This document shows positions 1 through 64,000 of a DNA stretch of 64,000 nucleotides, piece by piece. Below the pieces are notes generated by a model, which made no database searches, was not told the origin of the DNA, and saw only the letters and a program-made list of their open reading frames with translations. The stretch is from assembly GCF_000479335.1 (NCBI RefSeq), contig NC_022584.1, positions 992,001 to 1,056,000 on the forward strand. Reading direction: 5' to 3'. The DNA is from Streptococcus ilei (GTDB lineage: Bacteria > Bacillota > Bacilli > Lactobacillales > Streptococcaceae). Position numbers and translations under genes: made by a program. The first letter of the stretch is position 1, and each line of letters starts with the position of its first letter.

Positions 1-567
1 TTCCGTCAGTTTATAGAAGAAGGTGATGAAATCAATGATGACTTGTTCTCTGATATCTGGAAATGGCCACTCTAAATAATAATACCGCTCTGCAAAATAT
101 TGGGAATAGAAAAAGCGAATATCGACTTCGTCTCCCACGACATTTAGAGGATTCAAGGTGATTCGAATATTGTACTTTTCCTGAATAATCTGGTTAATGT
201 TTCGAATCAAGCGATAAAATGATTGTTGACTGAGATCATATCGTCTACAAATTAAGTCACTGGAAACGTCCTTATGGAAGAACAAGTATTCCAAGAGGGA
301 GAAAGCTGTAGATTCTTTAAAGAAGTGATGGTAGACCACCTCAATCCCAACCGAATCATCATAGCTGATCTTAATGCCATTTGTCGAAGACTCAATCAAG
401 AACTCTTTAAAGACCGTTCGTAAATTTGAAAGATCCTCCTTCAATGACCGTTCTGTACAATCTAACATTTCTGCGAGTTCCTTCAAATGAAACCAGCGCT
501 TCTCTCGAATTAATGTTTCTAGCAAACGCATTTGGCGTCGCTGCTTTTTGGCAAGCAATTCTATCAT
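1..567 (-). CDS. Mga/AtxA-like transcriptional regulator, C-terminus beyond window
   Basis: Reading leftward from an ATG at 567, the frame stays open to the window edge (189 codons). The ATG is preceded by an AAGGAG ribosome site about 8 nt away. The N-terminus is a basic helix followed by a helix-turn-helix-like segment (FHLKELAEMLDCTERSLKED, about residues 30-49). A second helix-turn-helix-like stretch (SSDLICRRYDLSQQSFYRLI) lies near residues 106-125. Two successive DNA-binding domains at the N-terminus are the layout of the Mga family, in which PRD-like domains and an EIIB-like tail usually follow. That part lies outside the window. Target genes cannot be predicted. Confidence in the Mga-like class is moderate. 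Confidence 0.75.
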   Translation of the reverse strand, partial: MIELLAKKQRRQMRLLETLIREKRWFHLKELAEMLDCTERSLKEDLSNLRTVFKEFLIESSTNGIKISYDDSVGIEVVYHHFFKESTAFSLLEYLFFHKDVSSDLICRRYDLSQQSFYRLIRNINQIIQEKYNIRITLNPLNVVGDEVDIRFFYSQYFAERYYYLEWPFPDIREQVIIDFITFFYKLTE

Positions 568-605
568 CTTATAGAAACTCCTTGATTTTCTATCATTACT
601 AATTC

Positions 606-614
606 ATTATAACA
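606..614 (-). promoter_or_regulatory. Extended -10 promoter of the Mga-like gene
   Basis: On the minus strand TGT-TATAAT forms a perfect extended -10, about 39 nt upstream of the ATG at 567. No good -35 is seen, which is normal for extended -10 promoters. Confidence 0.6.
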
Positions 615-684
615 TATTTTCTTAAAGGAAAGGTAAAAGTTAACGATTCAAGTACTTAGCTTACCCTTTCTTAGTCTATATTCA

Positions 685-866
685 AAAGAGAGTGGGACAG
701 AAATCGGTCATTCGTTAGAATTCGATTTCGTCGTCCCACCTCCGCACAGTTGAGTAGGATTGTAAAAGCTGATGAAATCAGCGTAGTAGAGCCCACTCAA
801 CCACTGCGTCTTGCTCGACATTCCAAAGACACTTAAGAGGCTAGGACTTTTGTCCCAGCCTCTTAT
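685..866 (-). repeat. ~183-bp three-hairpin intergenic element, copy 1
   Basis: First of four near-identical copies in the window, in minus orientation. Its 5' hairpin (835-864, AGAGGCT...AGCCTCT type) begins directly after the stop of the AI-2E gene and can act as its terminator. A central hairpin pairs GGTTGAGTGGGCT with the AGCCC/ACTCAAC region, with GCTGA/TCAGC inside. The last hairpin pairs GTGGGAC with GTCCCAC. The rest of 568-874 contains only the promoter of the leftward regulator. Confidence 0.85.
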
Positions 867-874
867 TTATTCTG

Positions 875-2002
875 TTAGGATTTATTAATGATTCCAAACT
901 CTTCTTGCTTGCGCTGCTCTTGTGTCTTTTTATGGTTTTCATACAAGGCCACCAAGAATTTAACGATTTCTTTACCAATCGAATAAACCGGAATCGCCAC
1001 GATCATTCCAATGACACCATAGATGTTACTGGATAAGAGCAAGAGAACCATGATAGTAATGGGATGCACCTTCATCACCCCTCCCACAATCCGTGGATAA
1101 AGGATATTTCCATCGATTTGTTGAACAATCAACATGAAGATGACTGCTTTGATCATCATATTGAAATCTGTAAAGGCATAGGTAACCACCATAGGAGTCA
1201 AGCCAATCGTCGGTCCAATGTAAGGAATGAAGATAGCCAAGGCTGAGAAAATGGCAAAGACCAAGGCATACTTCAAACCGATAAAACTGTAGCCAATAAA
1301 GGCTAAAGTCCCGATGATTAAAGCATCGATAGAAATCCCACTAATATAGCGAGAAACTGTTTGGTTGAGACTCACTAAGAGAGAGGTAATATTCCGCCGG
1401 TCATTTTTCAGGATCGTCCGCTCTAACATCGGAAGTAACTTCTTCCCATCAATCAAGAAGTAAACCAGGAAGATCGGCGTCATAACCAGAATGAAGAGTG
1501 TATTGACAATCGTTGACACCACACTACCCAAACTATTGGTCACACTGTTTAGGATATTTTGTAGAATATCCACATAAGATAGGTTTAACTGCTGAATGGT
1601 TGATTGGATATTGATACTCTGAAAGGCTGGATTCTTCGATAACTTCGTCACAAAACTTTGCACTTCCCAATACAAGCCTTGGGTTGAATTAATCAAGCTT
1701 GTCAACTGGTTGATCAAAATAGGCAGGATATAAACAATCCCATAAATAATCAATCCAAAAAGGGTTACCAAGGTTAATAGAATACCCAAAATTCGATTTA
1801 GATGAAATTTCTTTTCCAAAAATTCTACGATTGGATTGGTGATGTAGTACAAGAAACCAGCAATCAAAAATGGAAGAATAATGGTATTCAGAACGGATAC
1901 AAAGGGAGAGATCAGGCTTCCCATACTTCCCCAAATATAGAATATAATCGTTAATAATAGGACTTCACAGGTCCAGAAAAATAATTTACTTTTATGAAAC
2001 AT
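875..2002 (-). CDS. AI-2E family transporter (PerM/YdbI-like membrane protein)
   Basis: This 375-aa polytopic membrane protein has two hydrophobic segments at the N-terminus (about residues 8-30 and 33-55), a TM near 65-95, a soluble-looking loop (about 100-150) and a hydrophobic C-terminal half with the Pro/Gly-rich pattern IPYIGPTIGLTP near residue 265. Length and layout match the AI-2E/PerM exporter family. Members have been linked to autoinducer-2 export or Na+/H+ exchange, but substrates are uncertain for most. It stands alone, and the repeat element directly after its stop probably ends its transcript. The start follows an AGGAGG-like site (TTTCCTCC on the plus strand). The family call is firm; the substrate is unknown. 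Confidence 0.88.
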   Translation of the reverse strand: MFHKSKLFFWTCEVLLLTIIFYIWGSMGSLISPFVSVLNTIILPFLIAGFLYYITNPIVEFLEKKFHLNRILGILLTLVTLFGLIIYGIVYILPILINQLTSLINSTQGLYWEVQSFVTKLSKNPAFQSINIQSTIQQLNLSYVDILQNILNSVTNSLGSVVSTIVNTLFILVMTPIFLVYFLIDGKKLLPMLERTILKNDRRNITSLLVSLNQTVSRYISGISIDALIIGTLAFIGYSFIGLKYALVFAIFSALAIFIPYIGPTIGLTPMVVTYAFTDFNMMIKAVIFMLIVQQIDGNILYPRIVGGVMKVHPITIMVLLLLSSNIYGVIGMIVAIPVYSIGKEIVKFLVALYENHKKTQEQRKQEEFGIINKS

Positions 2003-2073
2003 CCCTTTCCTCCTATCTGCTATTTTATCATATTTATGGTAAAATAGAAAATATTTTTATGAAGGTTAAAAAG

Positions 2074-2862
2074 ATGAAAGAAAGCTTAATTGAACTGAAA
2101 GACGTCACTCTCAGAAAAGAAGGAAAAAATCTCCTTTCCCGTTTGAATTGGACCGTCAATAAGGGGGAAACCTGGGCCATCCTTGGACTGAATGGTGCTG
2201 GAAAATCGACCCTCCTTCGTCTCTTAATGGCGGAATATTGGAAAACGGAAGGAGAGGTTTCTGTCCTTGGAACACAATTTGGACAAGGCGACATTCCTGA
2301 ACTCCGCAAGCGAATTGGAGTGGTTAGCTCCTTTATTTCTGAGCGCATCCCTGAATCTCTATCCCCAGAAGAAATCGTCCTCACTGGTAAATACAAGAGT
2401 AGCATCCTCTATACAACTTACGGAGAGAAAGAACTCCAAGAAGCACGGTCCATGTTGCGTCGCATCGGTGCTATTTCTTTGATTGGGCGAAAATACAGGA
2501 CTCTCTCTCAAGGGGAAAAACAGACGATTCTTATCGCCCGTAGTCTCATGGAAGAACCCGACCTTCTCATCTTCGACGAAGCCTCAAGTGGGCTCGACTT
2601 ATTTGCTCGGGAAGCCATCTTTCAGTTGATTCACCAGATCAAACAGATGGAAAAGGCACCGACCATTCTCTTTGTTACCCACCATGCGGAGGAAATCACC
2701 AAATCTTTTAGCCATGTCCTTCTTCTCAAGGAGGGACAAAGTTTTGCCCAAGGGCCTAAGGAGGAAATTCTCACCCAAGATACTCTATCAGCCTTTTATG
2801 GGGGGAAGGTCCAGCTGATTCCTATCGGGGAAGATCGCTATTACATTCAGCCAGACCAGTAA
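2074..2862 (+). CDS. ABC transporter ATP-binding protein (YlmA-like)
   Basis: This 262-aa single ABC ATPase carries a Walker A at about 38-46 (GLNGAGKST), a signature LSQGEKQ at 144-150, Walker B LLIFDE at 164-169 and the switch histidine in VTHH near 203. All catalytic elements are intact. The start is placed at the ATG at 2074 because GAAGG lies 8 nt upstream. An ATG at 2059 is also in frame but has no ribosome site. No membrane partner is adjacent, so the protein may pair with a distant permease or act without one. It resembles the stand-alone YlmA-type ATPases of Firmicutes. The substrate is unknown. Confidence 0.88.
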   Translation: MKESLIELKDVTLRKEGKNLLSRLNWTVNKGETWAILGLNGAGKSTLLRLLMAEYWKTEGEVSVLGTQFGQGDIPELRKRIGVVSSFISERIPESLSPEEIVLTGKYKSSILYTTYGEKELQEARSMLRRIGAISLIGRKYRTLSQGEKQTILIARSLMEEPDLLIFDEASSGLDLFAREAIFQLIHQIKQMEKAPTILFVTHHAEEITKSFSHVLLLKEGQSFAQGPKEEILTQDTLSAFYGGKVQLIPIGEDRYYIQPDQ

Positions 2863-2883
2863 TCATTAGCCTACTAATACACA

Positions 2884-2926
2884 AAAGAAAGAGATTGGGA
2901 CAAACGTCACCAATCTCTTTTCTTCT
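2884..2926. terminator. Bidirectional terminator between ABC ATPase and antiporter
   Basis: AAAGAGATTGG (2888-2898) pairs with CCAATCTCTTT (2910-2920). It has T-rich sequence downstream on the plus strand and A-rich sequence upstream, and lies between convergent gene ends. Confidence 0.8.
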
Positions 2927-2952
2927 TCTATCTTAGATAGAACTGTCATTTT

Positions 2953-5007
2953 TTATCGATTTCGAGCGTAATTGATCATATCATATGGTAGAGTATTGGC
3001 ACTTTCCCTCAAGGAATAGTTTTCCAATTCGTTGACATTTTGCCGCATGCGACGTGCATACTTGGCCGAAATCAAATGTTGCTCCTCATATTTGAAAATG
3101 AGTTTTCTCTCCAGGTAATAGCCTCTTAGCATCTCATCAATATTATTGGGCTTGATCCGATTGATAACCCGCTCTACAAAGGCTCCACTGGTAATCAATG
3201 ACGTTTCACGCAGGCGTGATTCTTGAAGGAAAGATACCAAACTACTGCGATAGACTCCTTTTAGGTTTTCCAAACTCTCGATAATAATTTCCGTATTCGC
3301 CAAATACAAGGCGGCAATCTGGTCATAATCGATAGCTTCGAGCTTGTAATTTTCTCCGTTTTTCCATGCCTGAATACCGGATCCAAAGGTCAACACTTCG
3401 TGGAAAAGGAGTCGGATTATGCGGAAGAGCACCAAGAAATAATAGGTCAGGCGCGATGACAGATTGCGATTGATATTTTGCTCCATGGATCGGAGATAAC
3501 GTTGATAGACATGGTAGCTTCTATCTCGAATCTTTCCTTCTTCATAGGCTTGTTCCAAACCATCGTTCTCGATACTGAGAATAAGGAGTTTCAATTGCTC
3601 CCAGTCTCTTTGAGTGGCCTTATCCTCCTGATTGAGAATCATATTTTCTATCCGGCCATGATAATTATCAATAGCCGCATACAGAGGCCCCTTCTGCTTG
3701 GTCACCGTCAACTCCTTCTCCAATAGCATGACGACATCGTTTAAGATAGCAATGTGCATCAAATGATCATTGGATTCCTCTTTGTCTTCGGATAGTTTTG
3801 GTAGGATGAGAAGTCCAATCAGGAAACTACACAAGGTCACCCCTGCTACTAAAAACAAGAGAACTGGATATTCTGCTTCTAGATGCGTCGGTATTAACAG
3901 AATGGTCGCGATAGACACCGCTCCTTTGACCCCCGAAAAGGTCAACAAGAGAGCATCTTTCAGATACTTATCAATGGATTTTTTCAATCGGAAACCACGG
4001 TACCAGTAAAATCCATACACCATCAAGAAGCGAATCAAGAATAGGAATCCCGTCAATAAGAGAACAGTCACAATCAAGAGCAGATTGTTGTAAAAGGGAG
4101 TCCTAAGAATTGGCTCAGAAATCATCTCAAGCTCTATCCCCAAAAGGACAAAGACGTATCCGTTAAGGACAAAATTGACTGTATTCCAAACCGTATGCGT
4201 CACCGTATCGACTTTGGCTTCTAGTAGGGTAATTTTCTTAATCCGACTAGCCTTTAGGATCCCAGCCACGACCACCGCAATAATCCCTGATACATGGATC
4301 TCTTCTGCAATAAAGAAGGTTAACAAGGGAAGACTCAATTCTAAAATGAGTTCACTGGCAATATCTGTTGCCCGAACACTCAACAACAGTTTCTGAAGCC
4401 CACGGTTGACAGCCGCTGTCACAATCCCTACCGCAAAACCTCCTAAAATGGAAATCACCAAGTCCCAACTAGCCTGTCCCAATGAGAAGGCACCAGTAGT
4501 CCAAGCAGCCAGAGCTACTCAAAAGGCCACCAAACCTGAAGCATCGTTGAGCAAGCCTTCTCCTTTTAAAATGTTGGAGACCCGTTTAGGAAAGGTAAAG
4601 CGTTCCGAAAGGGAGGCAAAAGCCACCAAATCAGTCGGACCGAGCGCTGCCCCAACTGCCATACAGGCAGCTAGTGGAATTCCTAACCACAAGAGATGAG
4701 CCAACCAGCCCAAGCTAAGGGTCGAAATAAAAATAACTGGGAAGATTAAAAAGGCGATAATGCGCCAGTGCTTGAGAATAGAAGTAATATCCGCTTCTTC
4801 TGCCTCTCGAAAGAGGAGGGGACCAATAACCAAGGCCAAAAAGAGTTCTGTATCTAAGTGATACTCCGAATTGGGTAAGAGAAAGCCAAGCCCAATCCCA
4901 AGGAAGATCTGGATCAAGGGCAAGGGCAAGGTCGGAATCAACTTATTGGTCGCATTGGAAACAATCAGAACCAGGGAAAAGACAATGGCGTATACAAGAA
5001 TCTCCAT
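2953..5007 (-). pseudogene. Na+/H+ antiporter (CPA1/NhaP type), interrupted by one in-frame TGA
   Basis: A single reading frame of 684 codons runs from the ATG at 5007 to the stop at 2953, broken only by a TGA at 4521-4519 (codon 163). The first part has antiporter helices and the family motifs GPTDLVAF and LLNDASGLVAF. The frame continues directly after the stop with more helices and a cytoplasmic C-terminal tail, as in CPA1 sodium/proton antiporters. The stop occupies the position after GLVAF where relatives commonly have arginine, so CGA to TGA is the simplest cause (inference). Either the gene is inactive, or the base is a sequencing error. It is the last gene of the leftward chain that includes mnmM, 4 nt after the small 87-aa gene. 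Confidence 0.85.
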
Positions 5008-5010
5008 CTC

Positions 5011-5274
5011 TTATCCTCCTGATCGTTGGTTACAACAGTCCTCAAAGAGTTGTTTTTGTTCTTGGATCTTTTGATCAATCTTTGTCAGATCCTTGTGCTC
5101 AATTTTCTTCTGGCTACGTTCCATTTCAAGAGAGACTAACTTCTTCTTGATTTTGATCATCTTTTTGCTCATCCGCGCTTCATCCAAAAAACCGACAGCA
5201 CGTTCATGAGACGTTGACTCCACAAAATCGTGACGAAGGGCTTCAATTTTATTTTTTAAAAATTCTTTATCCAT
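5011..5274 (-). CDS. Small charged coiled-coil protein, function unknown
   Basis: This 87-aa hydrophilic protein is rich in Lys and Glu, with heptad-like spacing over residues about 30-80 that suggests a coiled coil. It ends with two adjacent cysteines (DCCNQRSGG). There is no signal peptide or membrane segment. Its start overlaps the end of the mnmM-like gene by 8 nt, and it stops 3 nt before the antiporter start, so it is surely translated as part of this operon. I do not recognise a characterised family. Confidence 0.75.
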   Translation of the reverse strand: MDKEFLKNKIEALRHDFVESTSHERAVGFLDEARMSKKMIKIKKKLVSLEMERSQKKIEHKDLTKIDQKIQEQKQLFEDCCNQRSGG

Positions 5275-5824
5275 GGCGGTAACTTTCTAATTTTTCAATC
5301 ATGACCAAAAATGGTGGATGATTAATTTGATTGAGGGTCCGATAACTAGTGACCGTAAATTCTTGTTGAGGTAGGTGAGAGACAAAATCCAAGACAGCAT
5401 CTTTTTCTAGGTCTCCACCTTCATGACCATAATAGATCATGATAGCTATCCGGCCCCCTTTGACCAAGAGGTGACATAGTTTATCGATGGCTTGAATGGT
5501 TGTTCTAGGCTGGGTAATGATCGACTTGTCTGCTGAAGGAAGATAGCCTAAATTGAAGATAGCAGCCTTGACCTGGTTTACATAGAAATCAACCTCTTCA
5601 TGCCCCTTCAAAAGAAGGTGGGCATTGGCAAGGCCTGCTTCTTCCAAACGCTTCTGCGTATGGACCAAGGCCTGCTCTTGAATATCAAATGCATAAACTT
5701 CTTTGGCTAGTTTCGCCAAGAAAAGCGTATCATGCCCATTACCCATAGTCGCATCAACGACGGTATCTTGATCCGTAATGACTTCCCTAAGAAAATCATG
5801 GGCCATTTCTAATGGTCGCAACAT
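5267..5824 (-). CDS. mnmM: tRNA 5-aminomethyl-2-thiouridine methyltransferase (YtqB/MnmM family)
   Basis: This 185-aa Rossmann-fold methyltransferase has a SAM-binding motif I DATMGNGHDT at residues 24-33, an acidic motif II (FDIQ, about 46-49) and NLGYLPSADK at about 91-100. These are characteristic of the YtqB family, which B. subtilis work identified as MnmM, the enzyme adding the methyl group to make mnm5s2U34 in tRNA. It follows the radical-SAM gene by a single base, an arrangement conserved as ytqA-ytqB in Firmicutes. The family call is strong; the exact tRNA set is inferred by homology. Confidence 0.88.
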   Translation of the reverse strand: MLRPLEMAHDFLREVITDQDTVVDATMGNGHDTLFLAKLAKEVYAFDIQEQALVHTQKRLEEAGLANAHLLLKGHEEVDFYVNQVKAAIFNLGYLPSADKSIITQPRTTIQAIDKLCHLLVKGGRIAIMIYYGHEGGDLEKDAVLDFVSHLPQQEFTVTSYRTLNQINHPPFLVMIEKLESYRHG

Positions 5825-5825
5825 C

Positions 5826-6758
5826 CTACTCCTCCAATTTTCCTAGTTTACAGCCTTGAACACTTCCTCGACGACGCATTTCTGTTTCAATAGCATTCAG
5901 AACTTCCCACTTATTGAGACTCCACATTGGGCCTATCAGCATCTCTCGCGGAGCATCTCCTGTAATCCGGTGGATGACAATTTCCTTGGGAATAATTTCC
6001 AGTTGGTCACAGATGACCGACACGTATTCCTCCTGGCTCATCAATTGCAACCGCCCTTCATGATAGTCCCGTTGCATCCGAGTGTTGGTCATCAGGTGGA
6101 GCAGGTGCAATTTAATGCCCTGGATATCGTTGTCTGTTACACAACGGCGGACATTCTCCACCATCATCTCATGCGTCTCCCCTGGAAGACCGTTGATCAA
6201 ATGCGAAACAATCTCAGCCTTGGGAACCTGATGACGAATCCGCTTGACCGTTTCTACATAGAGCTCGTAACTATGAGCACGGTTAATCAATTCAGATGTC
6301 GCTTCATAGGTCGTCTGCAAGCCTAGCTCAATGGTCACATGCATTCGCTTTGTCAATTCTGCTAGGTAGGCTAACGTTTCATCTGGCAAGCAGTCTGGCC
6401 GTGTCCCGATGTTAATCCCTACAACACCCGGTTCATTGATAGCTTGCTCATAGCGTTCACGAATGACATCGACAGATTCATGGGTATTGGTAAAATTTTG
6501 AAAATACACCAAATACTTTTTCACATCTGGCCATTTGCGGTGCATAAAATCAATCTCTTTGTAAAACTGATCCCGAATGGGGGCATCTGGTGCCACAATG
6601 GCATCCCCAGAACCAGAAACCGTACAAAAGGTACAGCCACCACGAGCAACAGTTCCATCACGATTGGGACAGTCAAATCCCGCATCAATCGGGACTTTGA
6701 AGGTCTTTTCTCCAAATAGGGTTCGATAATAATCATTTAAAGTCGTATAGGATTTCAT
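5826..6758 (-). CDS. Radical SAM protein, TIGR01212/YtqA family
   Basis: This 310-aa protein has three N-terminal cysteines, C30, C42 and C45 (FDCPNRDGTVARGGCTFC), forming the unusual spaced iron-sulfur motif of the YtqA/YhcC family, followed by a TIM-barrel-like body (GINIGTRPDCL, VTIELGLQT). The start is set at the ATG at 6758, where relatives begin just before the conserved region. The frame is open further upstream, but that sequence overlaps the alkyltransferase gene. An extended -10 lies only 7 nt before this ATG, so the message may be leaderless. Its operon partner is mnmM. The chemical role is not established; a function in tRNA or sulfur metabolism is only suggested by the neighbour. 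Confidence 0.85.
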   Translation of the reverse strand: MKSYTTLNDYYRTLFGEKTFKVPIDAGFDCPNRDGTVARGGCTFCTVSGSGDAIVAPDAPIRDQFYKEIDFMHRKWPDVKKYLVYFQNFTNTHESVDVIRERYEQAINEPGVVGINIGTRPDCLPDETLAYLAELTKRMHVTIELGLQTTYEATSELINRAHSYELYVETVKRIRHQVPKAEIVSHLINGLPGETHEMMVENVRRCVTDNDIQGIKLHLLHLMTNTRMQRDYHEGRLQLMSQEEYVSVICDQLEIIPKEIVIHRITGDAPREMLIGPMWSLNKWEVLNAIETEMRRRGSVQGCKLGKLEE

Positions 6759-6765
6759 ACCCCTC

Positions 6766-6774
6766 ATTATAGCA
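6766..6774 (-). promoter_or_regulatory. Extended -10 promoter immediately ahead of ytqA-like gene
   Basis: TGC-TATAAT reads leftward, ending 7 nt before the ATG at 6758. The expected transcription start falls at or next to the start codon. It lies inside the 3' region of the upstream alkyltransferase operon, giving ytqA-mnmM its own promoter. Confidence 0.55.
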
Positions 6775-6790
6775 AAAAAGCAGAGTGAAC

Positions 6791-7102
6791 TCAAAGTTGA
6801 GTCTCCTCTGCTTTCCACTTGTATTTCTTAAGATCGACACAACCGTTTGATTTGCATTCCACTCCTTCTGCCCAGAGAAGCGTGCCTTGCTCTTCCCAAT
6901 CAGGAGCCAGGCGACCAGTAGATGTTACGACCCGATGACAGGGATAGGCCACAGCCTTTTTAGAAGTGGCCAAAACCTTGCCGACCTGCCGGGCATGGCG
7001 AGGATAGCCAATGAGTTGGGCGATTTGTCCATAGGTCGCTACACATCCTATTGGAATATGAGCCAGGACCTTTAAAACCTTTTCTTCAAATAGATCTTTC
7101 AT
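6791..7102 (-). CDS. Short MGMT/Ogt-type DNA alkyltransferase domain protein
   Basis: This 103-aa protein consists only of the DNA-binding/active-site domain of O6-alkylguanine-DNA alkyltransferases: helix-turn-helix with the arginine-finger region (GYPRHARQVGKVLA) and the acceptor motif PCHRVV with Cys at residue 55. Alkyltransferase-like (ATL) proteins of this length usually carry Trp in place of the Cys. Here the nucleophile is kept, but the N-terminal domain of full enzymes (about 160-180 aa) is missing. It could repair alkylated guanine directly or flag it for excision. It starts 3 nt after the PAP2 gene, in one operon with ribU. Confidence 0.85.
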   Translation of the reverse strand: MKDLFEEKVLKVLAHIPIGCVATYGQIAQLIGYPRHARQVGKVLATSKKAVAYPCHRVVTSTGRLAPDWEEQGTLLWAEGVECKSNGCVDLKKYKWKAEETQL

Positions 7103-7105
7103 ACT

Positions 7106-7756
7106 TTACTTCTGCTTACTCTTAAAGCGCCATTCAAAACGCAAACGATCGTAATAAGGGAAGACCATTTGCAAAAGACCGAATCCTAAAAGCATACTTC
7201 CTGTCACGTCAGTCGGGTAATGAACCCCAACATAGACACGCGAAAGGACGATGGTCACCATACAAAGGAAGAGGGCAAACTGAACGAGAACTTTTCCGAC
7301 TTGAGAGGTCATCCGTTGCCCCACCACAATCATCAAACTACCGAAAACGAGGGTGGCAGCTAAAGAGTGACCACTTGGAAAAGAATAGCCCCCTTCTTGG
7401 ACCAAGTGTTGAAGAGCTGGCCGTGGACGCAGATAAATATGCTTCAGAATCACAACCACTAATCCAGTTGTAACTAAACTTCCTGTGAGGAGGAGGGCCT
7501 CCGTATACCATTTCTTCCAGACAAAGAAGAGGACGATGACGCCAACCCAAAATGTGACAACTGGTGTGTTCATCAGCACTGTTACACGGGTAAAGAAGGC
7601 CGTCAGATAGGCTGGTAAATCCCCGCGAATAGCCGATTGGATCGGTTGATCAATTCCGACTAAATTTTCTGGATAAAATTTGACTACATAGCCCAGAATC
7701 ATAAATAACAAAAGGGCAAAAGAGCCCTTTAAGAAATGAGATTGTTTATTTTTCAT
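7106..7756 (-). CDS. PAP2-family membrane phosphatase
   Basis: This 216-aa membrane protein has about six hydrophobic segments and the three phosphatase motifs: KHIYLRPRP (about 110-118), YSFPSGHS (about 128-135) and SRVYVGVHYPTDV (about 172-184). They supply the catalytic His, the phosphate-binding Arg/Lys and the nucleophilic His. The family includes undecaprenyl-pyrophosphate and lipid phosphatases acting outside the membrane. It overlaps the 3' end of ribU by 11 nt, so it is co-translated with the riboflavin transporter under the FMN riboswitch. Whether its substrate is lipid-linked or flavin-related (FMN dephosphorylation before uptake) cannot be told from sequence. Confidence 0.88.
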   Translation of the reverse strand: MKNKQSHFLKGSFALLLFMILGYVVKFYPENLVGIDQPIQSAIRGDLPAYLTAFFTRVTVLMNTPVVTFWVGVIVLFFVWKKWYTEALLLTGSLVTTGLVVVILKHIYLRPRPALQHLVQEGGYSFPSGHSLAATLVFGSLMIVVGQRMTSQVGKVLVQFALFLCMVTIVLSRVYVGVHYPTDVTGSMLLGFGLLQMVFPYYDRLRFEWRFKSKQK

Positions 7757-8306
7757 AGATTTTAAGTAGGGGCTGTACGACGGTGTAAACCATCCAGAAG
7801 GTAACAGCCCAAATCAGTCCTTCTATTAGATTAAAGGGAACAACCATACTGAGAAGATACTTTTCAACTCCGACCATCTTCGCTATGTCAAAACCAACAA
7901 ATTTAGCATAGAGGGGGATGGCATAATAATAATTAACTAGGAGCATGGAAATGGTTAAACCAACTGTCCCAACTAGACTAGCTATCACAAATCGCCTTGT
8001 GTTTTTTTTCTTATTCCAAATGACTGCAAATGCTAAGACAAAGACTAAAACACCAATGATATTAATCGGTAAGCCCACCAAGGTCTCAGCTCCTCGACCA
8101 TTCAGAACTAACTTGAGAACAGATCGAATCAAAATCACCACAAATGAGCTCTTCAAATCTAACAAAACTAAGGCGAGTAAGATTGGAATCGTACTAAAGT
8201 CAACCTTTAAAAAATCAATCCCTATTGATAGTTGATAAAACATCAATAGAAAAGAAAGTGCAGATAAAACAGCCACTAGGGTCAGTTTACGAGTATTTGT
8301 CATCAT
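7746..8306 (-). CDS. ribU: Riboflavin ECF transporter substrate-binding subunit RibU
   Basis: This 186-aa protein has six hydrophobic segments and the ECF S-component pattern at the N-terminus (small residues in the first helix, LVAVLSALSFLLMF), as well as the RibU-like segment KVDFSTIPILLALVLLD. It binds riboflavin outside and works with a shared EcfA/EcfA'/EcfT energizing module, which is not adjacent. The start is the ATG at 8306 because GGAGG lies 5 nt before it; the upstream TTG at 8318 overlaps the ribosome site. The FMN riboswitch 5' of the gene directly supports the substrate. Confidence 0.93.
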   Translation of the reverse strand: MMTNTRKLTLVAVLSALSFLLMFYQLSIGIDFLKVDFSTIPILLALVLLDLKSSFVVILIRSVLKLVLNGRGAETLVGLPINIIGVLVFVLAFAVIWNKKKNTRRFVIASLVGTVGLTISMLLVNYYYAIPLYAKFVGFDIAKMVGVEKYLLSMVVPFNLIEGLIWAVTFWMVYTVVQPLLKIYEK

Positions 8307-8521
8307 AGGTTCCTCCAATTTTTACTAAAATTAGAAGAAGTTGGAAAGATTCCCTTTCCCATATTCTAATCGAATCGTTTTAAAGAAAACTTAAAAAGTT
8401 CCTCGGTACTTGACAAAAGAAGTCAGGATGCTATAAGAAAAAAGCTCGAAGACTGATTTCTTATAAAATCAAGAACATTTCCATCAAGTCAATCGTCAAT
8501 AAGAACAGGTTTGTTCCTCTC

Positions 8522-8755
8522 TCGTCTTCTCCCATCCAGACTATACTGTCGGTTGTGGAATCGCACCACATCAGCTTACGCTCGCGGACTTCTTTAAGGA
8601 AGAGGAAATAGATATTTTTCTTTTAGACGAGGCGCCAAGCTGTAGACATAACTTATAGTTAGGCAAAGCTTGGCAACAAAGTATAAAAGGAAAAAAACAT
8701 TTCCACTTTAAAGTCACCGCCGGTCGGGAATTACACCCTGCCCTGAAGACCCCTT
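8522..8755 (-). ncRNA. FMN riboswitch (RFN element)
   Basis: On the minus strand the conserved RFN blocks occur in order: TCTTCAGGGCAGGGTG near 8750-8735, CCGACCGGCGGTGA near 8727-8714, then CGACAGTATAGTCTGGATGG near 8554-8530. Between them is an unusually long variable arm (about 8575-8700) containing an 8-bp inverted repeat, GCCAAGCT (8634-8641) with AGCTTGGC (8667-8674). It lies upstream of ribU. FMN binding should turn off ribU and the genes behind it. Between riboswitch and ribU (8307-8520) hairpins can form (for example 8432-8465), but no clear U-tract terminator is seen, so translational or terminator control is undecided. Confidence 0.95.
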
Positions 8756-8835
8756 TATCATAACAAAAAACACCTGCTATTGCAAGTGTTTTGTAATATC
8801 GAAAGTTACAACTTGATCCCTTTTGCAAAGAGCCT

Positions 8836-9378
8836 CTACTTCAACTTGTCTCCCTCATACTGATGGACCAGCTCTAATCCAGAAAATTCTTGTTGTCTGA
8901 GGGCTTCGTAGACAATCATGCAAACGGTATTGGAGACATTCAAGCTTCTGACATGCTCATCATTCATCGGAATCCGAATCGCCTTTTCAGCATGGAGCCG
9001 CATAAAATCCTCTGGTAGACCCTTGTCCTCACGACCAAAGATGAAATAATGTTCTGCATTATCATTGTAGGCTACTTCAGAATAGGTTCGATCAGCAAAT
9101 TTTGAGACTAGGTGAACCTTTCCTCCAGCCGCAGCTTCCATAAATTCATCTAGGCTGTCATAGAAGCGAACATCCAACTTATCCCAATAATCTAGTCCAG
9201 CCCGTTTCATCTTTCGATCATCAATGGGAAAGGCCATAGGACGGATGATGTGGAGAGGGGCATTGGTGGCTGCACAAGTGCGAGCGATATTCCCTGTATT
9301 TTGAGGAATTTGAGGTTGATAGAGAACTACATGGTTTTTTGATTTGGTTTCTGTATAAGCTAATTCTTCAATATTCAT
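8836..9378 (-). CDS. trmL: tRNA (cytidine34-2'-O)-methyltransferase TrmL
   Basis: This 180-aa SPOUT-fold methyltransferase has the motifs [16 protein letters not shown] near the N-terminus, FGREDKGLP in the middle, and RIPM and [19 protein letters not shown] in the C-terminal knot. Length and motifs fit the YibK/CspR (TrmL) subfamily, which 2'-O-methylates the wobble base of tRNA-Leu. The ATG at 9378 is preferred over the GTG one codon upstream. The gene sits directly behind a strong promoter followed by a terminator-like hairpin (9397-9498), so its expression probably depends on read-through. Confidence 0.92.
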
Positions 9379-9396
9379 CACAATCTCTTTTCCGAC

Positions 9397-9498
9397 AAAA
9401 AAATAGCCACACTGCCCGGAGTCTAGCTCAGCAAACAGCGTGGTTACGACTTCATTAACTTAACTCACAACAGGTTTGAGGTAAATCAATGAGGTTAC
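9397..9498 (-). ncRNA. Candidate sRNA or attenuator leader upstream of trmL
   Basis: Downstream of a near-consensus promoter (9505-9532, minus strand) lies about 100 nt that can fold into two hairpins. The second pairs TAACCACGCTG (9446-9436) with CAGTGTGGCTA (9414-9404) and is followed by seven Ts (9403-9397), a good intrinsic terminator. The first pairs TCATT/AATGA and CTCA/TGAG. The transcript would end only about 19 nt before the trmL start. It could be a free sRNA, a terminated leader controlling trmL, or both. I do not recognise an Rfam family. Confidence 0.6.
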
Positions 9499-9504
9499 TG
9501 TATC

Positions 9505-9532
9505 AGTATACCACTTTCCTACCTCCTGTCAA
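9505..9532 (-). promoter_or_regulatory. Promoter of trmL leader / candidate sRNA
   Basis: On the minus strand, TTGACA (9532-9527) is followed after 16 bp by TATACT (9510-9505). It is one of the best sigma-A promoters in the window. Confidence 0.75.
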
Positions 9533-9678
9533 CTATTTCGACAAAAAAATTTCACTTTTTTACATTCTCTTTCATGTATTGAAGAGAATCTGGCTCTTTA
9601 CGCCCTATTTCCACCATTAAGAGGTGATTTTTTTTTGAAAATAGAGTAAGATAGAATCATACTTTGGAGGAAATATTC

Positions 9679-11034
9679 ATGAAAATTATTGTAGTTGGAG
9701 GCGGTAAAGTCGGAACAGCCCTCTGTCGTTCCCTCGTCGCAGAAAATCACGATGTCATCTTGATTGAACAAGATGAAGCCGTTGTTAATCATATTACCAA
9801 ACGCTACGATATCATTGGTATTGTTGGAAATGGTGCCAACTTTAAAATTCTAGAACAAGCAGATGTGGCTGACTGCGACATTTTTGTCGCCCTGACAGAG
9901 CAGGACGAAGTCAATATGGTATCTGCCGTTTTGGCTAAGAAAATGGGAGCCAAAGAGACCGTTGTCCGCGTCCGGAATCCAGAATACTCAAATTCTTATT
10001 TCAAAGAAAAAAATATTCTTGGCTTCTCTCTAGTCGTCAATCCTGAGCTTCTAGCAGCTCGCTACATTGCTAACAGCATTGACTTTCCAAACGCCTTGTC
10101 TGTTGAGCACTTTGCTGGTGGACGAGTCGCTTTTATGGAATTTAAGATCAAAGAGGAAAGCCCACTCTGCCAGATGACCCTTTCTCAATTCAGAAAGAAA
10201 TATGGAAACATTATTATCTGTGCCATCGAACGACAAGGTCAGTTAACGATTCCAGATGGGGACTTCACTTTACAAGCCTTTGATAAGATTTTTATGACGG
10301 GAAATCGAGTGGAAATTGTGAATTTCCACAATAGCATTCGTCCTCAGGTTGTTAAAAGTCTCCTCCTCATTGGTGCTGGTAAGATTTCCTACTATCTTCT
10401 GAATATTCTTAGTAATAATAAACGAAAAATCGACTTAAAAGTGATTGAAATCGATCAAAAACGGGCAGAATGGTTTAGTCAAGAATTCCCTGACCTCTAT
10501 GTCATCCAAGGCGACGGGACATCAAAAGATATCCTAATGGAGGAACGCGCAGGTAACTTTGATGCCGTGGCAACCTTAACGGGCGTCGACGAAGAAAACA
10601 TTATCTCTTCCATGTTCCTGAATAGTATTGGTGTACAAAAGAATATTACCAAGGTCAACCGGACCAGCTTACTTGAAATCATTGATCGCCAAGATTTTTC
10701 AAGTATTGTGACACCGAAAGGAATCGCAGTTGATACGATCATGCATTTCATCCGCGGACGCTACAATGCCCGTTATTCAAATCTTGAAGCCTTGCACCAC
10801 GTCGCCAATGGCCAAATTGAAACTCTTCAATTCCAGATTCGGGAAGAAAATAAGATGACAGGCAAGCCTTTGGCTCAACTGAAATTGAAAAAAGGTGTTC
10901 TGATCGCGGCCATTATCCGAAACGGGAAAGCCATTTTCCCAACTGGGGATGATCACCTCTTGATTGGGGACCGAATTATCGTTACCACCTTAATCAGCAA
11001 TATCACGAAAATCTATGATTTGTTAGAGGGGTAA
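9679..11034 (+). CDS. trkA: Potassium uptake regulatory subunit TrkA (two RCK domains)
   Basis: This 451-aa cytoplasmic protein has two tandem RCK modules. The first nucleotide-binding fold starts at residue 3 (IIVVGGGKVGTAL) and the second near residue 231 (LLIGAGKISYYLL). Each is followed by an RCK-C domain (about 140-220 and 370-450). It binds NAD(H)/nucleotide and gates the TrkH channel subunit encoded 3 nt downstream. The start is the ATG at 9679 with GGAGG 8 nt before it; the upstream in-frame TTG overlaps that site. RCK-C domains in Firmicutes are often c-di-AMP targets, but that is only a family-level possibility here. Confidence 0.94.
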   Translation: MKIIVVGGGKVGTALCRSLVAENHDVILIEQDEAVVNHITKRYDIIGIVGNGANFKILEQADVADCDIFVALTEQDEVNMVSAVLAKKMGAKETVVRVRNPEYSNSYFKEKNILGFSLVVNPELLAARYIANSIDFPNALSVEHFAGGRVAFMEFKIKEESPLCQMTLSQFRKKYGNIIICAIERQGQLTIPDGDFTLQAFDKIFMTGNRVEIVNFHNSIRPQVVKSLLLIGAGKISYYLLNILSNNKRKIDLKVIEIDQKRAEWFSQEFPDLYVIQGDGTSKDILMEERAGNFDAVATLTGVDEENIISSMFLNSIGVQKNITKVNRTSLLEIIDRQDFSSIVTPKGIAVDTIMHFIRGRYNARYSNLEALHHVANGQIETLQFQIREENKMTGKPLAQLKLKKGVLIAAIIRNGKAIFPTGDDHLLIGDRIIVTTLISNITKIYDLLEG

Positions 11035-11037
11035 GCT

Positions 11038-12498
11038 ATGAATAAAAGTATGATTCGCTATCTTTTAGCAAAACTCCTTCTGATTGAAGCCATGCTGCTC
11101 TGTGTTCCGATTGTTGTTGCACTCCTCAATCTAAAGAATGATTTTGTTGTGAAAGATAGTCCAACTGTCTTTATCTCCCTATTTGCTACCATTGCCATCC
11201 TCCTCATTCTTGGAGGAATTGGTACCTTATTCAAGCCCAAAGATTTTCACATCTACGCCAAAGAAGGCGTTCTCATTGTGGCTTTGTGTTGGATCCTCTG
11301 GTCCTTCTTCGGAGCCCTTCCCTTTGTCTTCTCAGGACAAATCCCAAACATTATTGATGCCTTTTTCGAGATTAGCTCTGGTTTTACGACCACAGGGGCG
11401 ACTATTTTAAATGACGTCTCTGTTCTCAGCCCTTCTCTTCTCTTCTGGCGTAGTTTTACCCACTTAATCGGAGGGATGGGGGTGTTGGTTTTTGCCCTAG
11501 CAATTATGGACAACAATAAGAACAGCCACCTCGAAGTGATGAAGGCAGAAGTTCCTGGCCCGGTATTTGGTAAAATTGTATCCAAACTCAAGAATACAGC
11601 TCAAATCCTTTACTATCTCTATCTGGCCCTCTTCTTCCTCTTTGTCATTATCTACTTCTGTGCTGGCATGCCCCTGTATGATAGTTTTATCATTGCCATG
11701 GGAACAGCAGGAACTGGTGGATTCACTGTCTTTAACGACGGGATTGCCCACTACCATTCGACTCTCATCACCTATCTGGTCAGTTTCGGAGTCTTGGTCT
11801 TTGGGGTTAACTTCAACCTTTACTACTACATCATGCTTCGCAAGTTCAAAGCCTTTTTCGGCGATGAAGAACTTCGTACCTATTTGATGATTGTCGGTGT
11901 TTCTTCCCTACTGATTGCCTGCAACATTTTGCATCTCTATCACAATTTTGCAGATAGTTTTGAAATGTCCTTTTTCCAAGTGTCCAACGTCATTACCACG
12001 ACTGGATTTGGTTTTGGCAATACTGTTGATTGGCCGCTCTTTTCTCAGTTCCTCCTCCTCATGCTCATGGTGGTTGGTGGATCGGCTGGGTCAACTGCCG
12101 GGGGGCTGAAAGTCATTCGTTTCTTAATTCTAGCTCGAATCGGGAAGAATCAAATTCGTTCGACCCTCTCTCCCAATCGGGTGATGACCCTGCATGTGAA
12201 TGGCACAGCCTTGGATAAGGATACCCAGCACAAAATCTTAAAATACTTCGTAGTCTATACCTTGATTATGATCTCTCTCATTGCGATTGTCAGCTTTGAT
12301 AGCAATAATTTTATGACGGTCGTCAGCGCTGTCTTTAGTTGCTTTAACAACATCGGACCGATGATTGGAACAACGGATACCTTCGCGATCTTTAGCCCAA
12401 TCTCTAAGCTCCTACTATCGATCGCCATGATTGCAGGACGGTTGGAAATCTACCCTATGTTACTGCTCTTTATGCCACGCACTTGGTCAGACCGCTAA
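11038..12498 (+). CDS. trkH: Potassium transporter membrane subunit TrkH
   Basis: This 486-aa channel-like membrane protein has four repeated pore motifs with the selectivity-filter signature: SSGFTTTGAT (about 112-121), GTAGTGGFTVF (about 221-231), ITTTGFGFG (about 320-328) and SCFNNIGPM (about 435-443). It forms the K+ pathway gated by TrkA and is translationally linked to it (3-nt gap, ribosome site GAGGGG inside the end of trkA). A repeat element with a terminator hairpin starts 6 nt after the stop and probably ends the operon. Confidence 0.94.
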   Translation: MNKSMIRYLLAKLLLIEAMLLCVPIVVALLNLKNDFVVKDSPTVFISLFATIAILLILGGIGTLFKPKDFHIYAKEGVLIVALCWILWSFFGALPFVFSGQIPNIIDAFFEISSGFTTTGATILNDVSVLSPSLLFWRSFTHLIGGMGVLVFALAIMDNNKNSHLEVMKAEVPGPVFGKIVSKLKNTAQILYYLYLALFFLFVIIYFCAGMPLYDSFIIAMGTAGTGGFTVFNDGIAHYHSTLITYLVSFGVLVFGVNFNLYYYIMLRKFKAFFGDEELRTYLMIVGVSSLLIACNILHLYHNFADSFEMSFFQVSNVITTTGFGFGNTVDWPLFSQFLLLMLMVVGGSAGSTAGGLKVIRFLILARIGKNQIRSTLSPNRVMTLHVNGTALDKDTQHKILKYFVVYTLIMISLIAIVSFDSNNFMTVVSAVFSCFNNIGPMIGTTDTFAIFSPISKLLLSIAMIAGRLEIYPMLLLFMPRTWSDR

Positions 12499-12503
12499 AA
12501 AAT

Positions 12504-12687
12504 AAAAGAGGCTGGGACAAAAGTCCTAGCCTCTTTATTGTCTTTGGATTGTCGAGCAAGACGCAGTGGTTGAGTGGGCTCTACTACGCTGATTTCATCA
12601 GCTTTTACAGCCCTACTCAACTGTGCGGAGGTGGGACGACGAAATCGAATTCTAACCAATTACCGATTTCTGTCCCACTCTCTTTTT
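12504..12687 (+). repeat. ~183-bp three-hairpin intergenic element, copy 2
   Basis: Plus orientation, starting directly after trkH. The first hairpin, AGAGGCTGGGAC/GTCCTAGCCTCT followed by TTTATT, is a terminator. The last hairpin, GTGGGAC...GTCCCAC followed by TCTCTTTTT, can act as a second one. More than 90% identical by eye to copies 3 and 4. Confidence 0.9.
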
Positions 12688-12728
12688 CTTTGCTCTGAGT
12701 GAGACTTTTGATTAAAGTATGTTCGATC

Positions 12729-12986
12729 TTAATTTTTGCCTTTCTCTTCCTCTTCTAGGTGGCTCCTCAGACTGAAATGATCTGGAACTGGATCCACTCC
12801 CGTCTTGCTCCAGGGATGGCAACGGAGAATCCGAGCAAGCCCCATCAGAATCCCTTTTAAACCATGCCGTTCAATAGCCTGAATCATATAGTTGGAACAG
12901 GTAGGATTATAGCGACAGGAAGGCGGAAAGAGGGGCGAAAGAAGGCGTTGATAGAGACGAACAAGTCCAATTGCACATTTCTTCAT
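12729..12986 (-). CDS. yidD: Membrane protein insertion efficiency factor YidD
   Basis: This 85-aa protein is typical of YidD: an amphipathic N-terminal helix (about 1-18), then the conserved core [20 protein letters not shown] with its cysteines, and [14 protein letters not shown]. The family assists membrane protein insertion together with YidC, although yidC is 10 kb away here. Its start overlaps the stop of rluB by one base, placing it as the last gene of the scpA-scpB-rluB chain. Confidence 0.93.
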
Positions 12987-13714
12987 TATTTTTTCGTCTT
13001 TGTCACCGCAAGAGTATGCAATTGGCTGATTTCTTTCTTATTGAGTCGGCGGTATTCACCAGGGCGAAGTCCAGAAACGTCTAGATTTCCAAATTGGGTT
13101 CGAGACAATTTATCCACCAAAAGGCCAACAGCTTCAAACATCTTCTTGACTTGGTGATTGCGCCCTTCATGGATGGTCAATTGGACAACTGAGCGATTCT
13201 TTTCTGGGTCAACTTTTAGAATCTCGTAGGTTGCTGGCTTGGTTTTTTTCCCATCAATGGTCACACCACGTGTCAAGGGACGCAAGTTTTCTTTATTCGC
13301 CAAGCCCTTCACACGCGCAACATAAACCTTATCAATCTCATTACGCGGATGAATCATTTCATCCGTAAAATCACCGTCATTGGTCAAAATCAGGACACCA
13401 GAAGTATCCCAGTCCAAACGACCGACAGGATAAATCCGTTCCTTGACTTGAGGTAGCAAATCAATAACAGTTGGTCTCCCTTTATCGTCGGATACACTGG
13501 AAATGACCCCTCTTGGTTTATTTAAGAGGTAGTAAACCTTCTCTTCGTTGTAGATTGGTTGTCCTTCTACTTCTACCTTGTCCCCCGACTTGATCGTCGT
13601 CGCCAATTCGCGCACTACTTGACCATTTACAGTGACAAGGCCTTGCTTAATCAATTCCTCTGCTTTGCGGCGACTTGCGACACCAGCATGAGCAATATAT
13701 TTGTTAATTCTCAT
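12986..13714 (-). CDS. rluB: 23S rRNA pseudouridine synthase RluB
   Basis: This 242-aa protein has an N-terminal S4 RNA-binding domain (about 1-60, [21 protein letters not shown]) and an RsuA/RluB-type catalytic domain with [19 protein letters not shown], in which the first Asp is the catalytic residue. It converts uridine 2605-type positions of 23S rRNA to pseudouridine. The ATG at 13714 is chosen with GAGGAAATTG in front; an in-frame TTG lies one codon upstream. The start overlaps the end of scpB, a coupling conserved in many Firmicutes. Confidence 0.93.
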
Positions 13715-14273
13715 CAATTTCCTCAGTTCTTTCTGTAAATAATTGGCTTTCTTGACCGATTAACTCAGTCTCTTCAACAATTGGTAGCTCGTCTAAATGG
13801 TTAATCCCCATGTAATCCAAAAAGTAATCTGTCGTCACATAGAGATTGGGTCTCCCAATGACTTCCTTCTTCCCATCTTCTCGAATCAACTCAAAAGAAA
13901 GTAATTTTGAAATGGCCCCACTAGAGTTCACTCCACGAATATCATCGACTTCAATCCGAGTTATCGGTTGTTTATAAGCAATGATAGATAGAGTTTCTAA
14001 GGCGGCACGAGAGAGACTTTGGTTCATTGGCGACTTTGAATACTCGCGTAACAGCTCTGCATATTGGGACTTGGTCACTAATTTATAAGTTGACGCTGTC
14101 TCCAACAAAGCCATACAAGAATCCTGATCCTGCTCATACTTTTGGGCCAGTTTTTCTAAACTTTGAATCACTCCTGTAGGAGGAAGGGATAGGAGGTCTG
14201 CAATCTGCCTCACTGTTAAACCATCTTCTCCTGCAACAAACAAGAGGGCCTCCATCTCTGCAATTTTACTCAT
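13704..14273 (-). CDS. scpB: Segregation and condensation protein ScpB
   Basis: This 189-aa protein has two winged-helix domains (about 1-80 and 90-165). It contains the family signature [27 protein letters not shown] segment and the [14 protein letters not shown] stretch. It dimerises and, with ScpA, regulates the SMC ATPase in chromosome condensation and segregation. It overlaps scpA by 8 nt and rluB by 11 nt. The acidic C-terminal tail (about 170-189) is typical. Confidence 0.94.
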
Positions 14274-14976
14274 TCTTTAATCCTACTAAAATAATATCTC
14301 CAAATGGTTCTTCTTGAAGAGCCTCAACTTCTTGTACTTTAATCAACTCCAAAGTTGCCAAAAAGACAGTAATCAGTTCGTTAACATCCTTGGCTTCTTC
14401 AAAAATATCTTGTAGCAAGATTCTCTTACCAGGCTGACACAAGCGACGAACCTCATTCATCAGGTCTTCAATTTTATACTCATCTCGGACAATGGTCGTA
14501 TGATTTTGTCGAAATTCTTCTTTCTTTTTCGTCAACAATTTTGAAAAGGCTAAGAAAAGATCAATCGTGGTCTTATCATGGACCAATTCTGCATCATCAT
14601 AGACTAATTCCGTTTTTGGTTTTGAAAAGTACTGGGCTCTCTCCTCGTGTTGAAGAGCCATCTTTTCACCCAATAATTTAAACTTCCGGTACTCTTCGAT
14701 TTGAGACAGGAGGTCCTGCTCTAAATCTTCTTCATCCGTTGCTTGCTCCGCAATTTTGGGAAGGAGACGCCGACTCTTAATCAAGGTCAACTGACTGGCC
14801 ATCAGCATGTATTCACCAGCGACCTCTAAGCGCATGGCTTGAAGGGTCGTCAGATAAGCCAAGTACTGCTCGATCACCTCAATCAGAGGGACCTCATAAA
14901 TATCCATCTGATATTTTGAAACGAGGTGTAAGAGAAGATCCAGGGGACCTTCAAAATCCTTTATTTTAATATCCAT
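14266..14976 (-). CDS. scpA: Segregation and condensation protein ScpA (kleisin)
   Basis: This 236-aa kleisin has the N-terminal SMC-binding segment ([17 protein letters not shown], about 3-19), an acidic middle ([16 protein letters not shown]) that contacts ScpB, and a C-terminal winged-helix segment. It bridges SMC heads. It sits between xerD-like and scpB with overlapping starts and stops, so the whole chain is one translation-coupled operon. Confidence 0.94.
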
Positions 14977-15707
14977 TACTTATACTTTTCTAGGGTTACT
15001 AGGGTTTTTAAACCTAGCTCTCGGGCGATGCTAAACAGATCCATCCCCTGCTCTCTTTGTTTTAAAATATATTGTTCCCGTAAGGATTGCGCTGAAAGAT
15101 TTTCAAAACCTTTTTCCATTAGGAAGGACTCTAATTGACGGAAGCCCCACTGACGCGAATAGGGCTTGCCCTTGTTATCAAATAAATACGTCCCAGTCAT
15201 CAAATCTGTCAACTCTCCTAAAAGAGCATCCGGAATGCGCAAGACCCGTTTCTGTCCTTCTTTCCCTACACGTAAAACCTGAAAATCGAGTTCAATATCA
15301 ACGATTTTCAACTGAAGAATTTCACTAGGTAACAAGCCCATCTCGACAATCAAGAGGGCAATCAAGCGTCCTTGGGATTGGTCCGATCCTTCCCACAAAA
15401 GGGATAAATCCAATAACTCTTGATCGTGGCTCTTGGACACAGAAACTTTTGGAAGGACCAAGCGATGGTAATCCTCAATAACCTGATGTTGATAAAGATA
15501 AAATAGAAATTGATTGACGGCAGAAAGCTTCCGTTTTTGAACAGCTGGTTTAAAATCCTTAATCGAAGCTTGATATATTCGAAGATTGGTATCTGAGACA
15601 TGGTTATGAATCGTATCCACGAACTGATCCAAATCATAAGAATAGGCCGCCTGCGAATTTTCACTTAAGTCTTTTTCTTTGATAAAACTAGCTATGTATT
15701 CTTTCAT
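14976..15707 (-). CDS. XerD-like tyrosine recombinase with degenerate active site
   Basis: This 243-aa protein has an N-terminal SAM-like DNA-binding domain (about 1-85) and a shortened catalytic domain. The first catalytic Arg is missing: the usual A-R-x-S-E motif reads MGLLPSEIL. The HxLRH box is reduced to AQSLREQY, with the Arg kept and the histidines lost. A tyrosine remains next to the C-terminus (TLEKYK). This matches the streptococcal "XerD-like" group linked to scpAB, which is separate from the true XerS/dif recombinase. A role in recombination is therefore doubtful; structural DNA binding is possible. Confidence 0.85.
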
Positions 15708-16165
15708 ATTTTCCTCATCTCGTATTCATTTGAGAAATTGTGCATGAGGGAGTTGATGGCTTTTAAAATGGATTTTCGAGTAATGATTCCTTCAAAGACT
15801 CCATCCTCTGAAACAACCGGTAGAAAGGATTCCTCTACCAACTTATGCAAGACTTCTGTCACAGTATAATCTTTCCCTAAGCGCTCTCCATCCGTTTTTG
15901 TCATATGAACGATGTCCATGGATGAAAAGACTTCATCAGAATAATCATGTTTCATTTGGTAAGAAAGAATGTCTGTTAAAGAAATCGTCCCTACGTACTT
16001 CATCTGATCGGTCACAACAGGAACACGAGTGTAGCTAATTTGACTGAGCACCAAGATAGCATGATCCACATTGTGCGTATCAATCAAAACAGCTAAATTG
16101 CGCGCTGGAGTCAAAAAATTTTTTTCTTCTCGAAGAATAAATTCCTCAAATTCCTTAGCGATCAT
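15704..16165 (-). CDS. cbpB: Two-CBS-domain protein, CbpB/DarB family (c-di-AMP binding)
   Basis: This 153-aa protein contains only two CBS domains (about 18-75 and 88-145), with the hallmark segments YTRVPVVTDQMKYVGTISLTDIL and LPVVSEDGVFEGIITRKSIL. Size and layout match the YkuL/DarB/CbpB family, shown in other Firmicutes to bind cyclic di-AMP and signal to (p)ppGpp or pyruvate metabolism. It overlaps the genes on both sides by 4 nt. Ligand binding here is inferred by family. Confidence 0.85.
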   Translation of the reverse strand: MIAKEFEEFILREEKNFLTPARNLAVLIDTHNVDHAILVLSQISYTRVPVVTDQMKYVGTISLTDILSYQMKHDYSDEVFSSMDIVHMTKTDGERLGKDYTVTEVLHKLVEESFLPVVSEDGVFEGIITRKSILKAINSLMHNFSNEYEMRKI

Positions 16166-16683
16166 CGATCAAACTCCTTTGTAAGAGGTTCATAAACCTC
16201 ATGTTTCCGATTTAAAAACTCAACTCGATAGGAATCTGCATCAATTTCCACTTTAGCATAGAGGCACTCTTGAATAGGCCCCCTCGGTAAACTGACTGAC
16301 CCAGGGTTCAGAAAAAGGGTACGCCCTTCCTTCCAAGCATCCGGAATATGCAGATGGCCATAGAGGCAGATATCTGCATCTTCTTCCTGGGCCCAAAAAT
16401 CTAACTTTTGAAAACTAAAATTAATTTGGAAAAGATGGCCATGGGTTTGAATGATCCGAGTAGGACCCAATTGCGTCACCAAACGTTCAGGGTACTCCCC
16501 ATAAAAGTCCATGTTCCCTTTGACAACATGAATGCCTTCCCATACAGGATCGGTACTTTCTAACTCAGAATCCCCGTTGTGAAAAATGGCATCGACCTTT
16601 CCTTTATAGTGGTTTTTGATCTCTTCTACAATCTGACGATCACCATGAGAATCGCTCATGACGATGATTACTTGTTCTGCCAT
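16162..16683 (-). CDS. YfcE/MJ0936-type metallophosphoesterase
   Basis: This 173-aa calcineurin-like phosphoesterase has all metal motifs: SDSHGD (about 10-15), HNGDSE (about 35-40), KGNMD (about 55-59), THGH (about 80-83) and YGHLHIP (about 108-114). Proteins of this size act as cytoplasmic phosphodiesterases or phosphatases; the natural substrate is unknown. It overlaps rdgB by 16 nt and cbpB by 4 nt, so it is firmly in the operon. Confidence 0.9.
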
Positions 16684-17636
16684 GCTGGGAATACCTCCAC
16701 TAATTTCTTCACGGCTAAAGCTCGATGCGATTGTTGATTCTTTTCCTCTAGAGTTAGTTGGGCAGATGTCTTACCTGTTTCTCCAACTAGAAAGAGGGGA
16801 TCATAGCCAAACCCGTTTTCACCTTTTGGTTCAAAATTGATATATCCTGGCCAATCCGCCTCAACAACCAGGCTTTCCTTACCAGGACTGGCAACGACTA
16901 AGGTTGTGTGAAATTTAGCTGACCGATCCTTCAATTCAAACACCATCGCCAACTCATGTAAGAGCTTGGCATTGTTCTCTAAATCAGTCGCTCCCACACC
17001 TGCAAAGCGAGCAGACCAGACACCTGGTAAGCCCCCAAGGATGTCAACCATAAGGCCTGAATCATCCGCCAAGACCATTTTCCCTGTTAGCTGTGAAATC
17101 GTCTCAGCTTTTAGGCGAGCATTTTCTTCAAAAGTCATTCCTGTTTCAACTACTTCTGGAAGATCAGGATAATCATTGAGATTCTCCACTTCAAAGCCCA
17201 TTTGCTCAAAAATCTGACGAAACTCTTTGGTTTTTCCTTCATTCCGAGTAGCGATTAACAAGCGATCCTTGAGGCCTTCCTGCCCCAAAAAATCTGCAAG
17301 TGGAAGACCATTTTGGGGCAGATAAACCGAGAGCAATTGTTCTCCTTCTACAATGAGAAGGGCTCCTTGGCGTTGCACGATTTCAATTTTCCGGCCTAGT
17401 GTTTCCTCCACGATTTGAAAGAGGAAGGTTAAAAACTGCAAACTAGAGGCGTAACGGACAACTGTAACATTCAGCGGGAAGCCCAAGTCTGTGTCTCCAA
17501 CTAGTGATTCTACTAAGTCAACAAGCTCAGAAGCTTCTGAAGTGACTTCACTATATTCGTTATAGTCACTCCGCTCTCCCCATTCAGCTAGAAACCAATT
17601 TAAGGCATCTTTGTATTCATATATCTTTTGGTTCAT
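16668..17636 (-). CDS. rdgB: XTP/dITP diphosphatase RdgB with N-terminal extension
   Basis: This 322-aa protein has a C-terminal half (about 125-320) that is a complete HAM1/RdgB house-cleaning enzyme: [54 protein letters not shown] and the SHRALA motif. It hydrolyses XTP and ITP to the monophosphates. The first 120 residues are an extra domain, found in streptococcal orthologues, of no known function. The ATG at 17636 overlaps the murI stop by 4 nt; longer in-frame versions would run back into murI. Confidence 0.93.
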
Positions 17637-18427
17637 AATTCTACATGCTCCACATGAACGACTTGCTGCAACCAAGTCTTGGCAATCGCTGCAAAACTGG
17701 CTGCATTGGCCGTTGTATAAAATTGATGGTGGCAATCCTCCAATTGGCGACTGCGATTAATCTCAAAGTAGTTGAGTAAGACCGAGATATCCCGGACACA
17801 CTCTGCCCCGCTATCAATTAATTGAACCTCTGGCCCCATGACATTTTGGATAATAGGACGAAGAAGAGGGTAATGGGTGCAGCCCAAAACCAGCGTATCT
17901 ACCTTCCCGGCAAGGGGTTTCAAGGTTTCATAGACGACTTTTTTTGTAACACTGGACTGCAACTCATTGGATTCAACCAAAGGGACAAATTTCGGACAAG
18001 CTAAACTCTCTACTGCCATTTCTGGTGACAGGCTTTGAATCTTCTTACGATAAATATCTGAGGCGACTGTCATCGGTGTCCCAATTACGCCAATTCGTTT
18101 GCTTCTCGTCGCCTTGATCGCTGCGGAAGCACCTGGTAAAATCACTCCTAAAACAGGGATATCCAAGGCTTCTTTTACCTCTTCCCATACAACAGCTGTC
18201 GCTGTATTACAGGCCAAAACAATCATCTTCACATTTTTCGTTAGGAGAAAACGAACCATCTCCCAAGTATAATCACGAATTTGATCTGCTGGTCTCGGGC
18301 CGTAGGGTGCTCTGGCGGAATCACCAATATAGACGACCTCTTCATGGGGTAGTTGTCGCATCAATTCGCGTACAACGGTTAACCCTCCGACACCCGAATC
18401 CAAAAAACCAATTGGTCGATTGTCCAT
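17633..18427 (-). CDS. murI: Glutamate racemase MurI/RacE
   Basis: This 264-aa enzyme supplies D-glutamate for peptidoglycan. Catalytic cysteine motifs are present: LACNTATA (about 70-77) and LGCTHYPLL (about 183-191). The N-terminus has [12 protein letters not shown]. Start is the ATG at 18427, after AAGGAAGG; the TTG upstream at 18442 overlaps that site. It heads the operon running through rdgB to yidD, linking wall synthesis to nucleotide clean-up and chromosome segregation. Confidence 0.95.
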
Positions 18428-18440
18428 CTGCCTTCCTTTC

Positions 18441-18473
18441 AAAACAAGGGACTAAGAAAAATCTTAAAGTCCC
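18441..18473 (-). terminator. Hairpin after yneF
   Basis: On the minus strand GGGACT (18473-18468) with inner AAGA pairs with AGTCCC (18453-18448), followed by TTGTTTT. It may end the yneF transcript just before murI. A weak terminator or attenuator. Confidence 0.5.
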
Positions 18474-18506
18474 CCTACTTATTTTATTGTGTAATCAGTC
18501 TTGCTT

Positions 18507-18749
18507 TTATTTCTTCTTCGTATTCAAAGATGCTTTTTGTTGGTTCAAAATTTGACGGTAAACTTGTTGTACCTTCGCTTCACTTGGACGTTGACCGCTA
18601 GCTCCCAATAAGGTACGAACCGCTTCAACATTCAAACGTGGGTTTGATGCAAATTCTTTTTCAAACTGCTTGCGAAGTAGGTACATACCTGCCAACATCC
18701 CACCAAAGAAAGCAAGGATAATCAATAAAATTGTCAAAAATGTAGACAT
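18507..18749 (-). CDS. YneF family membrane-anchored small protein (UPF0154)
   Basis: This 80-aa protein has a single N-terminal transmembrane helix (about 3-25, with the [10 protein letters not shown] small-residue pattern) and a cytoplasmic helical domain ending in a run of lysines. Length and the conserved ASNPRLN...ALLxxxGxxPS-like pattern ([21 protein letters not shown]) match UPF0154/YneF. The start has GGAGAA 8 nt upstream. Function is unknown, though it is conserved in low-GC Gram-positives. Confidence 0.9.
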
Positions 18750-18805
18750 AAGTGTTTTTCTCCTAAATTCAATATTTACACATTTTCTATTATACCAAAA
18801 AGGCA

Positions 18806-20056
18806 CTATTTTTCAAAGTCAAAGCCATACAATGTTGCAAAGTAATCCTCTGGTTTTTCGGCCCGTCGGATGAGACGAGCTTGGCCCGATTCTTCTAATA
18901 AAATCTCGGCAGAGCGAAGCTTGGCATTGTACTGATAGCCCATGGAATAACCATGCGCTCCTGTATCATGGATGACCAAGAGATCCCCAATCTCAGAGAT
19001 AGGAAATTCCCGATTCTTGGCAAATTTGTCATTGTTTTCACACAAACTACCAACAATGTCGACTACTTCTGTCTCACCTTCTGGACGATCGAGATTGGTG
19101 ATATGGTGGTAGGCCCCGTACATAGCAGGACGGAGGAGGTTGACAGCCGAAGCATCTACTCCTAGATAGGTCCGATAAGTCTGCTTCTTATGGGTGACAT
19201 GGGTGACTAACAAGCCATGTGGTGCCAACATGAAGCGGCCTAATTCCGCATAGATTTTCACTTGATATAAGCCAGCAGGGATTAAAACAGCCTCGTAAGC
19301 ACGACGAACACCCTCCCCAATCACAGCGATGTCATTCGGCTGGTCTTCTGGTTTGTAGTTCACTCCAACCCCTCCAGAAAGGTTGACAAAGTCCAAGGTC
19401 ACCCCTGTCTTTTCAACAACTTCTACAGCCAACTGGAATAATTGCTTAGCCAATTCTGGATAGTAATCATTAGAGACGGTATTTGAAGCCAAGAGGGCAT
19501 GAATCCCAAATCGCTTAACCCCCAAGTCTTTTAACTCACGGAAGGCTCGGATCAATTGCTCCTTGGTCATGCCGAACTTAGCCTCCTCAGGGTGATCCAT
19601 GATATCCGTCCCCAGTTCAAACACCCCTCCTGGATTATAGCGGCAAGAGATAACCTCAGGTAGAGTCGCAACTGACTGTAAAAAAGCTACATCTTCGTAG
19701 GCATCCAAGTTGATAGTCGCTCCTAGTTGACGGGCAAAGACCATCTCTTCAGCCGGCGTATTATTCGAAGAAAACATAATCTCTTGGCCCGTAAATCCTA
19801 ATTTTTGAGCCATCAACAATTCCACATAGCTAGCACAATCCACGCCACATCCTTCTTCTTTGAGGATTTTTAGGATGACTGGATTAGGGGTTGCTTTGAT
19901 AGCGAAATACTCTTTAAAGCCTGGATTCCAAGAAAAAGCTTGATGGAGGGCACGAGCTGTCTGCCGGATCCCAGCTTCATCATATAGGTGAAAGGGAGTT
20001 GGATAGGTTTCAGTAATTTGTTTTAATTTCTCCCTGCTAATAAATGGACGTTTCAT
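18806..20056 (-). CDS. lysA: Diaminopimelate decarboxylase LysA
   Basis: This 416-aa fold-type III PLP enzyme has the PLP lysine in FAIKATPNP (about residue 50), the HALLASNTV and GGGVG-like (LSGGVGVNY) phosphate-binding segment, and the CENNDKF active-site Cys region near the C-terminus. It makes L-lysine from meso-diaminopimelate, for protein and for the Lys-type wall cross-link of streptococci. The start is set at the ATG at 20056, where the family begins. The frame extends upstream but would include the terminator of the preceding gene. Confidence 0.93.
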
Positions 20057-20108
20057 TTGAAGATTCTCATTTCTATCAATTTTCTTTAGTATATCACAAG
20101 TTTTCCAA

Positions 20109-20131
20109 CAAAAAAAGCCGGTTCCCCGGCT
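20109..20131 (-). terminator. Terminator of the BI-1 family gene
   Basis: AGCCGG-TTCC-CCGGCT (20116-20131), followed on the minus strand by a run of Ts (20116-20109). Directly downstream of the BI-1 gene. Confidence 0.9.
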
Positions 20132-20138
20132 CTTTCTA

Positions 20139-20825
20139 TTAATCATTGCGTCTAAAAATACGTAAGATATTGATGAACAAGTTGATAAAATCAAGATAAA
20201 GTTCCAAAGCCAAGGCAACTACCCAACCATTGGTTGGTTGACCATTGGATTGTTCATAGACATAACGAATCTTTTGGTTATCCCAAGCAGTCAAACCTGC
20301 AAAAATAATCACACAAATGATGCTAAGGACATAATCCATACCAGAGCTTTGTAAGAAAATATTCGCAATTGAAGCAATGATGATACCAATCAAGGCTCCC
20401 ATAAAGGCTCGTCCCATTCCAGACAAGTCTTTTTTGGTCACACGACTAATCGCTGACATGATGAAGAACATCAAGGCACTGACTACAAAAGCTTTATAAA
20501 CTGTCGCTTGAGCATAGCGAGCAATGATAAAACTCAAGGTAAAACCATTCAAAGCGGAATAGGTTAAAAAGAGAGGCAAGGCCATGGGATTGTTTTTCAC
20601 CGATTGTCTAGAAGCGACAAGGACTAAAATCAATTCAACGGCAATGGCAATATAGTAGACCCATGGAGCCTGAATTAGAATATACATGAAGGTTTCTTGG
20701 AAAAGGGTCATCATCAAAGCTGATACAACAGCTGAGATTCCAACTCCAACTCCGACTAGAGAATAAATTTTGCTATAAAAGCTATTAAGGCCACTTTGTT
20801 CGTGGATAACGGTTTGTTGATTCAT
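20139..20825 (-). CDS. Bax inhibitor-1/YccA family membrane protein
   Basis: This 228-aa protein has seven hydrophobic segments and the family-typical final part LYLDFINLFINILRIF. BI-1 relatives form pH-sensitive cation-leak channels or protease-associated membrane proteins; no role is proven in streptococci. Start at the ATG at 20825, two codons after an in-frame TTG. It is transcribed alone with its own terminator. Confidence 0.9.
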   Translation of the reverse strand: MNQQTVIHEQSGLNSFYSKIYSLVGVGVGISAVVSALMMTLFQETFMYILIQAPWVYYIAIAVELILVLVASRQSVKNNPMALPLFLTYSALNGFTLSFIIARYAQATVYKAFVVSALMFFIMSAISRVTKKDLSGMGRAFMGALIGIIIASIANIFLQSSGMDYVLSIICVIIFAGLTAWDNQKIRYVYEQSNGQPTNGWVVALALELYLDFINLFINILRIFRRND

Positions 20826-20854
20826 AATCAATCATTCCTTTCAAACTTAAATTA

Positions 20855-21343
20855 TTATGATTTTAACATTTTTCGATGGAAAAGTCTCCTCTTTGACCAC
20901 TTTTTTCTCATTGGTTCTGAGGCTTTTTTGATAGCCCAGTACTTATCGACCATGGTCACGAGGAAAGATTCTTTGTAACGTGGTGGAGCAAGCGTCAATC
21001 CCCACATGTGTTTGAGGATGATATCCTCTTCTTTTTTATTGAGGCTTGTTATCTTTTTTGCATTTCGTACAGCTATTCGTGGATGGACCCAAGCATGGCT
21101 CTTATTGAATTTGACTTGGCGCCAATCATAGTAAAAAAGATCGTGCAGAAGAGCTCCTCTCGCTGTACTTTTGGTATCCCAGCCCATCTTCTTAGAAATG
21201 CGGTAACTAGTGTAGCTAACATGAATAGAATGCTCCAAACGATTGGAGTGAATATGATGCGGAATTTCCTTTAATTTTTGAAGTTTTGGGTGTTGAATCA
21301 AATGCCCCACTTCAGCCATATATTCTTTATCTTTCTGATACAC
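20855..21343 (-). CDS. HD-domain phosphohydrolase-like protein
   Basis: This 162-aa protein has the metal-binding HD pattern: H in LEHSIHVSY (about 37-45), HD in ALLHDLFYYD (about 64-73) and a later Asp near MVDKYW (about 135-140). It probably hydrolyses a phosphoester, but the substrate is unknown. The start is a GTG at 21343 with a perfect AAGGAGG site 8 nt upstream. The C-terminus is strongly basic (RKKWSKRRLFHRK), suggesting nucleic-acid or membrane contact. Confidence 0.85.
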   Translation of the reverse strand: MYQKDKEYMAEVGHLIQHPKLQKLKEIPHHIHSNRLEHSIHVSYTSYRISKKMGWDTKSTARGALLHDLFYYDWRQVKFNKSHAWVHPRIAVRNAKKITSLNKKEEDIILKHMWGLTLAPPRYKESFLVTMVDKYWAIKKASEPMRKKWSKRRLFHRKMLKS

Positions 21344-21380
21344 AAGTCTTACCTCCTTAAATCTAACTAGCTCACTCTTC

Positions 21381-22121
21381 TTAAATCATAGAAAACATTA
21401 AAATCCCTGCTGCAACTGCGACATTCAGACTTTCTGCTTGACCCGGCATCGAGATATGAATCAGCTGATCTGCCTTCTCAGCCATCTGGTCACTAATACC
21501 TTGTCCTTCATTCCCCATGACCAGCACAAAAGCAGGGACTTTTTCCACTTTCTTATAGTCAACGGAGTCCTTGGATAAGGTGGTCGCATAGATGGGGAGC
21601 TGGCTCTCTTTAATACCTGTCAAGAGTTGCTCTCTGTTTAAACGGATAACAGGAAGATGAAAATGACTTCCCTGCATGGAGCGCAAGGTTTTCATATTAT
21701 ACAAATCCGCAGATTGATCGGTTAAAAACACTCCGTCAAAGCCTGCTGCATCAGCAGTCCGAATCATGGTTCCAACATTGCCTGGATCTTGGACATCCTC
21801 TAACAACAAATACCTTCCTTGGGTCAGCTGAAGATGGTGGATCGGATTTATCTTGACTTCAGCCACAATTCCTTGAGGACTTTTTGAATCAGAAATTTCT
21901 GCTAAAACCTCAGGAGATACGATGGACACCTTCGCATCTATCTTGATCTTATCTACAAACTCTTCCAAAACAAAGACTTGTTCAATCGGTGCCTGATGAT
22001 TGACAGCTTCTTCATAAAGATGCCATCCTTCGATGAGGTAGGAGTCTGTTCTGTATTTTTTTTGATGAAGTTTTTTAACTTTTTTAATCCCATTATTGGA
22101 CTTAGAGGTTATAATATTCAT
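21381..22121 (-). CDS. SpoU/TrmH-family RNA 2'-O-methyltransferase
   Basis: This 246-aa protein has an N-terminal L30-like substrate-binding domain (about 1-95) and a SPOUT domain with the three motifs LLEDVQDPGNVGTMIRTADA, VMGNEGQGIS and SLNVAVAAGILMF. It methylates a ribose of rRNA or tRNA; the target site is not predictable (YsgA-like group). The start ATG at 22121 is only 6 nt after an extended -10 and has no Shine-Dalgarno, so a leaderless message is likely. Confidence 0.9.
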   Translation of the reverse strand: MNIITSKSNNGIKKVKKLHQKKYRTDSYLIEGWHLYEEAVNHQAPIEQVFVLEEFVDKIKIDAKVSIVSPEVLAEISDSKSPQGIVAEVKINPIHHLQLTQGRYLLLEDVQDPGNVGTMIRTADAAGFDGVFLTDQSADLYNMKTLRSMQGSHFHLPVIRLNREQLLTGIKESQLPIYATTLSKDSVDYKKVEKVPAFVLVMGNEGQGISDQMAEKADQLIHISMPGQAESLNVAVAAGILMFSMI

Positions 22122-22127
22122 AAGACT

Positions 22128-22136
22128 ATTATACCA
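22128..22136 (-). promoter_or_regulatory. Extended -10 promoter abutting the SpoU-family gene
   Basis: TGG-TATAAT on the minus strand, with 6 nt between it and the ATG at 22121. The transcript would begin at or within a base or two of the start codon. Divergent from acyP. Confidence 0.6.
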
Positions 22137-22194
22137 CATTCACAGGAGGAGCTTCTCCGTCCTGAGTAGGAATTCAATCACAAGGAGAACAAGC

Positions 22195-22473
22195 ATGCAA
22201 AAAGTTGAAATGACAGCCCAAGGTCGGGTCCAAGGTGTTGGCTTTCGCTGGGGAGTTTATAGCTTAGCATTAGAAATCGGAGGCATTACAGGTCGGGTCT
22301 GGAACAATGATGACGGCACAGTCACTATCCTTGCCGCCTGTGAAGACAATGCCCTCATGGCCAAATTTATCCAAGAAATACGAAAAGGTCCTACTCCTTT
22401 TTCCAAAGTTTCTTATCTGGACGTCCATCTGGCAAACTTCGAACCCTACAAAGATTTTAAAATTTCAAATTAA
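22195..22473 (+). CDS. acyP: Acylphosphatase
   Basis: This 92-aa protein has the acylphosphatase signature GRVQGVGFRWG near residues 10-20, with the phosphate-binding Arg, and the catalytic Asn in GRVWNNDDGTV (about 37-47). It hydrolyses acyl phosphates such as acetyl phosphate. Start at 22195 with AAGGAGA 7 nt upstream; a longer in-frame reading has no ribosome site and no homology. It sits 78 nt before yidC, the usual streptococcal order. Confidence 0.94.
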   Translation: MQKVEMTAQGRVQGVGFRWGVYSLALEIGGITGRVWNNDDGTVTILAACEDNALMAKFIQEIRKGPTPFSKVSYLDVHLANFEPYKDFKISN

Positions 22474-22551
22474 GTCCAGAGAACTATTGTTAATTTGATA
22501 AAAAAACAGTAGAATAGAAAGGTATTATTTAAAATTAAAGGATAAAAACTC

Positions 22552-23490
22552 GTGAAAAAATATAAACGTTATCTACTTGCAGCCCTCAGCTTGTCTGCCC
22601 TCCTCCTCTTAACGGGATGTGTCAGCATTGACAAGACGACCAAACAACCGACCGGTTTCGTCTGGAATCTCATTGGAAAACCAATGGGAGAAGCCATCAA
22701 TTTCTTTGCGACGGATCTTGGACTTGGCTTTGGTTTAGGGATTATCCTAGTAACCGTAATCGTTCGAATCATCATCTTCCCTCTAGGTATTTATCAATCT
22801 TGGAAGGCAACCTACCAATCAGAAAAGATGAACTACCTCAAACCGATCTTTGCACCGATTCAAGAACGCATCAAAAATGCAGAGACTCAAGAAGAAAAAC
22901 TTCTTGCCAACTCTGAATTGATGAATGCCCAAAAAGAAAACGGCGTCAGCCCATTCGGCGGTATTGGATGCTTGCCCTTGTTGATTCAAATGCCATTCTT
23001 CTCAGCTCTTTATTTTGCAGCTCAATATACTCCAGGAGTCAACAAGAGCAGTTTCCTTGGCATTGATCTCGGTTCAAAAAGTCTGGCTTTAACCTTAGTT
23101 GTTGCTGTTCTTTACTACATTCAAAGCATGCTCTCTCTCCATGGTATCGAAGATGAAACCCAAAGAGAAACTATGAAGAAAACGGCTCTCATGAGTCCAA
23201 TTATGATTGCAGTCTTCTCTTTGATGGCACCAGCTGGTGTAACCCTCTACTGGGTAGTCGGTGGTTTTGTACAAATTATTCAACAATTTGTCATCAACTA
23301 CCTCATCCGTCCAAGATTGCGGAAACAAGTTGCAGAGGAATATAAAAACAATCCTCCAAAAGCTCCAGCATCCAATGGACGTCGCGTTAAAAAGGATATC
23401 ACACCTACCAATCCAGCCAACGCTCATCGTTCCCTTCCAACTAACGGAAACAAAAAACGAAATGCTGGAAAACAACGCAAGCGTAACTAA
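22552..23490 (+). CDS. yidC2: Membrane protein insertase YidC2 (OxaA family)
   Basis: This 312-aa lipoprotein-type insertase starts with a signal and lipobox (LLLLTGC, Cys about residue 23). It then has five transmembrane helices, with the catalytic-groove Arg in IVRIIIFPLG (about residue 73), and a long, very basic tail (about 265-312: GRRVKKD...KKRNAGKQRKRN) that can bind ribosomes. The basic tail marks the YidC2 rather than the YidC1 paralogue. The start is a GTG. It inserts membrane proteins co-translationally and backs up the SRP pathway. Confidence 0.93.
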   Translation: MKKYKRYLLAALSLSALLLLTGCVSIDKTTKQPTGFVWNLIGKPMGEAINFFATDLGLGFGLGIILVTVIVRIIIFPLGIYQSWKATYQSEKMNYLKPIFAPIQERIKNAETQEEKLLANSELMNAQKENGVSPFGGIGCLPLLIQMPFFSALYFAAQYTPGVNKSSFLGIDLGSKSLALTLVVAVLYYIQSMLSLHGIEDETQRETMKKTALMSPIMIAVFSLMAPAGVTLYWVVGGFVQIIQQFVINYLIRPRLRKQVAEEYKNNPPKAPASNGRRVKKDITPTNPANAHRSLPTNGNKKRNAGKQRKRN

Positions 23491-23502
23491 TACATACAAA
23501 TA

Positions 23503-23527
23503 GGCTGAGATAATATCTCGGCCTTTT
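23503..23527 (+). terminator. Terminator of acyP-yidC2
   Basis: GGCTGAGA (23503-23510) pairs with TCTCGGCC (23516-23523), one G-U included, followed by TTTT. 12 nt after the yidC2 stop. Confidence 0.85.
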
Positions 23528-23540
23528 CCATTACTATAAA

Positions 23541-23724
23541 AAAAGAGGCTGGGACAAAAGTCCTAGCCTCTCAATTGTCTTTAGATTGTCGAGCAAGACG
23601 CAGTGATTGAGTGGGCTCTACTACGCTGCTTTCATCAGCTTTTACAGCCCTACTCAACTGTGCGGAGGTGGAACGACGAAATCGAATTCTAACGAATTAC
23701 CGATTTCTGTCCCACTCTCTTTTT
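23541..23724 (+). repeat. ~183-bp three-hairpin intergenic element, copy 3
   Basis: Plus orientation, downstream of the yidC2 terminator. Its last hairpin ends on the greA stop codon (23723), so the element serves the 3' ends of two convergent genes. Differs from copy 4 by only a handful of substitutions. Confidence 0.9.
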
Positions 23725-24205
23725 ATTCTGTTTTTTCAACGTTCAAGATTTTCACTTGGTAGCTTCCTGCTGGAGTTTCAATCGTCACAGTATCCCCTGT
23801 TTTATTACCAATTAAGGCATGACCAATTGGACTTTCATTTGATATCTTACCAGCAAAAGCATCCGCTCCCGCTGAACCAACAATAATGTAAACTTCTTCT
23901 TCGTCTTCACCAATTTCTTGCACAGTGACAGTTTTTCCGATCGCTACTTCATCAACAGCGACAGCATCACTATCTACAATTTCAGCATAGCGAATCTTTG
24001 TTTCTAGGCTGGAGATTTGCCCTTCAACAAAAGCCTGTTCGTCTTTAGCTGCTTCGTATTCACTGTTTTCTGAAAGGTCTCCGTATGAACGAGCAATTTT
24101 AATCCGCTCTACAACTTCTGGACGACGAACTAATTTCAATTCTTCTAATTCAAGTTCTAACTTTTGCTTTTCAGCAAGGGTCATTGGATAGGTTTTTTCT
24201 GCCAT
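23723..24205 (-). CDS. greA: Transcription elongation factor GreA
   Basis: This 160-aa protein has an N-terminal antiparallel coiled coil (about 10-75) bearing the acidic tip [16 protein letters not shown], and a C-terminal FKBP-like domain ending in [18 protein letters not shown]. It stimulates transcript cleavage by stalled RNA polymerase. It lies 68 nt after mltG on the same strand, the standard streptococcal order. Confidence 0.96.
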
Positions 24206-24273
24206 ATTTATTTCTCTTTTCTCTTTTCTATTATTTTTTTCGAACTAAAAAGGTGTGGCATGCCACATCCTCC

Positions 24274-25842
24274 TTAGTTTGAGCTGCTTTCTGTTAATTT
24301 GCTATTCACGTGTTCTTCCACGTTTTTAGTGTGTTCCTCAAAAGTTTTCGCAAAATAGACTTCCCCTGTCTCTACATTTGCGACAAAGTAGAGGTAGTCT
24401 GTCTTGCTTGGGTTGACGGCTGCTTCAATTGCAGAGAGCCCTGGACTATCTACTGGACCAGGCATCAAACCAGTATTCTTGTAGATATTATAAGGTGAAT
24501 CAATATTGGTGTCAATCGTTGCGTCTTCTTTCAGAGTCGTCTTCTTGCCTAATTGACCTTGTGCGTACAAGATGGCAATATTACTTTGAAGAGGCATATC
24601 TTGATTCAAACGGTTATAAAAGACACTGGCAATATCCTTGCGGTCTTTATCTGTAGCGCCTTCTTTTTCAATCAAAGAAGCCAGAGTCAATGCCTCATTG
24701 ACATCAATGTTTTTAGCTTCCATAGTGTCATAGTAGGCTGAAAGATTTTGGTCCATTGCAGCTAACATTTGGTCCACAAGATCTTCCATTTTACTATCTT
24801 TTCCATAGCCGTAAGTAGCTGGGAAGAGATAGCCCTCTAAGCGATAGCGTACCCCACTTTCTTTGGACGGTAAGGTTGCTAGTAACTTAGGATATTTGGC
24901 TACCATCTTTTCAATAAAAGCATCATCTTGGATTACTTTTAAGAATTCTTCTTGCGTATATGGAGTCTTGGCACCAGATTTAGAACTAGCATCCACAGAA
25001 ACCACTTGCGCGATTTGATCAATTGTGTAGCCCTCAGGAATCGTAATTTTTCCTAAGACCGGTGGTTCCGGAGTTTTGGTCCCTTGCTCTTGCAATTTTT
25101 GAATAATGGTCTCTAGATCCATACTCTTTTGTAGATTGAAATAACCGGATTGGAAGTTTCCATAATTCTTAAACTTGGTGTAATAGTTGAAGAACTGACC
25201 ATTCTTAATCAAGCCTTTTTTCTCCAAGATAGTCCCAATTTCACGATTGCTAGATCCAGCAGGAATTTCAACGGTTACAAACTCTGTAGACTTGACATCC
25301 ATTGCATTTAAGTTAGATCGAACATAGGTCACTGCGAAAATTCCAGTTGCAACCATTAAGACAAAAAGAATTCCTAGAACCGTCAAGACGATTCGTTTAG
25401 CAATAGTATTCTGTTTTTTCTTTTTCTGAACACGTTGGTCACGATCCTTGCGCGAAACACTAGATACCGGGGTTTCTTTTTTCGAAACTTTTACGGGCTG
25501 ACTTGAGACTTCTGGTTCTCGAGTTGGCTCTTGAACTGGTAGAGGTGTTTCTTCTTGAGTTTCATCTTCTCTACCTTTAAGGTCGGGAATTTCCGTAACT
25601 TCTGGTACTTCTGCTTCCTCTGGAATTTCTACTTTGTCCTGAACTTCGGACTCTTCTGACACAAGTTCAGGAAGTGATCCTTCCGTCTCTTCTTCTTTGT
25701 TTTCTGGACTAGAGATTTCTTGAACAGGTAAATCATATTCTTTTTCAACCTGTACAATCTGCTTATTTGCTTCTTCAAGATCACGGAGAATCCGCTCTTT
25801 AAAGCTTAATAATTTTTCATTCTCTTGTTGGTTATCAGTCAA
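24274..25842 (-). CDS. mltG: Endolytic murein transglycosylase MltG
   Basis: This 522-aa bitopic membrane protein has an N-terminal cytoplasmic region (about 1-145) that is long, acidic and proline-rich. One transmembrane helix lies near 150-170, then a LysM-like segment and the YceG catalytic domain with the essential Glu in LASLIEKEGAT and the NIDSPYNIY/GLMPGPVDSPG motifs. It cleaves nascent peptidoglycan during peripheral growth. The start is placed at a TTG (25842) because AAGGGGGGT lies 7 nt before it, and because a -10 (TATAAT, about 25872-25877) would put transcription start almost on the ATG at 25863, the only other candidate. Confidence 0.93.
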   Translation of the reverse strand: MTDNQQENEKLLSFKERILRDLEEANKQIVQVEKEYDLPVQEISSPENKEEETEGSLPELVSEESEVQDKVEIPEEAEVPEVTEIPDLKGREDETQEETPLPVQEPTREPEVSSQPVKVSKKETPVSSVSRKDRDQRVQKKKKQNTIAKRIVLTVLGILFVLMVATGIFAVTYVRSNLNAMDVKSTEFVTVEIPAGSSNREIGTILEKKGLIKNGQFFNYYTKFKNYGNFQSGYFNLQKSMDLETIIQKLQEQGTKTPEPPVLGKITIPEGYTIDQIAQVVSVDASSKSGAKTPYTQEEFLKVIQDDAFIEKMVAKYPKLLATLPSKESGVRYRLEGYLFPATYGYGKDSKMEDLVDQMLAAMDQNLSAYYDTMEAKNIDVNEALTLASLIEKEGATDKDRKDIASVFYNRLNQDMPLQSNIAILYAQGQLGKKTTLKEDATIDTNIDSPYNIYKNTGLMPGPVDSPGLSAIEAAVNPSKTDYLYFVANVETGEVYFAKTFEEHTKNVEEHVNSKLTESSSN

Positions 25843-25937
25843 ATACTTGACCCCCCTTGTCATAATCCTTAATATTATATCTTAAAAGGGATAGAAAATC
25901 AATAGGAACGAGGCTTGAGGGCCTCAAATCCTATTGA

Positions 25938-26438
25938 TTACTTACTTGATGGGACCTCCCATACTAAATCGTACCAGACTTCCCCAGCATAGTTAGAGGC
26001 CGAGCGACCTTCGTTTACAAAGCCGTTCCTTTCATAATACTCAATCAAGTAATCATGACAGGTCAGGCTGATCCCTTCCCGTCCTTCTTCTAAAGCAACC
26101 CTCTTCATGGTCTCAAGCAGGGCTTTCCCAACCCCTAAGCCTTGTGCAGACTGAGCTATCGAAAGACTTGTAATGGTAATAAAACCTCCTGCTAGATGCG
26201 ACTCATCCCTTACATCCACTGTAAAAGAACGGTCATCCACATATCTCTTTTGAGTAACTGGTCCTTCTAGATAGCCTAGGAGCTGGCCATCCTTTTCAGC
26301 CACTAAAAAGCTATTATGAAACGATTCGATATGTTTGGCAAGCACTGTCTCATCTATTGCTTCTTCTGGACTAAAATTTTCCAGTTCTATGGCAAGAATG
26401 GCTTCTAAATCATCAATAGTTGCACGACGAATGTTCAT
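25938..26438 (-). CDS. GNAT acetyltransferase
   Basis: This 166-aa protein has a GNAT fold: N-terminal IRRATIDDLEAILAIE, the acetyl-CoA motif A (SLSIAQSAQGLGVGKALL, about 93-110) and the C-terminal YYERNGFVNEG motif B. Substrate unknown. It lies between murC/second GNAT gene and mltG in a conserved block. Residues 30-60 resemble the amine-binding region of arylalkylamine-type members, but this is weak. Confidence 0.88.
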   Translation of the reverse strand: MNIRRATIDDLEAILAIELENFSPEEAIDETVLAKHIESFHNSFLVAEKDGQLLGYLEGPVTQKRYVDDRSFTVDVRDESHLAGGFITITSLSIAQSAQGLGVGKALLETMKRVALEEGREGISLTCHDYLIEYYERNGFVNEGRSASNYAGEVWYDLVWEVPSSK

Positions 26439-26450
26439 TTTTCTTCCTTT

Positions 26451-26879
26451 CTATAGGGACAGGCACCAACTTAGTTGATAGCCCTCAACTCCTTCTTCGT
26501 TATCCCCTATCTCTAGTTGGAAATCATTCATTTCAAAATACGGAATCAGTTCTTCCTGGCAGAGCACATGAATTCCTAACAAGGATTCTTGAGCTACAAG
26601 AGACTTGAGTGAGGCCAGTAACAAGGTACCAAAACCTTGTTTTCTAAAGTTTGGAAGAATTTCCAACCACAATAATTTTAAAGAGGGATTTTCGAGCTGA
26701 TCCTCTGTTTGAATCAGGCAACTCCCAATCACTTGCTCTTCAAATTCCAAGACCAGGGTCCTGAATCCGTTCAGTTCTTGTCGTTTAGCACTTTGAAAAG
26801 AAAAATTTTGGGACGTGATCTGTTCGATCTCATCCCAATCAATTTCTTTAGCAAACCGAATCCTAAGGTTTGGTTGCAT
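26451..26879 (-). CDS. Second, divergent GNAT acetyltransferase
   Basis: This 142-aa protein has the GNAT outline (N-terminal IRFAKEIDWDEIEQI, motif A LEILPNFRKQGFGTLLL at about 72-88, ending in PYFEMNDFQLE), but it is shorter than its neighbour and barely similar to it. The acetyl-CoA loop F-R-K-Q-G-F-G-T is kept, so it could be active. It is 9 nt downstream of murC and 12 nt upstream of the other acetyltransferase. Confidence 0.82.
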   Translation of the reverse strand: MQPNLRIRFAKEIDWDEIEQITSQNFSFQSAKRQELNGFRTLVLEFEEQVIGSCLIQTEDQLENPSLKLLWLEILPNFRKQGFGTLLLASLKSLVAQESLLGIHVLCQEELIPYFEMNDFQLEIGDNEEGVEGYQLSWCLSL

Positions 26880-26888
26880 GGTATCTCC

Positions 26889-28223
26889 TTATTGAACGTT
26901 ATTGGTCAAGTTCCCAAGTAAACGTTCAAATGAATATTCATAGGTCTGGATATCTCCTGCTCCCATGAAGACATAGACAGCATTGTCATGATCCAAGAGT
27001 GGAGAAACGTTTTCAGCTGTAATCACACCTGATTTCTTGATGATTTTCGCTTCTAGATCTTCCACTTTTACATCCCCATGATCCACTTCACGGGCTGATC
27101 CATAAATCTGTGCCAAGTAAACTGCATCGGCCTGGTTCAAGGCATCCGCAAATTCATCCAAGAGAGCAATCGTCCGAGTAAAGGTATGAGGTTGGAAGAC
27201 CGCTACGATTTCCTTACTTGGATACTTTTGACGTGCCGCATCCAAAGTAGCAATGATTTCAGTTGGATGGTGGGCAAAGTCATCAATGATGACGGTATCG
27301 TTGACAATCTTTTCTGTAAAGCGACGTTTGACCCCGCCAAATGTTTTTAAGTGTTCCCGAACTAAATCAAGATCGAATCCAGCGATATAAAGCAAACCAA
27401 CGACCGCTGTAGCATTCATGATATTGTGACGTCCGAAGGATGGGATTTGGAACTGTCCCAAATCTTCTCCACGGAAGTGAACAGTAAAGGTTGATCCAGT
27501 AGTAGAACGCAAGAGATCACTGGCTACAAAATCATTGCCCTCTTCTTCAAAGCCATAGTAATAGATTGGGGCATTAGCTGTAATCCGACGAAGCTCAGGA
27601 TCTTCCCCATAGATGAACAAGGCTTTGGAGATTTGTTTGGCATAATCATTGAAGGCATTAAAGACATCTTCTAGGCCAGTAAAGTAGTCAGGATGGTCAA
27701 AATCAATATTGGTGATAATCGAATACTCTGGGTGGTAAGGCATAAAGTGACGTTCGTACTCGTCTGATTCAAAGACAAAGTACTTAGCACCTTTGGAACC
27801 ACGGCCAGTTCCATCACCAATCAAATAGCTGGTATCTGTGATATTAGACAAGACATGGGACAAAATCCCTGTAGTAGAAGTTTTCCCGTGAGCTCCTGCT
27901 ACTCCCATGCTGACAAAATCACGCATAAATTCACCCAAGAATTCATGGTAGCGTTGATAGGTGTAGCCTTGAGCATCTGCATAAGCAATCTCTACATTAT
28001 TTTCAGGTTTAAACGCATTCCCTGCGATCAAGATTTGATCACCGGTAAGATTTTCTTCACTGAATGGTAAAATGGTAATCCCTGCCTGCTCTAAACCTCT
28101 TTGTGTAAAGTAGTATTTCTCCACATCAGATCCTTGTACAGTGTGTCCCATCTGATGGAGCATCAGAGCCAAGGCGCTCATACCTGCTCCTTTTATTCCG
28201 ATAAAATGAAATGTTTTTGACAT
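26889..28223 (-). CDS. murC: UDP-N-acetylmuramate-L-alanine ligase MurC
   Basis: This 444-aa Mur ligase has a Rossmann-like N-terminal domain ([18 protein letters not shown]), an ATP loop [13 protein letters not shown] (about 109-121), a central [10 protein letters not shown] segment and a C-terminal domain with DDFAHHPTE (about 314-322) and VFQPHTFTR. It adds L-Ala to UDP-MurNAc in the cytoplasm. The start has AGGAGGAG in front. Operon position between the unknown 222-aa protein and the acetyltransferases is typical of streptococci. Confidence 0.96.
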
Positions 28224-28237
28224 AGTTTCTCCTCCTG

Positions 28238-28906
28238 CTAGTCCAGATTGGTCACATCGAGTTCTTGTTTAATGGGTCTCGTTTGGATGTTTTGATGATC
28301 CTTGTTATAGATTTGACTCTTTTTCAAGAAATCATAATTATTCTTCTTTGGCTTTTCTTCTTGGTGAGACTCTTGAACCGGAAGTTCCTCTGCCTCCTCT
28401 AAAAGAATCAATTGCTCTTGTTTCAGTCGCTCGCCATATTTGATTAATTCACCTGGATTTTCTTTTTGAAAAGGAGCTGTTGGCTTCACTTTTGGTATGA
28501 AAGAAGGGGTGAATTTTTTCCGATTGGGTTTAGAGGCAATATCTGCTGTTAAATAAGGAGCCGTTCGCTTCTTTTTCAAATCAGCTCGCGCTGCTTCACG
28601 CGCCTCTTCTGCGTAGCGATTTGCCGGGCTCTTTTTATCAACAGGTTCCTTGAAATCCGGAGCCATTGGCTGCCTTCTTGACTTGGGCACTTCAAATGGT
28701 TTTTGAAGAGACTTTTGAAGGGATTTCTGATAGGGCTGCTCTGCAGTCTTTCCAGTAGCAATCGGCTCCCATTCTAAATAATTTTTATCTGTATACTCTC
28801 CAAGAATATTACTAATGAAGTCCCCGTCATCATATAAATTCATATGGGGCATTTGAGTTAGCATGATTTCATCATCTGCTACTTGTGGGAAATGCTTATC
28901 CGTCAT
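28238..28906 (-). CDS. Hydrophilic protein of unknown function between snf2 and murC
   Basis: This 222-aa, highly charged protein has no membrane segment or signal and low-complexity stretches ([16 protein letters not shown]; several K/E-rich runs). Much of it is probably unfolded. Only the first 45 residues (acidic, [15 protein letters not shown]) and the central [15 protein letters not shown] helix look ordered. The ATG at 28906 is favoured by GAAAGGAAG upstream. It lies 14 nt before murC. I recognise it only as a protein found at this place in streptococci. Confidence 0.75.
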
Positions 28907-28963
28907 CCTTCTTCTTCCTTTCGACACTTCATTAATTATAAACTATTCATTTTATTTTTCAAG

Positions 28964-31900
28964 TTATTCCACCGAAATACCCAAAATTTCCCGAATTTCT
29001 TCAATAGAAAGACTAGAGCGCGTTTCGGTACCATCTAATATGGTAGAAACTAAATGACGTTTGCTGGTCTGGAGCTCTTGTATTTTTTCTTCAATGGTCC
29101 CTCGAGTGATCATCCGGTAGACCTCAACATTCTTATCTTGTCCCATTCGATGGGCACGGCCAATGGCTTGATCTTCTACCGCAGGGTTCCACCATAGGTC
29201 AACTAGAATAACCGTGTCCGCACCTGTCAAATTCAAACCAACTCCACCTGCTTTCAAGGAAATGAGAAAGGCATCTCCTTGACCGGAATTAAAGGCATTG
29301 GTCATGTCTTGGCGTTCATTAGCTGGCGTAGATCCCGTGATTTTAAAAGAAGTCATCTTCAGAGCATCCAACTCTTTTTCAATGATATCCAACATACCCC
29401 TAAATTGTGAGAAGATCAAGACACGTTGGTTGCCGTCTTTGATCTGCTCTAGCAGTTCTCGAAGGCTATCCAACTTCCCGCTTTCCCCAGTATAATCCTC
29501 TAAAAAGAGGGATGGCGTATCACAAATTTGACGAAGACGCATCAGGCCAGATAAGATTTCCATCTTACTGCGATTGAGTTCCTCTTCAGAAGAGCTTAGA
29601 ATGCGGTCTTGCATTTGCTTCAACTGAGCCAAATAGATTGTTTTTTGATCGTCAGCCAATTCATTCTTATAGGTCATCTCTATCAGATCCGGAAGTTCCT
29701 GCAAGACTTCACTTTTTTTCCGTCTCATGATAAAAGGCTTGACGTAGTGAGAAATGGTCTCTGGACTCAATTGTTTAAATTCTTTTTTACCGGGAAATAA
29801 ACCAGGAAGAACAATTTGGAAAATCGACCAGAGTTCCTCCACATGGTTTTCTATTGGTGTTCCCGACAAAGCAAAAGTATGAGGAACATCGAATTTCCGT
29901 AAGTATTGAGCAATTTTGGTTTGGGAATTTTTCATGACCTGCGCTTCATCCAAGATTAAGTATTGGTACTGATTTTTTTCGTATTGCTCTACGTCCTGAC
30001 GGAAGGAAGCATAACTGGTAATCGCTACCTGAGGATTGCTTGCAATAATCTCGTCGCGACTTGCTTTAAGGCCATAAATGACCTCTACTTTCATTTGTGG
30101 GGCGAACTTTTCGAACTCCTCTTTCCAATTATAGATTAAACTAGATGGAGCTAAGATCAAAATCTTAGAATCTGCTGTCACAACACTCGAGAGAAAGGCA
30201 ATAGTCTGGAGTGTCTTTCCAAGTCCCATATCATCTGCCAAAATTCCCCCAAAGCCGTAGTGATTGAGCATGGATAGCCAGCGGACTCCTAGTTCCTGAT
30301 AATCTCGTAGTTTAGCTGTTACTTGCAGCTTACCTAATGGAAATTGCTCTGGATGAATCAAATCATGAGCCAAATGACGAAACTCTTCAGAAAATCGGAC
30401 ATTGTCAGCTGTCTCAAATAACTGGGAGAGCTGGAAAGCTGCAATGCGATTGGTCTGCAACTGACCTGTTTTTGTCTTCTTTGCGCGAAGATTCAATAAG
30501 GTCTGACTGATACGCTTGGTTTCTTCATCAAAGATAAGGACCTTCCCTGTTTGACTGATGTAATAGTCATTCTTCTCGATTAAGGCACTCATGACTTGGT
30601 CAACTTCAGAAGGATCAATGGAGTCAAATTCAAAACCGATTTCAAGCAGTCGTCCACTGGTTTGAATGTCAATCTTGGGCTTCTCCACCTGATACAAATC
30701 CAACAATTTCTCCGAAGCGTCCACCTCTCCTAGTTGTTCAAATAATGGAAGGGTCTGCTGAAAGAAAGGATAGATTTGTTTAGGAAGAAGAGGAGACCGT
30801 TTGGTTTGAAAGTGATTGGTAAAACCAGCTGCCAAAATGGTTTCAAAAACCAAACGTTCCTTATCAAAATTACTGGAATAAGGCAGATTCTTAAGTTCTT
30901 GGTCAGAGCAAACGATACAATCTTCGTAGACAAATGCTACTTCTAACAACACTTCTCCCTGTTCAGATAAATCAAAAGTAAAGTGAGGTTGAAAATCATG
31001 GATATAAAAGTTACTTGGTGCTTTCACCTCACCAATTTTCCTGAATTGCTCTAAGCTATAGGTCAATTTGGTCTGATCTGACAAATCAAATTGAACATGT
31101 CTCTTCTGATCACTAGATAGGGGTAAACTCTGAACAGCCTCAATCAAAATCTTTTGCAGTGGGGAGATTTGGTAAAAATGGCCATTTACCAAAAGAAAGC
31201 GACCTTCCACCATTTTATAGGAAGCCACTTGGACCTGTAGTTCGATAAACTCCTTCATTTCCACGACTTGGAAAGAAAACAAGCCTGAATCTTCCTGGAG
31301 TTCTTGAAAGAAAACTTCCTGATAGGTATCCATCCCGACTTCAAGGGTAAAGGACGGTAAATCCATCAATAATTGCACAGCCTCTTCAAAGAAGCTCATT
31401 GGAAAGTAAAGGTGACGGCCTCCATTTGGAAAGAATAGAGCATCATGTACCGTGTCCCCCGATAATAACCCTTCTAAGAATCGTATCAAGGCGCGACTTT
31501 CAGGGTCAAAGGCCGCATAGGAAATCGGCTCGTAATAACTTTTCCCAATCGCAAAATGGGACTGCTTTCTGATAGCTTGCAAAAAAGCCACAACATCCCG
31601 CACTACATACGTTCTCTCATCCGGTCTGCGATAGATACGAAGGGTCCACAAAAACTGACCAGAATAGTCGTCCACATGACCGGTTGCTGAGAGACCAAAA
31701 CGGATCTCTTTACTTTCAATTTTTGGTAGGACCTGATCTAAAAACAAACTTCCAAAGGATACTTTTTCCTTTGTTTCTTGGCTTTCTGTTGCATATTGCT
31801 CCAAACCAAGCAAGAGTTCCTTCCCTTTTTCATCATTTTTTAAAAAGGCTTCACCCGCAGCTAAATGCACACAGAATTTTTTCTTCTGGAAAAAATCACA

Positions 31901-32059
31901 ACTACAAAAAATTGCTTGATCATCCAGGCTATATCGGAGGGAGTCATTGTCAATTCTGAAATAGAGGTACTGATTTTTCATTTCCTGTAGGGTTACTTTG
32001 CCGTTTTCATAGAGAAGGATTCCTTCTGAACGGATTTTCCCAGGAATTAATTTTGCCAT
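28964..32059 (-). CDS. SNF2-family DNA-dependent ATPase/helicase with SWIM zinc finger
   Basis: This 1031-aa protein has a SWIM-type zinc motif near residues 45-70 (CSCDFFQKKKFCVHLAAG). A long helical middle region follows, then a complete SWI2/SNF2 engine: DDMGLGKTLQ Walker A (about 605-614), DEAQ box (about 705), ALSGTPIENH, and the C-terminal helicase lobe with FSQFRGML, LISLKAGGVGLNL and QAIGRAHRMGQ. It is an ATP-driven double-strand DNA translocase that probably strips proteins from DNA. Start at the ATG at 32059 behind AAGGTGG. Confidence 0.93.
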   Translation of the reverse strand: MAKLIPGKIRSEGILLYENGKVTLQEMKNQYLYFRIDNDSLRYSLDDQAIFCSCDFFQKKKFCVHLAAGEAFLKNDEKGKELLLGLEQYATESQETKEKVSFGSLFLDQVLPKIESKEIRFGLSATGHVDDYSGQFLWTLRIYRRPDERTYVVRDVVAFLQAIRKQSHFAIGKSYYEPISYAAFDPESRALIRFLEGLLSGDTVHDALFFPNGGRHLYFPMSFFEEAVQLLMDLPSFTLEVGMDTYQEVFFQELQEDSGLFSFQVVEMKEFIELQVQVASYKMVEGRFLLVNGHFYQISPLQKILIEAVQSLPLSSDQKRHVQFDLSDQTKLTYSLEQFRKIGEVKAPSNFYIHDFQPHFTFDLSEQGEVLLEVAFVYEDCIVCSDQELKNLPYSSNFDKERLVFETILAAGFTNHFQTKRSPLLPKQIYPFFQQTLPLFEQLGEVDASEKLLDLYQVEKPKIDIQTSGRLLEIGFEFDSIDPSEVDQVMSALIEKNDYYISQTGKVLIFDEETKRISQTLLNLRAKKTKTGQLQTNRIAAFQLSQLFETADNVRFSEEFRHLAHDLIHPEQFPLGKLQVTAKLRDYQELGVRWLSMLNHYGFGGILADDMGLGKTLQTIAFLSSVVTADSKILILAPSSLIYNWKEEFEKFAPQMKVEVIYGLKASRDEIIASNPQVAITSYASFRQDVEQYEKNQYQYLILDEAQVMKNSQTKIAQYLRKFDVPHTFALSGTPIENHVEELWSIFQIVLPGLFPGKKEFKQLSPETISHYVKPFIMRRKKSEVLQELPDLIEMTYKNELADDQKTIYLAQLKQMQDRILSSSEEELNRSKMEILSGLMRLRQICDTPSLFLEDYTGESGKLDSLRELLEQIKDGNQRVLIFSQFRGMLDIIEKELDALKMTSFKITGSTPANERQDMTNAFNSGQGDAFLISLKAGGVGLNLTGADTVILVDLWWNPAVEDQAIGRAHRMGQDKNVEVYRMITRGTIEEKIQELQTSKRHLVSTILDGTETRSSLSIEEIREILGISVE

Positions 32060-32190
32060 ATTTACCACCTTATGTTTATCTCTTTATTATAACATATCCC
32101 CTCTAAAATAGAAAAAGAAGACAAAGAATTGTAAAGAATTCAATGCCTCATTTTACCATCATCTAAGCCCACTTTTCTTTTTTTATTCAA

Positions 32191-32370
32191 AAAGAGGCTG
32201 GGACAAAAGTCCTAGCCTCTCAATTGTCTTTGGATTGTCGAGCAAGACGCAGTGGTTGAGTGGGCTCTACTACGCTGATTTCATCAGCTTTTACAGCCCT
32301 ACTCAACTGTGCGGAGGTGGGACGACGAAATCGAATTCTTACGAATTACCGATTTCTGTCCCACTCTCTT
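32191..32370 (+). repeat. ~183-bp three-hairpin intergenic element, copy 4
   Basis: Plus orientation, between two leftward genes. Its GTGGGAC/GTCCCAC hairpin ends exactly at the lipoprotein stop (32370), so in reverse it can serve as terminator of that gene. Nearly identical to copies 2 and 3. Confidence 0.9.
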
Positions 32371-32816
32371 TATTTTATTCTCTTAAAACCTTCTTTTTTG
32401 AGGTTCTTGATATGATCTGAATAGTCGACCAGTTCTCCAATCGTTTTTTTCTCATCATTGGCTTTATTGAAGGCTTCAACATCTAGGTCTTGGTAGACGA
32501 TTTTGGTATGAATCATCAGCCCATCCTCTTTCGTACGACTCACATCTGTTGTATAGCCCGAAATTCCTTTTTTGGAATCAACAATCTCTTTTTTTATATA
32601 TTCGAATTCAGAGTCATCTTCAATATGTACATTAAAATTATCAGCCCAAAACTCTTCAGAGATCATTTGATTGGATCTATGTCGAATAGTCACTCGAACA
32701 ATACTGTCTTTAAATTTTTTCTCATAGGTTTCTTCTCTTTCAAGGCTACAAGCTGTCAGTCCCAGAAATACAAAAAATGTGATAACAAGAAGGAGTCCTT
32801 GTTTCAAAATTTTCAT
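32370..32816 (-). CDS. DUF1307 (YehR-like) lipoprotein
   Basis: This 148-aa secreted lipoprotein has a signal peptide (about 1-22) and lipobox LGLTAC with Cys at about 23. The mature part has the DUF1307 pattern: a short beta-rich domain, then YTTDVSRTKEDGLMIHTKIVYQDLD and a final helix. Found on the surface of many Firmicutes; function unknown. It starts 6 nt after der and is probably expressed with it by read-through. Confidence 0.85.
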   Translation of the reverse strand: MKILKQGLLLVITFFVFLGLTACSLEREETYEKKFKDSIVRVTIRHRSNQMISEEFWADNFNVHIEDDSEFEYIKKEIVDSKKGISGYTTDVSRTKEDGLMIHTKIVYQDLDVEAFNKANDEKKTIGELVDYSDHIKNLKKEGFKRIK

Positions 32817-32822
32817 AAAGCC

Positions 32823-34133
32823 CTACTTCCGTTTCCGAGCGATCAAGTGAATCGGGGTCCCTTCAAAGACAAAGGCTTTCCGAATTTGATTTTCCAAGAA
32901 ACGAAGATAAGAGAAATGCATGAGTTCTTCTTCATTGACAAAGACCACAAAAGTTGGTGGCTTGGTAGCAACCTGAGTCGCATAGAAGATTTTCAGGCGT
33001 TTTCCTTTATCTGTCGGTGTCGGATTAATGGCAATAGCATCCATAATGACATCGTTCAAGACAGCTGAAGGAATGCGAGTATTTTGGCTATCACTAATTT
33101 GCTTGATCATGTCTGGTAGCTTGTGCAAGCGTTGTTTGGTCAATGCAGAGACAAAGATAATGGGAGCATAAGAAAGATATTGGAATTGATCGCGAATATC
33201 ATCTTCCCATTGCTTCATGGTGTGGTTATCCTTTTCAAGGGTATCCCACTTATTGACCACGATAATCATCCCTTTTCCTGCTTCATGGGCAAATCCGGCA
33301 ATCCGCTTATCGTACTCTCGGATACCTTCTTCCGCATTCAAGACCATCAAGACTACATCCGAACGATCGATAGCCCGCATAGCTCGCATCACAGAATACT
33401 TCTCTGTATTTTCATAGACCTTACCAGATTTCCGCATTCCTGCAGTATCAATCATGGTATATTCTTGGCCTTCAGCATCCGTGAAATGGGTGTCAATCGC
33501 ATCTCGCGTAGTCCCAGCCACAGGACTAGCAATGACGCGGTCTTCTCCAAGGATGGCATTGATCAAGCTTGATTTTCCAACATTTGGACGACCAATCAAA
33601 CTAAACTTAATGACGTCTGGATTTTCTGCTTCGCGATCCGTTGGAAGATTTTCAACGATGGCATCCAAGACATCCCCTGTACCAATCCCGTGTACAGATG
33701 ACACTGGCAAGGGTTCTCCCAGGCCTAGAGCGTAGAAATCATAGATGTCATTTCGCATCTCTGGATTATCCACTTTATTGACTGCTAAAATGACTGGTTT
33801 GTGAGTCTTGTAGAGCATCCGAGCGACATATTCATCCGCATCGGTAATCCCTTCTTTTCCAGATACTACAAAGACAATGACGTCGGCTTCATCCATGGCA
33901 ATCTCAGCTTGGTGCTTGATTTGCTCCATGAAAGGTGCGTCCACGTCATCAATCCCGCCAGTATCGATAATACTAAATTGGTGGTTTAGCCACTCCGCCG
34001 TTGCATAAATACGGTCCCGAGTAACTCCTTCGACATCCTCGACAATGGAGATCCGCTCACCGGCAATCCGGTTAAAGAGCGTGGATTTCCCGACATTAGG
34101 ACGTCCTACAATGGCAACAGTAGGTAAAGCCAT
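32823..34133 (-). CDS. der: Ribosome-assembly GTPase Der (EngA)
   Basis: This 436-aa protein has two tandem G domains, each with complete loops: GRPNVGKST with DTGG and NKVD (about 9-125), and GRPNVGKSS with DTAGM and NKWD (about 182-300). They are followed by the KH-like domain (about 355-436). Essential for maturation of the 50S subunit. It follows the nitroreductase gene by 16 nt in the dnaB-dnaI-der chain. Confidence 0.97.
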
Positions 34134-34149
34134 GGTATCCTCTTTTCTC

Positions 34150-34866
34150 TTATTTTTCTAGTTGGTGTTTCTTTAATAACTCTGCCGTAGCAGCTGGTTC
34201 CTCCTGTCCAAATTGGGCAGCCAAGCGTTGACTCCAAGTATCTGTTGCCCGTGCTCCAGCATAGGCAGTCTGTACTTGGTCAAAGGCTTCAATCACCTCA
34301 GGAGTCTGCACTTGATAGCTTTCCTCAAATACAACAGCTTCCAAAGGAAGGCGTGGTTTAACAGGATGATTCTGATTTGGCACCCCTAAAGCCATCCCAA
34401 AGACAGGATAGGTATAGTCTGGTAAATTAAATAATTTAGCCACTTCAGAAGCTTGATAACGCACCAAGCCGATAATGACCCCTCCATAGCCTAAACTCTC
34501 TGCAGCCAACAAAGTATTTTGACCTGCCAAGGCAGCATCTACAGAAGTAATCAACAAATTATCCGGTCCTTCTGGATGGAATTGATCCGTATGCATCCGA
34601 ACCCCTTTTTCAGCTCGGTTGAGATCTCCTACAAACAATAGGAAGACAGAGGATTGACGGATGGCCTCCTGAGGGACAAATTGATACAGTGCCTCTTTCT
34701 TTTCTTGGCTTCTCACTAAGATGATGGAATAGGACTGAAAATTTTTCCAAGAGGAAGCCATTTGCCCAGCTGTTAGGATCGCTCGAAGATCTTCCTCCTT
34801 GATATCCTCCTCTTTAAAGCGACGGACAGAGGAATGAGATTTCATCAAATCAATAACAGTATTCAT
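34150..34866 (-). CDS. NADPH-dependent flavin oxidoreductase (nitroreductase family)
   Basis: This 238-aa FMN enzyme has the SVRRF motif near residues 12-17 that binds FMN phosphate, the [22 protein letters not shown] segment, and the LALGVPNQ-like region ([17 protein letters not shown]). The pattern suggests the NfsA/Frp group that reduces flavins, nitro compounds or quinones with NADPH. Overlaps dnaI by 4 nt. Physiological substrate unknown. Confidence 0.88.
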
Positions 34867-35762
34867 CGGCGATTTTCTCCTTCTAGGCGCACTTCTTTAG
34901 CCAGGAACTTAATTCGCTCCATGACACGTTTGGCTTGCCAAGTCTCATCTCCATTCCGAGACGTAGCAAAATGACGTTCCAAGTCTTCAAAATTGAAATT
35001 GGAGGTAAAGAAGGTTGGAAGAATCTCCTGCATCCGGTGTTGCAAAATCACTTGCAAGACTTCATCCCGCACCCAAGGCGACATTTGCTCTGCCCCAATG
35101 TCATCAAGAATCAAGATTTCAGCCTTCTTGACTTGATCTAGCATCTCTTTAACTTGTCCTGTGTTAATCGCATTTTTGACATCGATGACAAAGCTTGGAA
35201 AATGCAGAATCGTTGAAGAAGCCTGCCGTTTTTCAGACAAGTCGTGAGCAAGGGCTGCCATCATATAGCTTTTCCCAACTCCAAAATCTCCATATAGAAA
35301 AATCCCTTTACGAGCTTGAGGATAGGAAGCAACAAAATTGGCCAACTCTTCAAAGGCTCCAAAACGCCCACGATCATCCAAGTCGACTTTGGCTAAGGAA
35401 GCTTCCTTCAAGGTGCTTGGTAAGTTGATCAGCTGCAAGCGTCTATTGATAGCGGCTTGTTTTTGTGCCTCGATTAATTCAGGTGTCTCCTCATAGGAAA
35501 CATCCGCATAACCTTCATTCATGACTAAAACAGGCTTATACCCTCTTGCAATATAATCTGCATCCCCAAGGACAAAGCGATTGCGCTCACTGATGTATTG
35601 GTTAAATTTGGAAATGCTACGACGGATTTCTACATCCGATAAACCTTCCTTTTGAATAAAGGTTGCAATCTCAGGTTCGGCGAGAATTTGAGCTACCAAT
35701 TCTTCATAATTGAACTGCTGTGATCGATTCATCTGGGACATGGTTTTCCCTACGCTCTCCAT
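34863..35762 (-). CDS. dnaI: Primosomal helicase loader DnaI
   Basis: This 299-aa AAA+ protein has an N-terminal helicase-binding domain (about 1-110), Walker A LYGDFGVGKSYM (about 155-166), Walker B ILILDDIGAEQ (about 216-226) and the FFTSNFNF sensor 1. It loads the replicative helicase onto DNA with DnaB/DnaD. The gene starts immediately after the dnaB stop, with GGAGGGG as ribosome site. Confidence 0.95.
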   Translation of the reverse strand: MESVGKTMSQMNRSQQFNYEELVAQILAEPEIATFIQKEGLSDVEIRRSISKFNQYISERNRFVLGDADYIARGYKPVLVMNEGYADVSYEETPELIEAQKQAAINRRLQLINLPSTLKEASLAKVDLDDRGRFGAFEELANFVASYPQARKGIFLYGDFGVGKSYMMAALAHDLSEKRQASSTILHFPSFVIDVKNAINTGQVKEMLDQVKKAEILILDDIGAEQMSPWVRDEVLQVILQHRMQEILPTFFTSNFNFEDLERHFATSRNGDETWQAKRVMERIKFLAKEVRLEGENRR

Positions 35763-36935
35763 TTACTCCCCTCCTTGATTTAATTTCTCGAGCAAGGCTC
35801 GTTTTTGTTGTTCCAGATTAGCCTGTTCTTCTTGGCTAGTCTGATTGGTATAGTTAGGCTGACTCCACTTCGGAACATTGGTCTTTCCTGTCGCTGACCC
35901 ACTCTTAGCTACTTTCTCTTTTGCTTTTTGTAAATGGGAGTCTTGGCGCTGGCGGATCTTCAGAACTGCCTCCTCAGCCGTCTTTATCCCCTCATAAGCA
36001 AAGTCATTTCCAACTTTTAAGGCATACTTTTCATTGAGATTGGCGGAAGCAACCTTGTTAAAGGTCAACAACAAGATCACATTAATAACTTCATCTAACA
36101 GGCCTAAACGGGCCAAGTCAGAAATTACTTGGCGTTCTGATTGGGTCACAACAGCCTTACGCGCTTTTTTAATTCCTGCTAAAAATTGACGACTAGTCTT
36201 ATTTTTAGCTTCCCGGATAATAGCTCTTTCCTGCGGAGTGAACTCATCCTTACCTTTTTCTTGTGGCTCTTGGGTCAGTTTTTGTCTCATCCGTTTGGTC
36301 GAAATGACCAAATTAACCGCTGTCTCTTTGGCCAACAGATAGGTCTCGTACCAAGTCCAATTCTTCTCTTCGGTGATGGCATAAAGAACTAAGAGGTCCT
36401 CTTGTTCGTTCTCAAAACGAAGGCCATCCCGCACCATTAATTGTTTAAAGTGCTCTAAACTGAAGGAAGATACTTTCCTCTGAGGGGTCGAAACACCATC
36501 AATCCCAAAAACAGAGGCAAAGTTCACCTTCCGTTTCTCTCCCTCTGGTTTTTCAGGAAGCAAGTCACGAACTGCTGCTTCTCCTATTTTTTTCTCCAGC
36601 AACTTCTGATAAGCGACATTCGCGAAAAATTGATCTGCTTCTAGCGGAGCCAAAAATCGGAACTGAAGTCCTTCATCTGTCTCAAAAACCTCTAGTAAAT
36701 TCATGGCAATCAAACGGTCTAGACTTTCGAGAAAATGAGCGAACCCTAGATCCAAATGATTTAAAACAACAGCAATCAGCCGTTTTTCTTTCCCCTGATC
36801 ATAGAGACTCAGCAGAAAAGTATATAATTGACTTGCTTGAACACCTAATATTGGTCCATACAGATGCGTGAAAGAGGCTCCTGTAGGCGCTAAATAATTA
36901 TTCTTCAAGAAAGAAAATGAAGTATTGGGCTTCAT
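35763..36935 (-). CDS. dnaB: Replication initiation/restart protein DnaB (Gram-positive type)
   Basis: This 390-aa protein has two DnaB/DnaD-type winged-helix and helical domains: the N-terminal dimerisation part (about 1-130, with LYGPILGVQASQLYTFLL) and the C-terminal DDBH2 segment LLDEVINVILLLTFNKV...NLNEKYALKVGNDF (about 280-325). This is the primosomal DnaB of Firmicutes, not the helicase. It brings DnaI to oriC and stalled forks. Follows nrdR directly. Confidence 0.94.
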   Translation of the reverse strand: MKPNTSFSFLKNNYLAPTGASFTHLYGPILGVQASQLYTFLLSLYDQGKEKRLIAVVLNHLDLGFAHFLESLDRLIAMNLLEVFETDEGLQFRFLAPLEADQFFANVAYQKLLEKKIGEAAVRDLLPEKPEGEKRKVNFASVFGIDGVSTPQRKVSSFSLEHFKQLMVRDGLRFENEQEDLLVLYAITEEKNWTWYETYLLAKETAVNLVISTKRMRQKLTQEPQEKGKDEFTPQERAIIREAKNKTSRQFLAGIKKARKAVVTQSERQVISDLARLGLLDEVINVILLLTFNKVASANLNEKYALKVGNDFAYEGIKTAEEAVLKIRQRQDSHLQKAKEKVAKSGSATGKTNVPKWSQPNYTNQTSQEEQANLEQQKRALLEKLNQGGE

Positions 36936-37409
36936 CTATTTTTCCTTTTTCTTCTTCGTTCCTTTGGTAATCTGCTTTAAGAGACTTTCCAATTCACCAA
37001 CATCCTTGAAACTACGATAGACACTCGCAAATCGAACATAGGTAATTTCGTCCAATTCTGCTAACTCGTCCATGACAAGTGATCCGATATAGTCACTCTG
37101 GATCTCATTTTCACTCTGACTACGAATCTTTTGTTCGATTCGCCCCACAATTTCCTCAATTTCGTCACTCGACACGGGACGTTTCTGAGCAGATCGAATA
37201 ATCCCATTAAATATTTTATCTCTAGAAAACTGTTCCCGGGTGCCATCTTTTTTCACCACAACAAGAGTCCGCTCTTCTACTCGTTCATAAGTGGTGAAGC
37301 GATGATGACATTCATCACATTCTCTTCTTCTACGAATCGTTTTCCCGTCTTCTGCCTGGCGACTATCTACAACACTAGACTTATTTCCGCCACATTTTGG
37401 ACACCGCAT
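36936..37409 (-). CDS. nrdR: Ribonucleotide reductase repressor NrdR
   Basis: This 157-aa regulator has an N-terminal zinc ribbon (CPKC about 3-6 and CDEC about 31-34, with RRRREC between) and an ATP-cone domain (about 50-140). It senses ATP/dATP and represses nrd operons. The ATG at 37409 has AGGAGG 6 nt upstream; an in-frame GTG two codons earlier overlaps it. It heads the nrdR-dnaB-dnaI-oxidoreductase-der chain, tying dNTP control to replication start. Confidence 0.96.
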
Positions 37410-37477
37410 GGACACCCTCCTTATCGTTTCTTAATACTTTATTCTATCATATTTAGGGCTAAAGTGAAAGCAAGGGA

Positions 37478-37517
37478 AATAAAGAAAATCCCTAGCCTCC
37501 TGGAGGGATAGGGATTT
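37478..37517 (-). terminator. Terminator of the EEP nuclease gene
   Basis: AAATCCCTA...TAGGGATTT inverted repeat with inner CCTCC/GGAGG (37486-37517), followed on the minus strand by TTTTCTTTATTT. It lies between the nuclease-fold gene and nrdR. Confidence 0.85.
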
Positions 37518-37522
37518 GAATA

Positions 37523-38338
37523 TTATGGTAAATACAAGTCAGCTGACAAACCATAATGGTCGCTAACGAGAGGCTGACTAGAACCATCAAACACAACTTC
37601 TAGCCGTTCGATAACCCATTCTTTTGAGGTGAAAATATAATCAATCCGCAAGGGTACTTGATTATCATCCCATCCATCAATTCCAGGACCTACAGTGTAA
37701 GTCCCCTTGGTCTGGCGAGCTTCAATAAAGCTATCTTGAAGAGCTAGCGGGCTCGCTAAAATGGCTTCATAACCTTCTTGCCCAGCTGGATTATTAAAGT
37801 CCCCAGCTAAAATCAAAGGCTTTTGCAATTGGCTAAAGCGTTCTTCTAAACGCGCCCACTCTTGCTGGAAGCCTTTGTCCCACCAAGAGAGGTGAACACT
37901 GGCAACAGCAATGTCTTTCCCATCAACTTGGGTTTCTGCAATGGCAATCCGTCGTGTATGATAATCTGTTGGATCATTCACATCTGAAACCAAGAGTTCG
38001 CTTGCCTGGATTGGGGTACGCGATAGAATCGCCACACCTTCATGATAACGGTCATAGCCGATATGGTTATAAGCCCAGGTCCAGTGGTAGCTCAATCCTT
38101 CTTCTTCTAATTTTTCAACTAAACAACGAACATAGTGATCCTGATGGATCGGCTCCGCAGAAGGAGTTGGATGGTACAAGTCATTAACAGGAACAACTGG
38201 ACTTTCGATGGTCTGATTTATTTCTTGGAAACAAATCACATCGTATTGCTTTGCAAGAATGTCTTTTAATAAGTCCTCAAATTTTTGTTGGGGATTTTCT
38301 TCCATCCAACTATGAGTGTTTAAAGTTAAAAATTTCAT
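37523..38338 (-). CDS. Endonuclease/exonuclease/phosphatase-fold hydrolase
   Basis: This 271-aa DNase I-like metal hydrolase carries all core motifs: LNTHSW (about 5-10), CFQEIN (about 36-41, metal-binding Glu), SVHLSWW (about 147-153), GDFNNP (about 179-184) and the C-terminal SDHYGLSADL with the catalytic His. No signal peptide, so it acts in the cytoplasm. Members cleave phosphodiesters in nucleic acids, lipids or cofactors; the substrate here is unknown. Confidence 0.88.
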   Translation of the reverse strand: MKFLTLNTHSWMEENPQQKFEDLLKDILAKQYDVICFQEINQTIESPVVPVNDLYHPTPSAEPIHQDHYVRCLVEKLEEEGLSYHWTWAYNHIGYDRYHEGVAILSRTPIQASELLVSDVNDPTDYHTRRIAIAETQVDGKDIAVASVHLSWWDKGFQQEWARLEERFSQLQKPLILAGDFNNPAGQEGYEAILASPLALQDSFIEARQTKGTYTVGPGIDGWDDNQVPLRIDYIFTSKEWVIERLEVVFDGSSQPLVSDHYGLSADLYLP

Positions 38339-38360
38339 GATCCTACTCTCCTAATAGAGA

Positions 38361-38389
38361 ATTCCCTGTATCCAATAGATACAAGGAAT
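38361..38389. other. Hairpin between ptsG and the EEP nuclease gene
   Basis: ATTCCCTGTATC pairs with GATACAAGGAAT (one mismatched pair), without a clear U-tract. It may stabilise or process the ptsG 3' end; function not shown. Confidence 0.4.
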
Positions 38390-38401
38390 AACTCTCATAG
38401 A

Positions 38402-40594
38402 TTATAATTCAACCTTAGCAACCACAGCATCTGCTGGAAGTTGACCAGTTTGTGTAAGAGTGACAGATTGAATAGCTGCACCATTTGTGAAGACTACAAC
38501 TGTTGAAGTTGCACGTCCAGCTTCACGAATAGCATCCAAATCTGCTTCTACCAATAGGTCTCCCGCTGCCACTGTTTGGCCTTCTTCTACCTTCACTGTG
38601 AAAGGTTTACCTTCCAAACTTACAGTATCAAGACCGATATGAACGAGGACTTCAAGACCAGATTCTGTTACCAAACCAAGCGCATGTTTGGTAGGGAAGA
38701 CGCTTGTCACCTTACCAGCTACTGGTGAAACAATCTGACCATTTGCTGGTTCAACTGCAAATCCGTCACCCATCATTTTTTGTGAGAAGACTGGATCTTG
38801 AACTTTTTCTAATTCAATGACTTGTCCTTCAGCAACTGAGTGAACTTCTTCCGTCACCCCTTTAAAGGCAACTTCTGCTTGTTGAGCCGCTGTCTTTTGA
38901 CTTGGAAGAGTTTCAGGAATCACTTCACCTGAGTCTAACAAATCTTGGATATCTGATTTCAAGACGTCCGCTTTTGGACCGTAAATCGCTTGGACCCCTT
39001 GTCCTTTCATGACAAGTCCCATAGCTCCTTCAGCCTTCCATTGTTCTTCTGTACCAACTTTTTCAGCATCTTTAACAGTGACACGAAGACGAGTCATACA
39101 TGCATCTACATCGACGATATTGGCACGACCACCAAGAAGGTTGATCACGTTAACTGCTTGAGAAGCAGCGGCCACTTTACCTGAACCTGAAGTTTCAGAT
39201 GCATCTACATCTCCTTCAGCTTGTTCGTAGTTTCCATTACGTCCAGGAGTTGCGTAGTTAAATTTCTGGATCATGAAGTTTGCAATGAAGTACATGATCA
39301 CAGCAAAGAGAATCGTTACCCAAATGAAGTTAAAGATGTCCATACCAAGGCCAGCTTTAATGGTCATTGGTGTACGAGTCAAGAACTCAATAGCTCCAAA
39401 TGAATGGACACGGAGATTGACGATATCTGCCATCGCGAAGGCTGCACCTTGTACCACTGCATAAACGAGGTAAAGAGGCATTGCTACGAACATAAACATG
39501 TACTCGATTGGTTCTGTAACCCCTGTGAGGAAGGTTGCAAGAGCAGTCGCAATCATCATCCCTTTGTATTTGTGTTTCTTATCAGGGTCTACATTACGGT
39601 AAATGGCAAGGGCAACCCCCATCAAGATACCGAATGAACCGATCATTTGTCCCACTTTGAAACGAGCAGGTGTGACAGTATCCAACAAGTGTTGGTAAGT
39701 AGCAGGGTCAGAAACTTTTGTATTTCCTAAGTCTGTAATCCAAGCCAACCAAAGTGGATCTTGACCAAATACTTGAGTGCCTTTTGCTGCACCAGTTAAC
39801 ACTTCATAAGTACCACCCAATTGAGTATAGTTGATTGGGATAGTCAACATGTGGTGAAGACCAAATGGAAGCAAGAGACGTTCCAAGGTACCGAAAGCAA
39901 ATGGTGCTAAGATTGGAGCAGTCTCTTTTGAGTTAGCAATCCAAATACCAAAGTTGTTAATTCCTGTTTGGACTACTGGCCATAAGAATGACAAGATAAG
40001 AGCCACAATTGCAGAACGAAGGATAACGACAAATGGAACAAAGCGTTTCCCGTTAAAGAATGATAGGGCATCTGGTAACTTGCGGTAGTTGTAGTATTTG
40101 TTAAAGGCTGTTGCCCCTACAAAACCGGCAATAATCCCAACGAAAACTCCCATATTCAAGGCAGGTGATTCTAACACACTCGTGAAGTAATCAGCAACCT
40201 TGATAGATCCACCAAGAAGTGTTTTCACCTTCGCTTCTGGATCTTTCAGCATATCTCCTGTTACACCGAACATCACACCAGTGATCCGGTTAATCAGGAT
40301 AAAGGATAGACCTGCTGCAAAGGCCCCACCCGCACGTTCTTTCGCCCAGCTACCACCGATAGCGAGAGCAAAGAGGATGTGGAGGTTTCCGATAACCCCC
40401 CAACCGATCTGTTCAAGAACACCACCGGTAGTTACCAAGAAACCAAGTTCTGGATTAATCATTGCAATGGTTTTACCAAGACTGATCATCAGACCTGCCG
40501 CCGGCATAACTGCAACGACCACCATCAACGCTTTACCGAATTTTTGCCAAAATTCAAAGCTTAATAGACTTTTGAATGATTGTTTATTCATCAT
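38402..40594 (-). CDS. ptsG: PTS glucose-type transporter EIICBA (PtsG)
   Basis: This 730-aa transporter has the domain order C-B-A. The membrane EIIC (about 1-435) has HHMLTIPINYTQLGG and GVTEPIEYMFMF. EIIB (about 480-560) has the phosphorylated Cys in DVDACMTRLRV. EIIA (about 605-730) has the active-site His in VLVHIGLDTV. It imports and phosphorylates glucose or a closely related sugar using PEP. Start at 40594 or the next codon, after GGAGG. The upstream region contains an extended -10 promoter and two LacI-family-type operators, so carbon-source control is expected. Confidence 0.93.
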   Translation of the reverse strand: MMNKQSFKSLLSFEFWQKFGKALMVVVAVMPAAGLMISLGKTIAMINPELGFLVTTGGVLEQIGWGVIGNLHILFALAIGGSWAKERAGGAFAAGLSFILINRITGVMFGVTGDMLKDPEAKVKTLLGGSIKVADYFTSVLESPALNMGVFVGIIAGFVGATAFNKYYNYRKLPDALSFFNGKRFVPFVVILRSAIVALILSFLWPVVQTGINNFGIWIANSKETAPILAPFAFGTLERLLLPFGLHHMLTIPINYTQLGGTYEVLTGAAKGTQVFGQDPLWLAWITDLGNTKVSDPATYQHLLDTVTPARFKVGQMIGSFGILMGVALAIYRNVDPDKKHKYKGMMIATALATFLTGVTEPIEYMFMFVAMPLYLVYAVVQGAAFAMADIVNLRVHSFGAIEFLTRTPMTIKAGLGMDIFNFIWVTILFAVIMYFIANFMIQKFNYATPGRNGNYEQAEGDVDASETSGSGKVAAASQAVNVINLLGGRANIVDVDACMTRLRVTVKDAEKVGTEEQWKAEGAMGLVMKGQGVQAIYGPKADVLKSDIQDLLDSGEVIPETLPSQKTAAQQAEVAFKGVTEEVHSVAEGQVIELEKVQDPVFSQKMMGDGFAVEPANGQIVSPVAGKVTSVFPTKHALGLVTESGLEVLVHIGLDTVSLEGKPFTVKVEEGQTVAAGDLLVEADLDAIREAGRATSTVVVFTNGAAIQSVTLTQTGQLPADAVVAKVEL

Positions 40595-40631
40595 TCGACC
40601 TCCTTATAAAATTGAAATGCCCGCAATACGA

Positions 40632-40643
40632 GAAAACGTTTGC
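40632..40643. promoter_or_regulatory. cre/LacI-family operator over the ptsG start region
   Basis: GAAAACGTTTGC, one mismatch from the perfect palindrome at 40752. Centred about 13 nt downstream of the predicted transcription start, where a bound repressor would block RNA polymerase. Confidence 0.6.
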
Positions 40644-40657
40644 ATATTTCACTTACT

Positions 40658-40666
40658 ATTATACCA
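40658..40666 (-). promoter_or_regulatory. Extended -10 promoter of ptsG
   Basis: TGG-TATAAT on the minus strand, with TTTACA 15 bp upstream of the hexamer. Predicted start near 40651, about 57 nt before the ATG. A second possible -10 (TATAAT, 40716-40721) lies further upstream. Confidence 0.65.
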
Positions 40667-40751
40667 CTTTTTTTCTTTTGTAAAGCCCTTACATGTAAAT
40701 TTTTAATTCACAAACATTATATACAAAGGCCTTGGAAATACTGTAATCCAG

Positions 40752-40763
40752 GCAAACGTTTGC
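40752..40763. promoter_or_regulatory. Perfect palindromic operator GCAAACGTTTGC upstream of ptsG
   Basis: A 12-bp perfect palindrome of the type bound by LacI/GalR proteins (CcpA cre or MalR-like). Its centre is exactly 120 bp from that of the second site. Which protein binds is not decidable here. Confidence 0.65.
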
Positions 40764-40883
40764 TTCTTTCACAAGATTTTAAAAAAATTTTTTTAAAAAA
40801 TTTTTCTTTCTTCCTTTTTGACAAACAAAAAAATCCCTTTGAGATTTTGATATGTACCCAGAATCCTGGACACATGTTATGAA

Positions 40884-41771
40884 CTAAGTGGAACACATGG
40901 ATGCTATCCTGTACATTACAGGTGGCATCCATTTTGTTTTTCCTTGTATTCTTTCATTGTTGTAATAACTTATGTATTCATCTAGTGCTTTTGAAAAGCT
41001 CTCAAATGATTCATATTCTTTCTCGTAGCTGTAGTACATTTCATTCTTTAGACGTCCAAAGAATGTTTCCATAATGCAATTATCTATACAATTGCCACGT
41101 CTAGACATTGATTGGATAATTCCCCTGTTTTTTAGTTCCTGACGATAGTAGTTGTGTTGATATTGCCATCCTTGATCTGAATGAAATATTAATCCTGTAA
41201 GTGATTTGAACTTTTTAAACGCCATCTCTAGCATTCTCTTGATTTGATTTAGGTTTGGACTCATCGACAAGTCATATGAAATAACTTCATTTGTGTACAT
41301 ATCAATTATCGGAGAAAGGTAACACTTTCCCCATGAAAAGTTAAACTGAGATACATCAGTTGTCCACTTCTGAAGTGGTGCTGTTGCTGTAAAGTCTCTA
41401 TCTATTATGTTTGGTGCTACTTTACCTACTTCACCCTTGAATGAGTGATACTTTTCTTTAGGTCTTTTGCCTTGCAATCCAAGTGAATGCATGATACGTT
41501 GTACTCTTTTATGATTGACAGAATTTCCACGTCTTAAGAGCTCTCTATACACTCTTCTCACACCATATCTACCTTTATGCTGGCTAAATATTTTCTTGAT
41601 TTCTTCAGTGAGCTTAATATTTCTAAAGTCTACAGTATCAACTTTACTGATTTCGTAGTAGTAAGTTGATTTAGGCATATTTAAACCTTTTAGTAGGTGC
41701 TTTAATTGGTATCCTTCTTCTCTGAGCGCTTTGATGATTGCTGCTTTTTCGCCTTGAGTTGCGCAGCCCAT
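40884..41771 (-). CDS. IS3-family transposase OrfB (DDE catalytic domain)
   Basis: This 295-codon frame lies in the -1 frame relative to orfA and overlaps its last 70 nt. It carries the HTH_21 part (YGVRRVYRELLRRG) and the integrase core with all three acidic residues: WTTDVSQF (D), HSDQGWQY (D) and NCIMETFFGRLKNE (E). It is made as an OrfAB fusion by -1 frameshifting, probably at the A5G run (41749-41744). The annotated 5' limit is the open frame, not a true start codon. Confidence 0.9.
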   Translation of the reverse strand: MGCATQGEKAAIIKALREEGYQLKHLLKGLNMPKSTYYYEISKVDTVDFRNIKLTEEIKKIFSQHKGRYGVRRVYRELLRRGNSVNHKRVQRIMHSLGLQGKRPKEKYHSFKGEVGKVAPNIIDRDFTATAPLQKWTTDVSQFNFSWGKCYLSPIIDMYTNEVISYDLSMSPNLNQIKRMLEMAFKKFKSLTGLIFHSDQGWQYQHNYYRQELKNRGIIQSMSRRGNCIDNCIMETFFGRLKNEMYYSYEKEYESFESFSKALDEYISYYNNERIQGKTKWMPPVMYRIASMCST

Positions 41772-42268
41772 CTTTCTTGCCTCAAGGCGATCCTTTTTTT
41801 TACTACTTCAATCTCCGCTTTCATTGCCGCAATTTCTTCTCTTAGTCTGATTAACTCTTCACGTTCTGATTCAGTTAAAGGTTTGGGCTTAATCGTTTTC
41901 TTTTTCATAACAGGGTTCTTACTCTTGCGACCTTTCTTTTTATTCACAAGACCATTGTAACCTAATTCTTTGTATTTGCGAACCCAGGTATATAGCATTC
42001 CATTATTTATACCTGCAGAAACAGCAACTGACTTGTTGGATTGTCCTGCTAATACTTTAGCAACTAATTCATATTTCGCTTCAGGGGTCCACACTTTGTT
42101 ATTACCTAAGTGCTTTAATGCATCTGGTCCATTTTCTTCTTCGATACGAGCCCAGTATCGAACCATTAGATGAAAGTTTGATGTTTTTATTCCTTCTGGT
42201 GTTTCAGGCCATATTCCTTTTCTATATAGCTCAATACACTCTAACTTATACTCATGACTGTAACGCAT
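41702..42268 (-). CDS. IS3-family transposase OrfA (DNA-binding)
   Basis: This 188-aa protein has tandem helix-turn-helix motifs (about 5-50 and 58-110, with NKSVAVSAGINNGMLYTWVRKYKELG), then a basic linker (NKKKGRKSKNPVMKKK) and a leucine-zipper coiled coil (about 130-165). It recognises the IS ends. Start at the ATG at 42268 with AAGGAGGG 8 nt upstream. The terminal region overlaps orfB, allowing frameshift fusion. Confidence 0.9.
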   Translation of the reverse strand: MRYSHEYKLECIELYRKGIWPETPEGIKTSNFHLMVRYWARIEEENGPDALKHLGNNKVWTPEAKYELVAKVLAGQSNKSVAVSAGINNGMLYTWVRKYKELGYNGLVNKKKGRKSKNPVMKKKTIKPKPLTESEREELIRLREEIAAMKAEIEVVKKRIALRQERWAAQLKAKKQQSSKRSEKKDTN

Positions 42269-42336
42269 GAAAATACCCTCCTTACTGGGTGTCCAGTAAA
42301 GAGGGTACATATCATTTCTCATCAAAGGGATTGTTG

Positions 42337-43026
42337 TTATTCTTGCATTTGGTAGCCGACACCTCGGACAGTTTTGATATAGCTCTTTTGTCCTGGAAGA
42401 TCTATTTTCCCACGAAGATAGCGAATATAGACATCAACGATATTGGTTTCTGCTGTACTCTCATATTTCCACACCCGCTCTAAGAGTTGCTCCCGACTAA
42501 GGACATGTTTGCTTCCCATCAAAGTTGCTAATAAATCATATTCACGACGTGTCAGATCAATTACTTCTTCTCCCCGATACACCATATGATTCTCGACATC
42601 AATTCGCAAATTCCGATAGGAAGTGGGAACTTTCATCTGATTACAATGTTGGTCAATAAAATCACGGCCTCTAAAAATAGCGATGATTTTCTCAACCAAA
42701 TCACTGATCACGAATGGTTTGATGACATAAGATACTGCAAATCGTTGGATACTCTCCATATGCTCTGAAATTTTCTCACGACTATCCAAGACAATCAAGA
42801 CTGCTGCAGGACGAATCTTGCTCAGACGCTGGGCAAACTCTTCCCCACTCATATCTTCTAGTTCGTAATTGAGAAGAATTAAATCATATTCTGTAGCCTG
42901 CAGGAGTTTCAAGGCCATTTCCCCTTGTTCTACCAAATCAACTACATAGCCAGCTTTCTGAAGTTCTAAATCAATAAAGCGCGCTAAATTCTTTTCATTT
43001 TCTACTAGTAATATCCGCTTTGTCAT
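42337..43026 (-). CDS. ritR: Orphan redox-sensing response regulator RitR
   Basis: This 229-aa OmpR-type regulator has a receiver domain (1-120) and a C-terminal winged helix (about 130-229, LTRREYDLLATLM). The phosphoacceptor Asp is replaced by Asn at residue 53 (LILLNYEL), and a single linker cysteine lies at residue 128 (DQHCNQ). Both match pneumococcal RitR, which controls iron uptake and switches by oxidation of Cys128 instead of phosphorylation. No histidine kinase gene is nearby. It lies 9 nt after gnd, as in S. pneumoniae. Confidence 0.93.
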   Translation of the reverse strand: MTKRILLVENEKNLARFIDLELQKAGYVVDLVEQGEMALKLLQATEYDLILLNYELEDMSGEEFAQRLSKIRPAAVLIVLDSREKISEHMESIQRFAVSYVIKPFVISDLVEKIIAIFRGRDFIDQHCNQMKVPTSYRNLRIDVENHMVYRGEEVIDLTRREYDLLATLMGSKHVLSREQLLERVWKYESTAETNIVDVYIRYLRGKIDLPGQKSYIKTVRGVGYQMQE

Positions 43027-43035
43027 AACCTACAA

Positions 43036-44460
43036 TTATTTTTCGTCGTACCAAGAATAGTGGAAAGTACCTTCTTTGTCTTTACGTTGGTATGTGTGGG
43101 CACCAAAGTAGTCACGTTGCGCTTGAATCAAGTTAGCTGGAAGATCCGCTGAACGGTAGCTATCGAAGTAAGTGATGGCTGCTGAGAAAGTAGGTACTGG
43201 TACACCTGCTTGAACAGCAAGAGCTACGATATCACGAACAGATTGTTGGTACTTAGCAGTGACATCCAAGAAGTACTCATCCAAAAGAAGGTTAGCAAGG
43301 TCTGCATCACGGTTGTATGCATCCGTGATCTTTTGCAAGAAACGAGAACGGATGATACATCCATCGCGCCAGATAGAAGCGATGTCTGCAAATGGCAAGT
43401 TCCAGTTATTTTCTTTAGAAGCGACACGCAATTGTGCAAAACCTTGTGCGTATGAAATGATTTTTGAGAAGTAAAGGGCTTGACGGATCTTTTCAATCAA
43501 CTCAGCCTTATCTCCTTCAAATTTGAAGGCTGCTGGTTTTGGAAGCACCTTGCTAGCGTGTACACGTTCTTCTTTGTAAGTAGAGATGTAACGTGCAAAT
43601 ACTGACTCCGTAATAAGTGACAAAGGCACACCAAGGTCAAGCGCTGATTGGCTAGTCCATTTACCAGTTCCCTTGTTTCCTGCAGCATCCAAAATATAGT
43701 CTACGATTGGTCCATCTTGACCTTCATCATCTTTACGTCCAAGGATATCAGCCGTGATTTCGATCAAGTAGCTGTCCAATTCGCCCTTGTTCCACTCAGT
43801 GAAGATTTCAGCCATATCTTGAGCTGAAAGTCCAAGCAAGTGTTGCATCAAGTCATAGCTTTCTGCGATCAATTGCATGTCCCCATACTCGATACCGTTG
43901 TGGACCATTTTCACATAGTGACCAGCTCCATCAGGACCGATGTAAGTCACACATGGTTTGCCATCTTCTGGTGCTTTGGCAGAGATTTCTTCAAGAACGT
44001 CTGCTACCAATTCATACGCTTCTTTTTGTCCACCAGGCATGATAGAAGGACCTTCAAGGGCACCTTTTTCACCACCAGAGACACCAGTACCGATAAAGTT
44101 GATACCAGAGTTGGCCAACTCTTCATTACGACGGATAGTATCTTTGTAGAAAGTGTTTCCTCCGTCAATCAAGATATCGCCTTTATCCAAGTGTGGAAGA
44201 AGGGCTTGGATGGTTGCATCTGTACCAGGTCCAGCTTGAACCATGAGCATGATACGACGTGGTTTTTCGATTGAGTTTACAAAGCTTTCGATATCATAGC
44301 TTGGCACAAAGTTCTTTTCAGGATGGCAAGCAACAACATCTTCTGTTTTTTCTTTACTACGGTTATAGATAGCAACTGTGTATCCACGAGATTCAATATT
44401 AAGGGCAAGGTTACGACCCATTACGGCCATACCAACAACACCAAAGTTTGCTTTAGTCAT
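43036..44460 (-). CDS. gnd: 6-phosphogluconate dehydrogenase (decarboxylating)
   Basis: This 474-aa enzyme has an N-terminal NADP-binding fold ([19 protein letters not shown]), the substrate motif [21 protein letters not shown] (about 127-147), catalytic Lys/His in [16 protein letters not shown] (about 181-196) and the final [13 protein letters not shown]. It makes NADPH and ribulose-5-phosphate in the pentose phosphate pathway. Co-transcription with ritR connects NADPH supply with oxidative-stress control. Confidence 0.97.
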
Positions 44461-44579
44461 GTGACACTCCTCTTTATAGTTTGCCTATATTCTACCATTT
44501 TTTGACATCAAATGAAAGTAGAAAATAGCTTCCCACTTCTCCAAGAGAGAGAAGATCATACAAGTCATTTGATCTTAAA

Positions 44580-44613
44580 AACAAAAGTGCCCGAGAAACA
44601 GTTCTCAGACACT
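44580..44613 (-). terminator. Terminator of the flotillin gene
   Basis: AGTGTCTGAGAA (44613-44602) pairs over 12 bp, with two G-U pairs, with TTCTCGGGCACT (44597-44586), followed on the minus strand by TTTTGTTTTT. Confidence 0.88.
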
Positions 44614-44628
44614 TACTTATGAATGGCA

Positions 44629-46107
44629 TTAATCTTCTTTTGAAGCTAATTCATCCGCTTCAATGACCGGTTGTTCTCCTTCTTTGAGTTTGTTGACCGT
44701 CATATTGACCCCAAGAGCTCCTGCTAGTAATTGACGGATATCAAATCCAGCTCCTTGAGAGACTTGATCGATACTTTGCATGATATCACCCACCATCTTA
44801 GAGGCGTTTCCTTCACCATACATGGTGATCTTATCCACCTTGGTCAATGGCTCAGCGACAGCACGCGCAATTTCAGGCAACTTATCAACGACCATTTCAG
44901 TAATGGCTGCTTCTTGCATTTTCTTCATCGCTTCTGCCTTTTGGTCCAAACCTTTGGCTTCGGCTTCTAGTTTCAAGCGAATGGCTTCAGCTTCTGCACG
45001 ACCTTTGGCTTCGATGGCTTCTGCCTCTTGCAATTGGGCAAATTTCTCTGCTTCGGCTTGAGCTTTCCGAGCTTCCGCTTCTTTTTGTGTTTCGAAAAGT
45101 TCAGCTTCCGCCTTGCGTTGGCGTTCGATCAATTCTGCTTCGGCTGCTTGTTGACGAGCATACTTTTCAGCTTCGGCTTGCTTACGGATGTTGGCATCCA
45201 ATTCTTGCTCACGAACCTTAACTTCGCGTTCCTTAACTTCCGCTTCTTTCTCTTGTTTCATGATGTTGGCTTCAGCTGCCACGCGCTCTTGTTCACGACG
45301 TTGCACTTCTGCCTCAATCCCTTTCGCAGCATCTGCCTTGGCTTGAGCAATATCTGCTTCTTGCTTGAGGGCTGCTTGTTTGAGTTTCAACTCATTTTGT
45401 TTTTGCGCGATTTCAAGGTCGGCTGCGACGCGTTTGTCGTTGGCTAGCTTATCTTGTTCCGCTTCTACTTCTTTGCGCTCGCGTTCTGCTTTGGCTTTAG
45501 CAATCAAGGCATCCTTCTTGATGGTTTCAACATTTTCGATACCAAGGTTATCAATGACTCCCCCTTCATCAGAGAAAGATTGAACCGTAAAGGCGATGAC
45601 TTCCAGACCCATTTTAGCCAAGTCTGGCGCTACGTTGTCTTGCACCTTTGAGGCAAACTCTTGACGGTCATTGACCATCTTACGGAGCTCCATCTGACCG
45701 ATCACTTCCCGCAAGTTTCCTTCCAAGACATCTTGGACAGAATTGGAAATATCTGTCGTATTCCAGTTCAAGAAGTTCTCTGCAGCACGGGCAATCATCT
45801 CATCGGTTGTACCGATTTTTAATTTAACAGCTGCATCGGCACGGACGTTAATGAAGTCCAGTGTTGGGACTGCTTCAGATGTCCGAACATCTGTCGAGAA
45901 TTGCTCAATATCAAGATAAGAGCGTTGTTCGACAAAGGGAATCATAAAACCAGCTTTCCCGCGTAAGTGGCGTTGCTTCCGAAGACCTGTAATAACAACA
46001 ACTTCGTTTGGTTTAGCGTTCACGTAGCCTTTTACAAGCAAAACTACAATAATGACAGCAACAATGAGACCTGTTATCAACCAGCCTGGAATAAATAATG
46101 TATCCAT
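44629..46107 (-). CDS. Flotillin-like SPFH-domain membrane protein
   Basis: This 492-aa protein has a short N-terminal membrane segment (about 5-25), an SPFH/band-7 domain (about 30-200) and a very long Ala/Glu/Lys-rich coiled coil (about 205-400) with AE-rich repeats. The C-terminal domain ends VNKLKEGEQPVIEADELASKED. This is the FloT/YuaG layout: scaffolds of membrane microdomains that help assemble protein complexes. Transcribed alone. Confidence 0.9.
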   Translation of the reverse strand: MDTLFIPGWLITGLIVAVIIVVLLVKGYVNAKPNEVVVITGLRKQRHLRGKAGFMIPFVEQRSYLDIEQFSTDVRTSEAVPTLDFINVRADAAVKLKIGTTDEMIARAAENFLNWNTTDISNSVQDVLEGNLREVIGQMELRKMVNDRQEFASKVQDNVAPDLAKMGLEVIAFTVQSFSDEGGVIDNLGIENVETIKKDALIAKAKAERERKEVEAEQDKLANDKRVAADLEIAQKQNELKLKQAALKQEADIAQAKADAAKGIEAEVQRREQERVAAEANIMKQEKEAEVKEREVKVREQELDANIRKQAEAEKYARQQAAEAELIERQRKAEAELFETQKEAEARKAQAEAEKFAQLQEAEAIEAKGRAEAEAIRLKLEAEAKGLDQKAEAMKKMQEAAITEMVVDKLPEIARAVAEPLTKVDKITMYGEGNASKMVGDIMQSIDQVSQGAGFDIRQLLAGALGVNMTVNKLKEGEQPVIEADELASKED

Positions 46108-46231
46108 ATTTTTCTCCTTTTTTCAGAGGTCTCCCCTCTGTTGTTTATAAATCTTAGTATATCAAAAGAAGTCTTTTCCTCAAAGAAAAGACCTGTATTT
46201 ATGTTTAGATTTTTAATATGTCATCCCTAGC

Positions 46232-46771
46232 CTATTCTTCCTCAAATAAACCTTGGAGACCAGCAAAAGGACTATTTTCTTCTTTCTTAACCGCTTGAGC
46301 TTCTTGGTACTCTTCTTCTGTCATGATTTTCCAATCATTGCCCTCGATAAAGCCGTGTCCGGCCTCTTCTTCCGGAGTGAGAACCTTGAGAGGAATATTG
46401 AGCAGGATATTATCTGCCACGCTTTCACTCAGATCAATTCTGCCCCCTTCGATGGGAAGGATCAGATCTTCCTCAAGAGCTTCGATATCTGCCTCTGACT
46501 GTGCGTCCTCAGCGAACACCTCTGTCACAGGATAGCTCTCTTGAAGCTCAACGGGTTCCATGCTTCGGCTAGAGGCAAGGACGATGGTATAGGTCAATTG
46601 GTAATCCAAGACATAGAGACCTGTATCATAGGCTACTCGCCCTGTCGCTGTCACATCCTTTAAATCAAGAATTTCTGGATTGCGCTTTTGCAATTCTTTT
46701 AGCAAATCCAACTCTTGATCAAAAGCCAGTCCTTCAGGATTTTTACGGATTTCTTGTGTATATAAGTTCAT
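46232..46771 (-). CDS. YceD/DUF177 family protein
   Basis: This 179-aa acidic cytoplasmic protein has the DUF177 core: YDTGLYVLDYQLTYTIVLASSRSMEPVEL in the middle and LDLSE-like SESVADNILLNIPLKVLTPEE near 120-145. In other bacteria YceD is encoded beside rpmF and is linked to 23S rRNA levels; rpmF is not adjacent here. Start at the ATG at 46771 with GAGGG 8 nt before it. The acidic C-terminal tail is typical. Confidence 0.88.
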   Translation of the reverse strand: MNLYTQEIRKNPEGLAFDQELDLLKELQKRNPEILDLKDVTATGRVAYDTGLYVLDYQLTYTIVLASSRSMEPVELQESYPVTEVFAEDAQSEADIEALEEDLILPIEGGRIDLSESVADNILLNIPLKVLTPEEEAGHGFIEGNDWKIMTEEEYQEAQAVKKEENSPFAGLQGLFEEE

Positions 46772-46850
46772 TCTTTTGCCCTCACATCTTCTAGATACTA
46801 CTAGTATATCATGAAGCTGTCCCTTCAACCAAGAAGTCTCCTAAAAAATT

Positions 46851-46859
46851 TGTTATAAT
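46851..46859 (+). promoter_or_regulatory. Extended -10 promoter upstream of rgg
   Basis: TGT-TATAAT, giving an expected start near 46866 and a leader of about 113 nt before the Rgg gene. Confidence 0.5.
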
Positions 46860-46883
46860 CATGAAAAAGATACAGTGTACTAG

Positions 46884-46909
46884 ACCTATTGGTGTTGTAC
46901 ACCAAGGTC
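46884..46909 (+). promoter_or_regulatory. Palindrome in the rgg leader
   Basis: GACC-TAT-TGGTG...CACCA-A-GGTC forms an interrupted inverted repeat just after the predicted start. It could be an Rgg operator or an RNA hairpin. No match to a known Rgg box is claimed. Confidence 0.45.
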
Positions 46910-46978
46910 CCACAATCTCTTGGATAAAAGAGGTTCATTTGCTAAGGCATTGGTCCTTGTATAGATAGAGGAGAAAAC

Positions 46979-47839
46979 ATGAAAGACATCGGAGCAGTTT
47001 TTCGACAAATACGGGAAAGTCGCCATATTTCATTAGAAGAAGCTACAGGCGGGGAGTTTTCGCGCTCCATGCTGTCACGATTTGAAAGAGGAGAAAATGA
47101 CCTGACGACCCAACGCTTTTTTCATGCCTTGCAACAGATCAAAACAAGCCTCAGTGAGTTTTCCCATCTAGCAGGGATCGATCAGCACTCCTTTATCCCC
47201 AAATTGTTGAAAGAGCACTATGAAAACATGAGCTTGGAACATGATCAAGCCTTGTACCAAAGCTACCAGCTAGCTTATCAGAAAGAGCACAAAAAAGAAG
47301 ACTTCTTAGCCAGCATTATTCTCAAGGCCCAAATGCTTGGCAACTTTACTGAGGTAGAGTTGACTGCTAACCAAGAGGAACTAGATTTCCTCTATGACTA
47401 CCTCTTCTCTGTCATGGTCTGGGGAAATTTTGAATTAAGCCTATTTTCACTAACCTCTCCACTTTTTTCCAGTCAGCTCTATCGACAGTACACAGAGGAA
47501 TTGGTCCAACGGGAGGACTTCAAGCTTCTCCTAGACTCTTCTCTTCCTGCCCTCAACTCTATTTTTCTCAATGGATTTTTTCTGGCCATCAGTTCGAATG
47601 AATTTGAAGATGCATCTTATTTTGATCAGCTAATCAAGGACCACTTTTACTCCGAAAACGAAGCCTACCTTCGGACCGTTTATCTCTATGCCAAAGGGGA
47701 ATTTCTCTATCGAAAGGGAGAAAAAGAAACTGGTCTTGAAAAGATGGAACAGGCCATCCAGGTCCTTTCTATTTTGGATTGTAAGGACAGCGTCAACTAC
47801 TACAAACAGAGCATGCAAGAACTCTTCAAGGAATCTTAA
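46979..47839 (+). CDS. Rgg/GadR/MutR-family transcriptional regulator
   Basis: This 286-aa protein has an N-terminal Xre helix-turn-helix (about 5-60, FSRSMLSRFERGEND) and an all-helical TPR-like C-terminal domain (about 70-286), the Rgg layout in which peptide pheromones bind. Start at 46979 with AGAGGAG upstream. It is followed by its own terminator, then a small ORF and an MFS transporter on the same strand, suggesting it regulates them. No typical hydrophobic SHP pheromone gene is seen next to it. Confidence 0.88.
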   Translation: MKDIGAVFRQIRESRHISLEEATGGEFSRSMLSRFERGENDLTTQRFFHALQQIKTSLSEFSHLAGIDQHSFIPKLLKEHYENMSLEHDQALYQSYQLAYQKEHKKEDFLASIILKAQMLGNFTEVELTANQEELDFLYDYLFSVMVWGNFELSLFSLTSPLFSSQLYRQYTEELVQREDFKLLLDSSLPALNSIFLNGFFLAISSNEFEDASYFDQLIKDHFYSENEAYLRTVYLYAKGEFLYRKGEKETGLEKMEQAIQVLSILDCKDSVNYYKQSMQELFKES

Positions 47840-47840
47840 A

Positions 47841-47868
47841 AACTCACAGATCTATTCTGTGGTTTTTT
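47841..47868 (+). terminator. Terminator of the rgg gene
   Basis: CACAG (47845-47849) and CTGTG (47857-47861), with a 7-nt loop, followed by GTTTTTTGTT. Two nt after the rgg stop. Confidence 0.75.
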
Positions 47869-47947
47869 GTTGAAAATATGCAACATGTAAATCTTCTTGC
47901 TTTTAGGGGGTACAATAGGATCATCAAGAAAAGAAAGAGGTCCCAGT

Positions 47948-48124
47948 ATGATAAGCAAACTAAAGAATCGTCTCCTTCATTATTTCCTTAAAACTACTAG
48001 TTTTTATTTTAAAGAGGAAAAATTAGAACTGACAGAAGAAGAGAAACTGTCTCTTATCAAGCAGGTCTTGCACCATTCAAGAGAAGTTATTTTATCTGCT
48101 AAACAGAAGGAGGAAAGCTTATGA
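47948..48124 (+). CDS. 58-aa basic/charged protein upstream of MFS exporter
   Basis: A 58-aa protein starting at the ATG at 47948 behind AAAGAGG. It is mainly helical and amphipathic: a basic first half (MISKLKNRLLHYFLK) and a charged second half. There is no signal peptide or membrane span. It overlaps the MFS start by ATGA, so it is translated and coupled to it. A -10-like TACAAT (47911-47916) lies upstream. Function unknown; it could be a regulator or partner of the transporter. Confidence 0.7.
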   Translation: MISKLKNRLLHYFLKTTSFYFKEEKLELTEEEKLSLIKQVLHHSREVILSAKQKEESL

Positions 48125-49341
48125 AACTCTTATTTCGCAATCCCATCTTTGCCTTACTCAGTCTTTCACGTTTTTTGAATACCATTGGTGCTGCAATATA
48201 CAACCTTGTCTTTGTGGTCTTTGCCGCTAGCATGCCCCATCCAAGTCTCGCAGTTGGGATCGCCAATCTCATTGTTTTTATCCCAAGTCTTTTCACCATT
48301 TTCATTGGAATGAAGGCCGATCACACCGCTAAAAAAGCTGACTGGCTAATCCGAATGGGCTTTCTGCAAGCTATTCTTTTCGTCATCATTGCACTGATGA
48401 CCAAGATTCCAGGTTACCTGGCCTTTTCGATCGTTTGCTTCTTAAATATTGTGTCAGATTGTTTCAGTGATTATCGCGGGGGCTTGCAACTTCCCATTAT
48501 GCAGAAGAACATCCCTAGCGAGGATCTGATGGAAGCCTATTCCTTTAATCAACTGCTTAGTATGGTCTGCTCGATTTCTGGACAAGCCCTAGGAGTTTGG
48601 CTTCTAGCCATCAGCCATCAAAACTTTGCACTTGTTGCTTCGATCAATGCTCTGACATTTCTCCTTTCTTCCACTTGTCTTTTCATCCGACGAAGTCAAC
48701 TGACCCACGAACCTATTCAAGTGGAATCTAGTAAGAACGTTTCTTTCCTTCAAGAATGTCGAGACATGTATCGCAATGTCACCACTATCTTTGCAGACGA
48801 AGAGGTTCACAATTTTGGAAAACTTCTCCTATCCTTAATTTTCATCAATGCCTTAGGGGGATCCATCTCTGGGATCTACAATTTGCAACTGCTTCACTCT
48901 CCCTTCTTTCATTTGAGCTTCAGCCAATCTCTCTTGATTTTAGAAGCTGTAACGATCTTAAGTATGGTCTGGGCTAGCCTGACACCCCATGACTATTTTT
49001 CCAAGCAATCGCTCCATCATATCCTACTGTGGATTGCAAGTGGCCTGAGCATCCTTGGCCTCACAAATATTTTGGTACGCTGGGATATCCTTTCCCTTTT
49101 ACTCATCACTTTCCTCAGTTATCTTGTTGCAAAAATAAATCCAAAAGTTTCCAGTCTTTTAATGAGCAAACTGCCAGCTGAAAAATTAGCTTCTACCTCT
49201 AGCTTTTTGGGACTGATGGTAAGCTTTGCCATGCCACTTGGAACAGCCCTTTTCTCTAGCTTAGCTATCTGGAACCTCTCTCTTGCTTGGGGAATATTTG
49301 CCTTCCTTGGTTTCGGTACTGTCCTCTTATCAAGCAAATAA
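48121..49341 (+). CDS. Major facilitator superfamily transporter
   Basis: This 406-aa protein has about 11-12 transmembrane segments. The N-half motif GMKADHTAKKADW corresponds to the cytoplasmic loop A motif. The family (MFS efflux, MefA/MdtG-like) suggests drug or peptide export; substrate unknown. It is translationally coupled to the 58-aa protein and downstream of rgg, a layout typical of a regulated exporter cassette. Confidence 0.85.
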   Translation: MKLLFRNPIFALLSLSRFLNTIGAAIYNLVFVVFAASMPHPSLAVGIANLIVFIPSLFTIFIGMKADHTAKKADWLIRMGFLQAILFVIIALMTKIPGYLAFSIVCFLNIVSDCFSDYRGGLQLPIMQKNIPSEDLMEAYSFNQLLSMVCSISGQALGVWLLAISHQNFALVASINALTFLLSSTCLFIRRSQLTHEPIQVESSKNVSFLQECRDMYRNVTTIFADEEVHNFGKLLLSLIFINALGGSISGIYNLQLLHSPFFHLSFSQSLLILEAVTILSMVWASLTPHDYFSKQSLHHILLWIASGLSILGLTNILVRWDILSLLLITFLSYLVAKINPKVSSLLMSKLPAEKLASTSSFLGLMVSFAMPLGTALFSSLAIWNLSLAWGIFAFLGFGTVLLSSK

Positions 49342-49343
49342 AA

Positions 49344-49363
49344 AATCCACCATCCGGTGGATT
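49344..49363 (-). terminator. Terminator for leftward transcripts from lemA-htpX
   Basis: AATCCACC-ATCC-GGTGGATT, perfect, followed on the minus strand by TTTTTATTTG. It starts 2 nt after the MFS stop, so a leftward htpX transcript would include the structured element at 49378-49536. Confidence 0.8.
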
Positions 49364-49377
49364 CAAATTGAAGACAA

Positions 49378-49536
49378 AGTCATCCTTAAAACTTTCCTTA
49401 GGTGAGTACGGACGTCAGCGAACTTCATCGAAGTTCCATGACTTAGTTTTGGACCTAAGGTTCCAAAACTCCCGAGTGCTTGAAACGTAGTATTTCAAGC
49501 ACTTTTTCTCACGGCGGAAAGTTTCAATAGATGACT
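49378..49536 (+). other. Highly folded intergenic element (outer stem, three hairpins)
   Basis: Nested inverted repeats close the element. AGTCATC (49378-49384) pairs with GATGACT (49530-49536). AAACTTTCC (49389-49397) pairs with GGAAAGTTT (49516-49524). GTGAG (49402-49406) pairs with CTCAC (49508-49512). Inside are three hairpins: GAACTTC/GAAGTTC with GTCA/TGAC (49414-49442), AGTTTTGGA/TCCAAAACT (49445-49470) and AGTGCTTGAAA/TTTCAAGCACT with TTTT after it (49475-49507). The loop of the second (ACCTAAGG) complements CCTTAGGT (49396-49403). The last hairpin can terminate the MFS transcript. It accounts for most of the gene-free stretch 49342-49641. Confidence 0.7.
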
Positions 49537-49641
49537 GAATCATTCTAACGAATAAATTTCTTTCATTTTTATAGAATTTATTAGATTTGTAAAGAAAAAC
49601 AGTTTTCTCACACTCTCAATCTTACTAATTGTAGATTTGCT

Positions 49642-50538
49642 TTACATTCTTCTTAGTCTTTCCACCCGCTCTGCAATCGGTGGGTGGGTATAAAAGAGCT
49701 TTTGAAAACCTGATTCTTTTTTTGGATCGTTGATAAAGAGAGCACTACTTGCACTATCGACTTCTCGTTGCATAGGCACACTATTATCCAGTTTCAAAAG
49801 AGCATTGATCATTCCTTGAGGATTCCGTGTCAATTCGACACTTGAGGCATCCGCTAGGAACTCCCGTTGACGGGAAATGGCTAACTGGACCAAGGTCGCC
49901 GCTAATGGCGCTAAGACGATGGCAATCAAGGAAAGGATCAGAATAATAATTTCTAAACCACTGCCCCCTTCTCGATCATCATCCCGTCTACGACCACCGC
50001 CCCACCACATCATCCGTCCTCCAATACTAGAGAGCATGGTGATGGCACTAGCAAGGGCAACTGCAATCGTAGAGATGCGGATATCGTAATTGCGAATATG
50101 GCTGACTTCGTGTCCGATGACTCCCTCCAATTCCTCACGGTTCATCACAGCTAGAAGACCTGTCGTTGCTGCAACAGCAGCATTTTGAGGATTAGACCCC
50201 GTCGCAAATGCATTCATGGATGGATCATCTACAATATAGACCCGAGGCATAGGGATTTGAGCTACCATGGCCATATCTTGGACAATATGGTAGAGTTGAG
50301 GGGCTTGCTCTTCCGTCACCTCACGCGCCCCGTTCATCCGCATCACTACCTCTGTCGATTGAAAAATCATACTAATCGCATAGATTCCACCAATAATCAA
50401 AGCTAGGATGACACCACCAAGAGAGGAGCCTAACCAGAGGTAGCCGACGGCTGCTCCGATGAGGGCCAAGAGTATGAAAAAAGCAATAAGGAGAATCCAG
50501 GTTCTCCTTTTATTGCTTGCAATTTGGTCAAACAGCAT
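49642..50538 (-). CDS. htpX: Membrane zinc protease HtpX
   Basis: This 298-aa protein has two N-terminal transmembrane helices (about 15-55) and the zinc motif HEVSH (about 142-146, in [12 protein letters not shown]). Two further hydrophobic segments follow (about 155-215), with the distal Glu in [12 protein letters not shown]. It degrades damaged membrane proteins under stress. It starts 1 nt after lemA, a pair conserved in streptococci. Confidence 0.95.
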
Positions 50539-50539
50539 A

Positions 50540-51100
50540 TTAGTCTCCTAATCCGCTAAAATCCACCTTTGGTACAGCTTTTTCTTCTTCAGGCACTTGA
50601 AGGAATTCGGCTTGTTTGAAGCCAAACATTCCAGCAATCACGTTTGTTGGGAAAGTTTCCAACTTGACATTGTAGTTGCTTGTGACACTGTTGTACAATT
50701 GACGAGCATAAGAAATTTTGTTTTCTGTGTTAGTCAATTCTTCTTGCAATTGCATGAAGTTGGTGTTAGCTTTCAAGTCTGGGTAGTTTTCAGCCACCGC
50801 AAAGATACCTGCCACTTGACGTGAAAGAGCATCACTGGCTGCCATTGCTTCTGCAGGTGAAGATGCTTGCGCTACTTGTTGGCGAAGTTGAGTTACTTTT
50901 GCTAGTGTATCTCCTTCGTACTTAGCATACCCTTTAACGGTTTCGATCAAATTTGGAATCAAGTCATTCCGACGTTTCAATTGCACGTCAATTTGACTCC
51001 AAGCTTCACGAGTTTGCATCCGACTTTTCACTAAACCGTTGTAAACTCCTACTACCATCAACACAAGGACCACTAAGACCCCAAGAATAATCCAAATCAT
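50540..51100 (-). CDS. lemA: LemA family protein
   Basis: This 186-aa protein is anchored by an N-terminal transmembrane helix (about 1-20), followed by a four-helix bundle with the LemA signature [19 protein letters not shown] (about 38-56) and [21 protein letters not shown]. The C-terminus lies inside or outside the membrane depending on topology, which is not certain here. Paired with htpX; role in membrane quality control inferred from the pairing. Confidence 0.94.
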
Positions 51101-51156
51101 TTTATTGAATTCCTTTCATTTCTTTAGTACCAGTATATCAAATTTCCCTTATTTTG

Positions 51157-51165
51157 TGGTAAAAT
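51157..51165 (+). promoter_or_regulatory. Extended -10 promoter abutting rsmG
   Basis: TGG-TAAAAT with 6 nt to the ATG at 51172 and no Shine-Dalgarno. Same arrangement as ahead of the SpoU-family gene at 22121. Confidence 0.55.
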
Positions 51166-51171
51166 TATCTT

Positions 51172-51885
51172 ATGAAACCAGAAGAATTTTATGACCGTTT
51201 AGCCGACCTCGGCTTCCCACTAACTGATCGACAAAAAGAGCAATACGAACGCTATTTCGAGCTCCTCGTGGAATGGAATGAGAAAATTAATCTCACCGCT
51301 ATCACCGATAAAGATGAAGTCTATCTCAAGCATTTTTATGATTCTATCGCACCCATTTTACAAGGTTTGATTGAAAACCAACCCATCCGTCTCTTGGATA
51401 TCGGCGCTGGTGCTGGCTTTCCGAGTCTACCAATGAAGATCCTATTCCCTGAGCTAGATGTGACCATTATTGATTCCCTCAATAAGCGAATCAATTTCCT
51501 TCATTTACTAGCTGAAGAGTTGGGTTTGAGCGGAGTACATTTCTACCATGGACGAGCTGAGGACTTTGCACAAGACAAGGCCTTTCGTGCCCAATTTGAT
51601 ATCGTAACTGCCCGCGCGGTTGCCCGCATGCAGGTTCTCTCTGAACTGACCATCCCTTACCTGAAAGTAGGGGGACGTCTCCTCGCTCTCAAGGCCAGCA
51701 ATGCTCCAGAAGAGTTGGAAGAAGCAAAAAATGCCCTCAACATCCTTTTTAGCAAGGTCGAAGACAATCTACAGTATGAATTGCCAAATGGAGATCCTCG
51801 TTACATCACTGTTGTGGAGAAGAAAAAAGAAACTCCTAATAAATATCCAAGAAAAGCTGGCATGCCCAATAAGCGGCCATTGTAG
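51172..51885 (+). CDS. rsmG: 16S rRNA (guanine527-N7)-methyltransferase RsmG
   Basis: This 237-aa class I methyltransferase has motif [15 protein letters not shown] (about 71-84), the acidic [10 protein letters not shown] motif II (about 96-105) and [10 protein letters not shown] with the active-site region. It methylates G527 of 16S rRNA; loss gives low-level streptomycin resistance. The ATG follows an extended -10 by only 6 nt, so the mRNA may be leaderless. Divergent from lemA. Confidence 0.95.
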
Positions 51886-51923
51886 TAAGATACAAAGGGC
51901 TAAGCGGATAAAGTCAAAATAGG
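51886..51923 (+). repeat. 38-bp direct repeat, copy A, just after rsmG
   Basis: TAAGATACAAAGGG-(CT)-AAGCGGATAAAGTCAAA, matched 114 bp later by copy B with three to five differences. Begins with the rsmG stop region. Confidence 0.8.
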
Positions 51924-51999
51924 GAATTCGACGCAGAATCCAAATGATTCTAGGAGGATTCATCTTTTTGACACAATCCGCAGCCCGTGTTCATTTCAA

Positions 52000-52037
52000 T
52001 AAGATACAAAGGGACAAGCGGATAAAGTCAAATAAGG
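52000..52037 (+). repeat. 38-bp direct repeat, copy B
   Basis: Second copy of the 38-bp unit. The spacer between A and B holds a GAATCC/GGATTC hairpin and no open reading frame of note. Confidence 0.8.
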
Positions 52038-52065
52038 AGTAGGACATGTTCCCTACTCCTTTTTA
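52034..52065. terminator. Terminator between rsmG and the PfkB kinase gene
   Basis: AAGGAGTAGG (52034-52043) pairs with CCTACTCCTT (52052-52061), followed by TTTT on the plus strand. It serves convergent genes. Confidence 0.85.
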
Positions 52066-52965
52066 GTTTTGTGCGAGTTCTGCTCTTAGTACTTGGTACT
52101 GTTCCTGAGTCAGATGAACTCCCCTAGTCGCCACAACCTTGCTTGCTAAACGGTTAGCAAAGATTAAGGCATCCTCTACATCTACCCCTTGCAAGGATGC
52201 TGCTAAAAAGGCTCCCAGATGACTGTCTCCTGCTCCTACGGTATCAAGAACTTCTGTCGGAAATCCGATAGCCTCATACCAGCTACCATCGTAAGCGATA
52301 GCTCCTTTTTCTCCTAAAGTGACGATGACTAACCGTCCTGTTCTCTGGTAAAGGATCTTAACTGCTTCAGCAATCTCTTCACAAGCTGAAAAAGCCTTGG
52401 CTTCTAGCTCATTGAGGTGGAGGATGGGTTGGAGATCATAAATTACTTCCAGTCGGTCCTTGGGAATCAAGAGACCGCGAGGCCCTGGTGCAAAGATAAC
52501 TTGGCCTTCAAGTTTTGACACAGCTTGAATGAGATCCATCCCGGTCGGCTCTTCTACTTCAAGGCCACAGAGATAAATAGCGTCATAACTTTCCTGCTCC
52601 AGAGGCTGTAGCCATTCCTTCTGAAAACCATATTCCACTCCATGATCTGATAAAAAGGTTCGTTCTCCATCCGACTCAATGAAACAATAGCAACAACCAT
52701 TCGCTCCTGTTACTGAAATAGGGGTTTGGATGCTCAACTTTTCTAGTTCTGCCTTGACAAAATCCCCGTAGACACCCGTCCCCACTGGCGAGATGAAGTC
52801 AACCTTTTGACCTAAAGCATGAAGTACGGAGACGACATTAAAGGCACACCCTCCAAGAGACCAAGTCTGCTCATGGATATGGGCGTCACCTTCCCTACTT
52901 GGTAGACGATCAAGATAAACCATAATATCACAAACAGTGGATCCAATCACTAAGGCTTTTGACAT
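52063..52965 (-). CDS. PfkB-family carbohydrate/nucleoside kinase
   Basis: This 300-aa ribokinase-fold enzyme has the N-terminal signature GGCAFNVVSVLHALG (about 38-52), the ATP/catalytic motif DTVGAGDSHLGAF with the base Asp (about 238-250), and a phosphate-binding VTLGEKGA region. Substrate could be ribose, a nucleoside or pseudouridine. The nearby nucleoside phosphorylase and transport genes favour a nucleoside-linked substrate (inference). Start at the ATG at 52965 behind AGGAGGAG. Confidence 0.88.
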   Translation of the reverse strand: MSKALVIGSTVCDIMVYLDRLPSREGDAHIHEQTWSLGGCAFNVVSVLHALGQKVDFISPVGTGVYGDFVKAELEKLSIQTPISVTGANGCCYCFIESDGERTFLSDHGVEYGFQKEWLQPLEQESYDAIYLCGLEVEEPTGMDLIQAVSKLEGQVIFAPGPRGLLIPKDRLEVIYDLQPILHLNELEAKAFSACEEIAEAVKILYQRTGRLVIVTLGEKGAIAYDGSWYEAIGFPTEVLDTVGAGDSHLGAFLAASLQGVDVEDALIFANRLASKVVATRGVHLTQEQYQVLRAELAQN

Positions 52966-53037
52966 GGATATTCTCCTCCTATTTTCTATCCTCAACATGG
53001 AAAAATAACCAGCACTAGATAGAGCTGGTTAGTAAAA

Positions 53038-53793
53038 CTAGTCACCCCGATAGACCGGTTGAGGGCCAAAGGTTTGGGAAACTGGCATGATTTCAATCCG
53101 ATTGACATTGACATGCTTGGGTTGTTGAATGAGCCAAGACACCGTATTGGCTATATCTTCAGGTTGAATAGCATGAGCGTCTCGATAGAGAGCTTCTACC
53201 CGTTTTTCATCCCCTTTAAAGCGAACCGATGAGAACTCGGTCCCTTCACAGAGACCTGGTTCAATATTGGTCACCCGAATTTGTTTTCCAGCCAGGTCGG
53301 CACGCAGATTTAAAGAGAACTGTTTAACGAAGGATTTGGATGCTCCATAAACATTGGCCCCTGGATAAGGTACCGTCCCAGCAGTCGACCCCATATTGAT
53401 GACATACCCTTCATTTCTTTCCACCATCCGGGGGAGGATTTGTCGGGTCAAATAGGTCAGACCGATGATATTGGTTTGGATCATGGTCAACCAATCTGCG
53501 ATCTCTGCTTCATGAGCTGGAGCGAGGCCTAGGGCCAAGCCAGCATTATTAACCAAGACATCAATCTGCTCCCAAGCTTTTGGTAAACTGGAAAGTGCCT
53601 GATCCACCTGAGTGAGATCTGTTACATCCATTTGAAGAGGATAAAAGGCTTCTCCCAGCTCTTTGTGAAGAGCCTGTAATTTTTCAATGCGTCTAGCCGC
53701 ACCAATCACTCGATGACCATCGGCAACTAAGCGTTGACAAATAGCTTGACCAAAGCCAGCGGAAGCTCCTGTTACTAAAATTGTTTCTGCCAT
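53038..53793 (-). CDS. Short-chain dehydrogenase/reductase (YdfG-like)
   Basis: This 251-aa SDR has the NADP-binding TGASAGFGQAI (about 7-17), NNAG (about 86-89), catalytic Ser in NMGSTAG (about 136-142) and the YxxxK pair in YGASKSF (about 152-158). The family reduces hydroxy-amino acids or small sugars with NADP. It lies between ecfT and the kinase gene in one operon; its role in the salvage pathway is not clear. Confidence 0.9.
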   Translation of the reverse strand: MAETILVTGASAGFGQAICQRLVADGHRVIGAARRIEKLQALHKELGEAFYPLQMDVTDLTQVDQALSSLPKAWEQIDVLVNNAGLALGLAPAHEAEIADWLTMIQTNIIGLTYLTRQILPRMVERNEGYVINMGSTAGTVPYPGANVYGASKSFVKQFSLNLRADLAGKQIRVTNIEPGLCEGTEFSSVRFKGDEKRVEALYRDAHAIQPEDIANTVSWLIQQPKHVNVNRIEIMPVSQTFGPQPVYRGD

Positions 53794-53797
53794 TTTC

Positions 53798-54628
53798 TTA
53801 CCTCCAAGGATTATAAAAGCGACCTTGGTTTACCCAAATCAAGACCAAACTCAGGACTACCATCAGAGCGGACCCTAGAATAATCAGACGATCACGAGTC
53901 GTCATCTCCTGATAGGTGTACCAGGTCCGTTTTTTATTTTTCCCAAAGCGACGCAATTCCATGGCTGTAGAAATCGTTTCGATCCGCTCCAGAGAACTAA
54001 AAATCAAGGGAGAAATCATCTGAAGATTCCCCTTCACCCGCTGGACAAAGTTGGCCTTTTTGGACAATTCCAACCCTCTTGCTTCTTGGGAGAGCTTGAT
54101 AATCTGGTATTCCTCCTGCACATCTGGAATATAGCGCAGGGTCAAGCTCACTGAATAAGCAATCTTGTAGGACACCCCAATCTGATTAAGACTAGAAGCA
54201 AATTGACTAGGATGGGTGGTCATTAGGAAAATAAGAGCCAGAGGAATGGTACACACATACTTCAAAGCTAGGTTGAAAAGATAAAACAACTCTTGAGCTG
54301 TGATGCTATATGCCCCTAAACCATCTAGAAGAACTGTTTTTGCTCCATAGATCTCTACCCCATATTGAGGGGCAAAAAGATAGACCATCAAGACATTGAG
54401 AATAGCAAAGACCAGGGCAAAACTAAGAATAAAAGAAATGTCTTTCAAACGAATGCCTGAGGTCGCAAATAAGGCGAGGGCACCTAGACCAATGACCAAT
54501 AACAGGCGGGTATCGTAACTCAACATGGCCGCTAATGATACCAACAATAAAAATAGGAGTTTGCTGGCACCTGAGAGGCGATGCAGAAAGCTGGTTCCAG
54601 CATGGTAGCCGACTAAGCGATTATTCAT
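53798..54628 (-). CDS. ECF transporter transmembrane subunit EcfT
   Basis: This 276-aa protein has about five membrane segments and two Ala-Arg-Gly-type coupling motifs in the cytoplasmic loop: SQEARGLE (about 180-187) and the ELRRFGK segment (about 238-244). These grip the ATPases. It overlaps the ATPase gene by 8 nt. It forms a dedicated energizing module with the fused ATPase, distinct from the general EcfA-EcfA'-T module that serves ribU. Confidence 0.9.
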
Positions 54629-56303
54629 GACCTACCCCCTTCTGATTCATATAAAACTGGGTCAAGGCAAGCGGATCGACACCAAGTCGATTTGCCAAGG
54701 CGAAAATAGACGTTTCTTTCAAATTAGCCCGTCTCAAAATTTCTGGTCGGGTCAAGAGCTCCGCCGGCGTCAAATCTGCCAAAATTTGCCCATCCGTCAC
54801 CACGATTGCTCGATCAGAATAATCTAACATCAGTTGCATATCATGGGTAATCATGACAATGGTATGCCCCTTTTGGTGGAGTTCATCAAGGAAATCCATA
54901 ATTTCTGTATAGTTTCGTTGATCCTGACCAGCCGTTGGCTCATCCAAAACCAAAACCTCAGGCCCCAGTACTAAAATCGAAGCAATGGTTACCCGCTTTT
55001 TCTGACCATAAGACAAGGCAGAAATCGGCCACTTACGAAACTCATAGAGACCACAGGTTTTCAAGGCTTGATGGACACGACTTTCAATCTGGTCCTCTGG
55101 GACATTTCTCAAGTGAAGACCGAGGGCCACCTCATCAAAAACCATGGTCGATGAAATCATCTGATTGGGATTTTGCAGGACATAACCTACTCGCTCTGCC
55201 CGCTCCTTGACACTATCACCCTTGATATCCTCACCCTTTGAGAAATAAGTTCCTTCCGTCTGGATAAAGCCGCAAATCGCCTTAGCAAGGGTAGATTTTC
55301 CAGCCCCATTTTTTCCGACAATCGCCAACCGTTGGCCTTTTGGAATAGTCAAGGAAAGATCTTTTAGAATAGGCTGGCCTTCTCGATAGGCAAAGTTCAA
55401 ATGACCAAGCTCTAAAATTACTTCAACCTCTGCACTTTTTTCAAAATTTGGAGTTGGAATTTCCACTGATAAATCTTCAAGTGGTATTTTTTCCACCTTG
55501 TCCAAATTCGGTAGTTTGCTGATATCCTGCCCTAACTGGCGAAGGGTTGTTAAATAGAGGGGTTCCCGAATCCCATTTTCAGCTAGTAAAGTGGTTCTCA
55601 ACAACTCATCTGGTCGCCCATTAAAGAGGACTTGCCCTTGATTAATCAAGATGACCCGATCGATAGGACGATAGAGCACATCCTCCAAACGGTGTTCGAT
55701 GATAATGGTTGTTGTCCCTTGCTCTTCATGAATTTGATCGATTAGATCAATGATATCCTGACCCGACTTGGGATCTAGATTAGCTAGTGGCTCATCAAAG
55801 AGCAGGATCGGACTTTCGTCGATCAGGACACCCGCCAAGCTGACCCGCTGTTTTTGCCCACCGGATAAATCTTGAGGCCGATGGTCCAAGAGCTTGCTCA
55901 AATCTAAGCGCTCCGCCCAGGTGTGAACCCGAGATTTCATGCTATCCAGCTCCACCATATCGTTTTCAAGAGCAAAAGCCAAGTCTTCTGCTACACTAAG
56001 ACCGATAAACTGGCCATCCGTATCCTGTAAAACCGTACTGACCAAGTGAGATTTTTCGTAAATACTATGATCAAAGGCTTCTGTCCCTTGAATGAGAAAT
56101 TGCCCACTACTGGTTCCCTTATAGATATTGGGAATAATCCCGTTTAGACACTGACCAATCGTTGACTTACCAGAGCCAGATGGTCCCACAATCAGGACCT
56201 TTTCTCCCTCGTAGATGGTCAGGTTAATCCCCTTTAAGGTCGGCTCAGACTGAGCCTTATACTGGAAGGAAAAATCCTTCAATTCAATGATTGCTTCTTT
56301 CAT
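54621..56303 (-). CDS. Fused double ABC ATPase of an ECF transporter (YkoD-like)
   Basis: This 560-aa protein has two complete ABC domains. The first is at about 1-245 (GPSGSGKST, signature [21 protein letters not shown]); the second is at about 295-530 (GKNGAGKST, signature [21 protein letters not shown]). The linker has many Glu/Pro. It drives an ECF transporter with the EcfT encoded next. No S component is in this operon. In other streptococci the pair follows a UPF0397 S component, and a UPF0397 gene lies 5.5 kb away here (61831). Confidence 0.93.
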
Positions 56304-57077
56304 TTAATTCGCCTTTTCCCATAAGAGCGCAAATTGTATTGCCAATTCTGCGATTCGGTCCTTACTATCTAAGTCCGCATGACTAGATAAGGTTTGGATA
56401 TCCCATTTTTCTTCCGAGAGGTGATCCGCCGCATAGAAGAAATGGCAGAGAGCAAAGTCTCGAAAAGTTGCTAAGGCCGCCACTGCAGAACACTCCATAT
56501 CGACACAGATGGCTCCTGCTTCCTTTCGACGATTCATCTTGTCGATGGTTTCTCGATAGGGAGCATCTGTCGTCCACACTTTTCCCAACTGATAAGATAC
56601 CTTGTGATGATCCAGAAAGGATTGGAAGAGAGGAAGGGTTTCCTTGTTCACTTCCACTTCATCACTAGCCGGAAGATAGTGGTAACTGGTTCCCTCGTCT
56701 CGAAGGGCAGCTGTCGGAATGATGATGGAGGTCGCCTCGATATCTTGGTCCAAAACCCCACAAGTCCCAAAGAGAACGAGTTTTTCCATCCCAAATTGAA
56801 TCAGATCCTCTATAATTCCCACACAGGAAGCAGCCCCAACTGGCGCATTGAAGACCGCAATCTGTTGGTCTCCAATCGTAATCCCATAGACAATGACTTC
56901 AAAGTTAGCCATAGAGGTTCTTGTAATCTCATCATGTTCGTAATTCTCAAGTAGGCGCGCAAAGGTCACTCTTGAAAAGCAAGAGAGGACTACTTTTGGA
57001 AATCCCTCAATTGGATCGTGCAGGTCTTGTGGATTGATAATCGCCTGTCGGTTGACATCAAATTCTTCTAATAGCAT
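56304..57077 (-). CDS. Nucleoside phosphorylase (uridine phosphorylase-like)
   Basis: This 257-aa PNP/UDP-phosphorylase-fold enzyme has GTCGVLDQDI phosphate-binding region (about 97-106) and the VDMECSAVAAL motif (about 187-197) that binds the ribose. It splits nucleosides with phosphate into base and ribose-1-phosphate. Start at the ATG at 57077 with GAGGAG 6 nt upstream rather than the ATG 6 codons earlier. It heads the operon phosphorylase-ATPase-EcfT-SDR-kinase, so import and cleavage of a nucleoside are probably linked. Confidence 0.88.
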   Translation of the reverse strand: MLLEEFDVNRQAIINPQDLHDPIEGFPKVVLSCFSRVTFARLLENYEHDEITRTSMANFEVIVYGITIGDQQIAVFNAPVGAASCVGIIEDLIQFGMEKLVLFGTCGVLDQDIEATSIIIPTAALRDEGTSYHYLPASDEVEVNKETLPLFQSFLDHHKVSYQLGKVWTTDAPYRETIDKMNRRKEAGAICVDMECSAVAALATFRDFALCHFFYAADHLSEEKWDIQTLSSHADLDSKDRIAELAIQFALLWEKAN

Positions 57078-57304
57078 CTCTTGCTCCTCTTTCATTTATT
57101 CTACTTCTAGTCCTCTATTATACCACAAAACCGGCTTCTTTCCTTCTAACAAAGGAGCAAGAAGCCCCACTTGTTCGCCTTTTGCACTAGGAAACAATAC
57201 AATTTTCTTCCAAAAGAAAATGAAGAGGGATCACTCAATCACTACGTCAATTGTTGACCTCTTCCCTGATGCAAATAGGTCACTACTACTAACTACTAAC
57301 TCCT

Positions 57305-57399
57305 ACCTCGCTCTCTCATTTCTAGGCTCGGGAAAAATTCGTTTACAAAACAAACCTCGCTCTCTTGTTTTCAAGCTCGGGAAAAAAATATTTACAAAA
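57305..57399 (+). repeat. Tandem 49-bp duplication upstream of pyrP
   Basis: Two units, 57305-57350 and 57354-57399, share ACCTCGCTCTCT, GCTCGGGAAAAA and TTTACAAAA in the same order. Each includes a TTTACA -35 box; only the second is followed by a -10. The rest of 57078-57300 shows no gene or clear structure. Confidence 0.8.
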
Positions 57400-57419
57400 T
57401 ATTTTTTTTCTGCTATACT
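57391..57419 (+). promoter_or_regulatory. Promoter of pyrP
   Basis: TTTACA (57391-57396), 17-bp spacer, TGC-TATACT (57411-57419). Predicted start near 57426. Confidence 0.8.
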
Positions 57420-57439
57420 TCTTAGAAGCAAAGGTTTTT

Positions 57440-57524
57440 AATGTCATCCCGTGAGGTGACAAAGACACAGAATATGAACAATCTGAGGGCCCTTGCTATG
57501 CAAAAAAATCATGGGCTCTTTTTT
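57440..57524 (+). promoter_or_regulatory. PyrR-type attenuator leader of the uracil permease gene
   Basis: TCCCGTGAGG (57447-57456) matches the PyrR-binding loop consensus UCCNGNGAGG known from pyr leaders, followed by ACAAAGAC. A terminator hairpin follows: AGGGCCC (57486-57492) pairs, with one G-U, with GGGCTCT (57513-57519), then TTTTTT. When UMP-bound PyrR holds the first loop, the terminator forms and the permease is off (family knowledge). Located between promoter and the ATG at 57547. Confidence 0.78.
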
Positions 57525-57546
57525 GGTGCCCAAAAGTGAGGTTATT

Positions 57547-58827
57547 ATGAAAGAAGAATCAACTGTTGATTTGCTCCTGGATGTCGACCAAAATCCGGCA
57601 CCCCTAAAAGGAATCTTATTAAGTTTCCAACACGTTTTCGCCATGTTTGGGGCAACCATCCTGGTACCACTCATCTTGGGCATGCCCGTATCTGTCGCCC
57701 TCTTTGCATCAGGCGTTGGGACGCTGATCTATATGACTTGTACCGGCTTTAAAGTCCCTGTTTACCTCGGCTCTTCCTTCGCCTTTATCACCGCTATGGC
57801 TTTGGCGATGAAGGAAATGGGCGGAAAAGTCGATGCAGCCCAAACTGGGGTTATTCTGACTGGTCTGATCTACGTGCTTGTTGCTGCAGGGGTTAAAGTT
57901 GCTGGCACTCGCTGGATTGACAAATTACTTCCTGCCGTTGTCATTGGACCTATGATTATCGTCATTGGTCTAGGACTTGCAGGATCAGCTGTTAAAAACG
58001 CCGGTTTTGTCGAAGGGGGAGATTGGAAAAATGCCCTTGTCGCTGTCGTGACCTTCCTGATTGCTGCCTTCATTAACACCAAAGGAAAAGGCTTCTTCAA
58101 AATTATTCCTTTCCTCTTTGCCATTATCGGTGGCTATGTTTTCGCAGTCTGCTTGGGCTTGGTGGACTTCAGTCCGGTCCTCAAGGCGAACTGGTTTGAG
58201 ATTCCTGGGTTCTATCTTCCTTTCAATACAGGTGGTGCCTTCAAACAATACAACTTGTATTTTGGACCTGAAACCATTGCCATCTTGCCAATCGCTATCG
58301 TAACGATTTCAGAACATATCGGTGACCATACAGTGCTTAGCCAAATCTGTGGCCGTCAATTCTTGAAACAACCAGGACTTCATCGTACCCTTCTTGGTGA
58401 TGGGATTGCAACTTCTGTATCAGCCTTCCTTGGTGGTCCAGCCAATACCACTTATGGAGAAAATACAGGAGTGATTGGGATGACTCGTATTGCTTCTGTT
58501 TCCGTTATCCGAAATGCTGCTTTGATCGCTATTTCTTTGAGCTTCTTTGGTAAATTTACTGCTCTCATTTCTACCATTCCAAACTCTGTTCTCGGTGGGA
58601 TGTCCATCCTTCTCTACGGGGTGATCGCAAGTAACGGTTTGAAAGTCTTAATTAAAGAACGCGTTGACTTCAGCTTGATGCGCAACCTAATTATTGCAAG
58701 TGCCATGTTGGTTCTTGGACTTGGTGGAGCAACACTGAAACTCGGTCCAGTGACCCTCGCAGGAACAGCTCTCTCAGCTATGACAGGAATCATCCTCAAC
58801 TTGATCTTGCCACACGAATCAAACTAA
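57547..58827 (+). CDS. pyrP: Uracil permease (PyrP/UraA, NCS2 family)
   Basis: This 426-aa transporter has about 12-14 membrane segments and the NCS2 signatures FQHVFAMFGATILVPLILG (about 24-42), GSSFAFITA, the substrate segment TISEHIGDHTVLSQICGR with the key Glu/His (about 256-273), and GGPANTTYGENTGVI (about 296-310). It takes up uracil by proton symport. Start at 57547 with GAGGT in front; longer in-frame reading enters the leader hairpin. The PyrR leader supports uracil rather than xanthine. Confidence 0.92.
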   Translation: MKEESTVDLLLDVDQNPAPLKGILLSFQHVFAMFGATILVPLILGMPVSVALFASGVGTLIYMTCTGFKVPVYLGSSFAFITAMALAMKEMGGKVDAAQTGVILTGLIYVLVAAGVKVAGTRWIDKLLPAVVIGPMIIVIGLGLAGSAVKNAGFVEGGDWKNALVAVVTFLIAAFINTKGKGFFKIIPFLFAIIGGYVFAVCLGLVDFSPVLKANWFEIPGFYLPFNTGGAFKQYNLYFGPETIAILPIAIVTISEHIGDHTVLSQICGRQFLKQPGLHRTLLGDGIATSVSAFLGGPANTTYGENTGVIGMTRIASVSVIRNAALIAISLSFFGKFTALISTIPNSVLGGMSILLYGVIASNGLKVLIKERVDFSLMRNLIIASAMLVLGLGGATLKLGPVTLAGTALSAMTGIILNLILPHESN

Positions 58828-59759
58828 CAAAAAAAGTTCTCAGAATTGAGAACTTTTTTTATTTCGAGTTGGGCCAATTGCAACAAGCGTTCCTTGGACA
58901 ATTTTTTGATTTCAATTTGATTGGCATCCAATAATTCAAATTCACTTGAGTCCAAAGCATCCAGTAGAGCTTCTAAATTCACAGCTGCCACCGGCTTATA
59001 ACTCTCTGGCATATCGGGATTCCCAGTGATTTCTACTAAGTTCACTTTCCAGTCGATGACCTCATCCATATTGACCTTCTCTACAAACTCTGCAGGCACA
59101 AAAGGTACACGTGGTAAAACGGTATCCGTATCTTCTGTTAGACTGTAACTGCCAATGATACCTCCAGTTTCGTTCTGTCGGTAGAAACGGACTTGACTAA
59201 AGAAAGCGGAGCTGTATTGTACCTTTTTAACCACTTGACTGAACTCCTCTAAAGGTTGAGGAGAATCTAAGATTTTACGGAGGAGCTCACGATCCAAAAT
59301 AACAGAATGAGCAAAGCCCTGAAGCTGGTATTGATGAAGGTCTGGATCTTTTTCTAGATTCTGTAAATTCTTCAACAAATAGTTCTCATAGTCAAAAGAG
59401 AAAATAGAATCTGCATCATAGCTGGTCCCCAAATTATCGTGAATCTCATTTCCCAACTGGCGAGCAAGGGCGCTGAGCCATTCTAAAATGAGTCGCCAAT
59501 CTTCAAGGGTTGCAAAATCTGCAAGGATGAACTGATAAGCATGCTCTTGATCCAGATAGCGAAGAATGATTGGCAAACAGCTCTTTCCATAGCGGATACA
59601 CAGCATAGCTGGAAAATCTTTGAGAGAGCGACTAAGCATGGCTTCCTCAAAACTGTAGGTAAGTACTCCCTCCACCAAATTTAATACATCTTTAGCCGGC
59701 ATCACTTTTTGATAACCAAACATACTCTTTTTATTTCGAATTGAAAACACAACTGACAT
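58824..59759 (-). CDS. DUF4299-like protein of unknown function
   Basis: This 311-aa cytoplasmic, acidic protein has no membrane segment or known catalytic motif. The N-terminus SVVFSIRNKKSMFGYQKVM is typical of the DUF4299 group, which I recall mainly from streptococci. The middle repeats mixed helix/strand patterns. Start ATG with AAGGAG 7 nt upstream. Its stop lies inside the bidirectional terminator shared with pyrP. Confidence 0.75.
   Translation of the reverse strand: MSVVFSIRNKKSMFGYQKVMPAKDVLNLVEGVLTYSFEEAMLSRSLKDFPAMLCIRYGKSCLPIILRYLDQEHAYQFILADFATLEDWRLILEWLSALARQLGNEIHDNLGTSYDADSIFSFDYENYLLKNLQNLEKDPDLHQYQLQGFAHSVILDRELLRKILDSPQPLEEFSQVVKKVQYSSAFFSQVRFYRQNETGGIIGSYSLTEDTDTVLPRVPFVPAEFVEKVNMDEVIDWKVNLVEITGNPDMPESYKPVAAVNLEALLDALDSSEFELLDANQIEIKKLSKERLLQLAQLEIKKVLNSENFFC
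58833..58860. terminator. Bidirectional terminator between pyrP and the DUF4299-like gene
   Basis: AAAGTTCTCA-GAAT-TGAGAACTTT flanked by A-run and T-run. It overlaps the 3' coding end of the leftward gene. Confidence 0.9.
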
Positions 59760-59823
59760 TTGTTTTCTCCTTTATGTAATCGCTTACCAAATTATAGCAC
59801 AAATTTTCATGATTTTCCATATA

Positions 59824-59848
59824 AAAAAACAGCCAAAGGGCTGTTTTT
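59824..59848. terminator. Terminator of trhO
   Basis: AAAAACAGCC-AAAG-GGCTGTTTTT, strong in both directions, 4 nt after the trhO stop. Confidence 0.9.
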
Positions 59849-59851
59849 ACC

Positions 59852-60835
59852 TTATGCAGGTTCTCCATCAAGCGTCTCACCGATAACTGCCAAACGCTCG
59901 CTAACTTCTGCTTGTGACATCTTGTGTTCTTCAACATAACGATTGCGTGGGTGAACACGACACTCGTGTGAGCAACCACGGAGGTACTTGTCTTCGTTCT
60001 CTTCTGAAGTCAAAATTCGACGGTTACAGAAAGGATTTCCACAGTTGACATAGCGTTCGCAAGGCGTACCATCGAACCAGTCTTTTCCGACAACGCTTGG
60101 ATCGACATGGTTAACATCAACCGCAATGCGCTCGTCAAAGACGTACATCTTCCCATCCCACAGTTCTCCTTGAACTTCTGGATCTTTTCCGTAAGTTGCG
60201 ATACCACCATGCAATTGGCCGACATCTTTGTAGCCTTCACGGACCATCCAGCCTGAGAATTTCTCACAGCGAACACCACCCGTACAGTATACTACAACCC
60301 GTTTGTCCATGAATTTTTCTTTGTTATCACGAACCCATTGTGGCAACTCGCGGAAGTTGCGAATGTCTGGACGGATAGCTCCACGGAAGTGTCCAAGGTC
60401 GTACTCGTAGTCGTTACGAGTATCAAGGACAACGGTATCTTCGTCTAGAAGAGCTTCTTTGAACTCTTTTGGAGACAAATAAGCACCTGTTGTTTCAAGT
60501 GGATTAATATCTTCATCGAAGTTTTCATCCTCTAACCCAAGATGAACGATTTCCTTTTTGTAGCGAACAAACATCTTCTTGAAAGCTTGCTCTTCTTCCT
60601 CATCCATCTTGAACCAGAGGTCTTCCATACCTGGAAGACTGTGAACGTAGTCCATGTACTTTTGCGTCGTTTCGTAGTCACCAGAAACAGTTCCGTTGAT
60701 CCCTTCGTCAGCGACTAGGATACGCCCTTTGAGGCCAATCGACTTACAGAAAGCCAAGTGGTCTGCCGCAAATTGTTCTGCGTTTTCGATGGGAACATAT
60801 TTATAGTAAAGTAAGACACGAATAGGTTTTGCCAT
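59852..60835 (-). CDS. trhO: Oxygen-dependent tRNA uridine34 hydroxylase TrhO (UPF0176)
   Basis: This 327-aa protein has an N-terminal domain (about 1-110), a rhodanese-like domain with active Cys in [14 protein letters not shown] (about 176-189), and a C-terminal Cys-rich segment ([15 protein letters not shown]...CSHEC, about 240-275). This fits the TrhO/YceA family, which hydroxylates U34 of tRNA to ho5U using O2. A single-gene transcript. Third tRNA-wobble enzyme in the window besides mnmM and trmL. Confidence 0.93.
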
Positions 60836-60934
60836 AAGATTCTCTTTTCTAAGATTAAATTATCAGAATTTTTCATTCAACTATACCAGTATACTCTCCC
60901 AAGAAAACGAATGCAATTTATTTGACCGAAAAAT

Positions 60935-60958
60935 AAAAGCCTGGGACTCCAGACTTTT
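60935..60958 (-). terminator. Terminator after the small HTH/membrane protein operon
   Basis: AAAAGTCTGG pairs with CCAGGCTTTT around a short loop, followed on the minus strand by TATTTTTC. Lies 36 nt after the membrane-protein stop. Confidence 0.8.
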
Positions 60959-60993
60959 ATTCAAATTCTTTAAAAACTTTTTAAGCTACCCCC

Positions 60994-61470
60994 TTAGTCC
61001 TCTAACTCTGCCTCGATCTTCTTCTGTTTTTTCCGATTGATAAAGGCGAGTGGCTTTTCTAACAGATAAGTCAGAAAGGCAAAGACTAAAATGGCAAGAA
61101 CGATTTTGAGCAGATACTTGGGACTAAGCATAAAGCTCATCGTTTCCCGCTTTCCAATCACATCCATTACGATCACAAATAAGGCAAATAAGATACCTGA
61201 GCCAATGCGACTGAACCAGCTGTCTGTTTCTAACATATCTCGAACATCAATCCCAGAACTAATCCTTCTGACAAGGGCATAAGCTCCCATGGCAATCAAG
61301 AGAATGAGCTCTGGTATATAGGCTAGTAGGTCCAAGTCCAGGATACTAGCTTTCACAAAGGCGGATACTGCAATAAAGCAGGTCATTCCAAGAACAAGTT
61401 CCCCCGCAATTTTTCCATCAATCAGCATGGTCCGTTCATCTTTTACAATTGGTTCTTTCTTTTGTTTCAT
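60994..61470 (-). CDS. Four-helix membrane protein, DUF6773-like
   Basis: This 158-aa protein has four hydrophobic helices (about 22-42, 48-68, 88-105 and 118-138), with a cytoplasmic basic C-terminus (RKKQKKIEAELED). The N-terminal KDERTMLIDGKIAGE segment, with the conserved D-E-R before the first helix, is usual in small membrane proteins encoded beside YozG-type regulators. Function unknown; family assignment tentative. It follows the XRE regulator by 29 nt. Confidence 0.75.
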   Translation of the reverse strand: MKQKKEPIVKDERTMLIDGKIAGELVLGMTCFIAVSAFVKASILDLDLLAYIPELILLIAMGAYALVRRISSGIDVRDMLETDSWFSRIGSGILFALFVIVMDVIGKRETMSFMLSPKYLLKIVLAILVFAFLTYLLEKPLAFINRKKQKKIEAELED

Positions 61471-61499
61471 ATGATTCCTCTTTCTATTGTTAAAAACTG

Positions 61500-61694
61500 T
61501 TACTCCCAGAACAGTTGATCCAGTGTCTTATCCAAGGCCTTACAAATAGCCAGGCAGAGGCTGAGGGTCGGATTGTATTTCCCCGCCTCGATCAAGCCAA
61601 TGGTCTGGCGCGTCACCCCGATGGCATCTGCAAGATCCCCCTGGGTCATATCATGCTCGACCCGGGCCATTTTTAATTTGAGATTTTTCGCCAC
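61500..61694 (-). CDS. Small Xre-family regulator
   Basis: This 64-aa protein is almost entirely one helix-turn-helix ([20 protein letters not shown], about 17-36), ending LDQLFWE, as in YozG-like regulators that control a neighbouring membrane protein. Start is a GTG at 61694 with AAGGA 7 nt upstream; no in-frame ATG fits. Likely autoregulates the two-gene operon with the four-helix membrane protein. Confidence 0.85.
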
Positions 61695-61794
61695 ATGCTT
61701 TTCCTTTCTTGTTTTTATAGCTATATTATACACTATATTTTATATTTTGCAACATATATATTACATTTTGTAAAAAATTTTCGATACACAAAAA

Positions 61795-61820
61795 AAGCCT
61801 GGATTCCCAGGCTTTTTTTC
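61795..61820 (-). terminator. Terminator of the UPF0397 operon
   Basis: AAGCCTGG-ATTC-CCAGGCTT with T- and A-runs on both sides. It ends the leftward transcript from the metI region and may also work on the other strand. Confidence 0.9.
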
Positions 61821-61830
61821 TTATTTTCTA

Positions 61831-62382
61831 TTAATCTTTAGACAAACTTCCATCTTTTGTTTGGGTACGAGCGTAGGCAATCAAGAGGAGTGAACCTGCA
61901 ATAGCTACCACTAAAGCATTGACAGAACCCGCAACAACACCTTGTAGGAAGACTTTATTTGGATTATCGTGGTAGATCAAGACATCCCCAACCGGAGCAA
62001 TCAATCCCCAAATAAGCAAGTTGGCAATGACTTGAACAACGTTAAAGACGATCAATTCTTTCTTGGTAACTTCTCCTTTGAGGTCACCAATTTGTTTGCG
62101 GAACAAACCAACAAAGAGACCAAACAAGCCACTAGAAATGATCCAAGTCCACCAAAGACCACCTGACATAGCGTCCTTAATAGCATGACCGATTACGCCC
62201 ATCAAGAAACCAACAATTGGACCAAAAATCACACTAAAGAGGGCTTGAAGAGCGTATTGCAACTGAATGTTTGTATTTGGAGCAGGTGCCGGAATTGGAA
62301 TCATTGCAATCACGACAAAGAGGGCTGCTCCAACCCCAATAGCTACAACATCCTTAATTGAAAAAGCTTGTTTTTGTTTCAT
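61831..62382 (-). CDS. UPF0397-family ECF transporter S component
   Basis: This 183-aa protein has six hydrophobic segments, with the ECF S-component N-terminal pattern [41 protein letters not shown] and [18 protein letters not shown]. This family usually sits next to a fused ABC ATPase and EcfT. Here it is last in an operon behind a SAM hydrolase, and its likely partners lie at 53798-56303. Ligand unknown; a compound linked to SAM/adenosine/methionine is suggested only by context. Confidence 0.9.
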
Positions 62383-62395
62383 TTTTTATCTCCTA

Positions 62396-63244
62396 TTAAT
62401 TTTCCATTTTTCTAATTTCAATATGCCAAGAAGCCCCAACTCCTACATTATAGGCCTTGGCAAAGGATCCCTGGTTGATGGCAAGACCAACACGGTAGAG
62501 GGAATTGATATAAAGGATTGGCTGGCCAATCCGCACATCGGCGAAGGACTTACCATAGGTCACTTGGTTTTGGTAAACCAGCATGTCATTGTTATAAATG
62601 GTTACTTCAAAGCGTTCCCCAAATGCGGGTTCCAAATGATTAAACTCTTCCCGAGTAATCGAGGTCCAAAGAGAACCAAAGCGCACATCCAAGATGTCAA
62701 CGGCTCCTTTGACAAGATTGTCCTCTATAACAGTCTCCACCACAGGAATTTCTACAATATGTTCAACACTGAGCTCTGGCCCCACTTCCTCAAAGCTGAT
62801 ATGCCCACTGGCCAACTTAGCTCCTGTATAGGCATAGACATCACGCCCGTGGAAGGTATAAGAAAACTCTGTATTGGCCCGACGGTTTTTGACCTCTGAA
62901 ATCTCACGGATAGCAACAATCCCTACATGTTTCTTGATGAAAGATAGGGTTCCATTATCCGGAGTGACAATGTATTGATTTTTCGCCGTTTTGGCTACAA
63001 CACTCTTTCGTTTAGAGCCGACACCCGGATCAACGACCGAAACAAAGGTCGTCCCTTCTGGCCAGTAATCCACCGTCTGAAAGAGGCGGTAACTTCCTTC
63101 AAAGATATTATAAGGTGTAATGTCATGGGTCAAGTGGTGAATCTTGAGAGTTGGTGATTCCTCTAAAGCGACCCCGATCATAGCAGAGACAGCCCCATCT
63201 ACCAGACCAAAGTCTGACTGAAGGACTAGTAAATTATTGTGCAT
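62396..63244 (-). CDS. SAM hydrolase (SAM hydroxide adenosyltransferase, DUF62 family)
   Basis: This 282-aa protein belongs to the family of bacterial fluorinases/chlorinases but is of the water-using type. The N-terminus has the Asp of LQSDFGLVDG (about 8-17), a VVDPGVGS motif (about 69-76), and the Arg/His pair in TFHGRDVYAY (about 129-138), giving the Asp-Arg-His triad. It splits SAM into adenosine and methionine. Placement between two ECF S components and behind a MetI-type gene suggests a role in a methionine/purine salvage or sensing unit. Confidence 0.9.
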   Translation of the reverse strand: MHNNLLVLQSDFGLVDGAVSAMIGVALEESPTLKIHHLTHDITPYNIFEGSYRLFQTVDYWPEGTTFVSVVDPGVGSKRKSVVAKTAKNQYIVTPDNGTLSFIKKHVGIVAIREISEVKNRRANTEFSYTFHGRDVYAYTGAKLASGHISFEEVGPELSVEHIVEIPVVETVIEDNLVKGAVDILDVRFGSLWTSITREEFNHLEPAFGERFEVTIYNNDMLVYQNQVTYGKSFADVRIGQPILYINSLYRVGLAINQGSFAKAYNVGVGASWHIEIRKMEN

Positions 63245-63261
63245 ATTTCTTCTCCATCATC

Positions 63262-63834
63262 TTATTTTCTATCTAGCTTTTGATAGACCAATTGTCCAAG
63301 AAGATAACCTAGTAGAGCTCCAAGAAGAAGGGTCAATAAAAACCAGCTTACTGTCTCCATATTCGACGGTACCATAACGCGTTCAATATAATCCATCGCT
63401 TTACCACGTGCTAGTAAAGAAGCACGGTAACTAGCAGGTTGGATCCACATCATCAGAATGGGCCCTGTCGTCGTAAAGGAAAAGAGGAGGAAAGACAAGG
63501 CATTGCCTAACTTCGACTGGTAGTGTCCACGGGCTGCGACCAATTCGGCCAAAAGACCTCCAACAACAGCAGGAAGAAAGGCTCCAGCTCCATGACGGGT
63601 GAAAAGGAAAAAAGAACCAATCACAAGAGCGACTACTAGAATGGCTCCTGTTCGTTGAATTTTTTCAACATAGACTCGATAGATCCCTCCACCAACTAGG
63701 GCGGAGAAGGCTGGAGCATAAAACATGTTTCCTCGATTGTCAACCAGACTTCCCAGTAGGACGCCTAATCCAATGGCAAGAAAATACAAGCCTGCAAAGG
63801 CTGCAACCTGCTTAAACTGATGTTTCTGTATCAT
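63262..63834 (-). CDS. MptD/Trep_Strep-type ECF S component
   Basis: This 190-aa protein has five to six hydrophobic segments. The pattern (FYAPAFSALVGGGIYRVYVEKIQRTGAILV, HGAGAFLPAVVGGLLAELVA) matches the TIGR02185 "Trep_Strep"/MptD group of putative ECF S components. It lies 21 nt after the MetI-type gene and 17 nt before the SAM hydrolase, all in one direction. Ligand unknown. No ATPase or EcfT is adjacent. Confidence 0.82.
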   Translation of the reverse strand: MIQKHQFKQVAAFAGLYFLAIGLGVLLGSLVDNRGNMFYAPAFSALVGGGIYRVYVEKIQRTGAILVVALVIGSFFLFTRHGAGAFLPAVVGGLLAELVAARGHYQSKLGNALSFLLFSFTTTGPILMMWIQPASYRASLLARGKAMDYIERVMVPSNMETVSWFLLTLLLGALLGYLLGQLVYQKLDRK

Positions 63835-63855
63835 TTTTATTTACCTTACCCGTCC

Positions 63856-64000
63856 TCATCGGTGACTAATTTTTTTGGTTAAGAAATCACCAATAAATTG
63901 AATAAAGAAAATCAACAGCAGAATCAAGAAGGTTGCTAGCAAGGTAACGTCATTATTAAAGCGTTGGTAACCATATGAAATAGCCACGTTTCCGAGACCA
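63856..64000 (-). CDS. metI: Methionine ABC transporter permease MetI, C-terminal end only
   Basis: The last 47 codons of a frame that enters from beyond the window edge. The segment GLGNVAISYGYQRFNNDV, followed by a hydrophobic helix and basic end (FLTKKISHR), is the conserved C-terminus of MetI-type D-methionine permeases. It precedes the S component-SAM hydrolase operon by 21 nt, so the operon is probably metN/metI-linked. Confidence 0.8.
   Translation of the reverse strand, partial: GLGNVAISYGYQRFNNDVTLLATFLILLLIFFIQFIGDFLTKKISHR

Follow-up and report, generated by a model that had tools for sequence, protein, structure and literature searches.

Several kinds of mobile element are already known to target hairpins, namely REP-targeting members of the IS3 family, IS1272 and group IIC introns. 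IS3-family elements transpose through a circular intermediate. The IS150 group includes IS1221 and IS1223, and IS1272 belongs to the IS1182 family. ISPsy8 is described as entering a probable hairpin on its axis of symmetry, with a 3-bp repeat (PMC1525189), IS1272 as targeting an inverted repeat that can fold into a stem-loop (PMC5678879), and group IIC introns as lying beside the stem-loops of Rho-independent terminators (PMC7923331). A full-text literature search, in which older subscription papers were mostly beyond reach, returned no report of terminator targeting by the IS150 group.

At the locus analysed here, an IS150-like element separates the two arms of a terminator-like hairpin, and many copies of the element and its relatives in several bacterial groups occupy the middle of a hairpin that has A and T tracts on its sides, and 3-4 bp are duplicated. 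The finding is real and general. We think it likely that the transposase of this element, a member of the IS150 subgroup of the IS3 family, favours insertion at the dyad centre of intrinsic terminators, which are often two-sided; judged by their sequence, the targets are terminator-like hairpins, that is, predicted terminators.

The ritR site and the inserted element

In the window (the whole stretch of 64,000 nucleotides of DNA that was analysed), a 6-phosphogluconate dehydrogenase gene is followed by the response regulator gene and then by the split arms (Table 1). The arms AATCCCTTTGA and TCAAAGGGATT are perfectly complementary, and the loop between them measures 9 nt once one TTT is removed. 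The first-pass annotation had placed the IS in the loop of the ritR terminator and had expected a hairpin at this site in strains without the IS, and both statements were borne out: in the closest relative found for the region (L225; 97% identity, 446 bp) the IS is absent, the hairpin is uninterrupted, and a single AAA stands where the IS cuts. Folded as RNA, the L225 hairpin has an energy of -20.6 kcal/mol (z -3.96), which none of 200 shuffles equalled. This empty site has what defines an intrinsic terminator at the sequence level, a stable G+C-containing stem and then a T run, and it is predicted to work as a terminator. The intact hairpin is absent from the output of a simple terminator scan, whose rule of accepting loops of 3-8 only may be the reason why it was missed. 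After the insertion, the downstream half-stem can itself fold into a short hairpin before the T run (AAAUCUC-AAA-GGGAUUU; window positions 40825-40847, minus strand).

Table 1. Features of the ritR site and of the insertion sequence, in window positions
Feature	Position	Strand or orientation	Remarks
Response regulator gene (ritR in the naming of the first-pass annotation)	42337..43026	-	gene precedes the split stem
5' arm of the split ritR terminator-like stem	42322..42332	-	11 nt, TCAAAGGGATT
3' arm of the split ritR terminator-like stem	40832..40842	-	11 nt, AATCCCTTTGA; T run next on the minus strand
IS3-family, IS150-like insertion sequence	40848..42314	minus (orfA then orfB on the minus strand)	1467 bp
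Terminal inverted repeat, orfB side	40848..40859	+	
Terminal inverted repeat, orfA side	42303..42314	-	
Target duplication TTT, copy 1	40845..40847	direct	single copy at the L225 empty site
Target duplication TTT, copy 2	42315..42317	direct	
orfA	41702..42268	-	188 aa; helix-turn-helix domains HTH_28, HTH_Tnp_1
orfB	40884..41771	-	295 aa; DDE integrase core; -1 frame relative to orfA
Hairpin of the element, immediately internal to its orfA-side end	42274..42307	-	16 bp

The termini of the element, TGATATGTACCC and GGGTACATATCA, form an imperfect inverted repeat of 26 nt (81%), so that the features of IS3-family ends, namely TG..CA termini, imperfect inverted repeats and a duplication of 3-5 bp, are all present. 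The orfB product scores 304 bits against the IS3-family model NF033516 (cut-off 160). An A8G run inside the orfA/orfB overlap appears to be the A-rich slippery run typical of the family, and together with the overlap it predicts -1 frameshifting from orfA into orfB. Compared with the IS150-like end sequence TGTACTGCACCC, the ritR-site element has TGATATGTACCC, and the wider relatives introduced below (clade B) have TGAACTGCACCC, TGTACTGCACCC or near forms.

The element occupies three insertion sites in the same genome, all of which rebuild terminator-like hairpins, and the duplications at these sites differ (TTT, ATG and CTT). The third site carries a full copy and a partial copy in tandem. 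In the stretches L002 (1501-3434) and L004 (G000:C1 1153452-1155384), a full IS copy is followed head-to-tail by a partial one (query 1-467), and the tandem junction is close to GTGTACATATCA, a sequence within the IS that resembles its ends (IS position about 446-457). A segment made up of 35 bp of IS end and the end of the flanking gene is directly duplicated beside the IS at a distance of 457 bp (L005, 1501 and 1958; L002, 1044 and 1501). The orfB of another copy (L003; G000:C1 76610-78076) contains one in-frame TAA, and this copy is therefore probably non-functional on its own.

Hairpins and tracts at the sites of related copies

Relatives were sampled in three sets. Clade A comprises near relatives (OrfB at least 54% identical), retrieved through similarity to the element or to OrfB and never through a flank; its hosts include streptococci, Lachnospiraceae, Anaerotignum, Lagierella, Finegoldia, Ligilactobacillus, Erysipelotrichaceae and others, and 45 of 47 rows, from 65 distinct loci with both ends, were used. 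Clade B comprises wider relatives (OrfB 42-52%) with ends that are mostly TGAACTGCACCC-like, and 42 of 55 listed rows were used, 13 being excluded for weak end scores. A later set consists of 22 distinct sites from 30 loci and 37 hand-picked stretches. In two genomes the ends were poorly called (G396, 8 copies; G1272, 3 copies), and G396 was re-read by eye. At three loci (L042, L044 and L050), the sequence past the IS ends resembles the end hairpin of an TGAACTGCACCCC-type IS, apparently as a result of one IS having inserted into the end hairpin of another. At a further locus (L046 626-657; G048:C37), the arms flanking a tiny, internally deleted IS remnant still pair as a hairpin when read by eye.

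Hairpins across the insertion sites were scored by folding the two 25-nt flanks with pairing allowed only across the junction, the controls being mispaired flanks from the same sets. A loose hairpin rule had been discarded in favour of energies and mispaired controls, as it fired at 1461/6107 intergenic window positions. At -14 kcal/mol or better, hairpins were found at 28/45 sites in clade A and 28/42 in clade B, compared with 37/1980 and 80/1722 of the respective mispaired flanks, and none of 2000 flank derangements reached the hairpin count of either clade. The same energy was attained at 119/4000 random window positions, at 1/174 positions displaced by 30 nt in the same loci, and at 0/18 IS30 copies from the same genus (2/18 at -12 kcal/mol), these 18 being the loci with the better end calls among 30, of which 7 have a duplication and several have unsure ends. 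Sites falling short of even -10 kcal/mol numbered 9/45 in clade A and 11/42 in clade B.

In a duplex test, the flanks were treated as separate strands and a site passed when it lay beyond the 1% tail of mispaired flanks. Among sites with a duplication, 23/33 passed in clade A, 24/41 in clade B and 9/18 in the later set, a total of 56/92. The controls from the same genus gave 0/20 for other IS3 subgroups (12 with a duplication; cluster 5, L318-L322, was excluded, its called ends looking wrong) and 0/18 for IS30, and the difference between 56/92 and 0/38 is associated with a Fisher p of 1.7e-12. With sites lacking a duplication included, 9/22 sites of the later set passed the 1% cut and 13/22 lay below the 5% cut. 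As the later set gives a weaker signal than clades A and B do, the actual rate of hairpin sites may be closer to between one half and two thirds. A stricter score for separate arms, which excluded larger loops, placed 24/45 clade A sites, 22/42 clade B sites and 4/22 sites of the later set above its 1% cut, with 0/20 for other IS3 subgroups and 1/18 for IS30. The earlier proposals that this group of transposases targets terminator hairpins, and that the flanks of other copies would rebuild hairpins, are thus upheld, the first in the sense that such targeting is often seen. The suggestion that the ritR landing is unlikely by chance likewise held: a single site may be luck, given how often random window positions reach -14 kcal/mol, but all three of the genome's sites rebuild hairpins and the statistics for the clades agree, so that a chance hit at ritR has next to no probability.

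Part of the sites without a duplication or hairpin may stem from recombination between copies. In G396, two copies (L097 and L180) have swapped duplications, one with GTG on the left and AAT on the right and the other the reverse, and matching the flank of one copy with the opposite flank of the other restores both duplications and both hairpins. The by-eye reading of this genome gave cognate hairpins at 5/8 copies, two of them only after this cross-matching. Of the 12 clade A sites at which no duplication is present, 3 lie beyond the 1% cut. Since the L097/L180 swap is a case in point, and the split of clade A by duplication agrees with it, some of the sites that do not fit can be explained by recombination.

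The insertions are also closely centred. A hairpin of -10 kcal/mol or better occurs somewhere in a stretch of 100 nt at 75/92 duplication-bearing sites, and the distance from its centre to that of the duplication is at most 3 nt in 61/92 and at most 6 nt in 69/92; in other IS3 subgroups, 2 hairpins were found in 12 sites, and 0/12 within 6 nt. When the base profile is aligned on the duplication rather than on the hairpin, the left side peaks at 0.73 for A and the right side at 0.68 for T, in both cases 12-13 nt outside, and G+C is near 0.5 at 2-8 nt from the duplication. The duplications themselves have no fixed sequence, with 35 distinct triplets among 92 sites. Where a strong hairpin is lacking, 18/20 sites still have one tract or more at a distance of 11-18 nt, and 6/20 have both; the corresponding figures at random positions are 772/3000 and 49/3000. 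Both tracts occur at 45/72 hairpin sites versus 11/33 terminator-like hairpins of the window (p 0.0065), under slightly different selection rules.

What the transposase may recognise

These observations favour a layout of two-sided tracts and a dyad, perhaps aided by the hairpin, over the hairpin alone, because sites with a weak hairpin keep the tracts and because two-sided tracts are commoner at insertion sites. The transposase itself would pick a dyad with A and T tracts 11-18 nt out, and it might recognise this dyad either in duplex form, with its symmetric tracts, or after extrusion into a hairpin. Insertions would then land between genes, at a small cost to the host.

The alternative that fares best is recognition of the hairpin (cruciform) alone, with the tracts irrelevant. 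Most sites are indeed strong stems with the duplication at the centre, and a parallel exists in ISPsy8, also of the IS3 family, which is described as entering the symmetry axis of a REP hairpin (PMC1525189); yet a tract at a set distance is kept in nearly all of the weak-hairpin sites, and we regard this explanation as possible but unlikely. Transcription-coupled targeting, with the transposase attracted by an RNA polymerase in the act of terminating or by the hairpin of the nascent RNA, would suit targets that resemble terminators with T tracts. An orientation bias, first seen by eye, was ruled out by the count, however: among 62 sites, the right T tract exceeds the left A tract in 24, the reverse holds in 23, and the two are equal in 15. 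Coupling to a passing polymerase is disfavoured by this lack of bias, and the greater frequency of two-sided tracts at insertion sites than at terminator-like hairpins of the window, even under the slightly different rules, also speaks against it, so that we consider it improbable.

The copies sampled are survivors of selection, and it could be that the element inserts widely and that only insertions at intergenic terminators persist. In keeping with this, the sites sit behind genes: at the 56 hairpin sites for which a rough ORF rule scored both neighbours, the two ORFs converge in 25 cases and diverge in 3. Selection for intergenic positions would nevertheless leave the centring to within 3 nt unexplained, and neither the empty counts for other IS3 subgroups and IS30 of the same genus nor the near-absence of hairpins 30 nt away in the same loci would follow from it; we give survivor bias little credence. 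Direct choice of the tract-flanked dyad by the transposase is the reading that we prefer.

The end hairpin, the IS150 group and known systems

The element's own hairpin at the orfA-side end recurs in 30/30 distinct clade A ends and 23/23 clade B ends (z < -2, mononucleotide shuffles), compared with 6/30 and 0/23 for a hairpin at the opposite end. In the ritR-site copy, the likely orfA ribosome-binding site (42276-42283) was located by eye in its 3' arm. The first-pass annotation took ritR to have lost its terminator. The native stem is indeed split, but within the window the end hairpin, a strong one, dominates the predicted RNA running out of ritR, beginning about 29 nt past the stop codon of ritR. 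It has a weak U tract, and the simple scan of the window lists no minus-strand terminator there. At most clade B ends, the hairpin is followed by a terminator-like T run when read by eye. Shielding of the transposase gene from outside transcription occurs in other ISs, and we infer from the predicted folding that the end hairpin would likewise shield orfA from transcription of the host gene, and that it may partly replace the split ritR terminator. The first-pass annotation had suggested that read-through from ritR could raise transposition. We do not favour this: in the ritR-site copy the likely orfA ribosome-binding site is hidden in the end hairpin, and read-through should thus not simply have that effect.

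In a tree of 31 OrfB rows, which carries a long-branch warning, the near clade forms one group (100/100), and it joins the wider clade and InsK of E. coli IS150 in a larger group (98/95), separate from IS3 InsF, IS2 InsD and the non-targeting streptococcal subgroups. Among the both-ended sites of a mycoplasma record, 8/16 lie beyond the 5% tail and 4/16 beyond the 1% tail. Single plasmid copies from Fusobacterium and Brevibacillus (L263, L264) sit in clear stems, and a single Cytobacillus plasmid copy (L265) in a weaker one. As for E. coli IS150, 8/9 fetched plasmid copies (L254-L262; nine from 40 listed of 1601 matching records) lie at hok-type toxin-antitoxin genes, as does the K-12 copy (L223), and a good stem is present in 2/9, those two having the same flanks. 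The IS3 copies of E. coli K-12, taken from the annotation only, split a gene in 3/5 cases, with one abutting pseudogenes and one intergenic. It is conceivable that the whole IS150 subgroup is terminator-seeking, in hosts as varied as streptococci, clostridia, mycoplasmas and fusobacteria, reading the layout of A tract, dyad and T tract instead of a sequence and carrying an end hairpin that replaces the split terminator and shields the transposase gene. We hold this wider reading tentatively, at just short of an even chance rather than at one, because the scan lists no minus-strand terminator at the end hairpin.

If true, an abundant group of ISs would spread cheaply by means of a structured gene-end landmark common to most bacteria, and the target choice of a DDE transposase would become testable with a short, definable DNA layout. 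In genomes rich in these ISs, terminators may be split, and the hairpin-centred insertion pattern offers a practical aid for calling true insertion ends and for spotting recombined copies.

Among known systems, the REP-targeting elements IS1397, ISKpn1 and ISPsy8 are, like the ritR-site element, members of the IS3 family. They target one repeat family, whereas the targets of the IS150-like element share a terminator-like layout and no sequence; targeting of the REP type was rejected for the element on these grounds, its targets differing in sequence with no single repeated palindrome. E. coli IS150 falls in the same tree clade as the ritR-site element, but its fetched copies are at hok-type loci. 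IS1272 and group IIC introns resemble the IS150-like element in their targets, an inverted repeat or stem-loop in the first case and terminator stem-loops in the second. IS1272, however, takes the place of its target repeat and leaves no duplication, whereas the IS150-like element keeps both arms and duplicates 3-4 bp; replacement of this type is ruled out at ritR by the retention of both arms and of the TTT duplication and by the empty site in L225. Group IIC introns are retroelements that enter downstream of the stem via RNA pairing, in contrast to the IS150-like element, which moves into the loop by DDE transposition.
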